Assembly: GCA_938036315.1 (NCBI GenBank)
Contig: CALHPK010000010.1
Coordinates: 1 to 58,742, forward strand
Source: an uncultured bacterium
GTDB taxonomy: Bacteria; Calescibacteriota; Calescibacteriia; Calescibacteriales; Calescibacteriaceae
DNA length: 58,742 nucleotides
Reading direction: 5' to 3'
Shown here: piece after piece, positions 1 through 58,742 of the stretch
Position numbering within the stretch: the stretch's first letter is position 1
How the letters are laid out: each line of letters starts with the position of its first letter
Notes under the pieces: generated by a model
Told to the model about the DNA's origin: nothing
Seen by the model: the letters and a program-made list of their open reading frames with translations, nothing else
Databases searched by the model: none
Made by a program: the position numbers and the translations under genes

Positions 1-1
1 A

Positions 2-154
2 ATAGCGCAGGTGCAAAGATCTGCGGTGATAGAGGCGAATATGGATGAGGAGGCTCTGAGGTTGACATCTTTACAGGTGATCCAGCAAAGCGCAAATGCT
101 ATGGTGGCAGTTGCAAGACTTACCCCCCAGCTGGTTTTACAATTATTTACCTAA
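2..154 (+). CDS. flagellin, C-terminal end (5' end outside window)
   Basis: Frame 2 is open from the window edge to TAA at 152-154 and encodes 51 residues. They resemble the C-terminal D0 helix of flagellins: an 'IEANMDEEALRLTSLQ' stretch (compare the family's N-I/A-x-D-x-x-E-x-x-x-L-x-x-x-Q), then 'VIQQSANAMVAVARLTPQ' and a final 'VLQLF' (compare 'ILQQAGTAMLAQAN..PQ.VLSLL'). This helix packs with the N-terminal helix to form the filament core. A strong hairpin follows 40 bp downstream. The match is to a short but characteristic motif, so the family call is fairly safe; which flagellin paralogue it is cannot be told. Confidence 0.8.
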   Translation: MAQVQRSAVIEANMDEEALRLTSLQVIQQSANAMVAVARLTPQLVLQLFT

Positions 155-193
155 AACTTACCAAAATAATAGCTCAAATTGTGTAGATTCAGT

Positions 194-215
194 GGTACCC
201 CCGGTGGGGGGTACC
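194..215 (+). terminator. hairpin after flagellin, possible terminator
   Basis: GGTACCCCC and GGGGGTACC form a perfect 9-bp stem with a 4-nt loop, 40 bp after the flagellin stop. No clear T-run follows, so it may act as an mRNA 3'-end stabiliser or a non-canonical terminator. Confidence 0.5.
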
Positions 216-386
216 ATCAAATCATTGATTATTTTCATTGTCAATCTCTGATCATTGATACAAAGCTATTACTTTTTTGACTATGTTTATATAGCCAGAG
301 AAGTGGAAGATTTAAATTTAAAACCCCCTATAAAAAGATTGGGTGAGATAATAGATGATTTAAATTAAATAAGATTTTTCAGCCTT

Positions 387-640
387 TTATTTAGGTCTTA
401 TGAAGTCTAATAGATATTCAAAAGTAGCTCCCATTGTAATATAATTACTGGGCCAGCCGAATATTCCTACCTTATTCACTAATTTTCTTTTTGTTAGCTA
501 ACTCCACATATTTTTCATTTAAATCAAAGGCTACAGCATTTCTTTCTAGATCTTGAGCAGCTATTAAAGTTGTTCCTGTTCCTCCGAAAGGGTCTAAAAC
601 AAGCTCGCCCGTTCAATTATATCTTTTTCTGACTGTCTTA
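387..640 (-). pseudogene. decayed DNA N4/N6-methyltransferase fragment
   Basis: On the minus strand, from about 612 to 472, the frame encodes '[18 protein letters not shown]', then '[18 protein letters not shown]', ending at TAA (472-474). This is the SAM-binding motif I region of beta-class DNA methyltransferases (compare GD-x-VLDPF-x-G-x-GTT-x-x-A). Upstream, another frame holds '[10 protein letters not shown]', which fits the residues that normally precede this motif. Downstream, a third frame continues as 'VGIFGWPSNYITMGATF' to a stop at 387. The fragment is therefore broken by at least two frameshifts and lacks the rest of the enzyme. Together with the flanking non-coding DNA it fills the 650-bp gap between flagellin and actA. 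Confidence 0.65.
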
Positions 641-808
641 CTGTCTTGAGGATTCTGTAGCTTGATTTTCAGGTATGTTGGTATTCGTAATCGCAACTGG
701 GGCAAAATGTTTATTTATCGCAAAAATGAGAATCTGAAATTTTACGAAAAAGATTTTTGCTTATTGTGAAATGAAAATTTGATTTTTTATAAATACAGTG
801 GATTGATA

Positions 809-1381
809 ATGTTCAGAATGAATCCAATTCTGATAAGGTTTGCCATTTTCATCTTTGTGTCCTCTATTTTTGTTGGGGGACTTTTGGCTGTCCAGCAATT
901 TCCGCAGGTTAGAGAGTTTGATTTTTGGAAAGCAGTGTTTTACAAGAATCCATACCCAGAAAAGCCACCTCAGCCTATTATTTTCCCTCATAACATTCAT
1001 GTGAAAAATTTGGGAATAGATTGCAGATTCTGTCACTATTATGTAGAAAAGTCGAAATACGCCGGTGTTCCATCAGTATCTGAATGTATGGGATGCCACA
1101 AGTACGTAGAATCTGTAAAGGATAGACCAGAAATCAAAAAACTCTTTCAGTATTATGAGGAAGGGAAAAATATCCCGTGGGTAAAAGTTCACAATCTTCC
1201 TGATTTTGTAAGGTTCACACACAGGATGCATATTAATGCAGGGCTTGATTGCTCGAACTGCCATGGAGACGTATCTTCTATGGATACTGTTCACAGGGTT
1301 GCTCCTTTATCTATGGATTGGTGCCTAAGTTGCCATAGGCAAAGTCAAGCCTCTACGGAATGTCAGGTTTGCCACTATTAG
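809..1381 (+). CDS. actA: alternative complex III subunit ActA, pentaheme cytochrome c
   Basis: First gene of an actABCDEF operon. The protein starts with one hydrophobic segment (about residues 8-28), a membrane anchor or signal. It carries five CXXCH haem-binding motifs: CRFCH, CMGCH, CSNCH, CLSCH and CQVCH. This is the ActA pattern, a periplasmic multihaem subunit that passes electrons from quinol oxidation. The frame is open from a TTG at 779, but ATG 809 gives the expected N-terminus; ATG 818 is also possible and none has a strong ribosome binding site. Its stop lies just before actB and overlaps an upstream in-frame ATG of actB. Length (about 190 aa) fits the family. Confidence 0.93.
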   Translation: MFRMNPILIRFAIFIFVSSIFVGGLLAVQQFPQVREFDFWKAVFYKNPYPEKPPQPIIFPHNIHVKNLGIDCRFCHYYVEKSKYAGVPSVSECMGCHKYVESVKDRPEIKKLFQYYEEGKNIPWVKVHNLPDFVRFTHRMHINAGLDCSNCHGDVSSMDTVHRVAPLSMDWCLSCHRQSQASTECQVCHY

Positions 1382-1398
1382 TTGGGGGGAAGATAGCA

Positions 1399-4300
1399 AT
1401 GGGGAAGAAAGAAAAGATTGATGTGGGGAAAAGAGAGCTTTTTAAGCTTTTTGGCAAAACATCGGTAGCCTTGGGAAGTCTTGCGGCCATACAAAGTTGT
1501 GTCAGAAAACCAGAGCCACAAAAACTTATCCCGTACCTTAACACTCCAGAAAAAATCATCCCAGGGATCCCATACTGGTTTGCAACAACGTGTTCGGGTT
1601 GTCCTGCTTGTTGTGGGATTTTGGTGAAGACCGAGGATGGAATTCCCAGAAAGGTGGAGGGTAACCCTCAGAATCCCATAAGCGCTGGCAAGACATGTGT
1701 TAGGGGCCAAGCGATATTACATCAGCTCTACTCTCCTGATAGAATTAAAAAGCCATTGGTCAATGTTGGTGGGAAATTTTCTGAGATTTCCCTTGAGGAT
1801 GCCATATCAAAACTTGTAGATAAGCTTTCACAAACCGATCCGAAAGAAGTATATCTTATCACATCTAATATAACCGGAAGGACAGAAAAATTTTACCAAG
1901 ATTTTGCTCAAAAACTGGGCATACCAGACGAGAATATATTAAGATGGGAAACTGTTTCTTTTAATCATATAAAGGTAGCTTGTGAAAAAGTTTTTAGTAA
2001 AGGTGCAATTCCTATCTTCAGGTTAGATAAATCTGATTTTATAGTTTCTTTCTCGGCGGACTTCCTTGATGTTGGTCCATCTACAGTTTTATACTCTAGA
2101 TGGTTTGTAAAATCTCACGCTGTTGACGAGGTTGAAGGTGAAGCTAAAAAAGGAGCTTTTGTACACATTTCCCCTCATCTTAACCTCACAGGAGCTAATG
2201 CTGACAAGTGGATTAGGGTGAAAGCCGGATCAGAAATTTTTGTAGCAGCGTACCTTCTCAACAAGATAATTGATAAACTCGGAAGGTTTGAAGATCTCAA
2301 GGTAGATATTGAAGGCGATCTTCAAAGTTTAGCAGGGGTTGATCAAAATGAGATAGATAGACTTGCTGATTTTGTTTTGACTTCACATTCTCCATTATTT
2401 ATCCCGCCTTCTACTGGTGATGAGAATCTTACCAATTTAACAATTATTGTTATGCTTTTGAATTATGTAGTCGGTTCAGTAGATAAGCTTGTGATCTTTG
2501 AACCCTCTTTTTCGTATGAAAAACTCGCTACAATAGATGATATTTTGAAATTTGTTAGGAAGATCAGAGATGGTAAGGTTAAAGTTCTTCTTATTATCAA
2601 TTCATATGACCCGGTGTACTCTATCCCTCGCTCAACTGGGTTCCAGTCGGCTTTAGGGCAGGTGCCGTTTGTTGTATCTTTTACATACCATGAGAACGAA
2701 ACAATAAGGTATTCTCATCTTGTTATTCCAGATTATCATGCACTTGAGAAGTGGGGAGATTCTGAGATCATAAAGGGGATTATTAGCTTTTATCAGCCGG
2801 TTGTAGCTCCGCTCTATAAAGATGCTATGCAAGTGGAAGATCTTCTGATTCAAGTTGCAAATAAGCTCAAAGAAGGAGCTTACCCATACAAAAGCTTTTT
2901 GGAGTATCTTAAAGCTGAATACTCTCTCCCCGATGAAGAGTGGCTCTCTGCTCTGGAAAAGGGAGGAATATTTAGCTTCAATCTTGATGAACTTGAAGGA
3001 AAACCAATCTCTTTAAATCCACAGTTGCAGATTAGAGATATTGTAAAATTCAAAAATAAAGTTCAGGATAGTATTTCCCTTGTTATTTATCCTTCGTATA
3101 AAAATTATGAAGGACGGATGGCTAACTCTCCTTGGATCCAAGAATTTTTTGATCCAGTGACACGATGTGCGTGGGGAAATGTTCTTGAAGTTAGCAAAGA
3201 TGTGGCGGAAAAGTTAGGATTCAAAAATGCAGACATAGCCGAAGTTGAAATTGACGGAAGAAAGTTTGAAATCCCAGTTTTCGTTTATTATGGATTGGCA
3301 TATAACACTGTTGCATTGGCTTTGGGAGGTGGGCATGAAAATTACGGTAGATTCGCAACTTCAAAAGGGGTAAATCCATTAAGGTATATTCCCATGAAAA
3401 TTGATGACAAATCTGGTGAGATCTCGTTCACAGTTGAGAACATACGTATTTTGAAGACTGGAAGAAGAATCAGACGCCTTACAACTAATGAAGGTGTTCC
3501 ACGGCAGCTCAAAAGAGATATTGCACATTTCACTTTGCTGTCACAACTTCCAATGCAAAGCTTTGAAAAAAAGTATAAAGATTTTGAGAAAATACTCAAA
3601 AAGAGATTCCCAAGGGGAGATTGGGAGAAATTCAATAGAGATTCAGGAAAGCCCAATCCATATAGATGGAAGATGGTAATCGATTTAGATAAATGTATAG
3701 GGTGTGGTGCTTGTATAGTGGCTTGCCAAGTTGAAAATAATATACCATTTGTTGGTGAAGAGGAGATCTACAGAGGTAGAGAAATTACCTGGATAAGGGT
3801 GGAAAGATATCTATTTTCTGAGGATGAAATACTTAAAGCTAAAAGTATACACAATCATAAGGAACATAATAAGGAACATAATAATGTAGAGAATAATTCA
3901 GCAGGAGAAGTAGATGCTAAATTTCTCGATAAAGTGGTCTTTGTGCCGATGATGTGTCAGCATTGCGAGTATGCTCCATGTGAATATGTTTGCCCTGTCT
4001 ACGCTACTGTCCACTCATCTGATGGACTTAATATCCAAGTTTACAACAGATGTGTTGGGACTCGTTTCTGTGCTAATAACTGCCCATATAAAGTTAGGTA
4101 TTTCAATTTTTATGATTATTACAAGAATGTTCCTGAGCCATTGAACTATGTGCTAAATCCAGACGTAACCTTTCGTTCAAAAGGGGTGATGGAAAAATGT
4201 TCTTTTTGTGTTCAGAGAATAAATTTTGCCCTTCAGAATGCTAAGATAGAAAAAAGAGGGGTAAGAGATGGAGAAGTTATCCCTGCTTGTGCACAGGTTT

Positions 4301-4491
4301 GTCCAGCTGACGCAATAATATTTGGTAATGGGAAGGACGAGAATTCTCAGGTATCAAAAACATCTAGATCAAAAAGAGCGGATTGGGCTCTGAAAGAATT
4401 GGGGGCAGAACCATCTGTGACGTATCTTGAAAAAGTATTTAATTCTAAGCTTTTTGTAAGTAGGGGTGGGGGTAAAGATGGGAATGGCTAA
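1399..4491 (+). CDS. actB: alternative complex III subunit ActB, Mo-enzyme-like/Fe-S fusion
   Basis: About 1,030 residues. The N-terminus 'GKRELFKLFGKTSVALGSLA' resembles a Tat signal with Lys-Arg in place of the twin arginine. Next comes a molybdopterin-oxidoreductase-like domain (about 40-740) with CSGCPACCG near its start, which in this family does not bind molybdenum. A ferredoxin domain (about 755-1000) holds CIGCGACIVAC, CQHCEYAPCEYVC, CVGTRFCANNCP, CSFC and CAQVCP clusters. It relays electrons in the periplasmic arm. ATG 1399 is preferred because GGGGGAAG lies just upstream; the frame is open from ATG 1360. A low-complexity His/Asn/Glu insertion near residues 820-835 arises from a 12-bp tandem repeat. 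The stop overlaps the start of actC. Confidence 0.93.
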   Translation: MGKKEKIDVGKRELFKLFGKTSVALGSLAAIQSCVRKPEPQKLIPYLNTPEKIIPGIPYWFATTCSGCPACCGILVKTEDGIPRKVEGNPQNPISAGKTCVRGQAILHQLYSPDRIKKPLVNVGGKFSEISLEDAISKLVDKLSQTDPKEVYLITSNITGRTEKFYQDFAQKLGIPDENILRWETVSFNHIKVACEKVFSKGAIPIFRLDKSDFIVSFSADFLDVGPSTVLYSRWFVKSHAVDEVEGEAKKGAFVHISPHLNLTGANADKWIRVKAGSEIFVAAYLLNKIIDKLGRFEDLKVDIEGDLQSLAGVDQNEIDRLADFVLTSHSPLFIPPSTGDENLTNLTIIVMLLNYVVGSVDKLVIFEPSFSYEKLATIDDILKFVRKIRDGKVKVLLIINSYDPVYSIPRSTGFQSALGQVPFVVSFTYHENETIRYSHLVIPDYHALEKWGDSEIIKGIISFYQPVVAPLYKDAMQVEDLLIQVANKLKEGAYPYKSFLEYLKAEYSLPDEEWLSALEKGGIFSFNLDELEGKPISLNPQLQIRDIVKFKNKVQDSISLVIYPSYKNYEGRMANSPWIQEFFDPVTRCAWGNVLEVSKDVAEKLGFKNADIAEVEIDGRKFEIPVFVYYGLAYNTVALALGGGHENYGRFATSKGVNPLRYIPMKIDDKSGEISFTVENIRILKTGRRIRRLTTNEGVPRQLKRDIAHFTLLSQLPMQSFEKKYKDFEKILKKRFPRGDWEKFNRDSGKPNPYRWKMVIDLDKCIGCGACIVACQVENNIPFVGEEEIYRGREITWIRVERYLFSEDEILKAKSIHNHKEHNKEHNNVENNSAGEVDAKFLDKVVFVPMMCQHCEYAPCEYVCPVYATVHSSDGLNIQVYNRCVGTRFCANNCPYKVRYFNFYDYYKNVPEPLNYVLNPDVTFRSKGVMEKCSFCVQRINFALQNAKIEKRGVRDGEVIPACAQVCPADAIIFGNGKDENSQVSKTSRSKRADWALKELGAEPSVTYLEKVFNSKLFVSRGGGKDGNG

Positions 4492-5932
4492 GGATAATAA
4501 TAAAGCGAATACGGTGGAGACGGTAAATGATAAAGGTAACATAGTAAGTAGTAATGATAGAAGATTGATAAGAGTTGATATTCATGAAGGGATGTCTCCT
4601 CAAGCGCTTGAGTATGGGAGACAATTTTCTCTATCAGAGATTTCAGAGGAGATATTTAAGGTATCTGGTAAGGCTTCTTTAGCTTATTTTTTAGGACTAG
4701 GCTTTTGTATAGCTTTAGTCTTAGCTGGTGTCATCACGTTTGGGGTTTTAGTTATAAAAGGTATGGGGGCTTCTGGATTTACACCCCCTGCTTTTTGGAC
4801 ACTTTACATTGTAAATTTCGTTTTTTGGGTAGGTATTGCTCATTCAGGAACATTGATATCTGCAGTTTTGCACCTTTTTAGGTCAAAATGGAGAAGAGGA
4901 ATTTTTAGAATTGCCGAGGCTATGACAGTTTTTGCTGTTATGACTGCAGGACTCTTCCCGCTTATCCATTTGGGGCGACAATGGTATTTTTACTGGCTTG
5001 TGCCATACTCAAACAGAGGAATGTGGGTAAATTTCAAATCTGCTCTTATGTGGGATTTTGTTGCTGTTCTGACTTATTTTACTGTGAGCCTGATTTTCTT
5101 TTATGTTGGAATGATCCCAGATCTGGCGGTGTTCCGTGAGAAAGCAAAAGGTATAAGGAAATTTATTTATTCAGTTTTATCTTTAGGTTGGAAAGGAACA
5201 GATAATGAATGGCGTCATTATAACAGAGCTTATATGTTTTTTGCTGCATTTGCTACTCCATTAGTTGTTTCTGTTCATTCTGTCGTATCATTAGATTTTG
5301 CCTCCGGACTTGTTCCTGGTTGGCAAAGTACAATATTCCCGCCTTATTTTGTCGCTGGTGCTATATTTTCTGGTATGGCTATGGTTGTTTCAATTATCAC
5401 TCCGCTGAGAAAGTTTTTTAAGCTCGAAAAATTTATAACTGAGTGGCACTATGATCATATGGGAAAAATTATACTGGTAACCGGACTTATAGTTACTTAT
5501 TCCTACATAGTTGAATTTGTACTGGCAATCTTTTCTGGAAATGAATATGAATTTCAGCAGTTTATCTACAGGGTAAGCGGGGATTACAAATTTCCATTTT
5601 GGCTTATGGTTTTTTGCAATTGTGTCTTCCCTCTGCTTTATATATCTCGGAGAGTGAGAGTTAACCCGTGGCTGAGCTTTGTTATCTCGATTTTCGTAAA
5701 TATAGGTATGTGGCTTGAAAGGTTCAATATAATTCACATATCTTTATCTTATGATTTTCTTCCATATGCATTTGATGTATATAAACCTAAATTAGCCGAA
5801 TGGATAATAACCGCTGCATCCTTTGGGTGGTTCTTTATGTGGTTTCTACTTTTTGCAAAATTTTTGCCTGTTATATCTATTGCTGAAACTAAAGAACTTG
5901 TACCAAAACCCGTAAGAGAAAACAAGCATTAA
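4478..5932 (+). CDS. actC: alternative complex III subunit ActC, NrfD-type membrane protein
   Basis: About 484 residues with around ten hydrophobic segments; an NrfD/PsrC-type quinol-binding membrane subunit. Typical ActC stretches include 'PPAFWTLYIVNFVFWVGIAH', 'LFRSKWRRGIFRIAEAMT', 'PLIHLGR' and a later 'GWQSTIFPPYFVAGAIFSG'. It is thought to oxidise quinol and possibly to couple this to proton movement. The start overlaps the actB stop; ATG 4478 sits 4-5 nt after a G-rich ribosome binding site, and ATG 4484 and GTG 4466 are alternatives. The hydrophilic N-terminus is Asn/Asp-rich and longer than usual before the conserved 'LEYGRQFSLSEI' region. Confidence 0.93.
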   Translation: MGMAKDNNKANTVETVNDKGNIVSSNDRRLIRVDIHEGMSPQALEYGRQFSLSEISEEIFKVSGKASLAYFLGLGFCIALVLAGVITFGVLVIKGMGASGFTPPAFWTLYIVNFVFWVGIAHSGTLISAVLHLFRSKWRRGIFRIAEAMTVFAVMTAGLFPLIHLGRQWYFYWLVPYSNRGMWVNFKSALMWDFVAVLTYFTVSLIFFYVGMIPDLAVFREKAKGIRKFIYSVLSLGWKGTDNEWRHYNRAYMFFAAFATPLVVSVHSVVSLDFASGLVPGWQSTIFPPYFVAGAIFSGMAMVVSIITPLRKFFKLEKFITEWHYDHMGKIILVTGLIVTYSYIVEFVLAIFSGNEYEFQQFIYRVSGDYKFPFWLMVFCNCVFPLLYISRRVRVNPWLSFVISIFVNIGMWLERFNIIHISLSYDFLPYAFDVYKPKLAEWIITAASFGWFFMWFLLFAKFLPVISIAETKELVPKPVRENKH

Positions 5933-5948
5933 AAAGGAGGTAGTAATT

Positions 5949-6470
5949 ATGGCGAAGATAGTAGTTGGAAAATTTTCATACATTGATGATGTCGAAAAGG
6001 CTATAAACGAATTACTAAATTCTGGATACAGCAAAAAAATGATAAAGTTTATATCTCCTTTCCCGGTCGAGGATATAATGGAGAAACTTAGTGGAACTGA
6101 CAGTCCTGTCAAATTTTCCGTATTCGTAGGCGGAGTTTTAGGTTTTTCGGCAGCTATAGCATTAGTATCAGTAACATCACTTGCATATGTGCTACCTGTA
6201 GGAGGGAAGCCGATACTAGCATGGATACCTTATATTATTGTTATGTTTGAACTCACAGTACTTTTGGGCTCTCTTTTTAATCTTCTTGGAGTTTTAGGGT
6301 TTTCACGCCTCCCTGATCCTTTTTTATTTTTAGGATGGAGACCATTTCATCCAGAATTTACAGATGATAAATTCGGACTGGCTGTTGTTACAGATAAAGT
6401 AGATGAAGTTTATGCAATTTTCCAGAGGAATGGAGCAGAGGAGGTAAATGAATATGCTTTCAATGTGTAG
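5949..6470 (+). CDS. actD: alternative complex III subunit ActD (DUF3341)
   Basis: 173 residues, DUF3341 family. An N-terminal cytoplasmic ferredoxin-fold-like region with 'YIDDVEKAINELLNSGYS' is followed by two transmembrane helices (about 58-82 and 90-118) and the typical 'RLPDPFLFLGWRPFHPEF' with a short C-terminal domain. It is a small membrane subunit whose exact role in the complex is unknown. A strong AAAAAGGAGG ribosome binding site precedes ATG 5949. The 3' end overlaps actE by about 23 bp, suggesting translational coupling. Confidence 0.9.
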   Translation: MAKIVVGKFSYIDDVEKAINELLNSGYSKKMIKFISPFPVEDIMEKLSGTDSPVKFSVFVGGVLGFSAAIALVSVTSLAYVLPVGGKPILAWIPYIIVMFELTVLLGSLFNLLGVLGFSRLPDPFLFLGWRPFHPEFTDDKFGLAVVTDKVDEVYAIFQRNGAEEVNEYAFNV

Positions 6471-7038
6471 GAATATATTTTCTAACTTTGTGTGTATAGT
6501 TTTGAAACTGATGCTTATTTTAGGATCTGCTAATTCAGCTTATGCGTGGCCATGGAGCAGAGATATGTTTGTAACTCCTGTTGTTAAAAATGAAAGAACA
6601 ACAGGTGCAGAACCCATAGGCGTTCCCCAGGGAGGATTGAACCCTGTAGTACCGGCGAGGGAAAAATTTCAGAATCCTATTCTGGTTAAAAACTCTTTGG
6701 CTGGGCTTAGAAACCCTGTGAGACCTACAGGGGAGTCCCTAAAAAATGGAGAGAAATTATATAAAATTTATTGTCAGCCATGTCATGGAGTGGAGGGCAA
6801 GGGAGATGGAGAAGTTGCAAAGAGGATGGTACCCCCTCAAGATCTCACTTCTGATTATGCTAAGAGCAAAACTGATGGTTACCTTTTTGCTACAATTGCC
6901 GGTGGTGGACTTATAATGCCGGCTCAGAAAAAAGCCCTCTCAGATAATGAGATATGGGATATTGTGAACTTTATTAGGAAATTACAGGGGTTTGATGTCA
7001 TGAAAAAATGGGAGGAGGAAAATAAGGGAGGAAATTAG
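6448..7038 (+). CDS. actE: alternative complex III subunit ActE, monohaem cytochrome c
   Basis: 196 residues. A signal or anchor segment ('CIVLKLMLILGSANSAYA') is followed by a class I cytochrome c domain with one CQPCH motif (about residue 109) and a 'GGGLIMPAQ' Met ligand region. ActE is the likely electron exit point to a periplasmic acceptor or to cytochrome c oxidase. The gene overlaps actD. ATG 6448 is very close to AGAGGAGG, so ATG 6454 is an equally good start. The next gene follows after three bases. Confidence 0.9.
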   Translation: MNMLSMCRNIFSNFVCIVLKLMLILGSANSAYAWPWSRDMFVTPVVKNERTTGAEPIGVPQGGLNPVVPAREKFQNPILVKNSLAGLRNPVRPTGESLKNGEKLYKIYCQPCHGVEGKGDGEVAKRMVPPQDLTSDYAKSKTDGYLFATIAGGGLIMPAQKKALSDNEIWDIVNFIRKLQGFDVMKKWEEENKGGN

Positions 7039-7041
7039 GAT

Positions 7042-8232
7042 ATGAGACACTTTGAATTTTCTTCCGATGAAGCACGAAGACCTCTTTTTGAAAAGATAAA
7101 TCCTGTAGCTTATCTTATTCTTATTGTTTCAATTTTGATCTTCGGTTGGGGGATAAAAACAGATCCAAAGAGGGCATGGGCTATTTTCCATGTCAATTTA
7201 TTGTTTTTTCTTGGCATAGCTCAGGGAAGTGCAGTTTTTTATGCTCTTGTGAAAGTTACGAAAGGATATTGGTCAATTCCGATTTTAAGAATAATTCCTT
7301 TTGGGATTTTGCTTCTGCCGGCTATAAGTATTCTATTTTTTATTGAGTGGATTTTTGCAGGAAAAATTATTTTCCCTTATTTTGATCATCAGCAAATTGA
7401 GCATCACAGATATGGCTGGCTTTCTCCTACATTTGTTTTTGCAAGAGATGCCATAGTTTTGATTATTATGAATATACTAAGCTTAAGGCTTGTTTCCTTA
7501 TCTTTAGCCACTGATAATATAAAGATACCGTTTTTACCCTCTTCTCATTTACCACTGCCTGAGATAAGAAAAAAAATTGATTTTTTGAGTAAAATTTTGA
7601 TTGTATTTTTTATTGCAGGTTATACTCTTTTTGGTTGGGATCAGGCTATGTATCTTGATCCTCATTGGTACAGTACTATATTCGGGGCTCGGTTTTTCAT
7701 AACTATGCATATTTCGTATCTTGCTACTTTAGCTATTATAAGCTCTATTCTGATGTTGAAGAATGACTTTGCTCATAAGGTAGGAAAGAAATATCTTACC
7801 AATGTTGGAACTTTACTTTTTGGGTTCTGTATATTCTGGTCATATCTTTTTTATGCCGAGCTTGTTGTAATATATATGGGAAATATCCCAGAATTCACTC
7901 ATTGGTATGTTGATAGAATTTATTCTTCATGGAGTCCTGTTTTCTGGATTCAAGTATTCTTTGTCTTTATTATTCCGTTTCTTACTTTACTTCATATTCC
8001 AATAAAGACAGATCCTAAGGCTTTATCATTTATAGCTTTGGTAGTCCTTGTGGGGCTTTTTGTGAGAACTTATGATGTAGCATATTTTGAAATTGTAAAG
8101 CCGGAAAAGCCATTGTTTGGCTTTCTAGAAATCGGAGTTACGTTGGGCTTTATCTCTTTTGCTTACATCCTTTCGAAATTCTACTTGATAAAAGTTCCGC
8201 GTTATCCAATATATGAAGCTGAAAATTTCTAA
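7042..8232 (+). CDS. actF: alternative complex III subunit ActF, membrane protein
   Basis: 396 residues with about ten predicted membrane segments, the second large quinol-type membrane subunit of the complex and a homologue of ActC. Family-like stretches are 'AWAIFHVNLLFFLGIAQGS', 'YFDHQQIEHH' and 'SLDPHW'-like 'YLDPHWYSTIFGARF'. A ribosome binding site (AGGGAGG) precedes ATG 7042. It closes a complete six-gene set ABCDEF; no cytochrome oxidase genes follow, unlike many act operons. Confidence 0.92.
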   Translation: MRHFEFSSDEARRPLFEKINPVAYLILIVSILIFGWGIKTDPKRAWAIFHVNLLFFLGIAQGSAVFYALVKVTKGYWSIPILRIIPFGILLLPAISILFFIEWIFAGKIIFPYFDHQQIEHHRYGWLSPTFVFARDAIVLIIMNILSLRLVSLSLATDNIKIPFLPSSHLPLPEIRKKIDFLSKILIVFFIAGYTLFGWDQAMYLDPHWYSTIFGARFFITMHISYLATLAIISSILMLKNDFAHKVGKKYLTNVGTLLFGFCIFWSYLFYAELVVIYMGNIPEFTHWYVDRIYSSWSPVFWIQVFFVFIIPFLTLLHIPIKTDPKALSFIALVVLVGLFVRTYDVAYFEIVKPEKPLFGFLEIGVTLGFISFAYILSKFYLIKVPRYPIYEAENF

Positions 8233-8298
8233 AAGAGTTGAGAATTCAAAATTTTAAAACTCAGACGATAACGGGGTAATCACAAAAATTCAAAAATT

Positions 8299-8742
8299 TC
8301 AGTAGCTCAGCCTGTATTTTGAATTTAGCTCTCCATTTATTCTCAGTTCTATGTAATTTCTATCAATTTTTAGTATTTTTATATTTCTTATTTCATCTCC
8401 TTCAGTAACGAAGAAAGTTTCACCTTCTATCTCAATAATTGCTGTCTTCTGATTTTTATAGATAGCTATTCCAGAGATTTTGATTCTCTGTATAGGATTT
8501 GCATCTTTAATCTCCTCTTTTTTAATTTTTACTTTCCCACCCTGTTCTTTTTTATTAAGCTTATCTTCTTTAGAAAATGAATCATTAGAAAATGGATCAT
8601 TTTTTATTTCAAGTAATACGTCTTTTTTAATTTTGTCATCAGCTTTTGTTTTGTGGATAGTTACTGGCAGCACACAAATAATGACGAATACTACGTAAAT
8701 GATGAAAAATACTGTAGTACATTTTTTCTGCTTATATCTCAT
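8299..8742 (-). CDS. PilP/GspC-like inner-membrane protein
   Basis: 147 residues: a basic N-terminus, one transmembrane helix (about 10-30), a charged Lys/Glu/Asp-rich linker, and a C-terminal beta-rich domain. That domain reads 'KISGIAIYKNQKTAIIEIEG' and then 'EGDEIRNIKILKIDRNYI', the pattern of the PilP/GspC homology region of type IV pilus and type II secretion assembly proteins. Such proteins bind secretin and the inner-membrane platform. The start overlaps the stop of the upstream gene (ATGA-type), so the two are coupled. No other pilus gene is adjacent. The family call rests on the C-terminal pattern only. Confidence 0.5.
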   Translation of the reverse strand: MRYKQKKCTTVFFIIYVVFVIICVLPVTIHKTKADDKIKKDVLLEIKNDPFSNDSFSKEDKLNKKEQGGKVKIKKEEIKDANPIQRIKISGIAIYKNQKTAIIEIEGETFFVTEGDEIRNIKILKIDRNYIELRINGELNSKYRLSY

Positions 8743-9350
8743 TTTGAGAGCAGTTTTACTTTTTCTGAGGTGACTATTATATCTATGTCATCTGGCAGTG
8801 CTTCTGTTTTACGTCCAGGAGCTTGTACAGTTTTCAACCTGACGTATGTGGCTATTTCTTTTTCGACATTGACTTCGTATCTTACTGCTTTTTTGAATTT
8901 TTTCCTTCCCTCTCCCTTTGTTGCTTCTTCCCCTTGTATTGTGAACACCACATCAATTACGTGTTTATCGGGAATTACTTCCGTTTCATCGTATATAACA
9001 ATTTCTTTCTTTGTAGATTCTTTTATTTTATCTTTATCTTTTATTTCGGATACTAGGAAGCCATCCACAGATACAGCAATTTCTAAAACTTCTGCCTTTT
9101 TCAGATTATTTTGGTAGAAGATTGTGAGTTTTGTCCCTGTTAAAGTTCCAAATAAGATCATATCCTCGAATATTTTCAGAGATTTTCTAGTCTCCAGTAT
9201 CTTGAGTTTTAGATATTCTATTTCTTTTTGAAGTTTATTAAGTTCTTCTTGATATTTGTCTTCTTGCTGAGCTTGAGCTTTTATATTTGCAGAAAAGAGT
9301 ATAGCTAAGGTAATAATGAATGTTGTAGATATAATTCTCTTGAACAGCAT
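8739..9350 (-). CDS. secreted coiled-coil protein, function unknown
   Basis: 203 residues with a clear N-terminal signal peptide ending near 'ANIKAQAQQ', a coiled-coil segment ('YQEELNKLQKEIEYLKLKIL') and a Lys/Glu/Val-rich beta region. I do not recognise the family. It is the first gene of a two-gene unit with the PilP-like protein at 8299-8742 and overlaps it by four bases, so a periplasmic role linked to that protein is likely. The codon choice looks like that of the neighbours. Confidence 0.6.
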   Translation of the reverse strand: MLFKRIISTTFIITLAILFSANIKAQAQQEDKYQEELNKLQKEIEYLKLKILETRKSLKIFEDMILFGTLTGTKLTIFYQNNLKKAEVLEIAVSVDGFLVSEIKDKDKIKESTKKEIVIYDETEVIPDKHVIDVVFTIQGEEATKGEGRKKFKKAVRYEVNVEKEIATYVRLKTVQAPGRKTEALPDDIDIIVTSEKVKLLSK

Positions 9351-9537
9351 AAATAAGATAATCGCTAAAAATTATTAATTTTGCACTATTTAAATTTAGT
9401 TCTTTTTAGTAGGCTCAGTATATATTCGCAGGATATATAGATGATGTGAAGTATTTATAGGAAATATAATTAAATTAAGAATGGGAAATATAAATAGGAA
9501 ATACAAAAAGGGTGTATATATTGCATAAAATATTAGG

Positions 9538-11364
9538 ATGGCTAAAAAGATTATATGCATTCTATTTTTGGTAGCTTTATCGATAGGGGTTACCCTGTGT
9601 TCTAAAAAGCCCATAAAATATAGATTTGATGAATTCTCATCTGAGGATCTTGTCGTAAAGTCTGAGAAACTTAATTACAAGTATAATTCTGAGGGGATAG
9701 TTGCGGTGGATGATCAGGCGCTTTTATTCCAAGCTTTATATGATCTGAAGCGTGGAAGGTTGCCGGAAGCAGAAAAGAAACTTATGTTGCTTATAAAATC
9801 GCAGGAGAAAGAAAAGGGAAATGCAGATTTTGAAGTGTATTATGAATTATCTCTCCTGAAACATAGGGTAGGGAAATATGATGAGGCAAAAATTTATGCT
9901 CAAAGAGCGGAGGATCTTGCAGAAACGGAAAATCAATTTGAAAACCTGTACAAAATGTGGATAACATTAGGCGAGAGTCAGAAAGCTATGGCAGTGCTGG
10001 AAAGGGGCTTCGAAAAATTTCCTCAGAGTCAATCTATTTTCAGAACACTTGTCGTTAATTATTTCAGGACAAATCAAAGAGATCTTGCCATTAAAGTAAT
10101 CCAGAGATATATTGAAAAGAACCCTGCCGATGTATCAGTTTTGATACTTTATGCCGATGTCCTTATGGAGCTTGGCAGAGTAGATGAGGCAAAAAAAATT
10201 TACGAAAAGATAATATCAGAAGGTCACTTCGATGAATCCGTAGTGCTTCAATTGCTGAAAATATACAAAAGTGCTGGTGAAATAGACAAGGCTCTTGACT
10301 TTGTGAAGGCAAATAAAGTCGATGAGTCCACATCTGTTTCTCTGCTTAGAGAGGTTGTTGAGATTTTTCTTGATGCTGGAAATGATAAAGAAGCTGTATC
10401 CATTATGAAGAGAGTTACTGAATTGGTTCAAGAACCAGAAGTTCTTCTTGATTGGATAAACGTCAATTTCAGAGCTAAATATTACCAAGAAGTTGTAAAT
10501 TCAGCCGATGCTGTGAGAGATCTTTTGAGAGATCAGGATCAGAAAGATCTTATAACTCTTATGAAAGCTTATTCTCTGCATGAGACTAAAAGGTACAAAG
10601 AGGCTATTTCAGAGTTTGAGAAGGTGGGGGAAAGATCTAAATTTTTCGCAAATGCTACCGCTGGTAAGATAGAGTCTCTTAAAGAAATAGATCTGGAGGA
10701 AGCCGTAAAGTTTGCTGGAAGAATTTCAATAGATTCACCAGAGATTGCTCAGTCCATATTATCTTTGTATAGAGAAAAAGAAGATTATGTTAAGAGTTTA
10801 GAGCTTATAGATGAATTCATACAGAAATTTGAAAGTAAGGCGAGTTCTTTTTTGTATTCAAAGGCTATAGTTCTTTATGAAGCTGGGAGAATTGGAGATG
10901 CTTTAGCTGTAGCTGAAGATTTAGTTAAACAGGACGAAAACAATCCAAATTCCCTAAATCTTTTGGGGTACCTTCTTCTTGAGCTACTGTTTGAGGACCA
11001 AAAAAATGGAAAAATGGTGGATAATGATATATTGGGAAGAGCCGGGAAGTTGATAGAGCAAGCTCTAAAGCGTAAATCAATGGATCCATATATTATTGAT
11101 AGTATTGGATGGTTCTACTTTATAAAAGGAGATATAGATATTGCTGAAAGATATATAAGGCAGGCACTCGAGAAACTTCCGGAGGATCCAGCTATTTTGT
11201 TTCATCTTGGAGAGATATACTATAAGAAGAAAGAATTTGAAAAGGCTCTTGAGATGTACAAGCGGGCGTCCAGAGCTAAACCAAAAGGTATCGAAAAAAG
11301 GAGAATAGAGGAAAGAATATCGGAAGTCTCAAAAATCCTAAAACCATCACGAAAAAAAAGATAA
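9538..11364 (+). CDS. TPR-repeat lipoprotein
   Basis: 608 residues. The signal peptide ends in a lipobox with Cys21 ('SIGVTLC'). The rest is helical repeat, with TPR motifs clear at about residues 60-260 (for example 'LYADVLMELGRVDEAKKIYEK') and again at about 430-590 ('AILFHLGEIYYKKKEFEKAL'). It is probably anchored in the outer membrane facing the periplasm, as a scaffold for protein assembly. The C-terminus is very basic (KPSRKKR). It lies 32 bp before the Fe-S protein gene on the same strand. Partner and exact function are not visible. Confidence 0.8.
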   Translation: MAKKIICILFLVALSIGVTLCSKKPIKYRFDEFSSEDLVVKSEKLNYKYNSEGIVAVDDQALLFQALYDLKRGRLPEAEKKLMLLIKSQEKEKGNADFEVYYELSLLKHRVGKYDEAKIYAQRAEDLAETENQFENLYKMWITLGESQKAMAVLERGFEKFPQSQSIFRTLVVNYFRTNQRDLAIKVIQRYIEKNPADVSVLILYADVLMELGRVDEAKKIYEKIISEGHFDESVVLQLLKIYKSAGEIDKALDFVKANKVDESTSVSLLREVVEIFLDAGNDKEAVSIMKRVTELVQEPEVLLDWINVNFRAKYYQEVVNSADAVRDLLRDQDQKDLITLMKAYSLHETKRYKEAISEFEKVGERSKFFANATAGKIESLKEIDLEEAVKFAGRISIDSPEIAQSILSLYREKEDYVKSLELIDEFIQKFESKASSFLYSKAIVLYEAGRIGDALAVAEDLVKQDENNPNSLNLLGYLLLELLFEDQKNGKMVDNDILGRAGKLIEQALKRKSMDPYIIDSIGWFYFIKGDIDIAERYIRQALEKLPEDPAILFHLGEIYYKKKEFEKALEMYKRASRAKPKGIEKRRIEERISEVSKILKPSRKKR

Positions 11365-11395
11365 ATAACAACAAAGGTTATAGAATGCCGAGAAG

Positions 11396-12547
11396 ATGGA
11401 ACTCAGCGTAAAAGAAAAAAATGACCTTATCTTCGATCCTTTAGTATGTGTAAGGTGCGGATACTGTAAATCAACTTGTCCAACCTATCTTGCTACGCGT
11501 GATGAAAGATTTTCACCAAGAGGGAGACTTATCCTCTCACAAAAACTACTAGAAGAGACCTCAAACTTTATAGAGCAGATAGCAATATACAACGATTTGG
11601 ATACTTGTTCAAAATGCCTCGAATGTGAAAGAGTGTGTCCCCTAAATCTCAGACCGTGGTTCAATTTTATCAAAGTGAAAAATAGAACATTTATGGGGAA
11701 GATAGAAACATATCTTGCAAAACTTCTTGTGAATAGTAAGCTGTTTTTTGGATTTATTTTCTCTGCAATGTGGAGATGGAAGCACAGAAAGATTGAAGAG
11801 AATTTATACTGGGATGCAATTTCAGTTTCAGACCGAAATGCAGAATCTAATACAGGATCTGATCTCCACGATATTTTATTCTTCCCAACATGTTTTGGAT
11901 ACACTGTTTTTGCTGAAGAGAGAAAAAAATTTCAGTATCTATTTAGGAGGCTCGGAGTAAATTTTAAAGTTTTGTCTGAGAAATTTTTATGTTGTGGTGC
12001 TCCATTGCTTCTTTCTGGAGATTTTGAATCCTTCAGAGAGAATTCGAGGAAATTTGTCCTTAAGATAAAAAAAAGCGGAGCGAATCTCACCGATAAAGTG
12101 AATTTGATCGTAATGGGGGGAACGTGTTCTTGGATAATCAGAGATTTTATAGTTCCAGATAATTTCGAAGAACTAAAAAATGTTGAGGTTCATGAGGCAG
12201 TTGATTTTTTAATTTCATTGATAGACTCAGATGTTTTGGTAGTTAAAAAAAATATAGGAAAATTTTTGCTTCATAAGCCCTGTCATAATCATTCTCAATC
12301 ACTGGAGAAATTCCTTTCTAAGCTGAGATTAGATTATGAGGTTACAGATTTTTATTGTTGCGGATTCGGTGGATCTCTTTTTTTTAAGCATAAAAAGATG
12401 TCAGATCTTCTTGGGGTAAATACGATTTTAAGAAAGAATTTTGACTTTATAGTTTCGTCATCACCTGGGTGTATAATTCAACTTTCAAAGTTCGCCAATG
12501 TTCGACATGCGGTAGACCTTATTTTCACAATAGCTCAAGATTTGTAA
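11396..12547 (+). CDS. (Fe-S)-binding protein, GlcF/HdrD-like
   Basis: 383 residues. The N-terminal ferredoxin domain has two 4Fe-4S motifs: CVRCGYCKSTCP (about 18-29) and CSKCLECERVCP (about 72-83). Two cysteine-rich CCG-type domains follow, with 'KFLCCGAPLLLSGD' and 'FYCCGFGGSLFFK'. This is the layout of glycolate oxidase GlcF, of the anaerobic glycerol-3-phosphate dehydrogenase C subunit and of HdrD-like proteins, which pass electrons from a flavin dehydrogenase to quinone or thiols. No FAD-linked partner is adjacent; lhgO at 33440 is one in-window flavoprotein, but far away. The 3' end overlaps hisZ (convergent) by 23 bp. Confidence 0.8.
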   Translation: MELSVKEKNDLIFDPLVCVRCGYCKSTCPTYLATRDERFSPRGRLILSQKLLEETSNFIEQIAIYNDLDTCSKCLECERVCPLNLRPWFNFIKVKNRTFMGKIETYLAKLLVNSKLFFGFIFSAMWRWKHRKIEENLYWDAISVSDRNAESNTGSDLHDILFFPTCFGYTVFAEERKKFQYLFRRLGVNFKVLSEKFLCCGAPLLLSGDFESFRENSRKFVLKIKKSGANLTDKVNLIVMGGTCSWIIRDFIVPDNFEELKNVEVHEAVDFLISLIDSDVLVVKKNIGKFLLHKPCHNHSQSLEKFLSKLRLDYEVTDFYCCGFGGSLFFKHKKMSDLLGVNTILRKNFDFIVSSSPGCIIQLSKFANVRHAVDLIFTIAQDL

Positions 12548-13250
12548 GATTCACCGAAAATCCTATTCCTTCTTTGCCGAAGAGTGAGTATTTTCCTCCG
12601 GTTATGAATTTTACGGATTTGCAGAATACGGAGAAAAGAAGACCTGTATAGTAGTCTTTATCTGCTCTTTCTGAAAGGTTGAAAACTACATTGTGAGATT
12701 TTAGGGATTCAGCAAAAAATTCTACTCCTTTTAATTCTTTTTCTCCGTTCAAGAATTTAAATTCGCTTATATCCTTGAATACTTTGAAGAAAGCCCTTGC
12801 AATTTCTGTAGATATCTTTTTTTCATCTATAAGCTTTTGAATTTCTGTTATATTTTTTTTGAAGAATACTTCTGAGTAGTTCCCGAGGATTTTCTTTGCG
12901 AGTCCAAAATGTGTTACGACGATGAGCATCTTTTTTTTAAGTTTTGCTGAGATGTAATCAAGGATATCAAGAAGAGTTTCGGTGCAGAGTTTTTCGTCGG
13001 CATCACTTATTTTTTCTTTTATTATCTCACAACCTACCTGATATGCCTGATATTTTCTACCGAACGGAGACACTCGCAAAATATCACCTCTATATGATAG
13101 TGCTTTATTGATTGTTCTTCTAGCTATATCTGTAGTAAAATCTTCGCGCAGGCTCAATTCCTCCAGAGGTATTTTTACTTCCTCAAATCCCTTCCTGTCA
13201 AATATCTCAAGGATTTTGAATTCAATCTGTCTGATTGTTCTTTTATCCAT
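12525..13250 (-). CDS. hisZ: ATP phosphoribosyltransferase regulatory subunit HisZ-like
   Basis: 241 residues of class II aminoacyl-tRNA-synthetase fold. Features are the N-terminal 'FDRKGFEEVKIPLEEL', the motif-2-like 'LREDFTTDIARR' (compare LRPDMTPQIAR in HisZ), 'FGRKYQAYQVGCEII' (compare GR-x-RE-x-x-Q-x-G-x-E) and the C-terminal 'DYYTGLLFSVF' with 'ITGGKYSLFGKEGIGFSVN'. HisZ activates the short form of HisG in histidine synthesis; it is not a synthetase. At 241 aa it is clearly shorter than usual HisZ or HisS, so internal segments are missing. No other his gene is near; it follows bpsA by 17 bp. Confidence 0.75.
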   Translation of the reverse strand: MDKRTIRQIEFKILEIFDRKGFEEVKIPLEELSLREDFTTDIARRTINKALSYRGDILRVSPFGRKYQAYQVGCEIIKEKISDADEKLCTETLLDILDYISAKLKKKMLIVVTHFGLAKKILGNYSEVFFKKNITEIQKLIDEKKISTEIARAFFKVFKDISEFKFLNGEKELKGVEFFAESLKSHNVVFNLSERADKDYYTGLLFSVFCKSVKFITGGKYSLFGKEGIGFSVNLTNLELL

Positions 13251-13267
13251 TTAAATTATTTATATAT

Positions 13268-14317
13268 CTAAGTTGTGGTGCTTTCGATATCTACATATAT
13301 GTCTTTTTCTTTGAGTATTTCGTTCTTAACTTTGGGTTTCTTCACTAGTTCAAGTCTGACAATAGCGGAAGAGTACCAAGGTTGGTCAAATTGGCTTTTG
13401 ACAGGAGCTAATTTCCATGCCAGAGTTTTTGTATGATATTCCCAAATCTCATATTTATTGAAATCTCGTATTATATCCGTTATTACTGCTCCGGCATCAA
13501 TGACGAATTTTTGAAGTTCAGCCCACTTTGAAACTGATGAGTCGATCAGAGTCATTCCAATATATCCTGCGCTACCCGGACCTTTTAGACTCCAGATCCC
13601 TTTTTCTATAAATATTTTGAAAGGTTTCTTAGCTTCTGGGGGATCTGTTACTAGAACATCAAACTTTCCTTTGAGGGAATCTGGAAGTTTTTTTCTTAGG
13701 TCAAAGACCTCCGCTCTTACAGGGAGTTTTTTCTCTTGAGCGATTTTGTTTGTGAAATCGATAAGTCTTTTATCTATATCAAGAACAAGTACATCCTGCG
13801 GAAGCATTGTAAGTCCTAAAGCTATTCCAACAAGGTCATCGTCTCCTAAAATGATGATCTTTTTCCCAGATATGTCATTGCGAAGTTTCATAAGAGCAAC
13901 TCTTCCAACAGTACTTGCAGGATCTATATTTCCCTGGTCATACTCTTGAATAGGTTTCGGTCTGTACTTATGTATCTCGAGAAAATCTTCGAGTATACCG
14001 AGCGAATTGATATTTATTCCTTTTCCTTCGCATTGTGGGCATATGAGTTCTTTAGAGTAGGGTAGGATATTGCTATACTTCTGATTAAGTTTTTCTTGCG
14101 GAATAATTTTGTCATCTTTGAAATCCACGTATCTTAATCTTTTTAAAATCTTTAAGGTTTCTGCAACTGTGGGGATCGGTCTTTGCGAGAACCTAACTAT
14201 TTGCCAGAAATTTTCAGAGGTCTTGATTGCGGATATTATATCTTCAATTGCTTTTGGACTTGTTTTCACTCCTGTTTTTTTTTCTACTTCAGCAGAGATT
14301 TTTGTAAGATCATCCAT
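13268..14317 (-). CDS. bpsA: N4-bis(aminopropyl)spermidine synthase, BpsA family
   Basis: 349 residues. A winged-helix-like N-terminal domain (1-85) is followed by a zinc-ribbon-like CPQCEGKG (93-100), the conserved 'YDQGNIDPASTVGR' region, the GDDD motif (158-161) in 'ILGDDDLVGIALGL', and 'DPPEAKKPFKIFIEKG'. The GDDD motif and DPPE are active-site signatures of BpsA, which adds aminopropyl groups from decarboxylated SAM to spermidine to give a branched quaternary polyamine. Such polyamines stabilise nucleic acids in thermophiles. BpsA is best known in Thermococcus and some thermophilic bacteria. It sits between tRNA-Glu and hisZ. Confidence 0.88.
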   Translation of the reverse strand: MDDLTKISAEVEKKTGVKTSPKAIEDIISAIKTSENFWQIVRFSQRPIPTVAETLKILKRLRYVDFKDDKIIPQEKLNQKYSNILPYSKELICPQCEGKGININSLGILEDFLEIHKYRPKPIQEYDQGNIDPASTVGRVALMKLRNDISGKKIIILGDDDLVGIALGLTMLPQDVLVLDIDKRLIDFTNKIAQEKKLPVRAEVFDLRKKLPDSLKGKFDVLVTDPPEAKKPFKIFIEKGIWSLKGPGSAGYIGMTLIDSSVSKWAELQKFVIDAGAVITDIIRDFNKYEIWEYHTKTLAWKLAPVKSQFDQPWYSSAIVRLELVKKPKVKNEILKEKDIYVDIESTTT

Positions 14318-14328
14318 TTGGTAGGAAG

Positions 14329-14403
14329 CGCCCCCAGCGGGATTTGAACCCGCGTTACCGGCTTGAAAGACCGATGTCCTAGACCAGGCTAGACGATGGG
14401 GGC
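14329..14403 (-). tRNA. tRNA-Glu (anticodon TTC)
   Basis: The minus strand folds as a full cloverleaf: acceptor GCCCCCA/TGGGGGC, T-arm with GGTTCAAATCC, and anticodon loop CTTTCAA with TTC. CCA is not encoded. It lies between yajC and bpsA. Confidence 0.95.
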
Positions 14404-14408
14404 AAAAT

Positions 14409-14461
14409 GAAAAAATTACTCTTTACAGATTAGTTATTGTACATTCAAAAGTAATTTTTTC
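14409..14461 (-). terminator. hairpin between yajC and tRNA-Glu
   Basis: Perfect 12-bp inverted repeat GAAAAAATTACT ... AGTAATTTTTTC. On the minus strand the 3' arm ends in a T-run, directly after the yajC stop and before tRNA-Glu. It probably ends the yajC transcript. Confidence 0.6.
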
Positions 14462-14473
14462 AAAAATGCTAAA

Positions 14474-14812
14474 CTATGACTGCGATGCTTTTTCTTCTTG
14501 TTTTGGCGTTTGTTTTTCTGCCTGATGCGTAGAAGCTGTTGAAGTTTTTTCTACAAATTGCCCCTGAATTGCATCTTTCAGAACCCTAATTTTTACGTCT
14601 TTAGCTATCTCAAGCAGGAGAGTTTGCTCTCCTACATCGGCGACTTTCCCTATAATTCCACTTGAAAGATAGACTATTTCACCTTTTCTTATATTCTTTA
14701 AGAATTCTTTTCTTTTGGATTCAGCCTTACTTTGGGGTCTTATAACGATAAAGTAAAATATCAGGAAAATGATAAATATCGGAAAGATTGATAGAAGGAA
14801 GTCCATAACCAT
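14474..14812 (-). CDS. yajC: preprotein translocase accessory subunit YajC
   Basis: 112 residues. One N-terminal transmembrane helix is followed by the family hallmark 'FYFIVIRPQSKAESKRKEF' and a small domain with 'GEIVYLSSGIIGKVADVGE'. The C-terminus is a Gln/Glu/Lys/Ser-rich tail. YajC associates with SecDF at the Sec translocon. SecD and SecF are not in the window. Confidence 0.92.
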   Translation of the reverse strand: MVMDFLLSIFPIFIIFLIFYFIVIRPQSKAESKRKEFLKNIRKGEIVYLSSGIIGKVADVGEQTLLLEIAKDVKIRVLKDAIQGQFVEKTSTASTHQAEKQTPKQEEKASQS

Positions 14813-14867
14813 AAAGTTTTGTAGCTATGGATATTTTTGGACTTTTTCAATTTTTTTATATTTGCTT

Positions 14868-15872
14868 TTATATTTGCGTTTCTTCTTCCACAAGTTTTAC
14901 AAAATCTTCTATGTCCTGTGATATTTGAGTTTTTGCGAATTTGCCCTCAATTATATCAAGATGTCCTACTTCATATTCTTTGTATATTTTGATTTTTGAT
15001 TGCGCTATCTTTAATATTGGTTTTACAGATTCGGGGGGAGCAAGTTTGTCAAGGGTTCCAGCAAAAACAAGTAGGGGGGACTTAATTTTTTCGAATTCTT
15101 TGGTGAAATCTATTCTACCGTCAAATGATGTTATTTTGCCTTCACCAGCCCATCGCAGAATCTGAGTAAAAAGGCGCGGAGATGAGAAATCAAATCCTCT
15201 CACAAGCTTCTCGTAAAAATCGTATATGCTTTCAAAATTTCGGGTGTAAGATGGGTACAAAGGTGCGATCTTTACAATGCTTTTGTATCTCATAAAAGGT
15301 GCTCCTACAACTCCCAAGATTCCTAAGATTTTCATAGCAACTTCTCGTGGCCACACAAGGTAGATCAGCTTTGAAGCTGGGAATTTTCCTATAGCTACTG
15401 TGACCCTGCCGAAAAAGCGCATTATAGGAACTCCTTTACCGAATATTATTGGACTCCCAAATGTTATTATACCTGCAATGGTGTCTGGGTTCTGCACTGC
15501 CCAGGCATAAGATACTATTCCTCCGAGTGAGTGCCCCCCAATGATAAGCCTGTCATATCCGAGCTTTCTTATGAAATTTACAGAAGCTTGTACATCTTTA
15601 GAGACGAAATCTTCAAATGTGTAGTTGTAAAATATTTTTTTCAGGCGGGAGTATCCAGAACCCCTTAAATCTATTGCAAAGGTATGTATCCCCTTTTTTG
15701 TAAGCTCAGGAGCGAGTCCCCCATTTTTTCCGTCCCAACTGAAATGGTTTTGAGCAAACCCATGAATAAAAAGTATAGGGAACCGATATCTCACATCTAC
15801 GGGAGTCCATTCATGGAGCCCAAGTTCTACGTTATCCTCTGCTAAGATTTTGTGAAGTTTACTTCTCATCAT
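14868..15872 (-). CDS. alpha/beta-fold hydrolase
   Basis: 334 residues. Oxyanion motif 'LFIHGFAQNHFSWDG' (about 34-48), 'FAIDLRGSGYSR', nucleophile elbow GGHSLGG (Ser about 118), acid residue in 'FAGTLDKLAPPES' and catalytic His in 'YEVGHLDI'. The triad Ser-Asp-His is therefore complete. The substrate could be a small ester, lipid or amide; nothing in the context fixes it. There is no signal peptide, so it is cytoplasmic. It belongs to the minus-strand run from atpB to hisZ. Confidence 0.85.
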   Translation of the reverse strand: MMRSKLHKILAEDNVELGLHEWTPVDVRYRFPILFIHGFAQNHFSWDGKNGGLAPELTKKGIHTFAIDLRGSGYSRLKKIFYNYTFEDFVSKDVQASVNFIRKLGYDRLIIGGHSLGGIVSYAWAVQNPDTIAGIITFGSPIIFGKGVPIMRFFGRVTVAIGKFPASKLIYLVWPREVAMKILGILGVVGAPFMRYKSIVKIAPLYPSYTRNFESIYDFYEKLVRGFDFSSPRLFTQILRWAGEGKITSFDGRIDFTKEFEKIKSPLLVFAGTLDKLAPPESVKPILKIAQSKIKIYKEYEVGHLDIIEGKFAKTQISQDIEDFVKLVEEETQI

Positions 15873-16035
15873 TTGTGCATCTATCTGCCAGTACTAGCTA
15901 TCAATAAAAAGCTTTATTCTCTAATTATTTAACAGATGTATTAATCAAATATTTTTACTTTGCTAGTTTTTTGTCCATAATGTTTGCCCGAGTATTTGGC
16001 TATCTATAGCTTTATATTCTGAGTTTGCGTCAAAA

Positions 16036-16575
16036 TCATTTATAGATGGAGTTGTGAAGTTTGGCAAGCTCAATATAGCTTTGTGCTGAGTTTCTCAGCA
16101 TTTCTATTTCATATTTTGTAAGTTCTCTCTTTACTTTTGCTGGAACGCCTACCGCTAGTGTTCCGGGAGGAATTATAGATCTTTCGGTTACTAGTGCTCC
16201 TGCTCCAATTATTGAAAATGGTCCAATTTCAGCTCCGTTCATAATTATCGCTCCTATGCCGATGAGTGAAAAGTCTTTTATTACACAACCATGAAGTACA
16301 GCTTTGTGTCCAACTGTGACAAAGCTTCCTATGAAAGTTGGATAAGATGCGGTTTCTGCATGTATAACAACTAAATCTTGTATATTAGTTCCCTGTCCAA
16401 TTTCTATCCAGTTAACATCCCCTCTTATTACAGTTCCGTACCATATAGATGATAATCTTTCTATTTTTACATCACCTATAATAACTGCGTTTGGTGCTAT
16501 AAATACGCTATCATCTATCCGAGGTTTAAGCTCTAACTTATCTTTTCTTATGCTAATTAGTTTCCCAAAAACCAT
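16036..16575 (-). CDS. gamma-carbonic anhydrase family protein
   Basis: 179 residues of left-handed beta-helix (hexapeptide) repeats: 'DDSVFIAPNAVIIGDVKIER', 'SIWYGTVIRGDVNWIEIG'. Metal-ligand-type histidines appear in 'DLVVIHAE' and 'VGHKAVLHGCVI'. It belongs to the gamma-CA/YrdA group, which forms trimers with zinc or iron between subunits; members may be carbonic anhydrases or have other uncertain activity. It follows glyQ by 29 bp on the same strand. Confidence 0.85.
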   Translation of the reverse strand: MVFGKLISIRKDKLELKPRIDDSVFIAPNAVIIGDVKIERLSSIWYGTVIRGDVNWIEIGQGTNIQDLVVIHAETASYPTFIGSFVTVGHKAVLHGCVIKDFSLIGIGAIIMNGAEIGPFSIIGAGALVTERSIIPPGTLAVGVPAKVKRELTKYEIEMLRNSAQSYIELAKLHNSIYK

Positions 16576-16604
16576 TCACTTGTTTTTTATTTTATTTTTC
16601 ACTT

Positions 16605-17450
16605 TTATTTTGTATTTTCTATCTTAAGATATTCTGTTGCGCAAAGTTTTGCAAGATTTCTGACTCTGGAGATAAGCTCGGCTCTTTTCTCAACTCCTAT
16701 AACTCCTCTTGCATCCAAAAGATTGAAGATGTGGGAGCACTTTATACAGTAGTCATATGCTGGTATGACTAATTTTTCACCTATTAATCTTTTGGCTTCA
16801 TTTTCATAGAGTTCAAAAAGGGTAGAGAGCATGGTAACATCGGATTTTTCAAAATTATAAATGCTCCACTGTCTTTCACGTTCTAAATAAAAATCTCCAT
16901 ATGATATATTCCCCCACTTGAGATCGAATACACTTTCTTTTTTTGAAAGAAATAGGGCTATTCTTTCAAGTCCATAAGTTACCTCGAAAGAAGGTGGGTC
17001 AAGGTCTATTCCGCCCATTTGTTGAAAGAAAGTCAGTTGTGTGATTTCCATCCCGTCAAGGCGCGCTTCCCAACCTAGTCCCCAAGCTCCTAAAGTTGGA
17101 GACTCCCAGTTATCTTCAATCAATCTGAAATCTCTCCTTTCTATTTCCAATCCCAGGGCTTTCAGGCTATCTATATAAAGTTCAATGATGTTATCAGGTA
17201 TAGGTTTTATTATAACTTGGATTTGAAAGTAATGCTGGAGTCTTTGAGGATTCTTCCCGTATCTTCCATCCTGAGGTCTTCTTGATGGCTGGACATATAT
17301 TACACGCCAAGGTTTTTTCCCCAGCACACCGAAAAATGTAGCCGGGTGAAAAGTACCAGCACCGACCTCTATGTCGTACGGTTGCATAACCGTACAACCA
17401 ACCGATCCCCAAAAATCAAGTATTTTGCGAGTTATTTCCCAAAGTTCCAT
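16605..17450 (-). CDS. glyQ: glycine-tRNA ligase alpha subunit
   Basis: 281 residues, close to the usual GlyQ length. Typical regions are '[20 protein letters not shown]', '[15 protein letters not shown]', '[20 protein letters not shown]'-like '[20 protein letters not shown]', 'QIQVIIKP' and '[19 protein letters not shown]'. It charges tRNA-Gly together with the beta subunit GlyS, which is not in the window. This bacterial alpha2beta2 form differs from the archaeal/eukaryotic enzyme. It starts 20 bp after atpB. Confidence 0.95.
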
Positions 17451-17469
17451 ATATGGGCGCTACTTCTGA

Positions 17470-18123
17470 TCAATGTTCTTCTCCAATGGCTAATGCTATA
17501 TATATCAATGACAGAATTGAAAACACAAAGGCTTGAACTACTGAGACAATTGTTCCAAGAATTAGGAAGGCAACAGGAACGATGATATACGTAAGATGTG
17601 TAAATATTTCTAAAACTGAGTGATCTCCGGTCATATTTCCAGCAAGTCGTACTGATAGGCTTACGATTCTGAAAGCATGAGATATAAGCTCTATGGGGAA
17701 GTAGAGAAAGGCTACCGGGAGAAAAGGACCTAAAAAGTGCTTCAAGTATTTTATCTTATGTTTTATAAATCCGTATACATTGTAGTATATAAATACGACA
17801 ATGGCTATTCCTATGTTGACATTGATATTCATTGTGGGAGGCATAAATCCGGGGATAAGCCCCATAAGGTTCATTGAGAGTATAAAAATGAATATGGAAA
17901 CAATAAAGGGTATGTGCTTTTTGGCTTCTTCTTCTGGCATCAGTGAGGAGGCAATCTCATTCCAAAAATTAACCACTGCATGGAATATCTTCCCAATTTT
18001 TGAATCTGGCCTCAGTTTTACGGCAATTCCAAAAGCTACTATTATCCCCAAAGCTATAATCTCAAATATTATGTGCTGAATATTCTCAGGAACACCCAAA
18101 AATTCCGTAAGTATTGTCGGCAT
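17470..18123 (-). CDS. atpB: F-type ATP synthase subunit a
   Basis: 217 residues, about five or six transmembrane helices. The essential arginine is present in 'VSLSVRLAGNMTGDHSVLE' (compare SLALRLFGNM). 'NLMGLIPGFMPPTMNINVN' is the usual helix-loop of subunit a. It forms the proton half-channels of Fo. No other atp genes are next to it, so the ATP synthase operon of this organism is split. The gene is the head of a minus-strand series and is divergent from the METTL5-like gene, with an 80-bp AT-rich gap that should hold both promoters. Confidence 0.92.
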   Translation of the reverse strand: MPTILTEFLGVPENIQHIIFEIIALGIIVAFGIAVKLRPDSKIGKIFHAVVNFWNEIASSLMPEEEAKKHIPFIVSIFIFILSMNLMGLIPGFMPPTMNINVNIGIAIVVFIYYNVYGFIKHKIKYLKHFLGPFLPVAFLYFPIELISHAFRIVSLSVRLAGNMTGDHSVLEIFTHLTYIIVPVAFLILGTIVSVVQAFVFSILSLIYIALAIGEEH

Positions 18124-18203
18124 AGTTAGATTAAATATAAAAAAATGAATATTATTAAGGATATTGAATTTTCTGATTTTTTTGGGTCTACGTTTGGTAA
18201 TTT

Positions 18204-18845
18204 ATGCTCAATTCAATGGAGAGGGTTGAACCAAAGCGTATAAAGATTTTGATTTCTCAGCTTCAGGGGTTTAAAAATCCCAAGCTTCAGCTTGAACAAT
18301 ATGAGACAGACGGTGAATCTGTGGGCTTTTTCCTTCAGAGGGCTTGGAAAGATCTGGTCTCAGCTACCGTGGTAGATTTGGGATGTGGAACAGGGAACTT
18401 AACTTTTGCTTCGGTTTTGGCTGGAGCTAGACTCGCTGTTGGTGTAGATATAGACAGAGAAGCTCTGAAGATCGCTATTGAAAACAAAGAATTCCTGATA
18501 AATTCGGGTTTTGATGTTGTAAGTGCAAACTTTGTGTGCGCAGATGTTGAAAATGTATTCTTTAAAAGAAAATTTGATGTCTGTATTATGAATCCTCCTT
18601 TCGGTATTCAGAAGAGAAAAGCTGATAGAATTTTTCTCACTAAAGCATTTGAAGTTGCTGATGTAGTATGGACTTTTCTCTCTTACGGGTCTAAACCTTT
18701 TGTTCAGAAATTCGCTGAAGAGAATTCATTTTCGATAACGGATTTTTTCACAACAAAAATTCAGATTCATCAGAAGTTTTCATTTCACAGAAAAAAAGTT
18801 GAGTTTCTTCAAGTTGATCTTTATAGGATTCAAAGAATTTGGTGA
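18204..18845 (+). CDS. METTL5-type (archaeal/eukaryotic) adenine-N6 methyltransferase
   Basis: 213 residues and nearly collinear with METTL5: an N-terminal 'LQGFKNPKLQLEQYETDGES' (compare the VDGF-x-x-PK-x-x-LEQY-x-T of METTL5), motif I 'VVDLGCGTGNLTFASVLAGA', 'GVDIDREAL', the catalytic NPPF motif in 'IMNPPFGIQKRKADRIFL', and C-terminal 'FSFHRKKVEFLQVDLYRI' (compare YKFHKKK...VDLIRF). METTL5 methylates a decoding-site adenosine in 18S rRNA. A target in this bacterium is unknown; rRNA is a guess. ATG 18216 is an alternative start. The stop codon is part of a 21-bp tandem repeat. Divergent from atpB. Confidence 0.85.
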   Translation: MLNSMERVEPKRIKILISQLQGFKNPKLQLEQYETDGESVGFFLQRAWKDLVSATVVDLGCGTGNLTFASVLAGARLAVGVDIDREALKIAIENKEFLINSGFDVVSANFVCADVENVFFKRKFDVCIMNPPFGIQKRKADRIFLTKAFEVADVVWTFLSYGSKPFVQKFAEENSFSITDFFTTKIQIHQKFSFHRKKVEFLQVDLYRIQRIW

Positions 18846-18902
18846 AATGATGCCTACCTTTGATGAAATGATACTTACCTTTGATGAAATGATACTTACC
18901 GA
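18840..18902. repeat. three tandem 21-bp units across a stop codon
   Basis: Units at 18840, 18861 and 18882; the core is TGATGAAATGATACTTACC. Unit 1 differs at a few positions and contains the last codon and stop of the METTL5-like gene. A second small duplication (GTTCAAAACAACT, then GTTTCAAAACAACT) lies at 18958-18984. The rest of the 320-bp gap to 19168 shows nothing recognisable. Confidence 0.85.
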
Positions 18903-19167
18903 AGCCGAAGCTATAGATTCTAACTACCTTTATAGCCGAAGGCATTGATTATGATAAGTTCAAAACAACTGTTTCAAAACAACTGTAGTTTATGTGAAAC
19001 CTAGTTTGCAGAGTTTCCCAAAGGTGCAACTGTGGTGAGGAATTCAATTCTGGAAGCCAATGGGGGAGATAGGAGAGAAAAAATACTACTTTTTTCAGGG
19101 AATCTTCAAAATTTTTGAGAAAAAACATTAAACGAAATGAAAATGAGTATGATAAACTGATATATCA

Positions 19168-19431
19168 ATGAAAAGCTTTGTTAGAATTTCAGTAGTAGCA
19201 ATTTTTGCATTATTTTGTATTCTGCCTCTTATTCACGATCATAATAGCAATAGCGCTAATGACTGTACAGTATGCGTAATTTACAAAGTATCATCAAAGT
19301 TCAAAGAAGAACTTTCCTCAACGGTAAAGATTGTTTCAAGTATAATTGGTGTGGTTGAATTTAAGACCGAGAAATTTATTTGTCTTGCGGTTGAAGGTGT
19401 AAAATCCAGAGACCCACCTCATCAGAGTTAA
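19168..19431 (+). CDS. small exported His/Cys protein at head of metal uptake cluster
   Basis: 87 residues. A hydrophobic N-terminal segment ('ISVVAIFALFCILPLI') is followed at once by 'HDHNSNSANDCTVCVIYK', with a His-Asp-His and a Cys-x-x-Cys that could bind metal. I do not recognise a named family, but short exported proteins with this His-then-CxxC pattern are often found beside metal transporters. The gene lies about 100 bp upstream of the His-rich outer-membrane protein and ZnuA/ZnuB-like genes on the same strand, so a role in zinc or copper handling is a reasonable inference. Confidence 0.6.
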   Translation: MKSFVRISVVAIFALFCILPLIHDHNSNSANDCTVCVIYKVSSKFKEELSSTVKIVSSIIGVVEFKTEKFICLAVEGVKSRDPPHQS

Positions 19432-19528
19432 GATAGCTTCTACCATAGATACCATAAAGAAACTTCAGGTTTAAAATACAATAAAATACAAAATAAATAA
19501 TTTTTGCAATAAAAAGGAGGTGCATTGT

Positions 19529-20569
19529 ATGGTAAATGAATTAATTTTTGTATTGGCTGTCTTAGGACAGCAAAAAATTACGGGAACAGCACTTTTAAAT
19601 CCAGATATATCTTTAACAGGTGATATAGTTAATATGACCACAATTGGAGATGAAATTAAAAACTCTTTTAGGCTAAGAGAGTTTGAAATAGGAATTCAAG
19701 GATATATACATCCACATATAAAAGTAGATTCATTTATATCTTTCCATATTGGTGAGTTTATTTTCCCATTAGACCATCTTCATAATCATAATTCTGAACA
19801 TACTGCAGGAGAAAACCATAAAGGAGATGCGCATATGCATCCTGGAGTTGAAATCGAGGAAGGGTATCTAAGTTTTTTAAGTGTTCTGCCTGGAATATCT
19901 GGAAAGCTCGGCAGGAAATATGTAAGCTTCGGGAAGCTCAACCCTCTTCATTCTGATCAATGGTTGTATGTTGATCAGCCATTGGTCATCAGGAAAGTTT
20001 TCGGGGAGCACAACTTTACAGGAGATGGTGGAAGCATAATATTATCACCATACCTTGGATTCCTACTGAGTGTTGAATTAGGGGCTTGGAGAAACTTTAC
20101 AGGACCATATGAAGATTTATTTCTCTCGCAAAGATTATTTTCTGCATTCGGAGTAGGAAATCTTGAGGTGGAGATTGGTTTATCATCTACACAAGGAAAC
20201 TTTCCTGCAACTCCAAAGAAAATATCATCTATATCTGGAGCAGATCTTACCTTAAAATATATAACTGAATCTGGTAGATTAGAGATCATTGGTGAACCCC
20301 TGTTTGAACTTTCGGATAGAATAAATTATAAAGGTCTGTATTTGTCTGGTTTCTACGCTTCACCTTTAAGATCCTTTCAAGCCGGATTGAGATTAGATCT
20401 TGTTGATGAAACTTTTGGAATATCTCCTGTTTTTTCTTATCTTATAACTGAAACCACAAAAATAAGGTTCCAGTACAGTTTGTATTCCCAACATGAACAT
20501 ACTACACATATCGTTTTCATCCAATTTCTGTTCGGTATCGTTCCACATGCCCATGTGCTCCAATTCTAA
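19529..20569 (+). CDS. His-rich outer-membrane beta-barrel-type protein, metal cluster
   Basis: About 346 residues. The mature part shows alternating hydrophobic residues typical of an outer-membrane barrel ('VEIGLSSTQGNF', 'IRFQYSLYSQHEHTTHIVF') and ends in an aromatic residue. A His-rich loop at about residues 75-105 ('LDHLHNHNSEHTAGENHKG', then 'AHMHPGVEIEEGY') is a probable metal-binding site. ATG 19529 is chosen: AAGGAGG ends 8 nt before it, and the GTG at 19520 overlaps that site. The N-terminal export signal is short. It is followed after 15 bp by the ZnuA-like gene, so it may admit zinc to the periplasm. Confidence 0.65.
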   Translation: MVNELIFVLAVLGQQKITGTALLNPDISLTGDIVNMTTIGDEIKNSFRLREFEIGIQGYIHPHIKVDSFISFHIGEFIFPLDHLHNHNSEHTAGENHKGDAHMHPGVEIEEGYLSFLSVLPGISGKLGRKYVSFGKLNPLHSDQWLYVDQPLVIRKVFGEHNFTGDGGSIILSPYLGFLLSVELGAWRNFTGPYEDLFLSQRLFSAFGVGNLEVEIGLSSTQGNFPATPKKISSISGADLTLKYITESGRLEIIGEPLFELSDRINYKGLYLSGFYASPLRSFQAGLRLDLVDETFGISPVFSYLITETTKIRFQYSLYSQHEHTTHIVFIQFLFGIVPHAHVLQF

Positions 20570-20584
20570 AAGGAGGTAGTGTTT

Positions 20585-21505
20585 ATGAGAGATTCCAAAA
20601 TCTTTGAGGTCGTTTTACTTTTTGCTTTGGTTCTGTTTACTCCGGATTTTCTGATTGCCAAAAAAGTAAGAATAGTTGTTCCCCACTGTTCATTTTACGA
20701 TTTTGCAAAATCTGTAGTTGGTGAAGAAGGAGATGTTGAGTATTTAGCAGATGGTAGGTATAATCTTCACTATGTTGAACCTAGACCATCATATATTCCA
20801 AAGTTGAGAAGAGCGAATTTTGTTATCCCCATAGGACTTGGACTTGATATGTGGTTTGATGCTTTAATCCAGGCTTCAGGAAACCCTAAAATTATGCCTG
20901 AAAGTTCAGGATATATACGTGTTGCTGGAGCTATAAAAGTTTTAGAAATTCCGGAGTTTGAGATTGGTCAACCCAGATACGGAGATATACACCCTGAAGG
21001 TAATCCGCATTACTGGCTCTCTCCAGAAAATGCTGAGAGAATAGTACTTGTTATAGGTGAGCATCTTTCAAAAACTCTCGGGGATGATAAATTTCGTAAA
21101 AATTCTGAAGCTTATGCTGAGAAGCTGAGGATGTTAGGAGATGAGTTAAGATCAAAATTTGAAAGATTCAGAGGATTCAAGTTTATCTCATATCACAAAA
21201 GCTGGTCTTATTTTGCTGATTTTTTAGGATTTGAAATTGTAGATACTTTAGAACCTGCGCCTGGGATTCCACCTACTGCTCAACACGTTGCTAAAGTTAT
21301 AGATACTATAAAGAGACTCGGCATAAAAGTTTTGCTCTATGAGCCATATTTTAGTAAAGATGTTGTGGTGAAGGTTGAAAAGCAGACCGGAATACGTGGA
21401 GTGATACTATATCAAGATTGCGTGCCGTCTATCTCGGAGTTGAAGGATTATTTTTCTCTTATGAGATTTAATACAGAAAGGATTATTGAGGCTTTGAGGG
21501 AGTAG
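20585..21505 (+). CDS. ZnuA/TroA-like metal ABC transporter binding protein
   Basis: About 306 residues; cluster 9 (zinc/manganese) solute-binding protein. A signal peptide is followed by 'VVPHCSFYDFAKSVVGEEG', 'LHYVEPRPSYIPKLRRANF' (compare DPHxYEPxPSD), 'IHPEGNPHYWLSPENAE' with the conserved metal-site His, 'KFISYHKSWSYFADFLGF' and 'VLLYEPYFSKDV'. These supply the His and acidic ligands. ATG 20585 is 8 nt after AGGAGG; GTG 20579 is too close. The permease follows after 2 bp. Zinc is favoured by the His-rich neighbours but manganese cannot be excluded. Confidence 0.88.
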   Translation: MRDSKIFEVVLLFALVLFTPDFLIAKKVRIVVPHCSFYDFAKSVVGEEGDVEYLADGRYNLHYVEPRPSYIPKLRRANFVIPIGLGLDMWFDALIQASGNPKIMPESSGYIRVAGAIKVLEIPEFEIGQPRYGDIHPEGNPHYWLSPENAERIVLVIGEHLSKTLGDDKFRKNSEAYAEKLRMLGDELRSKFERFRGFKFISYHKSWSYFADFLGFEIVDTLEPAPGIPPTAQHVAKVIDTIKRLGIKVLLYEPYFSKDVVVKVEKQTGIRGVILYQDCVPSISELKDYFSLMRFNTERIIEALRE

Positions 21506-21507
21506 AG

Positions 21508-22317
21508 ATGGAAAAATATTCACTGGTTGAGCTTTTCATTTTTGTTTTGCCAGCATTTTTGCTGAGTCTTTCGCTTGTTATGATCCATGTATATTTTGGG
21601 ATAAGGATTTTTGAAAGGGGGGTTATTTTTGCTGATATATCTATAGCTCAGTGTGCGTCTTTGGGGTACGCCATTGCGCTGATGCTACATATAGAAGATA
21701 AAATTCTGCAGTATACAATAGGAGTTCTTGTCTCGTCTTTAGCTGGACTTTTGTTCTCAGCTGTGAAAAACGAAAGATTTGAGGTCAAAGAGGGAGTAGT
21801 TGGAGCTGTATACGCCTTTGCGTATTCACTTACTATTCTTGTTATGACAAAAGTTCCGGGTGAAGCCGAACATTTGAGACTAATGTTGACAGGAAATATC
21901 CTTTTTGTGAGATATGACGATGTTTTTAAGGCATCTTTGATATATTTAGGAATTGGTTTTTTGCATCTGGTTTTGAATAAGAAATTTCAGATTTCATCCG
22001 CTTCTCCAGTTTGGGAGTTTATTTTTTACTCTACATTCAGCATTGTGGTATCATCATCTGTGTCGTTGGCTGGAGTTATTTTGGTTTTTTCTTATCTTGT
22101 GATTCCTTCTCTTTTGTCCTATGTTTTGATACATAATCGCAGTTTTGTAGAGAAATTACTCCTGGGATGGTTTGTTGGTTTGATTTCAACACTACTTGGC
22201 TTTTTAATATCCATTTATTTTGATATTCCCACATCTCCTACAATAACTGCAATTTTGTGGGTAGTTGTATTTTTGGTTTTGATGGGCAAACTGATAAAAG
22301 GGTCAAGATCGACGTAG
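21508..22317 (+). CDS. ZnuB-type metal ABC transporter permease
   Basis: 269 residues, about eight transmembrane segments, ABC-3 family. Family-like stretches are 'GVIFADISIAQCASLGYAIA', 'VVGAVYAFAYSLTILVMTK' and 'SSVSLAGVILVFSYLVIPSL'. It is coupled to the binding protein gene (2 bp gap). The ATPase subunit (ZnuC) is absent from the cluster and must be supplied from elsewhere. The 3' end overlaps the convergent DUF2851 gene by 15 bp. Confidence 0.88.
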   Translation: MEKYSLVELFIFVLPAFLLSLSLVMIHVYFGIRIFERGVIFADISIAQCASLGYAIALMLHIEDKILQYTIGVLVSSLAGLLFSAVKNERFEVKEGVVGAVYAFAYSLTILVMTKVPGEAEHLRLMLTGNILFVRYDDVFKASLIYLGIGFLHLVLNKKFQISSASPVWEFIFYSTFSIVVSSSVSLAGVILVFSYLVIPSLLSYVLIHNRSFVEKLLLGWFVGLISTLLGFLISIYFDIPTSPTITAILWVVVFLVLMGKLIKGSRST

Positions 22318-23379
22318 GGGGCATGCAAAGCAGAGATACCTGCTACATCTTGTAAGAAAGAGTTCTAAGAGCCCTTGTCCTTCAATCGCATTACTGTAGG
22401 AGATTTTGAGTCTCCTTTTTGCCTCTTTTAGGAATCTGTTCTCTTCTTCTGGGGGAAAGCTGGCAAAATGAGAGAAGACTTCCTCTTCCGGGTAAAAATT
22501 CAATAAAAACGGGATTAATACATTTGCCACTATGGTTCTTAGTCTTCCGATTCCTAATCCCGGTGTTTTGAAAGTTTCTTCCCAAACCTTGTATTTTTTC
22601 CTTCCTTCAAAAAGGTTGTGCACAGTATCTGAGACGTTGGGGATTTTCTCAAAGAGCTTTTGAAGTATTAGGATTCTTTTTAAGGGTATATTGGCTGGTC
22701 TGATGGGATGGGGTTTCCCTTCAGAATAGGGTTTCCCTTCGGGATGGAGTTTCCCTTCAGGGTGGAGTTTCCCTTCGGTTTCGGGAAATATTTCCTTCAA
22801 AATGACTTCATTTAGCGAATTGCTGTCAAGTTTTGCTAATATATCATATGGTATTTTTCTTGCAAATTCAAGCATCTTTATTTTATACTTTTCATATCCT
22901 AAAGCTTCACTTATGAATTCGTATAGAACAGCGTTATTGTTGTTGACTTCCTGTAATCTCTCCATAATTCTTTTTGCTTTCCTTTTCAGTCTTATTTTAC
23001 CGAGGCGATTTATCTCTCCTTTTTTGGCTTCTTCTTCATTTCTGCACAGGAATTCAAAGTTATGATTTAAGGATTTTATTTTTTGGAGGTTTATCACGGT
23101 GCCATCAAGTTTCGTGTCTTCTTCCCAGAGAATATGAAATTTTACCGATGAGAATTCTTTGTTTATGTGGTGGTTGTGTTTGAACCAATAGGATGCCCTG
23201 GAGTGGCATTCTGCATCTCCTATGATTTTTGTTCCATTGAGCACAATTATAGCATTTTTGAAATCGGGTCCTACATTGGAGGGGATTCCGGGGAAAACCA
23301 CGAAAATTCTATTCTGTCCATCTTCTATAAGAGTGTTACTAAGTCCCTCCCATAAAATTTTTATTTCATGTTCTTTCAT
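22303..23379 (-). CDS. DUF2851 family protein
   Basis: 358 residues. The conserved start of this family is visible: 'FPGIPSNVGPDFKNAIIVLN', 'GDAECHSRASYWFKHNHH' (compare EIH-x-x-S-x-W-x-x-H-x-H) and 'SVKFHILWEEDTKLDG'. A conserved His/Asp/Glu set suggests a metal or nucleic-acid related fold, but no function is established. The C-terminus has a four-cysteine-like 'RCSRYLCFACPL'. A 24-residue insertion of four EGKxHP-type hexapeptides near the middle comes from an 18-bp tandem repeat. Convergent with the permease gene. Confidence 0.8.
   Translation of the reverse strand: MKEHEIKILWEGLSNTLIEDGQNRIFVVFPGIPSNVGPDFKNAIIVLNGTKIIGDAECHSRASYWFKHNHHINKEFSSVKFHILWEEDTKLDGTVINLQKIKSLNHNFEFLCRNEEEAKKGEINRLGKIRLKRKAKRIMERLQEVNNNNAVLYEFISEALGYEKYKIKMLEFARKIPYDILAKLDSNSLNEVILKEIFPETEGKLHPEGKLHPEGKPYSEGKPHPIRPANIPLKRILILQKLFEKIPNVSDTVHNLFEGRKKYKVWEETFKTPGLGIGRLRTIVANVLIPFLLNFYPEEEVFSHFASFPPEEENRFLKEAKRRLKISYSNAIEGQGLLELFLTRCSRYLCFACPLRRS
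22709..22780. repeat. four 18-bp tandem units inside the DUF2851 gene
   Basis: Units start at 22709, 22727, 22745 and 22763, each with the core GTTTCCCTTC. The period is a multiple of three, so the reading frame is kept and the protein gains repeated EGKLHP/EGKPHP hexapeptides. Confidence 0.9.
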
Positions 23380-23494
23380 AGTAGGTAAAGTTTAATCTTT
23401 CTATCTTAGCTTTACTTTGTTTATTGTATCACATTTGTGTTGCTTACTGACTGATTTTTGTGAATGAATTTTGCTATTTTTTAAAAAATTTTGT

Positions 23495-23530
23495 GGTCAC
23501 AATAACGGTCACAATAACGGTCACAATAAA
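23495..23530. repeat. three tandem 12-bp units upstream of coxC
   Basis: GGTCACAATAAC is repeated at 23495, 23507 and 23519 (last base changed). It sits in the 305-bp gap between the divergent DUF2851 and coxC genes, where I see no other gene. An operator role or simple slippage is possible. Confidence 0.85.
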
Positions 23531-23684
23531 AGCAAGTTCAAATAGTATCTGCTAGCTACCATCGGGCTCCTACAACTTATTGAGAGCTAAGCTCCTTATG
23601 ACTGGACATCAAACACTACTTGCTAAAATTTGCGACTTAAAAAATTGTAATTTAGGAATATCGCTGTGGTGTGCTATAACTTAG

Positions 23685-24311
23685 ATGATGTCGTATAAAA
23701 CAAAGGAGGAGGAGCTAGGATTAGATTCGGACGAGGTCGAATTTTATGAGAAAAGTTTCAAGGATGTGGGAGTACCAGTTATAAGTGATCCGATTCTTCG
23801 CGCAAAAATTGGAACCATGATATTTATCATATCTGAAATTATGCTTTTTGGTGGTCTGATAAGTTCTTATTTTGTTATGAGAAAGGAAGCTATTGAGTGG
23901 CCTCCAGAGGGGCAACCCAGGTATCCGGTTTGGCAAACAGCCTTTAATTCCGCTTTCCTTTTTGCGAGCTTGTTTTTTATGATACTCTTTGACAAATTTA
24001 GGAGAAGGAATCTGCTTTTCTTTTCTACTGTCTTGGGTGGGATTTTCATTCTTCTTCAGGGGATTGAATGGGTAAGACTTATAGAATTCGGGTTAACTCT
24101 TACCTCAAGTTCTTATGGTTCTATCTTCTATGTCATTGTTGGAACCCATATGTTTCATGCTTTTGGGGGACTTCTTTGGTTGGCTTTGGCTTATTTTGGA
24201 TCGAGAGATTCTAAAAATTTAAAAACACCTATAATTGAAGGTGCATCTTTGTTCTGGAAATTCGTTGTTCTCATTTGGCCACTAATTTATATATCTGTAT
24301 TCTTAGTTTAA
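23685..24311 (+). CDS. coxC: cytochrome c oxidase subunit III
   Basis: 208 residues, five or so transmembrane helices, haem-copper oxidase subunit III. Key regions are 'KIGTMIFIISEIMLFGGLIS' with the conserved Glu, 'SYFVMRKEAIEWPPEGQPRY', 'GIEWVRLI' and 'FYVIVGTHMFHAFGGLLWLA' with the conserved His pair. It is probably the acceptor side partner of the act complex, but the gene stands alone: no subunit I, II or IV is adjacent. The convergent rpoZ follows 60 bp later. Confidence 0.9.
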   Translation: MMSYKTKEEELGLDSDEVEFYEKSFKDVGVPVISDPILRAKIGTMIFIISEIMLFGGLISSYFVMRKEAIEWPPEGQPRYPVWQTAFNSAFLFASLFFMILFDKFRRRNLLFFSTVLGGIFILLQGIEWVRLIEFGLTLTSSSYGSIFYVIVGTHMFHAFGGLLWLALAYFGSRDSKNLKTPIIEGASLFWKFVVLIWPLIYISVFLV

Positions 24312-24372
24312 TTAATTATTTTATGTTATCTTACGCGCGTTATTGATGCTAGGTAGGGTGAATTTCGTTTTT

Positions 24373-24603
24373 CTATAGAATCTTATCATCAAATTCTCTT
24401 TCTTCTCCTTTCAAGCTTTTCTGTTTTATTTTGCCTGCTGCAATTTCTCTAAGAGCTAGTACTATTTCTTTATTATTTTCGATGTTATCCACTAATGGGC
24501 GAGCCCCTTTCATAAGTTGGTTTGCCCTAAGTATAGCCATTCTTACAAGAACGAATTTGTTGGGGATCTTTTCCAAACAATCCTCTATTGTTATTCTTGC
24601 CAT
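24373..24603 (-). CDS. rpoZ: RNA polymerase omega subunit
   Basis: 76 residues. '[20 protein letters not shown]' is the typical start of omega, followed by '[12 protein letters not shown]' and '[16 protein letters not shown]'. It binds the beta' subunit and helps core assembly. Length fits. The gene is divergent from glnD with an 80-bp gap. Confidence 0.92.
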
Positions 24604-24681
24604 ATGCTTATCTTTTTTATATAATTATAAAACTACTTAGATGTAGTTTTTTCAGAAATTTTACTACTTGAGCAAACCTTG

Positions 24682-27207
24682 ATGAATATGATAGAAAGTA
24701 TAGTTAGGGATGTTGAGAGCAAGATATTCAAAGAGGATATCCTAACTATTTCACGCGGTATAACTTCAGCTTACGAAGAAAAAATTAAGGAGGTATATAG
24801 AAGAACTATTGGAGACATGGAGATGGTATGCCTTGTGAGTTTTGGTAGTTTTGGTAGAAGAACTATGGCTCCATTTTCAGATATAGATATCTCTATTCTT
24901 GTATTATCAGATAGAGTAAGAGAAAAGAATGAAGATCTTATATCACAGTTTATAACTTCAGTTTGGAATTTAGGATTGCAAAGGGTGGAATGCTCAGTGA
25001 GAACACCGGCAGAGACTCTGAGTCTTGCTTTCGAAGACGTTAGGGTACTATCTTACCTTGCAGATATGAGGTTTATTATAGGAGATTTCAGAGTTTTCAG
25101 AAGAATGAAAAATAAAATACTGGAAACCGGTTTTCTGAAAAACAGCAGGGAACATATTTTCTCTCTACTTGTCCACGACAGAGAGACAAGAATATCTAAA
25201 AACTCAGATATGGTGCAGCCGGATATAAAGCGTTCACTGGGGGGGATAGATGATTTTGTATCGCTGAACTGGTTGAGAAATCTCATTTCTAAAAATATTT
25301 TGGTCCATCCGCGAACTTTGGAGAAAGATTTTCGTCGGCTTCTTGAGCTAAGGACTATTTTGCATCTTATAACAAAGAGAAATGAAAACAAAATATACGT
25401 AGAGCTTGTTAATGAGATAATTAATTTTGTCAGTAGCAGAAAGGATAAGCAATCTGCCCGCGATCCACGAAAGTTTATGACGCAAATTCTGTCGACAATG
25501 GATAAAATTGGAGCTTACGTGAATCTGTCTTATGAGTTCGTGAGACAGCAGATATTTTCGAGTCCATCTCAATTAAGACCATTGGGAGAAAAATATCTTA
25601 CAGACGGGGAATACATCTACGTTCAGAATGGAGTGAACCTTGATGCAGAATCAATTATGGAGATTTTCAAAGTTTCAAAAGATAACAATCTTAAGATCTC
25701 CCCACAGATTAGCTATTTTATTTTAAGGTCACATAGAAAATTTGTAGGTTCACATATGAGTCGTAGGGTCAATTCTCTTCTCTTTGAGATCTTAACAGAT
25801 CTAGGCGGAGTGGCTAGGACACTTGAAAATATGAGGGAGTTAAGGTTCCTCGATAAAGTTATACCTGAGTTTATGAAAGTTCTGAATCTTTATCAGTATT
25901 TTCCTCCTCACATATCTACTGTTGATAGGCATTCTATAAAGTGTGTTGAGGAGATCGAGAAGATCCTGATAGGAATAAGGCCAAGGTATGTGGATATTTT
26001 GCCTGAGATTACAAAAGATGGTAGAGGTGTATTGATACTTGCTGCGCTTTTGCATGATATAGGTAAGGGTAGGAAAAAAGATCACTCCGAAATTTCCGCA
26101 AGGATATCTAAAGTCTTTGGGAAGAGACTAGGATTATCCGGTGACAGTCTAAAAAAGCTTGTTTTTCTTGTCAAGAATCATCTATCTTTATCACACTTTG
26201 CGCAAAGAAGAGATATTCATGATACCACATCTTGCATAAAATTTGCATCAGAATTCCCTGATTCTGCAACTCTTGACTGTTTGTATATTCTATCTATAGC
26301 TGATTCAATAGCCACAAATCCCGAAAGTTGGAACAAGTGGAAAGCTTCATTGATTACTGAGGCTTACATGAAAATATCGGAGTTGATGAGAAAGGGGCTG
26401 GATTACTCTGAAGAGGTTGTTGTTAATACTTATGCTCTTGAGAGCGAGTTGAAGGAAATCTTTGACGAATCTATGGTTAAGGATTATATCTCATCATTGT
26501 CACAAAAGTTCATTTCGTTGTTCAGCTATGATAGATTTTTCAGATATTCCGTTTTATTTCTCAATGTATGTCAGCGTAATCTCAGCAGATATACGGTGTT
26601 TACCGGAAAGAGCGAAGACGTGATGGAAGTAATAACAATTGGTGATGATGAAGTTGGTTTTTTATGTGAATGTGCTGGGGCGTTTTTCCTTTCTGGATTA
26701 AATATACTAACTCTTTATGCTGAAGCAGGAATACTGGGAAAGGCTATGAATGTGTTTTGGGTTGAGCCTGCAGATGAGCAAAAATTCAGAAAATTTAAGC
26801 AACTCATTCTTTCAAAAAGATTAAAGGATATAGTAAAAGAGATTGAGATAAAAAGGGATTCAATCTTGGATATGTTTATGAAACTTAATCCATTTTCAAA
26901 CAAAAATAGTTACGATACTGTCAGACTTGTCTTTGACAATAATTCTTCTAGGGATTACACCATAGTTGAAGTTTACTGCTTTGATAGACCTGGAGTTCTT
27001 TTTGATATGACTTATGCTATATCATTTTCAGGATTCGATATATCTGCAGCGAAAATTTCGACAAGGGAAAATAAGGTAGCAAATACCTTTTACTTGATAG
27101 ATAAATCCACTAATTCAAAGTTGACAGTAGATCAAATCAATGATCTTGCCGCGAGATTAAAGGAGGCTATTGTTCATGGAGTATCTCACCTTCACCCTCT
27201 TCAATGA
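24682..27207 (+). CDS. glnD: GlnD-type [protein-PII] uridylyltransferase/uridylyl-removing enzyme
   Basis: About 841 residues. Nucleotidyltransferase domain: 'SFGSFGRRTMAPFSDIDIS' (about 52-70; the usual motif is GGYGRGEL-x-P-x-SDIDL), then 'QPDIKRSLGGIDDFVSLNWL' (compare PD-x-K-x-x-x-GG-x-RD). HD domain: 'ALLHDIGKGRKKDHSEISAR' (about 455-475). Two C-terminal ACT domains begin near 650 and 762; the second has 'VEVYCFDRPGVLFDMTYAIS'. The enzyme modifies PII in response to glutamine. No glnB or glnA is adjacent, so substrate is inferred. ATG 24682 is preferred to the TTG at 24679. The 3' end overlaps the convergent ParB-like gene by 41 bp. Confidence 0.85.
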   Translation: MNMIESIVRDVESKIFKEDILTISRGITSAYEEKIKEVYRRTIGDMEMVCLVSFGSFGRRTMAPFSDIDISILVLSDRVREKNEDLISQFITSVWNLGLQRVECSVRTPAETLSLAFEDVRVLSYLADMRFIIGDFRVFRRMKNKILETGFLKNSREHIFSLLVHDRETRISKNSDMVQPDIKRSLGGIDDFVSLNWLRNLISKNILVHPRTLEKDFRRLLELRTILHLITKRNENKIYVELVNEIINFVSSRKDKQSARDPRKFMTQILSTMDKIGAYVNLSYEFVRQQIFSSPSQLRPLGEKYLTDGEYIYVQNGVNLDAESIMEIFKVSKDNNLKISPQISYFILRSHRKFVGSHMSRRVNSLLFEILTDLGGVARTLENMRELRFLDKVIPEFMKVLNLYQYFPPHISTVDRHSIKCVEEIEKILIGIRPRYVDILPEITKDGRGVLILAALLHDIGKGRKKDHSEISARISKVFGKRLGLSGDSLKKLVFLVKNHLSLSHFAQRRDIHDTTSCIKFASEFPDSATLDCLYILSIADSIATNPESWNKWKASLITEAYMKISELMRKGLDYSEEVVVNTYALESELKEIFDESMVKDYISSLSQKFISLFSYDRFFRYSVLFLNVCQRNLSRYTVFTGKSEDVMEVITIGDDEVGFLCECAGAFFLSGLNILTLYAEAGILGKAMNVFWVEPADEQKFRKFKQLILSKRLKDIVKEIEIKRDSILDMFMKLNPFSNKNSYDTVRLVFDNNSSRDYTIVEVYCFDRPGVLFDMTYAISFSGFDISAAKISTRENKVANTFYLIDKSTNSKLTVDQINDLAARLKEAIVHGVSHLHPLQ

Positions 27208-28063
27208 TTCCTCTGATCTGCTCAGGGTTATTCTTTAATTCTTCCAATTTCTTTCTTACTTCCTGAAAAACTTCATCAAATTCTACGATAACCTTTTTTC
27301 TTTTTATTGGGTTTGCATAGGATACAACTTCCTTGTAGACAAAAGGATGAGATATTCCCAATGCTTTTAGTTGTTCTACTATTTCCTTTACGATATAATG
27401 GTTTTCAAGGAGTATATCTGCTCTTCTTTGTCTTTCGTTTATAGCTTGCTTCAAGGGCAAATCTAGTGGCCAATCTGACTTTTTGAGGATTGTTTCCCAT
27501 GACGCACCGGAAAATTTGTCTTCTTTCTCATAAACTAGACCTGCCGTTACATAAAATATCTCTTCAACAGCTTGAATGACATCATCTTCTGCCTCTCTTT
27601 TCTCAGGATACATATCACATAGTTCTTTGTATACTCTTAGGGCTACATAACTTTTTTCCTTTATATTGGGTTGCTTTTCTATGTTCAGGTTTATCATTAA
27701 TGTTGCAAGTTCCCACGGGATTACAACCGAAGGAATTTTTCTTATACCAAGGTCAAGGCAAGCAAGGTATCTGTGCTGACCATCTAATATTATGAATCTA
27801 TCTTCATGGGGTTTTTTGGCAACCACTAACGGTACAACAAATCCTAAAGTTGATATTGATTCAGAAAGATTTCTGACGTGGGGTTTGGATGGCTTTCTTT
27901 GATAGACTACCACTTCTAACTTATCAACAGGAACCTCAGCGAAAACTAAGTCATACCCCTTGAAGGGTTCCTTAAGTACAAAGATGTTATCACCCAAGCT
28001 TTTTTTTATTTCAGCTATGTAAGAATCTTTAGCGAAAACTCTATCTTCTGTAGATATCTCCAT
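27167..28063 (-). CDS. ParB/sulfiredoxin-fold nuclease-like or regulator protein
   Basis: 298 residues. The N-terminal ParB-like domain has 'FAEVPVDKLEVVVYQRKPSK', 'VRNLSESISTLGFVVPLVVA' and 'LDGQHRYLACLDLGIRKIPS'; the G-x-x-R-x-x-A motif (GQHRYLA) is the nucleotide-binding loop of the family. The rest is helical, without an obvious helix-turn-helix or leucine zipper. No parA is adjacent, so it is unlikely to be the chromosomal partition protein; a stand-alone regulator or nuclease is more likely. Three palindromic boxes lie directly upstream and may be its own operators. Confidence 0.75.
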   Translation of the reverse strand: MEISTEDRVFAKDSYIAEIKKSLGDNIFVLKEPFKGYDLVFAEVPVDKLEVVVYQRKPSKPHVRNLSESISTLGFVVPLVVAKKPHEDRFIILDGQHRYLACLDLGIRKIPSVVIPWELATLMINLNIEKQPNIKEKSYVALRVYKELCDMYPEKREAEDDVIQAVEEIFYVTAGLVYEKEDKFSGASWETILKKSDWPLDLPLKQAINERQRRADILLENHYIVKEIVEQLKALGISHPFVYKEVVSYANPIKRKKVIVEFDEVFQEVRKKLEELKNNPEQIRGIIEEGEGEILHEQ

Positions 28064-28085
28064 ACTTTATAGTCAATTTATTTAT

Positions 28086-28142
28086 TATAGTTTATACTAT
28101 AATTATAGTTTATAATAGTTTATACTATAATAGTTTATACTA
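28086..28142. promoter_or_regulatory. three TAGTTTATACTA boxes upstream of ParB-like gene
   Basis: TAGTTTATACTA occurs at 28088, 28116 and 28131, with a partial fourth copy at 28106. Each box has TAGT/ACTA half-sites as an inverted repeat around a 4-bp centre. They lie 25-80 bp upstream of the start codon of the ParB-like gene, where a promoter or a cluster of binding sites is expected. Confidence 0.6.
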
Positions 28143-28208
28143 TTATGATGGTATAATTTGAAATTTTGAAAATCTATCAGTTTACTGAATTAGAAATTCA
28201 GATAATTG

Positions 28209-28889
28209 TTAGTAGCAAGGTAAGAAATAGGAAATTTGAGAGCTTGTGTCACCTCTCCTTCTTGATAGAAATCTTTCATCTTCTTTTGTGCAGACCGGAA
28301 GGATCGATATATTTTTGATGCCAATTTTATTTAATATCATATGTGTGCATTTTGCAAGATCGATAAAAAATTTTGAATCTTTCATAGCAATAAATGAAGC
28401 ATCTATATCTTCTGATCTGGAGAGATTAAGGAATATCGATAGGGTATCTTCTTTTACCTCGTAGCATTTTCCACATATGTGTGGACCTATTACGATATAT
28501 AGATTTTCTGGAGATTCTTTGAAAAGCCTCAATTTTTTCTCGAATTCTGAGAATATCCCTTTAGCTATTCCACGCCAGCCAGCGTGTATTACTCCTTTTA
28601 TTTTATCCGAGATGAAAAATACAGGTAAGCAATCTGCTGTTTTTACTCCAAACACTAAGGTTTTATCAGCTCTGCCTACTATCCCGTCAAATCCATGTTT
28701 TGCACTTGAATACTCATCAGGATAGATGAGAATGTATGGGGTGTGTTCCTGTTTTGGCAGGATTACATTGTGGGCTGGCTTGCTATCTTTGAAAAGAAAG
28801 ATTATTGACTCTTGATATGGCGTATCAACAATTATGCCTTTTTTATCTTCTCTGATTGAAAAATTGTTCAGTTGTGGCATCTTATACAT
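28209..28889 (-). CDS. pgeF: PgeF/YfiH-family peptidoglycan editing factor (laccase-like)
   Basis: 226 residues. Diagnostic motifs are 'FGVKTADCLPVFF', 'GVIHAGWRGIAKGIF' and 'IGPHICGKCYEV', which carry the His/Cys metal-site residues of the family. Members have been described as multicopper polyphenol oxidases, purine nucleoside phosphorylases and as the factor that removes wrongly placed serine from peptidoglycan precursors. The length is near normal. It follows trpF by about 28 bp and probably shares its transcript. Confidence 0.9.
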   Translation of the reverse strand: MYKMPQLNNFSIREDKKGIIVDTPYQESIIFLFKDSKPAHNVILPKQEHTPYILIYPDEYSSAKHGFDGIVGRADKTLVFGVKTADCLPVFFISDKIKGVIHAGWRGIAKGIFSEFEKKLRLFKESPENLYIVIGPHICGKCYEVKEDTLSIFLNLSRSEDIDASFIAMKDSKFFIDLAKCTHMILNKIGIKNISILPVCTKEDERFLSRRRGDTSSQISYFLPCY

Positions 28890-28917
28890 CTATTTATCGT
28901 CAGATCTTCTGAGCCTT

Positions 28918-29538
28918 TTAGTTTTTATTCTTCGAAGCCTTTATAAATTCTTCTACTTTTTTATAGGATTTTTTTCCCGGATATTCTTCAACTCCTGACG
29001 CTGCGTCAACTCCATATGGATTATATTTCTCTATGAATTCTTTTACATTCTCAGAAGTAAGACCACCTGAGAGGAAGAAATCTCTGCCGAAGATTTTACC
29101 ATTATCGATGATCTCTTCCAGATTTTTAGTTGGGAAAGGGGAACTTTTTACTCCATGAATTTTTGAAGATGAATCGACCAGGAAGAAATCTATAATTTTG
29201 CTGAGTTTTTCACAAAGTTTTATTGAATCTTTATTGTCAGGGAATATAGTCTTTATGATTTTTAGTCCTGATTCTTTTGCTCTCAGAACAACGTCGGGTG
29301 GTTCAAATCCGTGGAACTGTATGAGATCAAATTCCGTTATGTGTTCTATGTCTTTTGGTAATGGGTTTCTCACAACTGCAACCTTTTGAGCGTTGGTTTT
29401 TACACCAATTATATTGAGGTCGGGAAGGAACCGCGGGCTTTCTCTGATAAGTATGAATCCGAGTAGATCTGTTCCTAAGCTATCACACATCAGCATATCT
29501 GCTTGATTTGTTATCCCACATATTTTTACTTTTGGCAT
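28918..29538 (-). CDS. trpF: phosphoribosylanthranilate isomerase
   Basis: 206 residues, TIM barrel. The conserved 'KICGITNQADML' with catalytic Cys, 'LLGFILIRESPRFL', the 'LIQFHGFEPP' strand, 'FFLVDSSSK' and the phosphate-binding end 'FFLSGGLTSENV' with 'GVDAASGVEEYPGKK' are all present. It isomerises PRA to CdRP in tryptophan synthesis. No other trp genes are nearby. The start codon lies about 45 bp after the Tam41-like stop. Confidence 0.93.
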   Translation of the reverse strand: MPKVKICGITNQADMLMCDSLGTDLLGFILIRESPRFLPDLNIIGVKTNAQKVAVVRNPLPKDIEHITEFDLIQFHGFEPPDVVLRAKESGLKIIKTIFPDNKDSIKLCEKLSKIIDFFLVDSSSKIHGVKSSPFPTKNLEEIIDNGKIFGRDFFLSGGLTSENVKEFIEKYNPYGVDAASGVEEYPGKKSYKKVEEFIKASKNKN

Positions 29539-29583
29539 CTATTTTATGCCAATTAGATTATGATAGTATTGGGAGCAGATATT

Positions 29584-30591
29584 TTATTTTTTGTTGTATT
29601 CTTTTGAGATATCAGGTTTAAGTTTACCTTCTGAGATTAGCTTAATGACATGTCTCCAACCGAGTATAAGTGGTAGTTTTTTATCTAGTTCTGTGATTTT
29701 GATGTTTTCACCTGATTTTATTGCTTTCCTTTCTAGATATTCTTTATATTTTTTGAAGGTTATAAGTCCCTTCGGCCATCTTAAGATTCCTCTCCGTGCG
29801 GATGTTTTCAAAAATTTGATTACCTCATCTTTTGAAGGTATATAGCTCCCTACAATAGCCCATCTTTTATCTAAAATATTGTTACCTTTTTCTATCTCTA
29901 AAACTACTCCTTCATTTTCGCTCATGTAGTATTCAAAAAATTTTGAGAAAACCTTTATGTAAAAATCCCTGAAAGGATAATAAAGCTTATCTAATTTTTT
30001 TGGGTCTTCGATTCTGACTTCTCCTCTATAACTGATGTAGAGAGCTTCTTTTACTATATCTTCTATTCCGAATTTTTCCATTTCACTGAGAAATGGTATA
30101 GCATATGTAAGGCAGAAGAATTGAGCTGAGGTAACCAGATTCCCAAGCTTCTCTTTTATTTTATCATTTTTGGTATAGACTATATATGATCTTTTTGCAA
30201 ATCTTCCGACTATATATATTTCGGGTGGTTCGAGAATATACCTTGTGAGATCGCTAAAAGATATTATATTGTACTTGCAAGATTTCGAAGCTGAACCCTG
30301 CCTTACTTCCGCAAAGTAAACTGATGGAGGGAGAATCTTATTCAGAATGATGTAAAGTGGTGAGTTGTAGACTTTTTCATAAAAATCAACCACGATATAA
30401 AAATCGTAAAGAAGGTCTGGGCTATCTTCTTCGAAAAGTCCAGAACCATAAAATATTATTGCAAGTACTGAATCTCCAAACTCTTCTAAAAAATGATCTC
30501 TGAATGCTTCGATAAAGGGTAGTTTGCGAGGAGGAGAGGTTATTTCTTTGAGGACTTCCAATCTTAGTCTATCTATTATGTCATTATGCAC
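29584..30591 (-). CDS. Tam41/Mmp37-like CDP-diacylglycerol synthase
   Basis: 335 residues with the order of motifs of mitochondrial Tam41: 'DSVLAIIFYGSGLFEE' (nucleotidyltransferase GSG, about 41-55), 'LLYDFYIVVDFYEKVYNS' with the metal-site Asp, 'SCKYNIISFSDLTRYI' (compare IKYGVIS...L-x-DL), 'EIYIVGRFAKRSYIVY' (compare LYIAGRLQKPVKI), 'GNLVTSAQFFCLTYAIPFLS' and 'ALYISYRGEVRIE' (compare GLSYSGDFRM). Tam41 makes CDP-diacylglycerol for cardiolipin in mitochondria; CdsA does so in most bacteria. No transmembrane segment is obvious, as expected for a peripheral enzyme. It lies upstream of trpF and pgeF on the minus strand. Confidence 0.82.
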   Translation of the reverse strand: MHNDIIDRLRLEVLKEITSPPRKLPFIEAFRDHFLEEFGDSVLAIIFYGSGLFEEDSPDLLYDFYIVVDFYEKVYNSPLYIILNKILPPSVYFAEVRQGSASKSCKYNIISFSDLTRYILEPPEIYIVGRFAKRSYIVYTKNDKIKEKLGNLVTSAQFFCLTYAIPFLSEMEKFGIEDIVKEALYISYRGEVRIEDPKKLDKLYYPFRDFYIKVFSKFFEYYMSENEGVVLEIEKGNNILDKRWAIVGSYIPSKDEVIKFLKTSARRGILRWPKGLITFKKYKEYLERKAIKSGENIKITELDKKLPLILGWRHVIKLISEGKLKPDISKEYNKK

Positions 30592-30647
30592 TTCTAATAA
30601 ACCAATTTTAATCAGATTATTTGATATATCATTTTATCAATAAACAG

Positions 30648-30663
30648 TGGGGGCAAGACCCCA
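30648..30663. promoter_or_regulatory. short GC-rich hairpin between divergent genes
   Basis: TGGGG and CCCCA form a 5-bp stem with a 6-nt loop in otherwise AT-rich DNA between the Tam41-like gene and the XylF-like gene. Function unknown. Confidence 0.3.
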
Positions 30664-30723
30664 AAAAGGGCAGGTGGTGCAAAAATAATTTACGAAATAT
30701 TAACTCTATTAAAATATTATCAG

Positions 30724-31713
30724 ATGCACAGTATTAGGATATTATTCCCCTTTCTCATTATACTTCTAACACTCAATCAGAGAGGATCAAGTCAAAAAGT
30801 TCCAAAAATAGCATTTATACTGGCTACAGAAAAGGAGGAGAGATATCAAAAAGATAAGAAATTCTTCGCAGATGAGATAAGAAAACTCGGTGCAGAACTT
30901 TTCTATGCTCACGCTGAGGGAAATCAGGAAAAGCAAGTGGAGATTGTCAAAACTGTGGTCGGGAAAGGAGTAGATGTTATTGTTATACAACCGGTCAATT
31001 CATTTCAAGCTAAATTAGCTGTGGAAATTGCAAAGTCTAAAGGGGTAAAGGTTGTTGCATATGATAGAATAATTTATGATGCTGATATTGATTATTATGT
31101 TTCACACAATAGTGTGATGGTGGGGATTATTCAAGCGTCGGAAGCTGTTAAGTATCTTAACGGGAAGGGAAATGTAGTAATCCTGGCAGGAGGTAAGGAT
31201 CATTCTGTTGCAAAGCAGATATCAGCTGGTAACCTTATGATTTTGGATAGATATCCAAATATAAAGGTTATGGGAATCTTTTACCACGAAAATTGGGATG
31301 AAAAAGAGTCATATGTCACAATGAAGAATATTCTTAAGCAAAGTAGAGATGTCAATGCAGTGCTTGCAAATAATTCTTCATTGATAAGGGGAGCAATAAA
31401 AGCTCTCAAAGAAGAAGGTATAGCAAATGTATTTACCGCTGGAGCAGATGCCGATTTGGAAAACTGTAGACTTATTGTCAAGGGCGAACAAAATATTGAC
31501 ATCCTAAAGGATGTTGAATCATTATCAAGGACCGCAGCAAAAGTCGCTGTAGACATAGCTAAAGGTAAGTCCCCAGAATTTTCAGAAAAACTTAACAACG
31601 GAAAAGTAGATGTCAAGGTCGTATTTGTTCCAGTTGAAGTTGTAAATAAAGAAAATATAGAGAGAGTTATAATTCAGAGAGGCTTCCATAAAAAGGAGGA
31701 CATATTCAGATGA
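30724..31713 (+). CDS. XylF-like periplasmic sugar-binding protein
   Basis: 329 residues. A signal peptide ('ILFPFLIILLTLNQRGSS') is followed by a periplasmic-binding fold of the xylose-binding XylF type: 'KIAFILATEKEERYQKDKKF' (compare KIGLALDDLRLERWQKDRD), 'VIQPVNSFQAKLAVEIAKSK', 'VVAYDRIIYDADIDYYVSHN' (compare AYDRLI-x-x-ADIDFYISFDN), 'LAGGKDHSVAKQISAGN' and 'GADADLENCRLIVKGEQ'. The signature YDR is kept. No xylG/xylH partner follows: the next reading frame is only 15 codons. It may serve as a sensor protein or use distant transporter parts. Confidence 0.88.
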   Translation: MHSIRILFPFLIILLTLNQRGSSQKVPKIAFILATEKEERYQKDKKFFADEIRKLGAELFYAHAEGNQEKQVEIVKTVVGKGVDVIVIQPVNSFQAKLAVEIAKSKGVKVVAYDRIIYDADIDYYVSHNSVMVGIIQASEAVKYLNGKGNVVILAGGKDHSVAKQISAGNLMILDRYPNIKVMGIFYHENWDEKESYVTMKNILKQSRDVNAVLANNSSLIRGAIKALKEEGIANVFTAGADADLENCRLIVKGEQNIDILKDVESLSRTAAKVAVDIAKGKSPEFSEKLNNGKVDVKVVFVPVEVVNKENIERVIIQRGFHKKEDIFR

Positions 31714-31757
31714 TAGATCAGATAAAAGATATGTTTGCTTTTGTGATAAAGAAATAG
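31710..31757 (+). other. 15-codon ORF overlapping the XylF-like stop
   Basis: ATG at 31710 overlaps the TGA stop of the XylF-like gene (ATGA) and has AAAAGGAGG 9 nt upstream. It encodes MIDQIKDMFAFVIKK then TAG. The strong translation signals suggest either a truncated downstream gene or a tiny coupled peptide. The following 280 bp to 32039 have no gene. Confidence 0.4.
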
Positions 31758-31830
31758 TATAAATTCATCGCATACTTTTGAAGGCAAGCCTAATAAGGAC
31801 TAAGAAAATCCCATCCTATTCTATTTCTTT

Positions 31831-31870
31831 GTTATAATTTTTTTCTCATAGTTATAATTTTTATCTCATT
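31831..31870. repeat. two tandem 20-bp T-rich units
   Basis: GTTATAATTTTTTTCTCATA is followed by a near-identical unit starting at 31851. It lies in the 280-bp AT-rich gap before the receiver gene. Confidence 0.75.
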
Positions 31871-32038
31871 TTTTTGATTTTCTTAATAATGGAAAAAGGA
31901 AAATTCAGAGTGGTAAAATTTTATGTTTGAGATGGAGTAGATTTTCTCAATTGTTGTTTATTGAATTTTTAATTTATAAATTAGTAATATTTTCATTAAT
32001 AGTGATTAAGAATCGTTAACCAAGGAGGGTTTCTGTCT

Positions 32039-32443
32039 ATGGAGAAAAAAGATGTAGCTCTTGTAGTAGATGATTCTGAGATAGTCAGAAAGATTATGTC
32101 AAATCTTGTGAGGAAGCTTAATTTTGAGCCTGTTGAAGCAGTAGATGGACTTGATGCAATAGAAAAATCTTTGGAGCATGATGTTAAACTGTTCGTTGTA
32201 GATATAAATATGCCTGGGTTAGATGGTATATCATTTATTAAGAGGTTAAGGAAGACCTCAAGGTACAGGGAAGCTCCTGTTGTTGTTGTATCAACAGAGG
32301 CTAGTGAAAAAGATATGCAGATAGCTTTCGATTCAGGTGCAGATTTATATTTTGTTAAGCCGGTAAAGGTTGATGCGTTCTTGAGTAAGGTTGGAGCCTT
32401 GATCAGGTCGAAGTATGGATCGGAATCTCAACTTACCGAATAA
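32039..32443 (+). CDS. CheY-like response regulator receiver
   Basis: 134 residues, a single receiver domain. 'VVDDSEIVRKIM' holds the acidic pair, 'LFVVDINMPGLDG' the phospho-acceptor Asp (about residue 57), 'VVVSTEASEKDMQ' the conserved Ser/Thr and 'FVKPVKVD' the Lys-Pro. There is no output domain. A good ribosome binding site (AAGGAGGG) precedes ATG 32039. A flagellin remnant in the window suggests chemotaxis as one option, but no che gene is adjacent. Its last codons lie in a 25-bp duplication. Confidence 0.92.
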   Translation: MEKKDVALVVDDSEIVRKIMSNLVRKLNFEPVEAVDGLDAIEKSLEHDVKLFVVDINMPGLDGISFIKRLRKTSRYREAPVVVVSTEASEKDMQIAFDSGADLYFVKPVKVDAFLSKVGALIRSKYGSESQLTE

Positions 32444-32469
32444 TTCGGAATCTCAACTTACCGAATGAT
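32420..32469. repeat. 25-bp tandem duplication at receiver/glycosyltransferase boundary
   Basis: Units at 32420-32444 and 32445-32469 are identical but for one base. Unit 1 holds the stop of the receiver gene (GAATAAT) and unit 2, at the same place, the start of the glycosyltransferase (GAATGAT). Confidence 0.9.
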
Positions 32470-33466
32470 GAAGATTCTGAGCATAGTACCAGGGGGGCAG
32501 GGGGGAACGGAAGTATTTGCCCGGAGAATGGAAGAATATATCGTAAATCACAAAATCATAAATATTCATAAAGATCTGTTATATTCCCTATATCGGAGCT
32601 TCAAATCTGCGGATCTTATTCTGATCCACAGAGCACCACTTATAAAAAAAATACTGATATTCTGGGGTTTTGACTTTTTTAGAAAGAAGGTTATATTATT
32701 TCAGCATATAATTCCAGGAGGTAGCAAAAAAGATTTGTATCATAGATTTATTTATGGGAAATTGGCAGGAGTTCTTGGGGCAAGTAAAAGTATAGTTAAC
32801 TTCATTTTGAAGAATTGGCCTGTAGATCACAAGAAAGTGAAGCTTATGTATTGCGGTATTCCTGTTGAGAAATTTGTAAAAATAGAGAATAGATCTGATC
32901 TGCGAAGGAAATTTGGAATTCCAGAGAACTCATTTGTTGTTGGTGTTGTAGGAAAGATAATGGAAGGAAAAAATCAGAAACTGCTTGCCGAGGCTGTCAA
33001 GCTATGTGATTATAATAAAATCTTTTGTGTCGTTGCTGGTCCGGTTGAATCGTGGAAATACTATGAAGAGATTAGAAAGGCTTTTGCTAAAATACCTCAT
33101 CTGATCATCCCGAGATTTCTATCGGATGTGAATGAAATATTCTGTGCTTTTGATATATCTGTGATAACGTCAAAATTTGAGGCATTTGGTCTTGTTGGAC
33201 TTGAATCTTTAGCGTGCAAAGTGCCCGTTATTTCACCTGACAATGCAGGTGTATCTGAAGTTCTAGAGGATGGTAAAGATTCATTTATCTATAAAAATAA
33301 TGATCCTGTTTCTTTATCATCAAAACTTGTGGAGGCTTTTGAGAGAAAAGATGAGCTGCCGAAAATGGGAGATTATGGGAGACAAAAAGTTGAGTTAAAT
33401 TTTTCGATGCAGAAATTCAGTGCAGAGTTCGACAGAGTTTTATCTGAACTCATAGGAACTTCCTGA
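32465..33466 (+). CDS. glycosyltransferase, GT4 family (GT-B)
   Basis: 333 residues. C-terminal domain: 'FVVGVVGKIMEGKNQKLLAE' (about 155-175) and the nucleotide-sugar site 'FEAFGLVGLESLACKVPVIS' with the E-x7-E motif, followed by 'GVSEVLEDG'. The N-terminal domain begins 'ILSIVPGGQGGTEVFARRME', typical for GT4. It would transfer a sugar to a lipid or glycan acceptor; the substrate is not evident. Start is ATG 32465 or 32468, both inside the 25-bp duplication. Convergent overlap of 27 bp with lhgO. Confidence 0.88.
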   Translation: MMKILSIVPGGQGGTEVFARRMEEYIVNHKIINIHKDLLYSLYRSFKSADLILIHRAPLIKKILIFWGFDFFRKKVILFQHIIPGGSKKDLYHRFIYGKLAGVLGASKSIVNFILKNWPVDHKKVKLMYCGIPVEKFVKIENRSDLRRKFGIPENSFVVGVVGKIMEGKNQKLLAEAVKLCDYNKIFCVVAGPVESWKYYEEIRKAFAKIPHLIIPRFLSDVNEIFCAFDISVITSKFEAFGLVGLESLACKVPVISPDNAGVSEVLEDGKDSFIYKNNDPVSLSSKLVEAFERKDELPKMGDYGRQKVELNFSMQKFSAEFDRVLSELIGTS

Positions 33467-34675
33467 CCCTATATATCTGTCTACTACATATCTTGTGAAT
33501 GGGAAACTTGCGGTGAAAGAAGGAGATATGGTGTTGAGAAGATGTATTGAAGTTTTATCCTTTTGTATTACAAAATCATGGACAATTTCATATTTTTGGG
33601 TATCAACAAGCTGTGCTCTGATTCCTACTTTACCCCATTTCAAGTTACTTATATTCAGGTTTTTTACAAGTTCGGATGCTTTACCGAGGATATATTTTTT
33701 TGTGTAAAGATGTTTGGGGAGTTCTTCGATAGCTATTTCCCTAAAGGGTTTATTTCTAAAGAACAATTTTGTATTTATTTTTACTATTTCGATAAATTCT
33801 GTGAGTCTGAAATTGTCCAGCCATTCGTAATTTTCGCGCCAGAATGAAGGTGTAGCTGTTGGTCCGATTTTTACTCCACCTTCTGTTTTTACGGTAAGAT
33901 GAATTCCTAAGAATGGATTTCTCATGTCCGGTACTGGATAGATGTTGCGCTTTATCTGTGGTGTGCTGTAGCATTCAAGATATCGCCCCTTGAATGGAAC
34001 TATGTGTAAATTATCCGCTAGATTGAAATCTTTTGCTATTTTGTCAGCATAAAGTCCTGCGCAGTTTATTAAGATTTCGTATTCGAAAATATAGTTCCCA
34101 CCAATAACTGTGTTCGAGTCAAGTTTTTTTCTGTATGGAGTATTGAAGTATATAGCTACTCCTTGTTTTTCTAGATCAGATTTTAGGGATTGAAGGATTT
34201 GTATTGGGGATATTACTGATGTTGTAGGGCTCCAGAGTGCATATTTATAGGTTTTTGCATTAGGTTCTATATCTTTCAATTCACTTTCATTTACAAGGTA
34301 TATTTCTACTCCGTTTGTGTCTCCGCGTTTTTTTAATTCAAAGAGTATCTCGAGCTCTTTTTCAGATTTAGCAACTACGACTTTTCCGCATTTTTTTATT
34401 TTCAGGCCTTTTTCATCGCAATACTTAGTTAGCTCGAGGTTTCCAAGCTTTGTGAATTTTGCCTTGAATGATTCTGGATGATAGTAGAAGCCAGCATGTA
34501 ATACTCCGCTGTTTCTTCCGCTTGCGTGCTGTCCCAAATCAGATTCTTTTTCTATGATGCATATCTTTTTGTTTAGAAACTTTTTGCTAAGATTGTAAGC
34601 GATTGATAATCCTATTATTCCTGCTCCGACTATTAGGAAATCTGAAGAGATTTTTTGGGTAGTTTTCAATAACAT
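33440..34675 (-). CDS. lhgO: L-2-hydroxyglutarate oxidase/dehydrogenase
   Basis: 411 residues, DAO-type FAD oxidoreductase. 'FLIVGAGIIGLSIAYNLSKK' is the dinucleotide fold and 'HASGRNSGVLHAGFYYHPES' the LhgO signature, followed by 'KAKFTKLGN'. Further family regions are 'ALWSPTTSVISPIQILQSL' and 'VPFKGRYLEC'. It oxidises L-2-hydroxyglutarate to 2-oxoglutarate and passes electrons to quinone. Length is normal. It is divergent from tRNA-Asn and convergent with the glycosyltransferase. Confidence 0.9.
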   Translation of the reverse strand: MLLKTTQKISSDFLIVGAGIIGLSIAYNLSKKFLNKKICIIEKESDLGQHASGRNSGVLHAGFYYHPESFKAKFTKLGNLELTKYCDEKGLKIKKCGKVVVAKSEKELEILFELKKRGDTNGVEIYLVNESELKDIEPNAKTYKYALWSPTTSVISPIQILQSLKSDLEKQGVAIYFNTPYRKKLDSNTVIGGNYIFEYEILINCAGLYADKIAKDFNLADNLHIVPFKGRYLECYSTPQIKRNIYPVPDMRNPFLGIHLTVKTEGGVKIGPTATPSFWRENYEWLDNFRLTEFIEIVKINTKLFFRNKPFREIAIEELPKHLYTKKYILGKASELVKNLNISNLKWGKVGIRAQLVDTQKYEIVHDFVIQKDKTSIHLLNTISPSFTASFPFTRYVVDRYIGSGSSYEFR

Positions 34676-34777
34676 GCTCTGACGGGGCTTTAGTAATTTT
34701 AAATTTTTTGCAGATTTTTGTTTTTTGGTTTAATTTATTTATATTGTTTTTTAGGACTGATTTCAGGTTTGGATGTT

Positions 34778-34854
34778 TCCCCGGTAGCTCAATTTGGCAG
34801 AGCAGGCGGCTGTTAACCGTCAGGTTGCAGGTTCGAGTCCTGCCCGGGGAGCCA
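34778..34854 (+). tRNA. tRNA-Asn (anticodon GTT)
   Basis: Complete cloverleaf: acceptor TCCCCGG/CCGGGGA, D-loop with AATTTGGC, anticodon loop CTGTTAA (GTT at 34812-34814), T-loop GGTTCGAGTCC. The mature sequence ends at 34851 and the CCA end is encoded. Confidence 0.96.
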
Positions 34855-34903
34855 TTTTGAACGGGCTTCCCAAACCTAAATAGGAAGGAACAGAAAAGGA
34901 TGA

Positions 34904-34922
34904 TGCTGGCTCATCGCCAGCA
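34904..34922 (+). terminator. hairpin downstream of tRNA-Asn
   Basis: TGCTGGC/GCCAGCA, a perfect 7-bp stem with a TCATC loop, followed after a few bases by CTTTTAATTTT. It is a weak Rho-independent terminator for the tRNA, or part of the ndk leader. Confidence 0.5.
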
Positions 34923-35078
34923 GTCGCAAACTTTTAATTTTCTCCATATCTGTGGAGTGGATTACTAAAGCAAAAACCTTTCTCAATTTTTTTGACAAAA
35001 GCCAAATTGTCGGATTGGTCAGTAAAATCGGAAAAAGAAAAAGAATCTTTTCTATTAAAAAGAAGGAGGACTTGTTTT

Positions 35079-35495
35079 ATGGTAGAGAGAACATTAGTTA
35101 TTGTGAAGCCTGATGCAGTTGAAAGAAATATTGCTACAAGAATCCTTTCCATGATAGAAGCAAGTGGATTGAGGCTTGTTTCCATCAAATCGCTCAGACT
35201 CGGGAAAGAAGACGCCATGAGATTCTATTATGTACACAAAGATAAGAATTTCTTTGATTCTCTGACAACATACATGTCATCTGGGAAAGTTGTTGTTGGA
35301 GTATTCGAAGGGGAAGACGCTATAGCTCGGGTAAGAAAAATTATGGGAGCAACAGATCCAAAAAAAGCTGAGGAGGGTACTATAAGAAAATTGTACGGAC
35401 TTGATATAGAGAAAAATTCAATACACGGCTCTGATTCTGTGGAATCAGCAAAATTTGAAATAAGCTTCTTCTTTTCAGAATTTGAACTTGATTAA
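35079..35495 (+). CDS. ndk: nucleoside diphosphate kinase
   Basis: 138 residues. 'RTLVIVKPDAVERNIATRIL' is the standard start, 'RKIMGATDPKKAEEGTIRK' the substrate region and 'NSIHGSDSVESAKFEISFFF' holds the catalytic histidine (NxxHGSDS). It balances NTP pools by phospho-His transfer. ATG 35079 is chosen because AAGGAGGA lies 8 nt upstream; the frame is open further upstream to 34992 but that part is not conserved. The stop overlaps the comEC start by 14 bp. Confidence 0.95.
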   Translation: MVERTLVIVKPDAVERNIATRILSMIEASGLRLVSIKSLRLGKEDAMRFYYVHKDKNFFDSLTTYMSSGKVVVGVFEGEDAIARVRKIMGATDPKKAEEGTIRKLYGLDIEKNSIHGSDSVESAKFEISFFFSEFELD

Positions 35496-37266
35496 ATTTG
35501 CTTATGTGATTGAAGATCTTCCTACCAAACTTTCAAAGCTGAGGACAAGAATTATTTTCTACGCTATCAAGTATCCATTTGTTTTAATCTACTTTTCAGC
35601 AATTTTTGGGATAGAGCTTTACGATTTTGTAGGAAATAACTTCTTCTGGGTTTTTGTATCTGTTGCTGTTTTTTTTGCTGTTTGTTTTATAATTTCAGAA
35701 AAGTTTAGGGTTTTCCCTTTTGTTTCATTGTTGTTTTATTTTTATGTACTTTTTTTAGATAATCCTGGTAAGATTTTCATAGGAGAGGTTTCAGATGTCT
35801 CTTCTTCTTCTTATCTTATTTCTTCTATTTTTTCGAAAGATGATCTTGATGCTAAATGGAAAAAAAGTGGGGTCTACGTTAGAGTTTTTGGAGTAAGAGA
35901 ATCAATTGATATACTTGACAGAGTTTTTCTGATATGTGGGAGAACTTATCGTGTAAGGACTGGGTTTTACATATGCAATACTATATATGTGAGAAAGCTT
36001 AGAACTGAAGGAATATCCAGATTTTTCATATCTTTGCGAGAAAAGGGTATCTCAGTAATCAGATTATCTGAGGAAAGGGCTTTTTTAGAAACTCTTATTT
36101 TTGCTGGGAGGAGTGATATAGATAGGAATATTTTTTTTGATTTTTCGAAACTCGGAATTGCTCATATGATTGCAATTTCAGGATCACATTTTGCTTCAAT
36201 AGCCCTGATCGGTTACTTTGTTGGCTATGCTATTTCGCTATTAGTATTTAGGGTAGGATATGTATCGCGGATTCAACCTTTTATGGTAAAAATCTTCTTT
36301 TCTGTTTTGTTTCAGGTTTTATTTCTTGCTATGTGTGGTTTTGTTAAGCCGGCTCAACGTGCTTTTATAATGACGTCAATATTTTCTTTAGCTATTTTAT
36401 CAGGCAGACCTTACAATGCTATAAATACTCTGCATCTTAGTGGTTTTGTTATCATTCTCTTTAACCCTTACGATATTTGGAACATATCATTTCTTCTATC
36501 TTATGGCGGAGTTTTGTTTCTTATTTTATTTACACCGCAACTGAAAAATAAGTTTGTTCTAATCTTTTCAAGTTCTGTATTCGGTTCTTTTGGGGTTTTT
36601 CCGGCTTTGGTACAAAGCGGGATACCTATATCATATATTTCACCATTTGCTAATATAATTTTTGCTCCGCTATTTTCAGTTCTGATATCACTGGGAGCAT
36701 TCGGAGTATTCTTGGGATTTATTTTTGAACCATTAGCTATTTTCCCAATAATGGTTGCTGATATTCTTGTTAACTTTATTGTGAATATTGCCCAGATCTT
36801 AGCTCCATTTGCAGATCTTCTTGCAGTTAGTGTAAGGTATAATGTTAGACCAGAAGTTCTTACACCAGTTCTTGCTTTACCCTTCTTTGTAGCAAAAAAA
36901 GTTCTGACCACCAGGAACTTTATTATTTTTTCTTCTTTGCTCTATTTCTTTTCTATTTTACTCATATCTATTTACGGGAAAGAAAGAATTTATTCTCTCC
37001 AATCATTTCTTGTGAGAGAAGTTTCTGACCTTGACGGTGTGAAGTTTTATGCATTACCATTGCGTGAAAATATCTCAGAGAAGGCGATATTAAATCTTGA
37101 GAAATCGGGGAGGGTTGCCAAAGTAAAATGTGTGTATATCTGTGGAAGTGAGTCTGTAAACTCTACTTTCAAGAGTGCGGAATTTATCTTCAGAGGCAGA
37201 AAAATTCACATAAAGATTCCAGCCTGTGAAGATTCAGATTTATGTGAATTTGGAATCCTGAGGTAA
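35482..37266 (+). CDS. comEC: ComEC/Rec2-type channel protein without nuclease domain
   Basis: 594 residues, start TTG 35482 inside ndk. The N-terminus has membrane helices and a short soluble OB-like domain (about 90-180). The competence domain follows with 'SKLGIAHMIAISGSHFASIA' (about 221-240), the signature of ComEC, and 'FLSYGGVLFLILFTPQL'. About ten helices form the channel for single-stranded DNA. The usual C-terminal metallo-beta-lactamase domain (HxHxDH) is missing; the last 90 residues are a short soluble tail. The stop codon lies in a tandem repeat shared with the convergent thiolase-like gene. Confidence 0.85.
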   Translation: MNLIKFAYVIEDLPTKLSKLRTRIIFYAIKYPFVLIYFSAIFGIELYDFVGNNFFWVFVSVAVFFAVCFIISEKFRVFPFVSLLFYFYVLFLDNPGKIFIGEVSDVSSSSYLISSIFSKDDLDAKWKKSGVYVRVFGVRESIDILDRVFLICGRTYRVRTGFYICNTIYVRKLRTEGISRFFISLREKGISVIRLSEERAFLETLIFAGRSDIDRNIFFDFSKLGIAHMIAISGSHFASIALIGYFVGYAISLLVFRVGYVSRIQPFMVKIFFSVLFQVLFLAMCGFVKPAQRAFIMTSIFSLAILSGRPYNAINTLHLSGFVIILFNPYDIWNISFLLSYGGVLFLILFTPQLKNKFVLIFSSSVFGSFGVFPALVQSGIPISYISPFANIIFAPLFSVLISLGAFGVFLGFIFEPLAIFPIMVADILVNFIVNIAQILAPFADLLAVSVRYNVRPEVLTPVLALPFFVAKKVLTTRNFIIFSSLLYFFSILLISIYGKERIYSLQSFLVREVSDLDGVKFYALPLRENISEKAILNLEKSGRVAKVKCVYICGSESVNSTFKSAEFIFRGRKIHIKIPACEDSDLCEFGILR

Positions 37267-37328
37267 TTTTATTCTCCTGCTGTAGGTAATTTTATTCTCC
37301 TGCTTAGGTAATTTTATTCTCCTGCTAT
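37261..37328. repeat. three tandem 22-23-bp units on a convergent gene end
   Basis: Units start at 37261, 37284 and 37306. The core AGGTAATTTTATTCTCCTGC carries AGG-TAA (stop of comEC, used in unit 1) on the plus strand and GCAGGAGAATAA (stop of the thiolase-like gene, used in unit 3) on the minus strand. Both genes' native stops therefore occur in all three copies. Confidence 0.92.
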
Positions 37329-38432
37329 AACCCACACAACATTGTATTGATGGAAGGGGGTCCATGCATTTGCAACTCCTCTTCTCAGAGATTTTCTTAT
37401 ATCTCTTACCTCACCGAGTAACCTCTTTACTATTTCTATCATTCTGATAAGTCCGACGGCTCCTGGGGGATTTGTGCATATGGCTCCGCCTGAGGGGTTT
37501 ATGGGGAGTTTCCCTTCCTTGAAAAATGATCCATCATGAATTGGTTTTACCAGTCTTCTTTCAGCGACAAGCTCTAGTGCTTCTATTGACATTATCTCTA
37601 TATGCGGAAGTAACTCCATAATTTCTGCAAAATCTATTTCTCTTTTGGGATTTTTTATCCCAGAGTTGACATAAGCTTTTCTGGCAGCGTATCTTAGGGA
37701 ATTGAGATGAGCTATATCTTCATATCCGGGATAATACGGTCCTATATTCACACCAAATCCATCTACCCAAGCTCTGTATTTCCTCATTTTGACTATATCC
37801 CCTCTTGCGAATATCATGGCAGCCGCTCCGTCTGTTTTTGGTGGGAGCATAAGTTGTCTTATTGGTTCAACTACATATGGAGATCTTAAAACATCATCTA
37901 GAATAACTTTTTCTCTAACATGGGCAGATTCATTAGAGAAGCCGTTGCTCCTGTTTTTTATGACTATCTTTGCCAGTTCCTCTTCTCCAATTCCTAATCT
38001 ATCTAAGAATATTTTGGACTGGAGTGCTGCGAAATTTAGGAAGTCAATTCCAGTCCCCCTCAAATAGCCGGCTCCAGCATAGATGTAAGAATTGTATTTT
38101 GGATCAAGTTCCGAGTGCTTGCCATAGCCTACAACCATTGCGATTTTACTTTCTCCTGCCATTATTTTCGAAACAGCGTAAACTGCCCCAAAGGCTCCGT
38201 CTAGCCCCCTGATAAATGTATGAGATTTGGGATTAAAATTTAGTTTCCGTACGAGATCTCCTACCTTGCAAGTTGAGAAAGCACATTCTACAAAGAAATC
38301 TACATCGTTTATATCTATCTCTGCATATGTTAGAGCTCTTTCTATCGCCTCCTTCGCAAGGTCAATTTCAGATAAAGGTGATCTTTCTTCCATCCTCGAT
38401 ACCCCTATTCCTATAATTCCAACTCTTAACAT
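37314..38432 (-). CDS. thiolase-superfamily protein lacking nucleophilic Cys
   Basis: 372 residues resembling SCP2/archaeal-type thiolases: 'VGIIGIGVSRMEERSPLSEI' at the start, 'AVYAVSKIMAGESKIAMVVG' after the usual active-site position, 'KIVIKNRSNGFSNESAHVRE' (compare V-x-KN-x-x-N-x-x-NP-x-A) and 'INPSGGAICTNPPGAVGLIR' at the end. Where thiolases have N-C-A-T/S-G the sequence is 'IRGLDGAFGAVYA', so the nucleophilic Cys is absent. 'GHPxGATG' is changed to 'TNPPGAVG'. It may bind acyl-CoA without catalysis or act with a partner. No DUF35 or HMG-CoA synthase gene is adjacent. Confidence 0.75.
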   Translation of the reverse strand: MLRVGIIGIGVSRMEERSPLSEIDLAKEAIERALTYAEIDINDVDFFVECAFSTCKVGDLVRKLNFNPKSHTFIRGLDGAFGAVYAVSKIMAGESKIAMVVGYGKHSELDPKYNSYIYAGAGYLRGTGIDFLNFAALQSKIFLDRLGIGEEELAKIVIKNRSNGFSNESAHVREKVILDDVLRSPYVVEPIRQLMLPPKTDGAAAMIFARGDIVKMRKYRAWVDGFGVNIGPYYPGYEDIAHLNSLRYAARKAYVNSGIKNPKREIDFAEIMELLPHIEIMSIEALELVAERRLVKPIHDGSFFKEGKLPINPSGGAICTNPPGAVGLIRMIEIVKRLLGEVRDIRKSLRRGVANAWTPFHQYNVVWVIAGE

Positions 38433-38487
38433 AGACTCTAATTTTTATCAGATCCTATTACTTACATCATTTTTTTAAAATTTTGTT

Positions 38488-39549
38488 ATGAAATCCTATC
38501 TTGTTGTCTTTGCAGTATTGATATTGAGTGCTATAGGACTTCTTTTTGTTTTCAATGTGACCTATGTAAGGAATTTTGCAAATCCATATATATTTGTGCA
38601 GAAACAGGCTATTGCTTTAGCTTTGGGATTAGCTTTAATGTTTGTTATTTCAAGGACTCCTCTTGGAGTTTTACGTAGATTATCTATTTTTCTCTTGGTG
38701 ATATCATTTTGTTTTGTTATTGCAACTTTGATATTGGGCAGTGGAGATGCAAAAAGATGGATTCGCCTTCCGGGTTTTTCAATCCAGCCAGTCGAGTTCT
38801 TCAAGATAGTTCTGACACTCTTTCTGGCAAATGTTTTTAGCAAGATTGAAAAGATAGATTTTTCTACAGTTATTTCTTTTGTGACGCTCGGATTATTTCT
38901 CTCCTTTCCGGTATATCTTCAGCCAGATTATGGAAATTTCGCTTTCATAATGATTATGGTGATCTTTATGCTGTTTATAGCAGGAGCTAAATTGAGATAT
39001 CTTTTAGCTATTGCATTTCCGATTATACCGTTACTTGCACTTGCTGTTATCACTGCACCGTACAGGATGAGAAGGCTTCTCGTGTTTATAGACCCTTGGA
39101 CAGATCCTCAAGGGAGTGGTTTCCAGGTAATTCAATCTCTTCTTTCCTATGCTTCAGGTGGGCTTACAGGGGTTGGGATAGGGGAGGGGATACAAAGACT
39201 TTTTTTCCTACCAGCTGTTCACAATGATTTTATAATCTCATCAATAGCGGAAGAAGTCGGATTTTTAGGGATAGTGGTGATAGTTCTTCTTTATTCAATT
39301 GTAGCATTTGTCGGTTTTTTGTCAGCATCTAGGCTCAAGGATCGCTTTGCTAAATTAGCTGTGGCTTCCGCAACTTTTTTTATTTCCGCCCAAGCGATAC
39401 TAAATCTTCTCGTTTCAGTAGCTCTTCTGCCAACAAAGGGATTACCTTTGCCTTTCATAAGCTATGGTGGATCTTCAACTATAGCGAACTTCATTGCTAT
39501 TGGAATAATGCTCAGCGGAATATCAGCCGAGGAAAATAAATTATCATAA
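38488..39549 (+). CDS. SEDS-family peptidoglycan polymerase (FtsW/RodA type)
   Basis: 353 residues with about ten transmembrane helices. Hallmarks are 'KRWIRLPGFSIQPVEFFKI', 'YLQPDYGNFAFIMIM', 'FIDPWTDPQGSGFQVIQS', 'GGLTGVGIGEG', 'FLPAVHNDFIISSIAEEVGF' and 'LPLPFISYGGSSTIANF'. SEDS proteins polymerise glycan strands with a partner class B PBP. FtsW (division) and RodA (elongation) cannot be separated safely; no mre, pbp or mur gene adjoins. It is divergent from the thiolase-like gene with a 55-bp gap. Confidence 0.9.
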   Translation: MKSYLVVFAVLILSAIGLLFVFNVTYVRNFANPYIFVQKQAIALALGLALMFVISRTPLGVLRRLSIFLLVISFCFVIATLILGSGDAKRWIRLPGFSIQPVEFFKIVLTLFLANVFSKIEKIDFSTVISFVTLGLFLSFPVYLQPDYGNFAFIMIMVIFMLFIAGAKLRYLLAIAFPIIPLLALAVITAPYRMRRLLVFIDPWTDPQGSGFQVIQSLLSYASGGLTGVGIGEGIQRLFFLPAVHNDFIISSIAEEVGFLGIVVIVLLYSIVAFVGFLSASRLKDRFAKLAVASATFFISAQAILNLLVSVALLPTKGLPLPFISYGGSSTIANFIAIGIMLSGISAEENKLS

Positions 39550-39684
39550 TAATCATAATCATAATAAATACCGAACAAATATCTGTGTGTTATATAGCAC
39601 TGCCTCTATGAGCATAAATCGTACTTAAGGAGATTTAGGATGAAAAAATCCTAAAAGACTATGAAAAAATCAATCTTTCCCGTA

Positions 39685-39719
39685 GGGGAGGGGACTTCTT
39701 ACCTCAAAGTCCCCTCTCC
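39685..39719 (-). terminator. terminator hairpin after ahpC
   Basis: GGGGAGGGGACTT pairs with AAGTCCCCTCTCC (13 bp, one mismatch) directly after the ahpC stop on the minus strand. TTTTTT follows about 18 nt downstream. It is the strongest stem-loop seen in the window. The 175-bp gap to the SEDS gene contains nothing else clear. Confidence 0.75.
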
Positions 39720-39725
39720 TGCAGT

Positions 39726-40340
39726 TTACTTTCCAAGAACTTCACCAACTCTGCCAACTATATCTGGACCAGGTTTTAAGGTTTTCTTACCAGGTTTCCA
39801 CTTTGCTGGGCAGGCTTCATCTGGATGTTCCCTGATGTACTGGAATGCTTCTATTCTTCTTACGAGTTCATCTGCGTCTCTTCCGACTGGATAGTGGTTA
39901 ACCTCTGAGCCAACAAGTATTCCATCTGGATTTATAATAAATGATCCCCTAAGACAAAGACCGGAATTTTCGTCATAGATGCCAAAGAGCCTTGATATTG
40001 TACCTGTTGTATCAGCTCCCATTCTCCATTTGAAGTTTTTCAGCAAAGGTTCAGCCTGAGTCCAGGCAAGATGTACATATTGTGTATCTGTACTTACCGA
40101 TATTACCTCTACACCCATTTTTGTGAGTTCGTTATATTTATCTCCTATATCTGCAAGCTCAGTGGGGCAGACAAATGTATAGTCAGCTGGATAGAAAAAC
40201 AGAACGACCCATTTGCCCTCTTGAAGGATGTCGTATAGATTAACCGAACCGAAGTTTTTTGTTTTTGGATCATAGTATGTTATTTTGAAGTCAGGAACCC
40301 TCTGACCTACTTTTACTTCCTTTATTGCTGCTTCAGACAT
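39726..40340 (-). CDS. ahpC: 2-Cys peroxiredoxin, AhpC/Prx1 type
   Basis: 204 residues. Peroxidatic Cys in 'FFYPADYTFVCPTELADI' (about 57) and resolving Cys in 'HPDEACPAKWKPGKKTL' (about 176). 'LRGSFIINPDGILVGSEVNH' is the usual interface. It reduces hydrogen peroxide and alkyl peroxides, consistent with aerobic growth. A ribosome binding site (AAAAAGGAGG) precedes the start. It follows folC with a 134-bp gap that probably holds its own promoter. Confidence 0.94.
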   Translation of the reverse strand: MSEAAIKEVKVGQRVPDFKITYYDPKTKNFGSVNLYDILQEGKWVVLFFYPADYTFVCPTELADIGDKYNELTKMGVEVISVSTDTQYVHLAWTQAEPLLKNFKWRMGADTTGTISRLFGIYDENSGLCLRGSFIINPDGILVGSEVNHYPVGRDADELVRRIEAFQYIREHPDEACPAKWKPGKKTLKPGPDIVGRVGEVLGK

Positions 40341-40474
40341 ACTTTGTACCTCCTTTTTAGTTTTTTTACTTTCTGTTTGTTTCTATTATTTATTTAATAT
40401 CTCTTCTATACTAATTATTGCTTTTTTAGTTATGTGAAAAACAAAAATTTTTATCAAATAGAAAAAATTTGTAT

Positions 40475-41722
40475 TTATTTTATCTCTGAAAAAAATTTGT
40501 AAAGATAGAATGTCCCTGTTACACATACTAATTCTGATGTTGTTGTTAATTCATCAAGAAGTTTGATTAATTCCTCTTTCTTAACTATAGCGGAATTTAC
40601 CCCCTCAGAGTCTGTAAAGCTTTTTATAATTGCAGGTTCTTCCCCTCTTTCTTCATCTGCTTGAGTGATGTAAAGAAATTTTATTTTAGGCTTTAAAATT
40701 TTAAGAAATTCTCTCCACCTTTTATCTTTCATAAATGCTACAATAAAAGTTAGTCTGGTATCTGGTAGAGTGTCAAATAGATTTTTGGCGGAGATAATAT
40801 TGTGCCCACCATCATATATTATGTTATTCTTAAGTTCAATCCTTCCTTTTATATGTTTTATGTCATGGGAAAGTGAAGACTTCTCAGTTCCAAAGATTTC
40901 TTTAGCGATGATGTATGAAGAAAAGGATGATAAGATAGCGTTTTCTAAAAAACCAGCCGGACCGAAGAAAGTAACTTTTATACCATCTTTTGCGTATCTT
41001 GGTTCAAATAGTGTAAACTTTATGACCTTGTGTACTATGTTTGCCTGTTCTATATGATCAATACTATATTTAAAATCGTTTATGATTTCACCTTTTGATA
41101 CTTCCTGTATACCTTCAAATTGTGGCTCACCAGCTTTATGTATAGTTATTCTTCTGGATTCAGGAGGAACTGCAAGTGCCTTTTCTTTTGCTATTTGCTT
41201 TACATCGGAACCCAAAAAATCTTCGTGATCTATATCAATGCGGGAAATTATTCCAATTTTTGATTTTGCAGTTGAAACTGCGTCTAATCTCCCGCCTAGT
41301 CCAATCTCCAGTGATAAAAAATCAACCTTATTCTCAACAAACCAAAGATAAGCAACGACTGTGGCATGCTCAAAGTATGTGAGCTCAACTCCAAGTCTTC
41401 TTTCAACATCAAATACTTCTTTTGAAAGCCAGCTCAATTGATCAATAGATATCTCTGTTTCTTTATATTTTTCAACTATTTTTATCCTTTCCGTTATACT
41501 TATAAGATGTGGGGATGTATAAATACCTATTTTCCCAAGATCGGAAAGATTGTAAGCAATCTCAGTGGCAATCTGTCCCTTTCCAACTGTTCCGGCTACA
41601 GTGCATGAGTCAATTTTATGTTGAGGATTACCAAAATATTTCAGAACCTTGCTGATCCTATCTAACCCCAAAACTATTTTCTTTTCTTTTTTCAGAAGCA
41701 AAGGGATGTCATATGGTAGCAT
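40475..41722 (-). CDS. folC: folylpolyglutamate/dihydrofolate synthase
   Basis: 415 residues, Mur-ligase fold. P-loop variant 'VAGTVGKGQIATEIAYNL' (the usual GTNGKGS has Gly-Thr-Val here), 'GIYTSPHLISITERI' with the family signature, 'LSLEIGLGGRLDAVSTA' and 'GIISRIDIDHEDFLGSDVKQ'. The C-terminal domain has 'NNIIYDGGHNIISAKNLFD'. It adds glutamate to dihydropteroate or folates. Length is normal. The upstream region carries a 20-bp duplication; leuB precedes it on the same strand. Confidence 0.88.
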   Translation of the reverse strand: MLPYDIPLLLKKEKKIVLGLDRISKVLKYFGNPQHKIDSCTVAGTVGKGQIATEIAYNLSDLGKIGIYTSPHLISITERIKIVEKYKETEISIDQLSWLSKEVFDVERRLGVELTYFEHATVVAYLWFVENKVDFLSLEIGLGGRLDAVSTAKSKIGIISRIDIDHEDFLGSDVKQIAKEKALAVPPESRRITIHKAGEPQFEGIQEVSKGEIINDFKYSIDHIEQANIVHKVIKFTLFEPRYAKDGIKVTFFGPAGFLENAILSSFSSYIIAKEIFGTEKSSLSHDIKHIKGRIELKNNIIYDGGHNIISAKNLFDTLPDTRLTFIVAFMKDKRWREFLKILKPKIKFLYITQADEERGEEPAIIKSFTDSEGVNSAIVKKEELIKLLDELTTTSELVCVTGTFYLYKFFSEIK

Positions 41723-41724
41723 AA

Positions 41725-41764
41725 GATATTACAATTTTGCTTATGATATTACAATTTTACTTTT
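41725..41764. repeat. 20-bp tandem duplication upstream of folC
   Basis: GATATTACAATTTTGCTTAT at 41725 is followed by a near copy at 41745. It touches the folC start region and fills most of the gap to leuB. Confidence 0.8.
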
Positions 41765-41793
41765 TTGATCTCAATTTTATTTTATTTTGCTCT

Positions 41794-42870
41794 TTATAAT
41801 ATAGCTTTTAGATTTTTGATCACATAATCCCCGAACTCAGATGTTGAAACTATTTTTGTGCTCCCATATTTCATATCTTGAGTCCTTATTCCTTGATTTA
41901 AAGTTTCATAAACAGCCTTTTCTATGGCGGAAGCGAACTTTTCCATCTTGAAAGAATATCTCAGTAGCATAGCAGCAGAGAGTATCGATGCGACAGGATT
42001 TGCTATCCCCTTCCCAGCTATATCCGGGGCGGATCCGTGTACGGGTTCATACAATCCAAATTGAAGATTTTCTCCACCTAAGCTTGCAGATGGACACAGT
42101 CCTAAAGATCCTAAGATTCCACCTCCCTCATCCGATAAAATATCTCCAAATAGATTTGGAGCCAAAATAACATCAAACCTTGCTGGATTTAGAACGATGT
42201 AAAGCGCGGCAGCATCTACATATATGTGTTCTAGCTCAACATCTGGATAGGCTTTTGCTACATCTGAAACGACTTGCCTCCAGAAAGCATATACTTCAAG
42301 AACATTCGCCTTATCTATTGAGGATACTCTCTTCCTACGGGTTTTAGCAATCTCAAATGCAAGACGTGCTATCCTTTCAATCTCTGTTCTTTTATAGTAA
42401 GCAGTGTTGAAAGCTTCATCTTGTCTTATCTCGCGCGGATTACCATAATATATATCAGATGATAATTCCCTAAGAACAATAAAATCAACATCCATTAAAA
42501 ATCTCTGTTTTAAAGGAGAAATGAATTCGACACCTGGCAACACTTTTACTGGCCTTATGTTCGCCCAGAGTTCCAGAGATTTTCTAATTTTTAAAAGTCC
42601 GGCTTCGGGTCTTTTATCAATTGGCAGATTATCCCATTTTGGACCTCCGACCGCCCCTAAAAGAACCGCATCGGATTTTTTAGCCTTCTCAATAACTCTA
42701 TCTGCTATAGGATTCCCATATTTATCTATTGAAGCTCCGCCGATAAGTTCAAAATCAAATTCGAATTTCTCACCACAGATTTTTGATACTGTATCAAGAA
42801 TTTTTACTGCTTCTTGAGTTACCTCCTGACCTATTCCATCCCCAGGCAGAACTAATATCGTTCTTGGCAT
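41794..42870 (-). CDS. leuB: 3-isopropylmalate dehydrogenase
   Basis: 358 residues. 'VLPGDGIGQEVTQEAVKILD', 'LLGAVGGPKWDNLPIDKRPE' (characteristic of LeuB rather than isocitrate dehydrogenase), 'LRKSLELWANIRPVK'-like 'IRKSLELWANIRPVKVLPG', the catalytic 'YYKRTEIERIAR' and 'VDAAALYIVLNPARFDVILA' with 'FGDILSDEGG', then 'EPVHGSAPDIAGKGIANP'. It catalyses NAD-dependent oxidative decarboxylation in leucine synthesis. No leuA, leuC or leuD is adjacent. Confidence 0.95.
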   Translation of the reverse strand: MPRTILVLPGDGIGQEVTQEAVKILDTVSKICGEKFEFDFELIGGASIDKYGNPIADRVIEKAKKSDAVLLGAVGGPKWDNLPIDKRPEAGLLKIRKSLELWANIRPVKVLPGVEFISPLKQRFLMDVDFIVLRELSSDIYYGNPREIRQDEAFNTAYYKRTEIERIARLAFEIAKTRRKRVSSIDKANVLEVYAFWRQVVSDVAKAYPDVELEHIYVDAAALYIVLNPARFDVILAPNLFGDILSDEGGGILGSLGLCPSASLGGENLQFGLYEPVHGSAPDIAGKGIANPVASILSAAMLLRYSFKMEKFASAIEKAVYETLNQGIRTQDMKYGSTKIVSTSEFGDYVIKNLKAIL

Positions 42871-43238
42871 ACATAAAAGATTACCTATGGAAATCAGCTG
42901 AGTGTTTTTACAAATAGATTAACACTCTTAAGAAGCAATTACAAGGAGTGGAAGATTTTAAAGTTGAGAAAATCCTAAAAAATTGAGAAAATCCTAATAA
43001 GAAATAAGAAAATCAATTCACTCTCAGTAAGCAAATTTAAGATATCATGATTTAGTAACTGATAAAGAGTGCAAAGGAATACTCAGGCCGGATTTCAACC
43101 TGGATTTCAACCCGATTTCAAATTGAAGATACAGAATATAGCTAAAACACTACAACCGCAATTGTATTGCTGAATGAACTTGACCGTATCTAAAAATTTT
43201 GTAAACCTTTTAGAGATTTTTACATTAATATGTGAAGT
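42871..43238. other. 368-bp gap with small duplications, no gene seen
   Basis: On the leuB side GAGTGTT/AACACTC (42900-42928) can form a hairpin in the leuB leader. TTGAGAAAATCCTAA is duplicated at 42964-42997 and GGATTTCAACC is duplicated, with a third partial copy, at 43090-43125. No reading frame of convincing content is present. Confidence 0.6.
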
Positions 43239-44840
43239 ATGAGGAAGAAGCTACCAATAGGAATTCAGAGCTTCCTGAAGATAAGAGAGGATAACTTCTA
43301 TTATGTGGATAAAACTCACTTTGTAAAAAAACTTGTCGATGAAGGAGGAGGATACTATTTTCTATCAAGACCAAGAAGATTTGGTAAATCTCTTTTTTTG
43401 GATACTCTCAGACAAGCTTTCTTGGGAAAAAGAGAACTTTTTGAAGGTTTATACCTGGAGAAAAACTGGGATTGGTCTCAGGTGTATCCCGTGATACGTA
43501 TAAGCTTTGGGGAGGGGGTGATTGAGACGGTGGAGGTTTTGGACAAAACCATAGCATCATTGCTTTCAAGATGTGCATCAGAATATAAAGTGAAATTAGA
43601 AGAGGAACTGCTCAATCTAAGGTTTATGGAGCTTATAATGAAGGTTTCAAAAGAGCACAACCAAAAAGTAGTAGTTCTAATAGATGAGTATGACAAACCC
43701 ATTTTGGATAGAATTGAAGAAAAGGAGATAGCGATAAAGATAAGAGATAAGCTTAAGAACTTTTATGCGGTGCTGAAGGATGCTGACCCGTATCTTAAGC
43801 TTGTGTTTATAACAGGGGTGTCAAAGTTCTCAAAAGTATCACTGTTTTCAGGATTGAATCAGCTACAGGATATAACACTAAATCCGGAGTATGCGACAAT
43901 CTGCGGATACACAGAAGAAGAACTTGTCAAAACTTTTGCGGAGGAGATAAAGAGCGAAAAGGAACTTGAGAATATAAGGTTGTGGTATAATGGATACAGC
44001 TGGTGTGGACAGAAAGTCTACAATCCCTTTGACATACTCTTGTATTTTTCTGAAAGACAGTTCAAACCTTACTGGTTTGAGACAGGAACTCCGACTTTTC
44101 TGATAAAGCTTTTGCTTGAGAAAAATTTCTTCATTCCCAGAATGGAGAATATGGAAGTCAGCGAGAGACTTGTCAGCTCCTTTGATGTTGATTTTGTAGA
44201 ACCTGAAAATCTTCTTTTCCAGACAGGATATCTAACCGTGAAGGAATGGTCACAAGAACCTGAGGGAGTAAGATATACTCTTACCTTTCCCAACAGAGAA
44301 GTCAAGATAAGCTTTTTAAATTATCTTCTATATTTTATCTTAAGAGGCAAGGAAGAGGGAGTAAAGGATAAGATAAAGCATTTTTTGAGGGAGGGGGATA
44401 TAGAGGGGCTGAGAGAGGCTTTATTTTCGCTTTTTGCAGGGATTCCGTATGATTGGTATAGGAAGGCGGAGTTAGGGAGGTATGAAGGATTTTATGCTTC
44501 GATACTTTATTCATATTTTTGTGCGATAGGGGCGGAGGTAAGACCTGAGGATATAACATCTGAAGGCAGGATAGACCTTACGGTGATCTACTATGACAAG
44601 GTGTATATATTTGAATTCAAGGTTGTGGGGAATGGGGTTGATAAAAAAAGAGGCAAAGTGGGGGGGAAGAGGAAGGTAAAATCAGCGAAGAAGTTATCAG
44701 CGCTACAGCAGATAAAGGAAAGGAGATACTGGGAGAAATACACTGATTTTGAAGAAATTTACATAGTAGGAGTTGAATTCAGCAAGAAAAAAAGAAACAT
44801 CTTGAATTTTGAGTGGGAAAAGCTAAATCTGAAAAATTGA
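43239..44840 (+). CDS. AAA-ATPase-like / PD-(D/E)XK nuclease family protein
   Basis: 533 residues of the widespread AAA_ATPase-like plus PD-(D/E)XK superfamily 9 type. N-terminus: 'LPIGIQSFLKIREDNFYYVD' and a P-loop variant 'FLSRPRRFGKSLFLDTLRQA' (about 37-57), then 'KVVVLIDEYDKPILDRI' (Walker B) and 'VFITGVSKFSKVSLFSGLNQ'. C-terminus: 'EGRIDLTVIYYDKVYIFEFK' (about 448-467), the D...ExK nuclease core. Members are often multi-copy; their function is not settled (mobile-element or defence links are proposed). A second copy begins at 58684. Its last 26 bp recur at 46461. Confidence 0.88.
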   Translation: MRKKLPIGIQSFLKIREDNFYYVDKTHFVKKLVDEGGGYYFLSRPRRFGKSLFLDTLRQAFLGKRELFEGLYLEKNWDWSQVYPVIRISFGEGVIETVEVLDKTIASLLSRCASEYKVKLEEELLNLRFMELIMKVSKEHNQKVVVLIDEYDKPILDRIEEKEIAIKIRDKLKNFYAVLKDADPYLKLVFITGVSKFSKVSLFSGLNQLQDITLNPEYATICGYTEEELVKTFAEEIKSEKELENIRLWYNGYSWCGQKVYNPFDILLYFSERQFKPYWFETGTPTFLIKLLLEKNFFIPRMENMEVSERLVSSFDVDFVEPENLLFQTGYLTVKEWSQEPEGVRYTLTFPNREVKISFLNYLLYFILRGKEEGVKDKIKHFLREGDIEGLREALFSLFAGIPYDWYRKAELGRYEGFYASILYSYFCAIGAEVRPEDITSEGRIDLTVIYYDKVYIFEFKVVGNGVDKKRGKVGGKRKVKSAKKLSALQQIKERRYWEKYTDFEEIYIVGVEFSKKKRNILNFEWEKLNLKN

Positions 44841-44841
44841 G
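44816..44841. repeat. 26-bp direct repeat, copy 1 (end of nuclease gene)
   Basis: The 26 bp starting GGAAAAGCTAAATCTG, which encode the last residues and stop of the ATPase/nuclease protein, are found unchanged at 46461-46486. Confidence 0.9.
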
Positions 44842-44937
44842 CACTTCACTCTGTAGAAATAAGTATTTGTTACATCATAATAGAATAAAGTATTATTCTT
44901 TGATACTCCAACATTTTTAGATATTTGGGAATGGATT

Positions 44938-45171
44938 TTATAGCAATTGCTTTCCGTAGATGTCTAAGGCATAATATAAGTTTTGCAAGCTGTCGAGGTA
45001 GTAATCCAATCTTAACCTTTCATAATACGATTTCATGGATTCCGCAGATAAATATTCTATTTTTATTCTTTTATATTTAGGTTGTATAATTTTACCGTTG
45101 TGGAATTTTCTTACATATTCGATGAATTTATGCTTTACCTTTACATCTCTCCCATAGGTTTCCATCTTCAT
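44938..45171 (-). CDS. small hypothetical protein, doubtful
   Basis: 77 residues, rich in Tyr, Lys and Leu ('YYERLRLDYYLDSLQNLYYA'). The composition is more protein-like than that of the opposite-strand frame, but no ribosome binding site precedes the start and I recognise no family. It lies in the segment bounded by the 26-bp direct repeats and could be a gene remnant. Confidence 0.3.
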   Translation of the reverse strand: MKMETYGRDVKVKHKFIEYVRKFHNGKIIQPKYKRIKIEYLSAESMKSYYERLRLDYYLDSLQNLYYALDIYGKQLL

Positions 45172-45211
45172 AAGGGGGTTCTGTTTTTGGTTTTCAATTT
45201 TCTTATAAACA

Positions 45212-45231
45212 TAGTGATGAATTCATCACTA
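45212..45231. promoter_or_regulatory. perfect 20-bp palindrome
   Basis: TAGTGATGAATTCATCACTA is its own reverse complement. It lies in the 280-bp gap between the doubtful 77-aa frame and the methyltransferase gene, otherwise empty and AT-rich. It could be a dimeric regulator site or a small hairpin. Confidence 0.5.
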
Positions 45232-45454
45232 CAAAATAAAAAAAAGCAAGCTTTTCTAGAAAACAAAGAAATTTTACTTTCACCAATGTCTAAAATATAG
45301 GTAAAATAAGGTTTTTCTTAAACATCTTTTATTTATTAAAGCTTTTTACATAAAGCTATGATGTAATGATAAAATTAGTAAAAATTTAGGCATACAAAAA
45401 GGCTCAAGAAGATAAATATTTTTCCGATAAGATACTGTAAGAATTTATATTTTT

Positions 45455-46207
45455 ATGAATATCGCTGACTATATCTCACAGATTTCTTTTCGTTTCATTG
45501 AACCTTTCATACCTTTGACTAAAGAACTATTTGACAGAATCATACATCCCCTTGGTAAATTAGGATTCTCTCTGTCGGAGATAGAAATTGCCAATACTAA
45601 ACTCCCTTATGGAGAGGGAGAGATGAGAAATAGATTATATGAACTTTGTAATATTCCCAAAATGTCAACATATGCAATAGGTGCAATAATAAATATGATA
45701 GTATCTCAACTAAAGGATGGGCAAGCATTTGTTAATGTTGGCGTATGGCACGGTTTTACTTTTTTAGCAGGTATAAAGGAAAATGCTGACAAAAAATGTA
45801 TAGGCATTGACAATTTTTCAGAGTTTACAAATACTGAATTTGGTGACCCAAGGAAGAATTTCTTAGAAAGATTTTCTAAATATAGATCTCACAATCACTA
45901 CTTTTATGAGATGGATTATATAGAATATTTTTCTAAAGTGCATAATGAATTTATCGGATTTTATATTTATGATGGAAGTCACACTTATGAAGATCAATTG
46001 ATGGGACTACGTATAGCAGAACCATTTTTTGTAGAAGGTTGTATTATACTGATAGATGATACAAATGTACCTATTGTTAGATCAGCTACACAAGAATTCA
46101 TATCAAAAAGTTCAAATAAATATCAAATTATTGCTGATAAAAATACAGCTCACAACGGGCATCCTACTTTCTGGAATGGTATAATGGTTCTACAAAAGAT
46201 AAAATAA
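45455..46207 (+). CDS. class I SAM-dependent methyltransferase (Methyltransf_24-like)
   Basis: 250 residues. Motif I-like 'QAFVNVGVWHGFTFLAGIKE' (about 91-110), 'KCIGIDNFSE', and 'IGFYIYDGSHTYEDQLMGLR' (about 168-187, with the Asp/His of small O-methyltransferases of the Methyltransf_24 group), then 'CIILIDDTNVPIVRSATQEF'. Such enzymes often modify sugars or small metabolites. No signal peptide or partner gene is visible. It is the only solid gene in the 1.6-kb segment between the 26-bp repeats. Confidence 0.7.
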   Translation: MNIADYISQISFRFIEPFIPLTKELFDRIIHPLGKLGFSLSEIEIANTKLPYGEGEMRNRLYELCNIPKMSTYAIGAIINMIVSQLKDGQAFVNVGVWHGFTFLAGIKENADKKCIGIDNFSEFTNTEFGDPRKNFLERFSKYRSHNHYFYEMDYIEYFSKVHNEFIGFYIYDGSHTYEDQLMGLRIAEPFFVEGCIILIDDTNVPIVRSATQEFISKSSNKYQIIADKNTAHNGHPTFWNGIMVLQKIK

Positions 46208-46315
46208 CAGCCCACCGGCTTAGATGTCCAATAAAAATTTTAAACTTTTCTCTATTCCGGATATATATCCTCTCTTTACCTTTCATATAAGAATTTTTTG
46301 TATCATATTTTCTAT

Positions 46316-46471
46316 ATGGCTAATATAAGGCAGATTATAGAGCAAACAACTCTATCTGCTCTCAATCACTATGCAAGAAGTTTTGTTAGTTTCGCTTTGA
46401 AGAGGAAATTGTATGGAGTGATAGCCACGAGAAGGAACACCATGGTCGTTCACAACTGCTGGAAAAGCTAA
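46316..46471 (+). other. 51-codon ORF ending in a VVHNC motif, possible remnant
   Basis: From ATG 46316 the frame gives 'MANIRQIIEQTTLSALNHYA', later 'LYGVIATRRNTMVVHNC', and stops at 46471 inside the second 26-bp repeat. No ribosome binding site is evident. The end 'VVHNC' resembles an intein C-terminal splice junction (His-Asn-Cys), but the rest is too short and unlike an intein. It is probably the truncated edge of a lost gene joined to the 3' end of a nuclease-gene copy. Confidence 0.35.
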
Positions 46472-46486
46472 ATCTGAAAAATTGAG
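46461..46486. repeat. 26-bp direct repeat, copy 2
   Basis: Identical to 44816-44841 (end of the ATPase/nuclease gene), but here not preceded by any other part of that gene. It marks a recombination junction. Confidence 0.9.
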
Positions 46487-46547
46487 GAAACAATTTTTAG
46501 CTAATAATTAATATAGTATATACTCTTATAAAAAGGAGGAAACCTCG

Positions 46548-49500
46548 GTGCTTAGCAAAGGTCTTGCAGACGGCTTTTATATCCCAAAAAAGAGGCTCTT
46601 ATTTCTTCTTTCTCTCCCGATTATCCTATTGGGATGCGCAAGGGGATGCGGAGGAGTACCCCAAAAAATAGTACAAGAACAGAATGAAATACTGATAAGT
46701 GGGATTGTGAAAAATAGCGAAGATGAAGCCCCCGTTGAGTCAGCAATCGTTTCTGTAAAAGTAGATCTGAACAATAATGGCTTCTTTGAACCGGAAGAAA
46801 CATTTATAGATACCACAAGAAAAAATGGGTTCTTTGCCGTGAGAATTCCGATTATAGACAAACCTGCATCCGAAAAGACAATCACTGAAAAAGTTATAAC
46901 CACAAGAATTATCACAGGAAGGGTTCTTATCTCCGTTAGCAAAGAAGGGTATGCTCATAACTCCTTCAATACTGATGTGGGAAATTTTGCAGGAGAGATA
47001 AAAATATCACCAGCAAAAACAGCAGTTGATGAAGATGTTTCTGATGGCATTCAGTTTACATTGACAAGACAAAGAAATTCCCTTGCTCCAAAACTTTATG
47101 GTGGTAAAAATGCTGTTATGAAAAGAATAACAGCAAAGTCAGAAGGTGAGGAAATTCTTGCAACTGTGGATATTTCTCCAGATGATGTTCCCAAAGGGGT
47201 TCAAAGAGTATCGGGTGAAGCTACTTATATAGATCCCATATCGAATCCAGAACTTATGCCCGGGGGGTTTGCCGCTCGTCTCCAGGAAGGAATTATTACG
47301 CTGAGTTCAGCTGGAGTTGTATCCGCTGAGATTTACGATCAGAATGGAAACCCTATAAAAGCAAAAGCAAAGGTAAAGGTAGCAGTTCCAGAAAGTGCTT
47401 ATCACACCCTTTATGACTATGTAGAGGAAACCACAGATAAAGTCGAAGTCCCTTTTTGGCACTTTAATGAATTTGATGGAACATGGCGCCAGAGTGATAA
47501 ACTTGGGATCTTGGTAGATGAGAACGGACAGGTGATAACGCCGGTAAGACTTGCAAAAATAGTCACAGGAAAAGAGAAAACAAAACTCTACACCGAAACG
47601 GAAGTTTCTCATTTCTCAGCGTGGAATGTCGACTACCCTGTTGATACACACGCTTCTGTGATGGGCAGAATAGTTGATTCAGAGGGCAACGGTATTCCAG
47701 GACTTCACATTCAAACTATGGGTAATACATACGGAGGATTAGGAGATTGGAAAGGTACATATACAGATTCCAACGGCGTATTTGGAGTTGATGTGAAAAG
47801 GAGTGAGTCCCAGCAGCCACAGCAGCCATCTATCCCCTTTGAAAATGACTGCGTATGGGAAGTTAATCCAGATACTGTGAAGAAGATGTGCCCAGAAATT
47901 CTTGATTCGTGGTGGAATACCTTAAATCGAGATTTCGAAAGTATAAAAAGAGCGTTTGAACAGTCTTATAAAAATAAATGGATAGATCAAGCTACTTATG
48001 ATCTTGCAAAAGTTCACCTTGATAGAGCCCGAGAAAGCCTTGAAAGAGCAGACTTTAAGGGCGCAAAGGATAGTATAAACAAAGCTATCAATACTATAGG
48101 ATGGAGCGGAAGAGCTGCTGACCAAATATTTTGGGAAAGACTAGCAACATTGCAAGATGAGGCCACAAACTTCCTCAAAGACCAAATTATAGGAACACTG
48201 CAAGGACTTGCTCTTCAGACCATACCCGGATCAAATTGTTATGGCAAAATTTCACAGAGTACGCTGAACTTCATCATAGAAAATATAAAATTACTTTTCA
48301 ATGAGCAGTTGGCAAAAAGTCTCGATGAAGGTGCCATTGTAGGCACTGCACAAATAACATTAGCCCAGCTTCAAAATCTAGCCTCAACTCTGGCTGATGA
48401 AGATCTCATCAAATGCTTTGAAGATATTACAGCAAAATTAGAGGGTGGAATTTCAATTGGACCATTTGAGTGGAATAACAAGTTGAAAGTCAGTAAGTCA
48501 GCAGGTCCAATTTTCGTAGCTCAGACAGCTGCACTCTTTTTAGATCAGATTATGCAATCTTGGCTTGAGCGCGGAGAGTGGAAGCAAGCTAAAGCCTATG
48601 AAACAGTCGTGGACTCTGTTAATTCATATATGCAGAGTGTCGGAGCCACCCTAAGAAAAATTAAAGAAGCTGGAGTAGATGTGGGACAGTGCGCTGAGCT
48701 ACTTTATAGCACAAGATCCTGCAGACAAGGGGGAGGAAGTCCAGCCCCCCATTTCACTGCTCCCCCTTCCCCATCACTTCCATCTCGTACCCCTCTGAAG
48801 CCAAAATCTACCAACCCCGAAGAAGTAGCTACAGTTCTGCAGAGCATAATCGTTGAATTCCTTAAGATTTCCTATAATATCTTAGATGTAAAACTCAAAT
48901 TCATGAATCTCTCAGGAGGAGCAGAATTTTACTCCAACTGGGCAATGCCATCAACTTCAGCTAACACATCCTTCTCAAAAGTTTCACCACCTGACATAAA
49001 TAGAGGAGGAGCAGAAAGATCAAGAATATTGATAAATGGACGTTCAATAGATAAACTCCCAGTGACAACAACAGTCTCAAATACAGGTATTGACTGGAAC
49101 AATTTCGGCTCTCCTATACTCGGCTCAACAAGACACGAAGAGCTTTACCGTAGCTCAGATCTTATCAAAAATCCATCAAGATGGATAGGAGAGTTAGTAC
49201 TCAACATAAAAACATCAAAGGTTTCAGGAAGATTAATGTGCGGAGGAGGTGGAAAAATACCCTGTTCAAATTTACCACTGGTGATCAAGGGACAACTTTC
49301 ATCAGTTCCTACCACAACCAACGAAAAAGGTGAATTTGAAGTTTCAATACCACCAGGTAAAGTATGCCTGCATTCACATTTCATAACGGTAAAATGCTTT
49401 GAAATTAAGGGGGATACGAATCTTGGTGATATTGTGATTTCAAAAAATCTCCAGCCTCGTATCAACTCCTTGTCTATCCCAACTCAAGCTTCCATTGGAG

Positions 49501-52244
49501 AGACAATAAGCCTTGAGGTATCTGCTTCTGACCCAGATAATTACCCTTCCCCACTTTCATTTGAGTGGATTTTGCAGATATGCGGTCCAAGTTCATGCAG
49601 GACAAAATCCATAGGTAAAGCACCAAAAATTTCATTTACTCCCACAGCAGGTGGATGGAACTATATCTCAGTTTGCGTCTCCGATGGTATGGATTCAGTT
49701 TGTAGCTATAAAAATATGAAGGTACTTTCTACCACACCGCCCAGGATTATATCAGTACAGTATCCAGAAGAGATAACCGAGTATGAGAGAGCTAAAATAG
49801 AAGTTCAGGTGCAATCTCAAGATGGTAGTGATCTCTTTTATTACTTTTATCTTGAGGAAGCCCCCGGAAGAATTCACTACTTGGATTCAAGTTCGCAAGC
49901 AGTGTATGACCCGGTATACTGGAGACCTATAACCGAAGATGTAGTCGCAAAAATAAGAGTTAGGGTTGTCGATAGTTCCTGGAGATCGGACGAAAGAGAA
50001 ATACAAATCAGGGTGAAAAATATAATTTCAGAACCAAAAGTTTCAATCTTTGCCGATAGAGTATCAAGCTCTACTCTTCCTTTCACAGTCAATTTCTGCA
50101 CTAAAGGTGAAAACATTCTTGATCAATATGAGTGGGATTTTGATGGTGATGGAACTTATGATTTCTCATCCAGCTACAGATGCGCTTCGTTTACCTACAC
50201 AAAATACGGAAGGTTTAAGGTGAAAGTTAGAGCTCCAGGGATAGAAAAAGGTGATGCAGAGGATTCTTTAGAGGTTAGCGTGTTCTCTCCCCCTTCTGTT
50301 TCTCTGTACGCTGATAAATTAACAGGAACAAGACCCCTTGTAGTAAACTTTGAAGCAAAAGCGTATGATCCTGATGGCAGTATCATAAGATATATCTGGG
50401 ACTTTGATGGTGATGGTAGCAGTGATTATCAGTCAACAGCAAATACTGTAAGCTTCACATTCCCCATAACATCCCCTGCTAGATTTTATTTCCCCAGAGT
50501 CGTGGTATCTGACAATGACGGCTTATCGGCACTGGGTGTCACATCTGTTCAGATTGTGAATCTGCTCCCGTCTGTTTCTCTCTTCGCAGATCGTACCTCA
50601 GGTGTTGTGCCTATTACCGTGAATTTTGTAGCTCAGGCAAGCGACCAAGATGGCTCCGTTTCATATTACATCTGGAACTTTGGAGACGGGACAACAAGCA
50701 TAACTTATACAGACTCAACAACACATACATACACCTTATCCGGAAACTTTACCGCATATGTTGAAGCAGTAGATAATGAAGGAGGAAAGGCAAGATCAAA
50801 CCTTATAACAATAACCGTTTCTGCTCAGGTTGGATGTGATACCCCCCAAGTTTCGCTTTCGCTTACCCCGAGTTCCGGAACAGCTCCCCTTGATGTAACC
50901 TTTACAGCCACAGCTTATTCAAGCTTCAGCATCCAAGAATATAGATGGGACTTCAAAGGGGATGGAACTGTAGATGCAATATCACAGTCGAACACCACTT
51001 CTTATACATATCAAACCGGAGGACAATATTATCCAAAGGTTTGGGCAGTGAATTCCTGTGGCGGGGTTGGATACGCTACAGCTACAATCACTGTTCAGTC
51101 AGTACATCCACTATTTTCACAAAAGGTCTCTTCTGTTACTACTTATACTCCCTCCGTCTCCAATGATAATGGCTTTTTCATTGCCGATATGAATTCGGAT
51201 GGGAAACCAGATATGATTTTGGGCTCAGGAGAATATGCCTTTATTCTTACATATGACTCAGTAAGTTTTGGTTTTTCAGACTCAAGACAGGTTTTCTCTT
51301 CTGGTGAGATTATCAATGATATAGTTGCCGATGACTTCACAGGAGATGGGAAACTTGATGCTGTGTTCTTAGGTGGTTTTGATAAAGTGGCTTGCTATGC
51401 AGGGGACGGGAATGGACGCTTCAATTCAAGCATAACATGGGGTATAAGTTTACACAGCAACGGAATAGATTGCTTTCCATTTTCTGTGACTTCAGCTGAT
51501 CTGAATTCCGATGGGAAGAAAGACATAATTCTGGGGTGCTCAGGTAAGCCGGTTATCCTTTATGGTAATGGCAATTGCCAGTTTAACTATCAAAATCCTG
51601 TTACACTTCCTATTCCTATTCTTCACGGTTGGCAAACCAAAGTTATTGCAAAAGATATGAATGGAGATGGGTATCTTGACATAGTAGGCAACGAGCGTGA
51701 TTTCGGTTATCTGTGGATCGTAACGGGTCCATCGTATTCATCAGCCATAACCTTTGGTAATTCTATTACCTTTACCGATATTGATGTAGGAGACTTTAAC
51801 GGAGATGGCAAACCAGAGGTAGTCGGAATATCACAATCAAAGTATATCTATATCTTCAAGAATAATTATCCAAATTTCCCTATTTCATCTTCTGTATATG
51901 TTGATATACCTCCAACAACAACACCATACTCCTGTGGGATTGCTCTGGGAGATTTGAATTCTGATGCAATTCCCGACGCTACCACAATATGTTACTCAAG
52001 TGGAGTTACAAACATGAGCGCTATTGCGTTAGGTAAATCCAACGCAACCTTTGACAATCCATATTATTACTACAGTCAGACTTCTCATCCTTTTTATCCT
52101 CTTGCTGACTCAAACTTTAGTGCTATAGGAAGACCCCATATTTTCGTGGTGAATCTTGGAAACAGAAAAGGAGTTATCTTTGTCTTTGTAAATGCCAATA
52201 ACCAGGTTCAGATTGTGATTCTGAAAACCCGTGAGAGCGAATAA
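46548..52244 (+). CDS. giant PKD/FG-GAP surface lipoprotein
   Basis: 1,898 residues, start GTG after AAAAAGGAGG. Signal peptide with lipobox LLGC (Cys30). Then carboxypeptidase-regulatory/Ig-like domains (about 45-130 and 370-425, 'MGRIVDSEGNGIPGLHIQ'), a long helical middle (about 430-760), a Pro/Ser-rich linker (about 735-765, 'APHFTAPPSPSLPSRTPLKP'), another regulatory-like domain (about 885-960) and an Ig/cadherin-like domain (about 965-1060). Four PKD domains begin near 1162, 1248, 1341 and 1433 ('YEWDFDGDGTYDF', 'YIWDFDGDGSSDY', 'YIWNFGDGTT', 'YRWDFKGDGTVD'). Six FG-GAP/VCBS repeats follow (about 1540-1815, 'DMNSDGKPD', 'DFTGDGKLD', 'DLNSDGKKD', 'DMNGDGYLD', 'DFNGDGKPE', 'DLNSDAIPD'), which would bind calcium. 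Adhesion or polysaccharide binding is likely. Confidence 0.85.
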   Translation: MLSKGLADGFYIPKKRLLFLLSLPIILLGCARGCGGVPQKIVQEQNEILISGIVKNSEDEAPVESAIVSVKVDLNNNGFFEPEETFIDTTRKNGFFAVRIPIIDKPASEKTITEKVITTRIITGRVLISVSKEGYAHNSFNTDVGNFAGEIKISPAKTAVDEDVSDGIQFTLTRQRNSLAPKLYGGKNAVMKRITAKSEGEEILATVDISPDDVPKGVQRVSGEATYIDPISNPELMPGGFAARLQEGIITLSSAGVVSAEIYDQNGNPIKAKAKVKVAVPESAYHTLYDYVEETTDKVEVPFWHFNEFDGTWRQSDKLGILVDENGQVITPVRLAKIVTGKEKTKLYTETEVSHFSAWNVDYPVDTHASVMGRIVDSEGNGIPGLHIQTMGNTYGGLGDWKGTYTDSNGVFGVDVKRSESQQPQQPSIPFENDCVWEVNPDTVKKMCPEILDSWWNTLNRDFESIKRAFEQSYKNKWIDQATYDLAKVHLDRARESLERADFKGAKDSINKAINTIGWSGRAADQIFWERLATLQDEATNFLKDQIIGTLQGLALQTIPGSNCYGKISQSTLNFIIENIKLLFNEQLAKSLDEGAIVGTAQITLAQLQNLASTLADEDLIKCFEDITAKLEGGISIGPFEWNNKLKVSKSAGPIFVAQTAALFLDQIMQSWLERGEWKQAKAYETVVDSVNSYMQSVGATLRKIKEAGVDVGQCAELLYSTRSCRQGGGSPAPHFTAPPSPSLPSRTPLKPKSTNPEEVATVLQSIIVEFLKISYNILDVKLKFMNLSGGAEFYSNWAMPSTSANTSFSKVSPPDINRGGAERSRILINGRSIDKLPVTTTVSNTGIDWNNFGSPILGSTRHEELYRSSDLIKNPSRWIGELVLNIKTSKVSGRLMCGGGGKIPCSNLPLVIKGQLSSVPTTTNEKGEFEVSIPPGKVCLHSHFITVKCFEIKGDTNLGDIVISKNLQPRINSLSIPTQASIGETISLEVSASDPDNYPSPLSFEWILQICGPSSCRTKSIGKAPKISFTPTAGGWNYISVCVSDGMDSVCSYKNMKVLSTTPPRIISVQYPEEITEYERAKIEVQVQSQDGSDLFYYFYLEEAPGRIHYLDSSSQAVYDPVYWRPITEDVVAKIRVRVVDSSWRSDEREIQIRVKNIISEPKVSIFADRVSSSTLPFTVNFCTKGENILDQYEWDFDGDGTYDFSSSYRCASFTYTKYGRFKVKVRAPGIEKGDAEDSLEVSVFSPPSVSLYADKLTGTRPLVVNFEAKAYDPDGSIIRYIWDFDGDGSSDYQSTANTVSFTFPITSPARFYFPRVVVSDNDGLSALGVTSVQIVNLLPSVSLFADRTSGVVPITVNFVAQASDQDGSVSYYIWNFGDGTTSITYTDSTTHTYTLSGNFTAYVEAVDNEGGKARSNLITITVSAQVGCDTPQVSLSLTPSSGTAPLDVTFTATAYSSFSIQEYRWDFKGDGTVDAISQSNTTSYTYQTGGQYYPKVWAVNSCGGVGYATATITVQSVHPLFSQKVSSVTTYTPSVSNDNGFFIADMNSDGKPDMILGSGEYAFILTYDSVSFGFSDSRQVFSSGEIINDIVADDFTGDGKLDAVFLGGFDKVACYAGDGNGRFNSSITWGISLHSNGIDCFPFSVTSADLNSDGKKDIILGCSGKPVILYGNGNCQFNYQNPVTLPIPILHGWQTKVIAKDMNGDGYLDIVGNERDFGYLWIVTGPSYSSAITFGNSITFTDIDVGDFNGDGKPEVVGISQSKYIYIFKNNYPNFPISSSVYVDIPPTTTPYSCGIALGDLNSDAIPDATTICYSSGVTNMSAIALGKSNATFDNPYYYYSQTSHPFYPLADSNFSAIGRPHIFVVNLGNRKGVIFVFVNANNQVQIVILKTRESE

Positions 52245-52319
52245 ATAGATATCAATAATAAAATAAAAATAAAAAGTAGATATTAACAAGATAGACATAA
52301 ATAAAAAGTAATTTAAGCT

Positions 52320-53336
52320 ATGGTAACTGTATTTGTGACTGGTGGAGCGGGAGTTATTGGGAGAGCTTTAGTGCCAAAGCTACTTGATCGTGGAGCGCGC
52401 GTCAGGATATATGACCTCAAACCTCCTCCCCTTTACCACAAAGATGTAGAATTCGTAAAGGGCGATATAAGGGATGCAGATAAGCTGAACAATGCTGTGA
52501 AAGGATGCGAAATGGTCTTTCACCTTGCGGCAAAAATGCCCCAAGCAAAACTAACCGAAAAAGGTTTCTACGATTTCAATGTGCGTGGAACCATAAATGT
52601 TGCTGAAGCTTGCATCAGAAATGGAATAAAACGACTCATCTTTGCTTCTACAACTGAAATTTACGGACCCCAACCTGTTAATACTCCCCTCACAGAAGAT
52701 GCGCAAAAACTTTTTACAGGACACTACAGCAAAAATAAATTCGAATGCGAAATGAAACTACTCGAATACCACAAAAAATTCGGACTTGAAGTTACTTTCC
52801 TCAGAATGCCCATGATTTTTGGACCAGGATTCTACCACGAGAAATCTATTCTGGGTGTCTTTATATTAGCAAGATACAGCTTACCGATCCCCATCCCTTC
52901 TCCACATATACCGGTATCTTTTGTGTCAGCTGAAGACTGCGCTGATGCCTTTATCTTAGCTTCAGAAAATCCAAAAGCTGTAGGGGAGGCATTCAATATA
53001 GCAGCGGAAGATCATCCTCAGCTAGGGGCATTTCTTGAAAGTTTCGTTCAAACTGTAGGATCGCGCTCAAAGATAATCGTAATACCTGATAAAATCTGGA
53101 TGTTTGGAATCCAGCTTGCAAAGGTCATTTCAGTGAGAGGGAAATTCTTTTACACCCCTTCTGAACTACTTGACTTCTCACTTGTTGGAGGAGCCTACTC
53201 CATTGAGAAGGCAAAGAGAATCTTAGGTTACCATCCAAAAAAAACGTGCCTACAAGCATGGAGCGATACTTATTCGTGGTTTTTCAGTCAAAAACCTTGG
53301 CAGAGGGCATACATTTTTTTCTTCTTGAGAGTATAA
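52320..53336 (+). CDS. NAD-dependent epimerase/dehydratase (extended SDR)
   Basis: 338 residues. 'VFVTGGAGVIGRALVPKLLD' is the Rossmann GxxGxxG motif, 'GDIRDADKLNNAVKGCEMVF' follows, then 'FHLAAKMPQ', 'ASTTEIYGPQ' and the catalytic 'HYSKNKFECE' (YxxxK). It resembles nucleotide-sugar epimerases and 3-beta-HSD-type SDRs; the substrate is open. It is placed 75 bp after the giant lipoprotein gene and before a fragment of that same gene. Its stop lies in a 16-bp duplication. Confidence 0.88.
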   Translation: MVTVFVTGGAGVIGRALVPKLLDRGARVRIYDLKPPPLYHKDVEFVKGDIRDADKLNNAVKGCEMVFHLAAKMPQAKLTEKGFYDFNVRGTINVAEACIRNGIKRLIFASTTEIYGPQPVNTPLTEDAQKLFTGHYSKNKFECEMKLLEYHKKFGLEVTFLRMPMIFGPGFYHEKSILGVFILARYSLPIPIPSPHIPVSFVSAEDCADAFILASENPKAVGEAFNIAAEDHPQLGAFLESFVQTVGSRSKIIVIPDKIWMFGIQLAKVISVRGKFFYTPSELLDFSLVGGAYSIEKAKRILGYHPKKTCLQAWSDTYSWFFSQKPWQRAYIFFFLRV

Positions 53337-53359
53337 AACTTACAGAGTATAAAACTTAC
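53328..53359. repeat. 16-bp tandem duplication on the epimerase stop
   Basis: AGAGTATAAAACTTAC at 53328-53343 and 53344-53359. The first copy contains the GTA-TAA end of the epimerase gene. Confidence 0.9.
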
Positions 53360-53397
53360 AGCCCGAACAAAGAATTTTTTCTCTACGGTAGTGTCAA

Positions 53398-53503
53398 GCC
53401 AGTTTGACTATCAAAATTATATTACACTTCCTATCTACGGTCGGCAAACCAAAGTTATTGTAAAAGATATCCCAGGTCCACCGTATTCATCTTTACTTTG
53501 GTT
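53398..53503 (+). pseudogene. decayed fragment of the PKD/FG-GAP lipoprotein gene
   Basis: The plus strand here encodes 'FDYQNYITLPIYGRQTKVIV' and 'GPPYSS', closely matching 'FNYQNPVTLPIPILHGWQTK', 'VIAKDMNG' and 'TGPSYSS' at 51580-51745 of the giant gene. Nucleotide identity is plain (for example GGCAAACCAAAGTTATTG in both). Compared with the parent, short stretches are deleted and the frame runs on to 53591 in unrelated sequence, so it is a remnant, not a gene. Confidence 0.85.
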
Positions 53504-53512
53504 GATAGATGT

Positions 53513-54427
53513 TTACAGCGGGAAGAAGCATTTGACAATCTTGGAGTTATACAGATTATCTGGAGGGACTTCTGAGAAGCATTTATTTTGAGCCAGGGGG
53601 CATCTTTTGGCGAATCTACAACCCTGCCAGTTTATATCCTGTGGTGAGCCTGGGATTCCTTTCCCCTTTCTTTGAGGAGTTGCATCAATAAGTGCGCGAG
53701 TGTATGGATGAGATGGAGTGCGCAGTACATCAGATACTGTTCCGTATTCGACTATCCATCCGCCGTACATAACCGCAACCATATCAGAGATCCACGCAAC
53801 CAAGGATATATCATGAGATATGAAAATCATAGCGGATCTGTTTTTTTCGACTATAGTTCGTAGAAGTTTTATAATCTGTGCCTCAACTGTTGGATCGAGT
53901 GCTGTTGTTGGTTCATCTGCTATGATGAGCTTGACCTTGGATAATATAGATATTGAAATCACTGCCCGTTGTTTCATCCCGCCGGATAGCTCGTGCGGAT
54001 AGGAATTAAGCCTGAGTTTTGGGTCAGAAATTCCGACCTCGGCAAAGACTCTTTCTGCCTTGCTTATGGATGATGAGAAACTTTCCTTCCGATGGATTAT
54101 CAATGGTTCGACGACTTGATATCCGACTTTGAAAACTGGATTGAAGACAGAGTGAGGATTTTGCATTATGACGAATATATCTTTTCCTCTTATGCGCTGA
54201 AGCTGTTTTTCGCTCAGGCTTAGTAGATTCACACCGTCAAAGATGATCTGACCAGCAACTTTAGCGGACTGAGGAAGAAGTCTTACAATACTCATTGCGG
54301 TCATAGTTTTGCCAGATCCTGACTCGCCAACTATTCCCAGAACCTCAGATTCAGACAGAGAGAAATTGACAGAATCAACTATTTTTTTTTCTCCGATGGA
54401 TATTGACAAGTTTTCAACTTTTAGTAT
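53513..54427 (-). CDS. oligopeptide/dipeptide ABC transporter ATP-binding protein, start unclear
   Basis: About 305 residues of the OppD/DppD type. Walker A 'GIVGESGSGKTMTAMSIVR', Q-loop 'FVIMQNPHSVFNPV', signature 'HELSGGMKQRAVISISIL', Walker B 'KLIIADEPTTALD', H-loop 'MIFISHDISL', and the C-terminal oligopeptide extension 'HPYTRALIDATP' with cysteines in 'CRFAKRCPLAQNKC' (an Fe-S-type motif in DppD). The frame is open upstream only through tRNA-Leu, so the true start must be after 54438. No ATG, GTG or TTG fits there; ATA 54427 gives the normal N-terminus (LKVENLSISIG), TTG 54409 would cut the first strand. Permease genes are absent. Confidence 0.75.
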   Translation of the reverse strand: MLKVENLSISIGEKKIVDSVNFSLSESEVLGIVGESGSGKTMTAMSIVRLLPQSAKVAGQIIFDGVNLLSLSEKQLQRIRGKDIFVIMQNPHSVFNPVFKVGYQVVEPLIIHRKESFSSSISKAERVFAEVGISDPKLRLNSYPHELSGGMKQRAVISISILSKVKLIIADEPTTALDPTVEAQIIKLLRTIVEKNRSAMIFISHDISLVAWISDMVAVMYGGWIVEYGTVSDVLRTPSHPYTRALIDATPQRKGKGIPGSPQDINWQGCRFAKRCPLAQNKCFSEVPPDNLYNSKIVKCFFPL

Positions 54428-54437
54428 GGGATGAGGT

Positions 54438-54525
54438 TGGTGCCGAGGGCGGGACTTGAACCCGCACGGGGATCTGCCCCATCGCCCCCTCAAGACGACG
54501 CGTCTGCCAATTCCGCCACCTCGGC
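54438..54525 (-). tRNA. tRNA-Leu (anticodon GAG)
   Basis: Class II tRNA: acceptor GCCGAGG/CCTCGGC, D-arm GGCGGAATTGGCAGACG, anticodon stem TCGTC/GGCGA with loop TTGAGGG (GAG), a long variable arm, T-loop GGTTCAAGTCC. CCA is encoded at 54438-54440. It is followed after ten bases by the ABC ATPase reading frame. Confidence 0.95.
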
Positions 54526-54610
54526 CCCTTCAAAAATAAACTCCTTAAAATATAAGGAAAACCAAAAGATATTAAGCGATTTCCAAATTTTTAATGCTCT
54601 AAGATAATGC

Positions 54611-56989
54611 CTAATGGATCTCATCCTTTGCACTAAATTCACCCTCTTCGTAATATTTACCTTTCCATATTTTCTCAGGCGGAGCTCCTAATGCAAGCTC
54701 TATAACCTCATCCATATGCTCCACAAACTTTATATTAATATCTTTCAAAACCTCCTTGGGAACATCTACAAGGTCCTTATCATTCTCCTTAGGCAAAATC
54801 ACATTCTTTATGTTGTATCTGTGCGCAGCCAGAAGCTTCTCCTTAACACCACCTATTGGTAAAACTCTCCCTCGCAGAGTAATCTCTCCGGTCATTGCTA
54901 CATCAGGCTTAGTTGGTATCTTTGTAAGGGCTGACACTATAGCCACAGCTATCGTAATCCCCGCAGATGGACCATCCTTCGGAACTGCGCCCTCAGGAAC
55001 GTGAACGTGGATGTCAGTCTTTGAGTAAAAGTCAGGATCTACACCAAGCTCTCGAGCTCTTGAACGAACATAAGTTATCGCCGCTTTCACAGATTCCTGC
55101 ATAACATCTCCCAACTTCCCAGTTATTGTGAGCCTCCCTGAACCATTTACAAGAGCAACCTCTATAATGAGCATCTCTCCGCCAAACTCAGTCCACGCAA
55201 GCCCCCTAGCTATGCCAACCAAAGGTCTTACATCAACATCAGAAGACTTAAACTTTGGTGGACCTAAAAATTTGATTATATCTTTTGATATTATCTTGAA
55301 CTTCGGACCCGAAGTCACATCTATACTCTCCTCAACTATTTTCCTTGCTATCTTACGCACAACATTCCCTATTTCCCTTTCAAGATTTCTGACCCCCGCT
55401 TCTCTGGTATACTCCCTTATAATCTTGAGTACCGCATCACGCGAGAAATCACAAGTCCCCTCCTTCAGTCCAGAGTTCTTCTCCTGCTTTGGTATTAAGA
55501 ATCTTCTTGCTATCTCATACTTTTCAGCCTCAGTATACCCTGGTATCCTTATGACCTCCATTCTGTCCAGAAGAGCTGGTGGTATGGTGTAAGTTGTATT
55601 GGCAGTGCAGATGAAGAAAACCTCTGAAAGATCGAATTCTATGTCTATGTAGTGATCTAAGAATGAGTGATTCTGCTCTGGGTCTAAAACCTCAAGTAAA
55701 GCAGCGGCTGGATCTCCCCTGAAATCCGAACAAAGTTTATCAACTTCATCAAGAAGGAACAAGGGATTCTTAGTTCCGGCTTTTCTCATCATCTGAATGA
55801 TTCTACCCGGAAGGGCACCTATATAAGTTCTTCTATGTCCTCTTATCTCAGCTTCATCTCTCACTCCTCCAAGAGATAGTCTTACGAAATTTCTATTTGT
55901 TGCCTCAGCTATAGATTTAGCTAAAGAGGTCTTTCCGACTCCCGGTGGTCCAACAAAGCAAAGTATCGGGGCTTTCGCCGGACCTGCTAATTTCCTTACC
56001 GATAAGTATTCAACTATTCTTTCCTTAACTTTCTCAAGCCCCCAGTGATCCCTATCAAGGATCTTTTTTGCTTCCTTAAGCTCTAATTTCTCCTCGCTCC
56101 GCTCGGTCCATGGCAAAGATAAAAGCCAATCAATATAGTTCCTCACAACAGAGGCTTCTGCAGAAAGGGGGGTCATCAATTTCAGTTTTTTTATCTCCTT
56201 GATCACAACATCCCTTACCTTCTCTGGCATATTTTTCTCTTCCGCCCTTCTCTCAAGCTCTTCTATCTCCTCTCTCCACTCATCCTGAACAAAATCACCC
56301 TGCCCCATAACCTCCCCTCTAACCCTGCTCCTACCAAACCCTCTAGCTTTTTTCTCATGAGATAATCCTTCATGCTCTTCAAGAAGAATTGCCCTCAAAA
56401 GCCTTAGCCTTTTTACAATGTCAAGCTCCTCCAAAATCTGCTGCTTCTTCTCAACAGAGATATTTAATTGAGGAGTTATAACATCACACACCTCGCCAGG
56501 ATTTTTTATATCCTGAAGAATATCAACGTACTCAGATGATATCTTCAGCAATTTGCTTACGCTTCTGAAAAGCTCTATGACCTCCTTCATAAGTGCCCTA
56601 CTTTCTGGATTATCTGCATTTGTGTCTTCCAATATTTGAACTTCAGCAATGAAGAAATCAACATTATCTATTACTCTGATAGCACGAGCTCTTTCTAGCC
56701 CTTCAACAACTATCTTTCTGTTTTCGTTAGGAATTCTCTGATGACCTTTTATCTTACCTAATGTACCAATTTCATATATATCTTCTGGTTTTGGGTCATT
56801 TATCTTTGAGTTCTTCTGGGCTGGCAGAAAAATCAACTTCTCATCAGACAGGAGTGCTTCATCAAGAGCTCTTATTGATTTTGGTCTACCAACTATCAGA
56901 GGCATAACAACATGTGGGAAAGCCACAATGTCTCTTAAAGGAATAAGCGGAATTCGCTTTATTCTCTCCATATCAATAAAGTTTAGCAC
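54611..56989 (-). CDS. lon: ATP-dependent protease La (LonA)
   Basis: 792 residues, close to E. coli Lon. LON substrate domain (about 12-205, '[20 protein letters not shown]'), AAA+ module with Walker A '[17 protein letters not shown]' (about 348-356), '[11 protein letters not shown]' (Walker B) and the '[19 protein letters not shown]' pore region, then the protease domain with catalytic Ser in '[13 protein letters not shown]' (about 671) and Lys in '[12 protein letters not shown]' (about 715). It degrades misfolded cytoplasmic proteins. The start may be GTG 56989 or ATG 56971; neither has a clear ribosome binding site. No heat-shock promoter was recognised. Confidence 0.96.
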
Positions 56990-57093
56990 CTAAAAATCAA
57001 AAATTCGGAAAATTCAAATTATTCTATCGCTATATGATCAAACTTATAACAAGACATTTTAGCTTTATATGATTAAATTAATTTATAGTGATC

Positions 57094-58248
57094 ATGAAAA
57101 ATCTCAAGTTTGATGTTATATTATCTCATACCTTCTTTACCTTACTGGCTACTGCCATTGCACTTGCATCATGCGCCAAAAAACCACCTCCCCAAAAAGA
57201 AGTAGGTGAAATCGACGAAAAAAAAAGAAGAGAAAAAGAAGAAATTATAGCAAAAGCAGAAACTTTAACCTTTGAGCAGGCAAAATCTACTTTAGTCCCA
57301 GATCCATACGTTATGTTCGGACTCGGATTAAAAAGAGAAGAACAAAAAAAATTTGATGATGCCGAAAAATTCTACTCCTACACCATAGAACTCAAACCAG
57401 ATTTCACCCAAGCTTGGGTCAATCTCGCAGAACTAAAAGGTAAAACCGGAAAATACGACGAAAAAATAAAAATCTTAGAGAACGCAATGAAAATAATCCC
57501 CCGAGATCCACTAATTTGGGCATCCTTAGCATCCGCCTATGCTGATATAGGTAATACAGAAAAAGCCGAGTCAAAAGTCAAAGATGCCATAAAAGAAATC
57601 GGAATGAGCAAAGAAATAGCAAAGTCACTCGGATACATCTTCTTCAAATCCGAAAGATATAGTCTGGCTCTTTTTGTCTATCAAGACCTACAGGCAAAAT
57701 ATCCAGATGATCCGGATCCATATTTTCTTGCCGGGGAGATCTACTTCAAAGTCGGCAACTGCTTGAAAGCAATCCAACACTACTCAAACGGACTCAAACT
57801 CAAAAAGGACAAAATCATAATGAATAATCTTGGTCTATGCTACTTCAAGCTAAATGCAATCGATGACGCTCAAAAGGTTTTCGAGGAAATTATATCGATC
57901 GACAAAGAGTTTCTCCAAGCCTATGTCCACCTCGGAATAATCTACAAAAGAAAAGGAGAATTCGAAAAATCAGCACAGATGTACAAAAAAGCACTAGAAA
58001 TCCAGCAATCACCGGATATCCTATATAACCTTGCAAATTTGTATGAAACTATGGCATCCTACTACCGTATGGCACCACAGAAAGCTATGGAATACATAAA
58101 CTATGCAAAATCATACCTTGATGAGTACTCAAAATCAGTGGCAGATCCTAAAGAAAAAGAATTCATAGAGAAAAGGAAACAAAAACTCATAAAGGTAGAA
58201 GAAGATATTCAGAAAAAGTTAGAAAAAGAACTTAAAAAACCAAAGTAA
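57094..58248 (+). CDS. TPR-repeat lipoprotein
   Basis: About 384 residues. A signal peptide ends in lipobox 'LASC' (about residue 27), then a charged coiled stretch rich in Lys and Glu and at least seven TPR motifs from about 60 to 320 ('AWVNLAELKGKTGKYDEKIK', 'AYVHLGIIYKRKGEFEKSAQ'). The C-terminus is a Lys/Glu coiled coil. A periplasmic scaffold is likely, similar in type but not closely related to the protein at 9538. ATG 57094 is preferred to GTG 57088. Divergent from lon. Confidence 0.8.
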   Translation: MKNLKFDVILSHTFFTLLATAIALASCAKKPPPQKEVGEIDEKKRREKEEIIAKAETLTFEQAKSTLVPDPYVMFGLGLKREEQKKFDDAEKFYSYTIELKPDFTQAWVNLAELKGKTGKYDEKIKILENAMKIIPRDPLIWASLASAYADIGNTEKAESKVKDAIKEIGMSKEIAKSLGYIFFKSERYSLALFVYQDLQAKYPDDPDPYFLAGEIYFKVGNCLKAIQHYSNGLKLKKDKIIMNNLGLCYFKLNAIDDAQKVFEEIISIDKEFLQAYVHLGIIYKRKGEFEKSAQMYKKALEIQQSPDILYNLANLYETMASYYRMAPQKAMEYINYAKSYLDEYSKSVADPKEKEFIEKRKQKLIKVEEDIQKKLEKELKKPK

Positions 58249-58277
58249 AAGTATATTGCTTTTATCTCCTCCGCAAT

Positions 58278-58405
58278 TTGGGAAATATGCGCGTTGCATC
58301 GCCTTGGGAAACGTGTGCGTGCATCGTCTTGGTAAATATCCGCTGTGCATCGCATTGGTAAATATCCACCGTGCATCGTCTTGGTAAATATCCACCGGCA
58401 TCGCC
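58278..58405. repeat. five tandem units of 25-26 bp
   Basis: Units start at 58278, 58304, 58329, 58355 and 58381, each beginning TTGGTAAATATCC (or TTGGGAAA in the first two) and ending GCATCG plus two or three bases. They are contiguous with no spacers. The units are richer in G+C than the surroundings. The 435-bp gap to 58684 holds no convincing gene; a further weak 22-bp duplication (AAAATTCTTATATT, AAAATTTTTATATT) lies near 58645-58680. Confidence 0.88.
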
Positions 58406-58683
58406 CCACAACCACCTTTGTAAACCAATTGCTTATCACCAAAAACCATATGATAATCAGTCCTGCTCATATCTACCACCGATGAGCAACCAAACTTACT
58501 TAATTTCCGATATCCTTATTCAAAGAATCTTCGCAAAAGTCCTGAAAGCTAATTCAAAAATGTCTTCAATCTCAATATCGAATCTCACGTGAAAATTATA
58601 AATAAATAAATATGCTATGAAATGAATCTTGCAAATTCTCCATAAAATTCTTATATTCACTGTAAAATTTTTATATTTCCTGT

Positions 58684-58742
58684 GTGAAGAAAAAGCTACC
58701 AATAGGCATCCAGAGTTTCGAAAAAATAAGAACAGACAACTT
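58684..58742 (+). CDS. second AAA-ATPase-like/PD-(D/E)XK protein, 5' end only
   Basis: From GTG 58684 the frame gives 'KKKLPIGIQSFEKIRTDN', almost the same as 'RKKLPIGIQSFLKIREDN' at the start of the gene at 43239. The window ends after 19 codons. It shows that this ATPase/nuclease family is present in at least two copies about 14 kb apart. Confidence 0.85.
   Translation, partial: MKKKLPIGIQSFEKIRTDN

Follow-up and report, generated by a model that had tools for sequence, protein, structure and literature searches.

Human METTL5, which is stabilised by TRMT112, methylates A1832 within the UAACA sequence of 18S rRNA, and the equivalent nucleotide is A1500 in E. coli numbering. Among the marks of the decoding region, m6A at A1500 belongs to the small number used to tell archaea and eukaryotes from bacteria. 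In the 30S subunit of Pyrococcus abyssi, m6A1469 is paired with Cm1376 and holds the phosphate belonging to the G of the start codon, as revealed by cryo-EM with support from LC-MS (PMC7005279). According to the same paper, A1500 of E. coli and its Thermus thermophilus counterpart, A1478, carry no modification, and C1402, with which 1500 pairs, is m4Cm in bacteria but Cm in the other two domains (PMC7005279). The 2008 survey by Grosjean and colleagues proposed COG2263, a family that includes HVO_1475 of Haloferax, as the writer of m6A1500 in that organism and described the mark as occurring "never in Bacteria" (PMC2584109). The enzymes RsmE (m3U1498), RsmH (m4C1402), and RsmA/KsgA (A1518/A1519) modify nucleotides of this same region that are neighbours or pairing partners, but belong to families different from METTL5. 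No report of a bacterial METTL5 was found in the open-access papers that were searched.

A METTL5-family protein encoded by a bacterium

The gene considered here lies at 18204..18845 on the forward strand of the window, by which is meant the whole 58,742-nucleotide stretch that was analysed. It is predicted to encode a METTL5/COG2263-family rRNA N6-adenosine methyltransferase of 213 amino acids with an ATG start, although Met5 (18216), which aligns with Met1 of human METTL5 in the sequence alignment, may be the true start. The preliminary description had noted LEQYxT, NPPFG, FHRKK, and VDLYR across the full length of the protein, and each is indeed present. LEQY occupies 18291..18302 (+; residues 30-33), where the fuller motif reads LEQYET, and EQY is invariant across the aligned archaeal, human, and bacterial copies. 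The SAM-binding motif I, DLGCGTG, follows at 18375..18395 (+; residues 58-64), and NPPFG, the catalytic motif of N6-adenine methyltransferases, at 18591..18605 (+; residues 130-134, corresponding to human N126-F129). Toward the C terminus, FHRKK lies in the substrate-binding stretch at 18783..18797 (+; residues 194-198, with H195 invariant), and VDLYR comprises residues 204-208. NPPF/NPPFG, EQY, D141, F144, and H195, invariant in alignments of 30 and of 69 sequences, are all unchanged, and of 33 alignment positions with 90% conservation or more across archaeal and human METTL5, the protein retains 27. As judged from sequence, this motif set is far above chance.

Searches with sequence and with fold lead to the same family. 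The top solved structure by sequence is PH1948 of Pyrococcus horikoshii (phmmer E 4.4e-43, residues 10-212), and matches were also obtained to human METTL5 (E 1.5e-28, residues 5-209) and to Ta1320 of Thermoplasma (E 3.9e-19). An AlphaFold model of the window protein, built from 30 relatives and having a pLDDT of 93.7, superimposes on PH1948 with a Z of 30.3 and an rmsd of 1.7 Å over 193 residues and on human METTL5 with a Z of 28.5; these two proteins account for its top four PDB matches, in which residues 7-213 are aligned. Ta1320 follows with a Z of 23.4, and the nearest fold outside the METTL5 family is a branched-chain polyamine synthase (Z 20.5). Likeness to the archaeal proteins PH1948 and HVO_1475 (the latter named from the literature [PMC2584109] and itself outside the alignments) extends to full length, about 42% identity, and the NPPFG, LEQY, and FHRKK motifs. 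With human METTL5-TRMT112, the writer of 18S m6A1832, the protein shares the domain, the catalytic motif, and a full-length alignment.

In what kind of organism does the gene reside? The closest named copies are those of Candidatus Calescibacterium nevadense (60% identity) and bacterium HR19 (55%), and the host is therefore assigned to the Calescibacteriota (Calescamantes, EM19), a phylum known from springs at 70-90 °C (PMC4791363). The genes on the 58.7-kb contig look bacterial throughout and include lon, the F-type atpB, glyQ, and yajC. The earlier proposal of a bacterial and likely thermophilic host is thus borne out by both the contig and the known habitat of the phylum. METTL5 orthologues at 53-61% identity were present in all four of the other genomes of the family that were examined, making five of five with the window, and dN/dS between two close copies is 0.13. 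Conservation in all five genomes together with this ratio shows, at the level of sequence comparison, that the gene is under purifying selection in Calescibacteriota and is no contaminant.

Two trivial explanations can be weighed at this point. A generic bacterial small-domain methyltransferase of the PrmC, PrmA, RsmC, or RsmD type could mimic METTL5 through the shared NPPF and Rossmann motifs, and the Pfam and NCBIfam matches of the window protein do go only to generic methyltransferase domains (MTS, PrmA, and PrmC). Those matches, however, fall far below every listed NCBIfam cut-off (PrmC scores 41 bits where 199 are required, and PrmA 29.5 where 183 are), the METTL5 match spans the full length including the N- and C-terminal motifs, and the fold matches to RsmC, PrmC, and PrmA, at a Z of about 17.5, are more than 10 Z units below those to METTL5 proteins. 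A generic identity is refuted by these comparisons and is left with a negligible probability. Because the match to PH1948 and human METTL5 runs well beyond a generic SAM domain, the sequence and the model alike identify the product as a true METTL5-family protein, as the preliminary description had suspected in setting it apart from purely bacterial families. Archaeal contamination of the assembly fares just as poorly. Archaea do inhabit the same hot springs, but the flanking genes look bacterial, orthologues lie on separate contigs of four other genomes, where they have a conserved neighbour gene, and all Calescibacteriota copies form one clade with 100/100 support, so contamination is refuted as well and is vanishingly improbable.

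Distribution, the bacterial signature, and ancestry

METTL5 is common in archaea and scarce in bacteria. With the same profile search it was detected in 128 of 161 archaeal genomes and in 6 of 386 bacterial genomes, namely, the five Calescibacteriota and a genome designated G018, which is 97% complete and the only member of its phylum in the set. Outside the Calescibacteriota, that is 1 of 381 genomes, in a set that, beyond the window's own family, was sampled mainly at one genome per family and covers hundreds of families. Could the search threshold explain the scarcity? It does not, since archaeal copies score 1e-29 or better and are well clear of the limit of 1e-15. Within the WOR-3 phylum, the gene was found in a further 8 genomes out of 147, one of them labelled Thermotogota. 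The WOR-3 and G018 copies resemble those of Calescibacteriota in having bacterial hosts, bacterial gene neighbourhoods (G018 and three WOR-3 copies were seen to sit among bacterial genes), and changes at strand beta5. Carriage by viruses was considered and rejected; no METTL5 was found among IMG/VR contigs, where the 12 matches were all partial and to generic methyltransferase domains, none of them METTL5-like.

The changes just mentioned define a bacteria-specific segment that comprises the end of strand beta5 (152-160 in the model) and the following turn. In the window it is found at 18663..18707 (+; residues 154-168, VVWTFLSYGSKPFVQ). Archaeal METTL5 proteins have Tyr (93 of 95) and His (92 of 95) at the end of beta5, corresponding to human Y154 and H157. 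The Calescibacteriota and WOR-3 copies have instead Trp and Leu (W..L, 13 of 13), and G018 has His and Thr. All 14 bacterial copies then continue with Ser-x-Pro-Phe, the Pro of which occurs in only 4 of 95 archaea. The window copy therefore differs from archaeal METTL5 both in this replacement of Y..H by W..L then S-x-P-F and in residing in a bacterial host with a bacterial 30S subunit. Tyr-x-x-His is a conserved feature noticed in this analysis, as distinct from a published defining feature, and it is not required for membership in the METTL5 family, since three Methanomicrobia copies also lack the His. In the class I methyltransferase topology, strand beta5 has its C-terminal end next to the NPPF loop, which makes an effect of these changes on substrate recognition plausible by analogy. 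In short, a familiar enzyme family turns up where it was not expected, in Bacteria, and varies there in a consistent way.

How did bacteria come to have the gene? A tree of 69 archaeal, human, and bacterial METTL5 sequences was built; it is unrooted and contains only METTL5 proteins, with no outgroup from another family. In the phylogeny, an analysis that the preliminary description had recommended, the window protein branches among archaeal METTL5, and the Calescibacteriota copies form one clade (100/100) inside the tree of archaeal and human sequences. The best tree joins this clade to WOR-3 (97/88), with Archaeoglobaceae adjacent (92/81), and places the G018 copy with Woesearchaeota and their kin (99/97), so that bacterial copies are nested at two separate points of the archaeal diversity. 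Removal of the 15 signature columns leaves G018 in its Woesearchaeota grouping (99/98), but the grouping of Calescibacteriota with WOR-3 then appears in 0 of 1,000 bootstraps, with a p of 0.34 by which it is still not rejected. As this grouping depends on the signature columns, the apparent kinship may be convergence. The exact sister group of the Calescibacteriota clade also shifts between trees. A single clade of all bacterial copies is neither supported by the best tree nor rejected (AU p 0.40).

Nesting among archaeal copies and scarcity in bacteria both indicate an archaeal origin, and on these grounds it is strongly suggested that Calescibacteriota acquired METTL5 from archaea by lateral transfer; the strongly suggested direction of this transfer rests on the distribution and on a weakly resolved tree. 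Vertical inheritance from a bacterial ancestor, with loss everywhere except in these lineages, has several points in its favour: the all-bacterial clade retains its AU p of 0.40 (0.29 once the signature columns are taken out), the tree has no root, and the origin of METTL5 has been put before LUCA in one paper (PMC8868631). Against it stand the absence of the gene from all but one of the 381 other bacterial genomes, across hundreds of families, and from 139 of the 147 WOR-3 genomes, as well as the two separate nestings within archaea in the best tree. Inheritance of this kind is consequently regarded as improbable. How many transfers there were is another matter, for the bacterial signature reflects either one shared ancestor or separate captures that converged on the same change. 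G018, with H..T in place of W..L and a position beside Woesearchaeota, differs from Calescibacteriota and WOR-3 and may stem from a separate capture, with a DPANN archaeon as the donor. A bolder scenario, tentative and on balance doubtful, is that there were at least two independent captures from archaea, each remodelled at the end of beta5 for the bacterial 30S subunit. The outcome, if it were true, would be a P-site pair of mixed type, m4C(m)1402 - m6A1500, on which the bacterial and the archaeal methyl groups meet.

Predicted target, mark, and partner

The preliminary description had left open what a METTL5 protein might methylate in a bacterium. The likely answer is A1500 of UAACA, since the site is universal and is intact in Calescibacteriota 16S rRNA. 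The window's own assembly has no 16S gene, so those of relatives were used: in four Calescibacteriota and two WOR-3 genomes, GUCGUAACAAGGUA is found with A1500 intact, and the same six genes keep GAAGUCGUAACAAGGUA. UAACA, the target in human 18S rRNA, is thus also available in the host group. A separate peculiarity of the 16S genes L159 and L160, from two METTL5-bearing WOR-3 genomes, is UGUACUCACCGCCCGUCA in place of the near-universal UGUACACACC. We take this A-to-U change to be near position 1396, which falls within the widely used 1391R/1392R primer site beside the decoding region.

Might METTL5 simply stand in for one of the bacterial enzymes of this region? That idea was rejected, as both candidate writers, RsmE for m3U1498 and RsmH for m4C1402, are retained in the hosts. 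All 14 METTL5-bearing bacteria have RsmE, as do 18 of 20 WOR-3 genomes without METTL5, and RsmH occurs in all 34 of these genomes, counting one copy (in G001) that is in pieces below the cut-off. The G001 gene (contig C10:39858-40744) is split between frames with stops, the others being intact, and could be a pseudogene, a frameshift, or an assembly error.

The reading considered probable, from sequence and model, is that the Calescibacteriota protein descends from an archaeal transfer and uses SAM to methylate N6 of 16S A1500. The lineage would have gained the gene from archaea long ago and then kept it. With SAM as donor, the enzyme would place one methyl group on N6 of A1500, whose UAACA sequence lies next to the P site at the base of helix 44, and would do so on the maturing or free 30S subunit. 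Because the hosts keep RsmH beside METTL5, the 1402-1500 pair, at the mRNA phosphate of the P-site codon, is predicted to carry both marks, as m4C(m)1402 - m6A1500, with a methyl group on the exocyclic amine of each base. The 2'-O-methyl group of m4Cm is the work of another enzyme, RsmI. We know of no organism in which the bacterial m4C and the archaeal m6A occur together on this pair. An A1500 writer encoded by a whole bacterial phylum would be a predicted exception to the absence of the mark from bacteria, and would provide a natural experiment on it, with the same P-site pair bearing the mark of bacteria, that of archaea, or the two at once. The catalytic activity and target that we infer, like any role of the host's Trm112-like protein and any effect on initiation or thermostability, are predictions of this kind.

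A competing possibility is that the METTL5 descendant has been retargeted in bacteria and applies the same chemistry to another adenosine in 16S, 23S, tRNA, or other RNA. The loss of the near-invariant Y..H of beta5 and the gain of S-x-PF in every bacterial copy could mean altered recognition, should the lost residues be ones that touch the target. Moreover, the host 30S presumably lacks the archaeal and eukaryotic proteins of this region, such as eL41. It is that protein which contacts m6A1469 in P. abyssi (PMC7005279). On the other hand, nothing has changed in the catalytic motif, EQY, or the FH[KR]KK substrate stretch, and the 16S genes of the host group preserve the A1500 site together with its surroundings. 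Retargeting is therefore judged unlikely, though it is a more serious contender than vertical descent.

If the enzyme does methylate A1500, does it need a partner? Thermococcales are described as being without a recognisable Trm112 (PMC5372719), and Pyrococcus, a member of that order, has METTL5, so by analogy a lone METTL5 enzyme is plausible. The hosts differ from the human METTL5-TRMT112 system in that the only candidate partner they encode is a short YcaR-like protein of the Trm112 family (PF03966), present in all five Calescibacteriota and in G018. It is also found in 7 of the 8 METTL5-bearing WOR-3 genomes. Co-occurrence was nevertheless dropped as a sign of partnership; it is not specific, 12 of 20 WOR-3 genomes without METTL5 carrying the protein too. 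The function of bacterial Trm112 (YcaR) was described as unknown in 2017, in a paper that noted no bacterial relatives of the Trm112-dependent methyltransferases then known from eukaryotes (PMC5372719). Bacterial METTL5 would be a candidate partner for these YcaR proteins.

Neighbouring genes

In the four other Calescibacteriota genomes, a small, conserved, lipoprotein-like gene lies directly upstream of METTL5 (L029:7452-7961, L030:7433-7966, L162:8022-8594, and L163:13051-13488). This neighbour is missing from the window, and an operon was accordingly dropped as a clue to METTL5 function.

Several other genes of the window deserve mention in their own right. Encoded at 13268-14317 on the reverse strand, 4 kb from METTL5, is BpsA (PF01861, 4e-88), a branched-chain polyamine synthase that serves as a marker of thermophiles and has the fold that came closest to the METTL5 model outside the METTL5 family (Z 20.5). 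At 779-8232 (+) is a cluster that, judged by eye, resembles alternative complex III, with a multihaem cytochrome, a large iron-sulfur protein, NrfD-like membrane proteins, and a small cytochrome; its first genes are found again, their order unchanged, roughly 4 kb downstream of METTL5 in HR19 and G001. Finally, 46548-52244 (+) encodes what is, again by eye, a predicted lipoprotein of 1,898 amino acids with PKD-like repeats and C-terminal FG-GAP-like repeats.

Follow-up and report, generated by a model that had tools for sequence, protein, structure and literature searches.

What does a protein with the motifs of a mitochondrial CDP-diacylglycerol synthase do in a bacterium? The question is raised by an ORF on contig C10 of a 1.87 Mb, 85% complete assembly, within the stretch of 58,742 nucleotides that was analyzed as a whole (the window). 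An earlier note had read the ORF as Tam41 rather than CdsA, and had suggested that such an enzyme may replace CdsA or supply a separate pool of CDP-diacylglycerol (CDP-DAG). All motifs on which that reading was built are found in the 335-residue ORF and follow one another in the same order; the gene and its parts, with two further C-terminal features, are as follows:

29584–30591, minus strand: Tam41-like gene, an ORF with GTG start encoding 335 aa; predicted CTP:lipid-phosphate cytidylyltransferase from its PF09139 and structure matches
30439–30450, minus strand: YGSG, residues 48–51, the G-S signature of nucleotidyltransferases; Y48, G49 and S50 invariant in 31/31 sequences
30403–30405, minus strand: D63 (in LYDFY), the sole acidic residue kept family-wide (31/31); putative metal/CTP site by analogy with Tam41
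30247–30276, minus strand: KYNIISFSDL, residues 106–115, corresponding to KYG of Tam41; K106 invariant
30190–30219, minus strand: IYIVGRFAKR, residues 125–134, corresponding to AGRFQK of Tam41; R130 invariant
30010–30039, minus strand: YISYRGEVRI, residues 185–194, corresponding to LSYLGDIRM of Tam41; Y188 and R193 invariant
29755–29781, minus strand: RWPKGLITF, residues 271–279, C-terminal motif of the bacterial subfamily (RWPK; RLxK in proteobacteria)
29617–29673, minus strand: PLILGWRHVIKLISEGKLK tail, residues 307–325, basic/aromatic and subfamily-conserved; not in canonical bacterial Tam41 (L070)

The underlying alignment of 31 sequences, which takes in the S. pombe and Firmicutes Tam41 fragments from the PDB, contains eight invariant residues (Y48, G49, S50, D63, K106, R130, Y188, and R193). 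Of the three usual acidic residues, Tam41 retains a single one (PMC11646218), which D63 fits. No reason was found to suppose that the protein is inactive, and it is predicted to be a working enzyme.

The family assignment is carried by several kinds of comparison. PF09139 (Tam41_Mmp37) is the sole Pfam match of the ORF (residues 88–225, E 3e-8) and scores above the curated cut-off (33.8 vs. 24 bits), while PF01148 (CdsA) is not matched in the same search; a genome-wide search recovers a single PF09139 gene in the assembly, at 29.9 bits. For the catalytic N-terminal half and for the C-terminal half, the tie to Tam41 comes from structure and from profile comparison with a canonical bacterial Tam41. 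A profile is required here, as a single-sequence phmmer search of the PDB gives no match for the protein. The sequence profile retrieves 6ig2/6ig4 (E 1.5e-10) and 7ecd (E 1e-6) from the PDB, and the canonical bacterial Tam41 L070 (PF09139 E 9e-21) aligns with the Tam41-like profile over 248 columns (hhalign 97.4%, E 1.3e-11). The structure model, built from a ten-sequence alignment (A2), reaches a pLDDT of 83.3 and a pTM of 0.84, and is predicted to have the two-domain layout of 6ig2 and 7ecd with a nucleotidyltransferase domain and a helical C-terminal domain. It matches Firmicutes Tam41 (7ecd) with a Z of 18.8 over 228 residues at 2.9 Å (VIA-align) and S. pombe Tam41 with a Z of 16.5 (6ig2) and 16.3 (6ig4). 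The next fold after Tam41, kanamycin nucleotidyltransferase, follows at Z 6.9 over about 115 residues; no better match to another nucleotidyltransferase family was found, and no non-Tam41 family had a comparable score in the structure comparison, an absence which does not amount to proof. The PF09139 match, the profile and structure matches and the invariant residues thus bear out the placement in the Tam41 family and not with CdsA (PF01148), whose type of product would be alike but whose fold and family are unrelated.

With mitochondrial Tam41/Mmp37 of S. pombe (6ig2/6ig4) the protein has PF09139, fold and motif order in common, at about 18% identity; with Firmicutes Tam41 (7ecd) it shares the two-domain fold and the YGS, D, K, R, and SY..R residues, but only about 20% identity. 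The two measures of closeness disagree, since profile A1 scores S. pombe at 43.9 and Firmicutes at 31.3 bits whereas structure puts Firmicutes first. Comparison via PDB sequences yields no sign of a particular tie between the bacterial protein and the mitochondrial branch, and the bearing on the origin of the mitochondrial enzyme that the earlier note raised finds no support here. Furthermore, Tam41 in a bacterium is not a first. The Firmicutes enzyme has been crystallized (PDB 7ecd) and, as cited in PMC11646218, was reported to make CDP-DAG (Kimura 2022), and the view that Tam41 is known mainly from eukaryotes is therefore outdated.

Within this family, the Tam41-like protein is a member of a divergent bacterial subfamily that is patchily distributed and has a conserved C-terminal tail of its own. 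A profile made from seven members detects full-length relatives in 20 of 386 genomes, scattered across bacteria, and many of these members score under the Pfam cut-off. None of the six plasmid-borne proteobacterial members matches Pfam, even at E 1, and neither of the two proteobacterial members run against NCBIfam gives a match there. The subfamily C-terminus consists of the RWPK (or RLxK) motif and a PLIxGWRHxxKLxxxGK tail, which is weaker in the proteobacterial members; canonical bacterial Tam41 (L070), in contrast, is without the conserved PLIxGWRHxxKL tail. The Tam41-like protein is basic (pI 8.95; 23 K/R vs. 10 D/E in the last 85 residues) and has no transmembrane-like segment, its best 19-residue hydropathy being 1.16 vs. 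2.59 for CdsA of the same genome. Judging from its composition and conservation, the tail is a candidate membrane contact; its region of the model is of low confidence (pLDDT about 50–66). A supposed Capnocytophaga member (L018) was discarded as a chance match inside a membrane-transporter frame. In the genus of genome G228, the gene occurs in 7 of the 15 species examined (L156–L163; G456), a pattern suggestive of transfer-driven gain or loss, or else of gaps in the assemblies.

The nearest copies, at 53–58% identity, come from Bacterium HR19, Candidatus Calescibacterium nevadense, Calescibacterium SKYB43, and MAG BF2, and by this gene-level similarity the host is placed in or close to the Calescibacteriota (Calescamantes), a hot-spring phylum. 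All five Calescibacteriota family members examined carry the gene at full length, and in the tree their sequences form a single clade (support 100/100) apart from the proteobacterial clade; because of this complete, single-clade occurrence the gene looks stable and vertically kept. Gene order around it is not kept: its neighbors in the window are trpF, a YfiH-type gene, and a ParB-like gene, and the Calescibacteriota relatives have other neighbors in a scrambled order. Within Calescibacteriota no operon-type linkage to lipid genes surrounds the gene, and no ceramide kinase, CDP-alcohol phosphotransferase, or serine palmitoyltransferase was found close to it, either in the window or in the four relatives' neighborhoods, as far as these were scanned.

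Several other genes of the window deserve mention in their own right. A GlnD-like protein of 842 aa from this deep-branching phylum (24679–27207, plus strand) combines nucleotidyltransferase, GlnD_UR_UTase, HD, and ACT domains, several of which score under the Pfam cut-offs, and the 3′ end of its gene has a convergent 41-base overlap with that of a 298-aa ParB-N-domain protein (27167–28063, minus strand). A protein of 1898 aa with PKD and FG-GAP repeats (46548–52244, plus strand) is probably a surface protein, and a single chain of 1043 aa (1360–4491, plus strand) unites a molybdopterin-oxidoreductase domain with 4Fe-4S dicluster domains.

Whether the Tam41-like gene stands in for CdsA can be answered directly. 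The host genome holds an intact CdsA gene on another contig (C2:45956–46768, PF01148 E 5e-60), which is its single PF01148 gene and whose sequence bears the CdsA-type C-terminal signature KDSGFLIPGHGGVLDRVDS. Canonical CdsA was found in every carrier tested (7/7, comprising the host, four Calescibacteriota, and two distant carriers). Replacement of CdsA, one of the two roles put forward in the earlier note, is thereby ruled out, and because CdsA is also present the Tam41-like gene is an addition; the other role, a separate CDP-lipid pool, is plausible.

We consider it likely that the Tam41-like protein is a second, peripheral CTP:lipid-phosphate cytidylyltransferase making a dedicated CDP-lipid, either CDP-DAG or CDP-ceramide. 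As a soluble or peripheral membrane enzyme of the Tam41 fold, it would transfer the CMP of CTP to a membrane lipid phosphate, releasing pyrophosphate and leaving a CDP-activated lipid. Several lipid kinases of the diacylglycerol-kinase family are encoded in the genome, and one of them would probably supply the lipid phosphate; a CDP-alcohol phosphotransferase would then take up the product. The host genome has five DAGK_cat matches and four CDP-OH_P_transf (CDP-alcohol phosphotransferase) matches, so that the kinase step before and the transferase step after are both represented; none of these genes is linked to the Tam41-like gene. Since CdsA is also present, a dedicated second pool would be the most likely role, rather than bulk phospholipid synthesis, and in the host phosphatidate is the more likely substrate than ceramide-1-phosphate. 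Against the reading as a second cytidylyltransferase speak the unlinked position of the Calescibacteriota gene, the identity of only about 18–20% to characterized Tam41, and the possibility that a bacterial Tam41 could back up CdsA on bulk phosphatidate. Elsewhere in the host genome, a lipid-kinase gene adjoins a PssA-type CDP-alcohol phosphotransferase (L087, C6 4403–6191, minus strand; pssA 114 bits, above the cut-off). On C9, an epimerase in the vicinity of a lipid kinase was considered as part of a split version of the G018 operon described below, and was rejected, as a better epimerase homolog lies on C4 with no recognizable lipid genes nearby.

Linkage to lipid genes is seen in distant relatives. 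In G018, the gene order is lipid kinase (DAGK_cat), Tam41-like gene, NAD epimerase, and PlsC acyltransferase; in G309, a lipid kinase lies immediately upstream; in G228, a CDP-alcohol phosphotransferase and a lipid kinase are followed by a fatty-acid desaturase, the Tam41-like gene, and DUF2141; and in G198, a PlsC acyltransferase is found directly upstream. Other members of the subfamily have no lipid neighbors. The rough probability that a lipid kinase would by chance lie within two genes in 3 of 13 chromosomal lineages, 13 being an assumed number, is 2e-4.

The closest competitor of the dedicated-pool reading is a plain CDP-diacylglycerol synthase, which would provide bulk CDP-DAG beside CdsA either redundantly or under particular conditions, in the manner of canonical bacterial and mitochondrial Tam41. 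The CDP-DAG formation reported for Firmicutes Tam41 (Kimura 2022, cited in PMC11646218) and the relief of phosphatidate accumulation by yeast Tam41 in E. coli cdsA mutants (PMC6362211) are in line with such a role, as are the conserved active-site residues and the position of PlsC, within the operon in G018 and just upstream of the gene in G198. The persistence of CdsA in every carrier tested, the subfamily's own tail, and the lipid-kinase and ceramide-locus context of the relatives argue the other way, and on balance we regard a plain synthase as quite possible, falling slightly short of an even chance.

The ceramide-locus context concerns a published pathway. In the Caulobacter gene cluster for ceramide-phosphoglycerate (CPG), the ceramide kinase is encoded by CC_1160, and the step that follows depends on CC_1161 (cpgC) (PMC11324152). 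CpgC is required for the conversion of ceramide-1-phosphate (C1P) to CPG, by a mechanism given as unidentified in two papers from 2025 and 2026 (PMC12275187, PMC13228409); in one published paper, the InterPro domain of CC_1161 was taken to suggest a CDP-DAG synthase, and an NDP-ceramide was proposed. On plasmids of three Roseomonas species, a CDP-alcohol phosphatidyltransferase and an acylglycerol kinase are followed by a Tam41-like gene annotated as “hypothetical protein,” with genes for LptF/LptG permeases, a HIT protein, a metallophosphoesterase, and a nucleotidyltransferase also nearby. The R. mucosa and R. haemaphysalidis loci add a PLP aminotransferase and an ACP, and the aminotransferase of R. 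mucosa scores above the NCBIfam cut-off for serine palmitoyltransferase (612.7 vs. 500 bits). Variant loci occur on Pseudomonas pPNP1, Diaphorobacter pDCB2, and Qipengyuania plas1. The lipid kinase adjoins the Tam41-like gene in the Roseomonas, Pseudomonas, and Qipengyuania loci, and several of the loci with a lipid kinase beside or near the Tam41-like gene, those of the distant relatives above included, also contain a CDP-alcohol phosphotransferase and/or PlsC. The Roseomonas-type loci match the Caulobacter cluster, with the Tam41-like gene at the position of cpgC.

Profile comparison connects these proteins with the gene in the window. The Tam41-like subfamily aligns with six plasmid-borne proteins from the cpgC position over 271 columns (hhalign 99.9%, E 1.3e-31), so that its homology to the cpgC-position proteins of Roseomonas, Qipengyuania, and related loci extends along most of the chain, with the invariant residues in common. 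The proteobacterial set alone finds no Tam41 in the PDB, and with Calescibacteriota-type sequences added the Tam41 structures are found. At the level of sequence, the Calescibacteriota-type proteins are thus a bridge between characterized Tam41 and the Pfam-unrecognized “hypothetical proteins” of proteobacterial ceramide loci. Caulobacter CpgC itself (CCNA_01219/CC_1161) would fall into the subfamily by its gene position and the published InterPro remark; in the Caulobacter control genome PF09139 does not reach E 0.001. Unlike the genes of the CpgC loci, those of Calescibacteriota lie outside any ceramide locus and in a separate clade.

These loci raise a further alternative, namely that the subfamily comprises ceramide-1-phosphate cytidylyltransferases making CDP-ceramide for phosphosphingolipids, and that Calescibacteriota produce such lipids. 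Members at the cpgC position beside ceramide-kinase-like and CDP-alcohol phosphotransferase genes, in Roseomonas together with serine palmitoyltransferase (Spt) and ACP, speak for it, as do the 271-column profile match to the cpgC-position proteins, the requirement for CpgC between C1P and CPG (PMC12275187, PMC13228409), and the NDP-ceramide intermediate proposed in the literature. The host also has an Spt-like gene (L094, C17:8936–10246, plus strand), 39–41% identical to Roseomonas Spt, and all four Calescibacteriota relatives have one as well. Its best NCBIfam model, however, is SerpalmtaseCFB, with a score (499.6 bits) that falls short of the cut-off of 640 (bioF 390), and Spt-like scores at E ≤ 1e-95 are found in 224 of 386 genomes, the E. 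coli and B. subtilis controls included. Because this threshold is unspecific, the co-occurrence neither supports nor refutes a sphingolipid reading. An AOS gene at C7:81911 was also considered as Spt and set aside, BioF being its nearest model. No ceramide-synthase candidate was identified, and the Calescibacteriota clade is separate from the proteobacterial one. Sphingolipid synthesis in Calescibacteriota is accordingly put forward as a weak hypothesis from gene content, and we judge CDP-ceramide formation across the subfamily, the host included, to be unlikely. Finally, a nucleotidyltransferase acting on a small molecule or a protein instead of a lipid, comparable to aminoglycoside or MNT-type enzymes of the same superfamily, is very improbable, since the common core seen with kanamycin nucleotidyltransferase (Z 6.9, about 115 residues) is set against Tam41 matches that span both domains (Z 16–19), the Tam41-specific K, GR, and SY..E.R motifs that are kept, and the lipid-gene context of the relatives.

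New here is the sequence link between the Tam41-like subfamily and the cpgC-position proteins. With this bridge, CDP-lipid formation can be proposed and tested as a concrete mechanism for the CpgC step, and the Tam41 fold may be a recurring means of CDP-activation for special bacterial lipids. If CDP-ceramide were indeed the product, it would be the sphingolipid counterpart of CDP-DAG, the CpgC step would be explained by the Tam41 fold, and a deep-branching hot-spring phylum would produce phosphosphingolipids.
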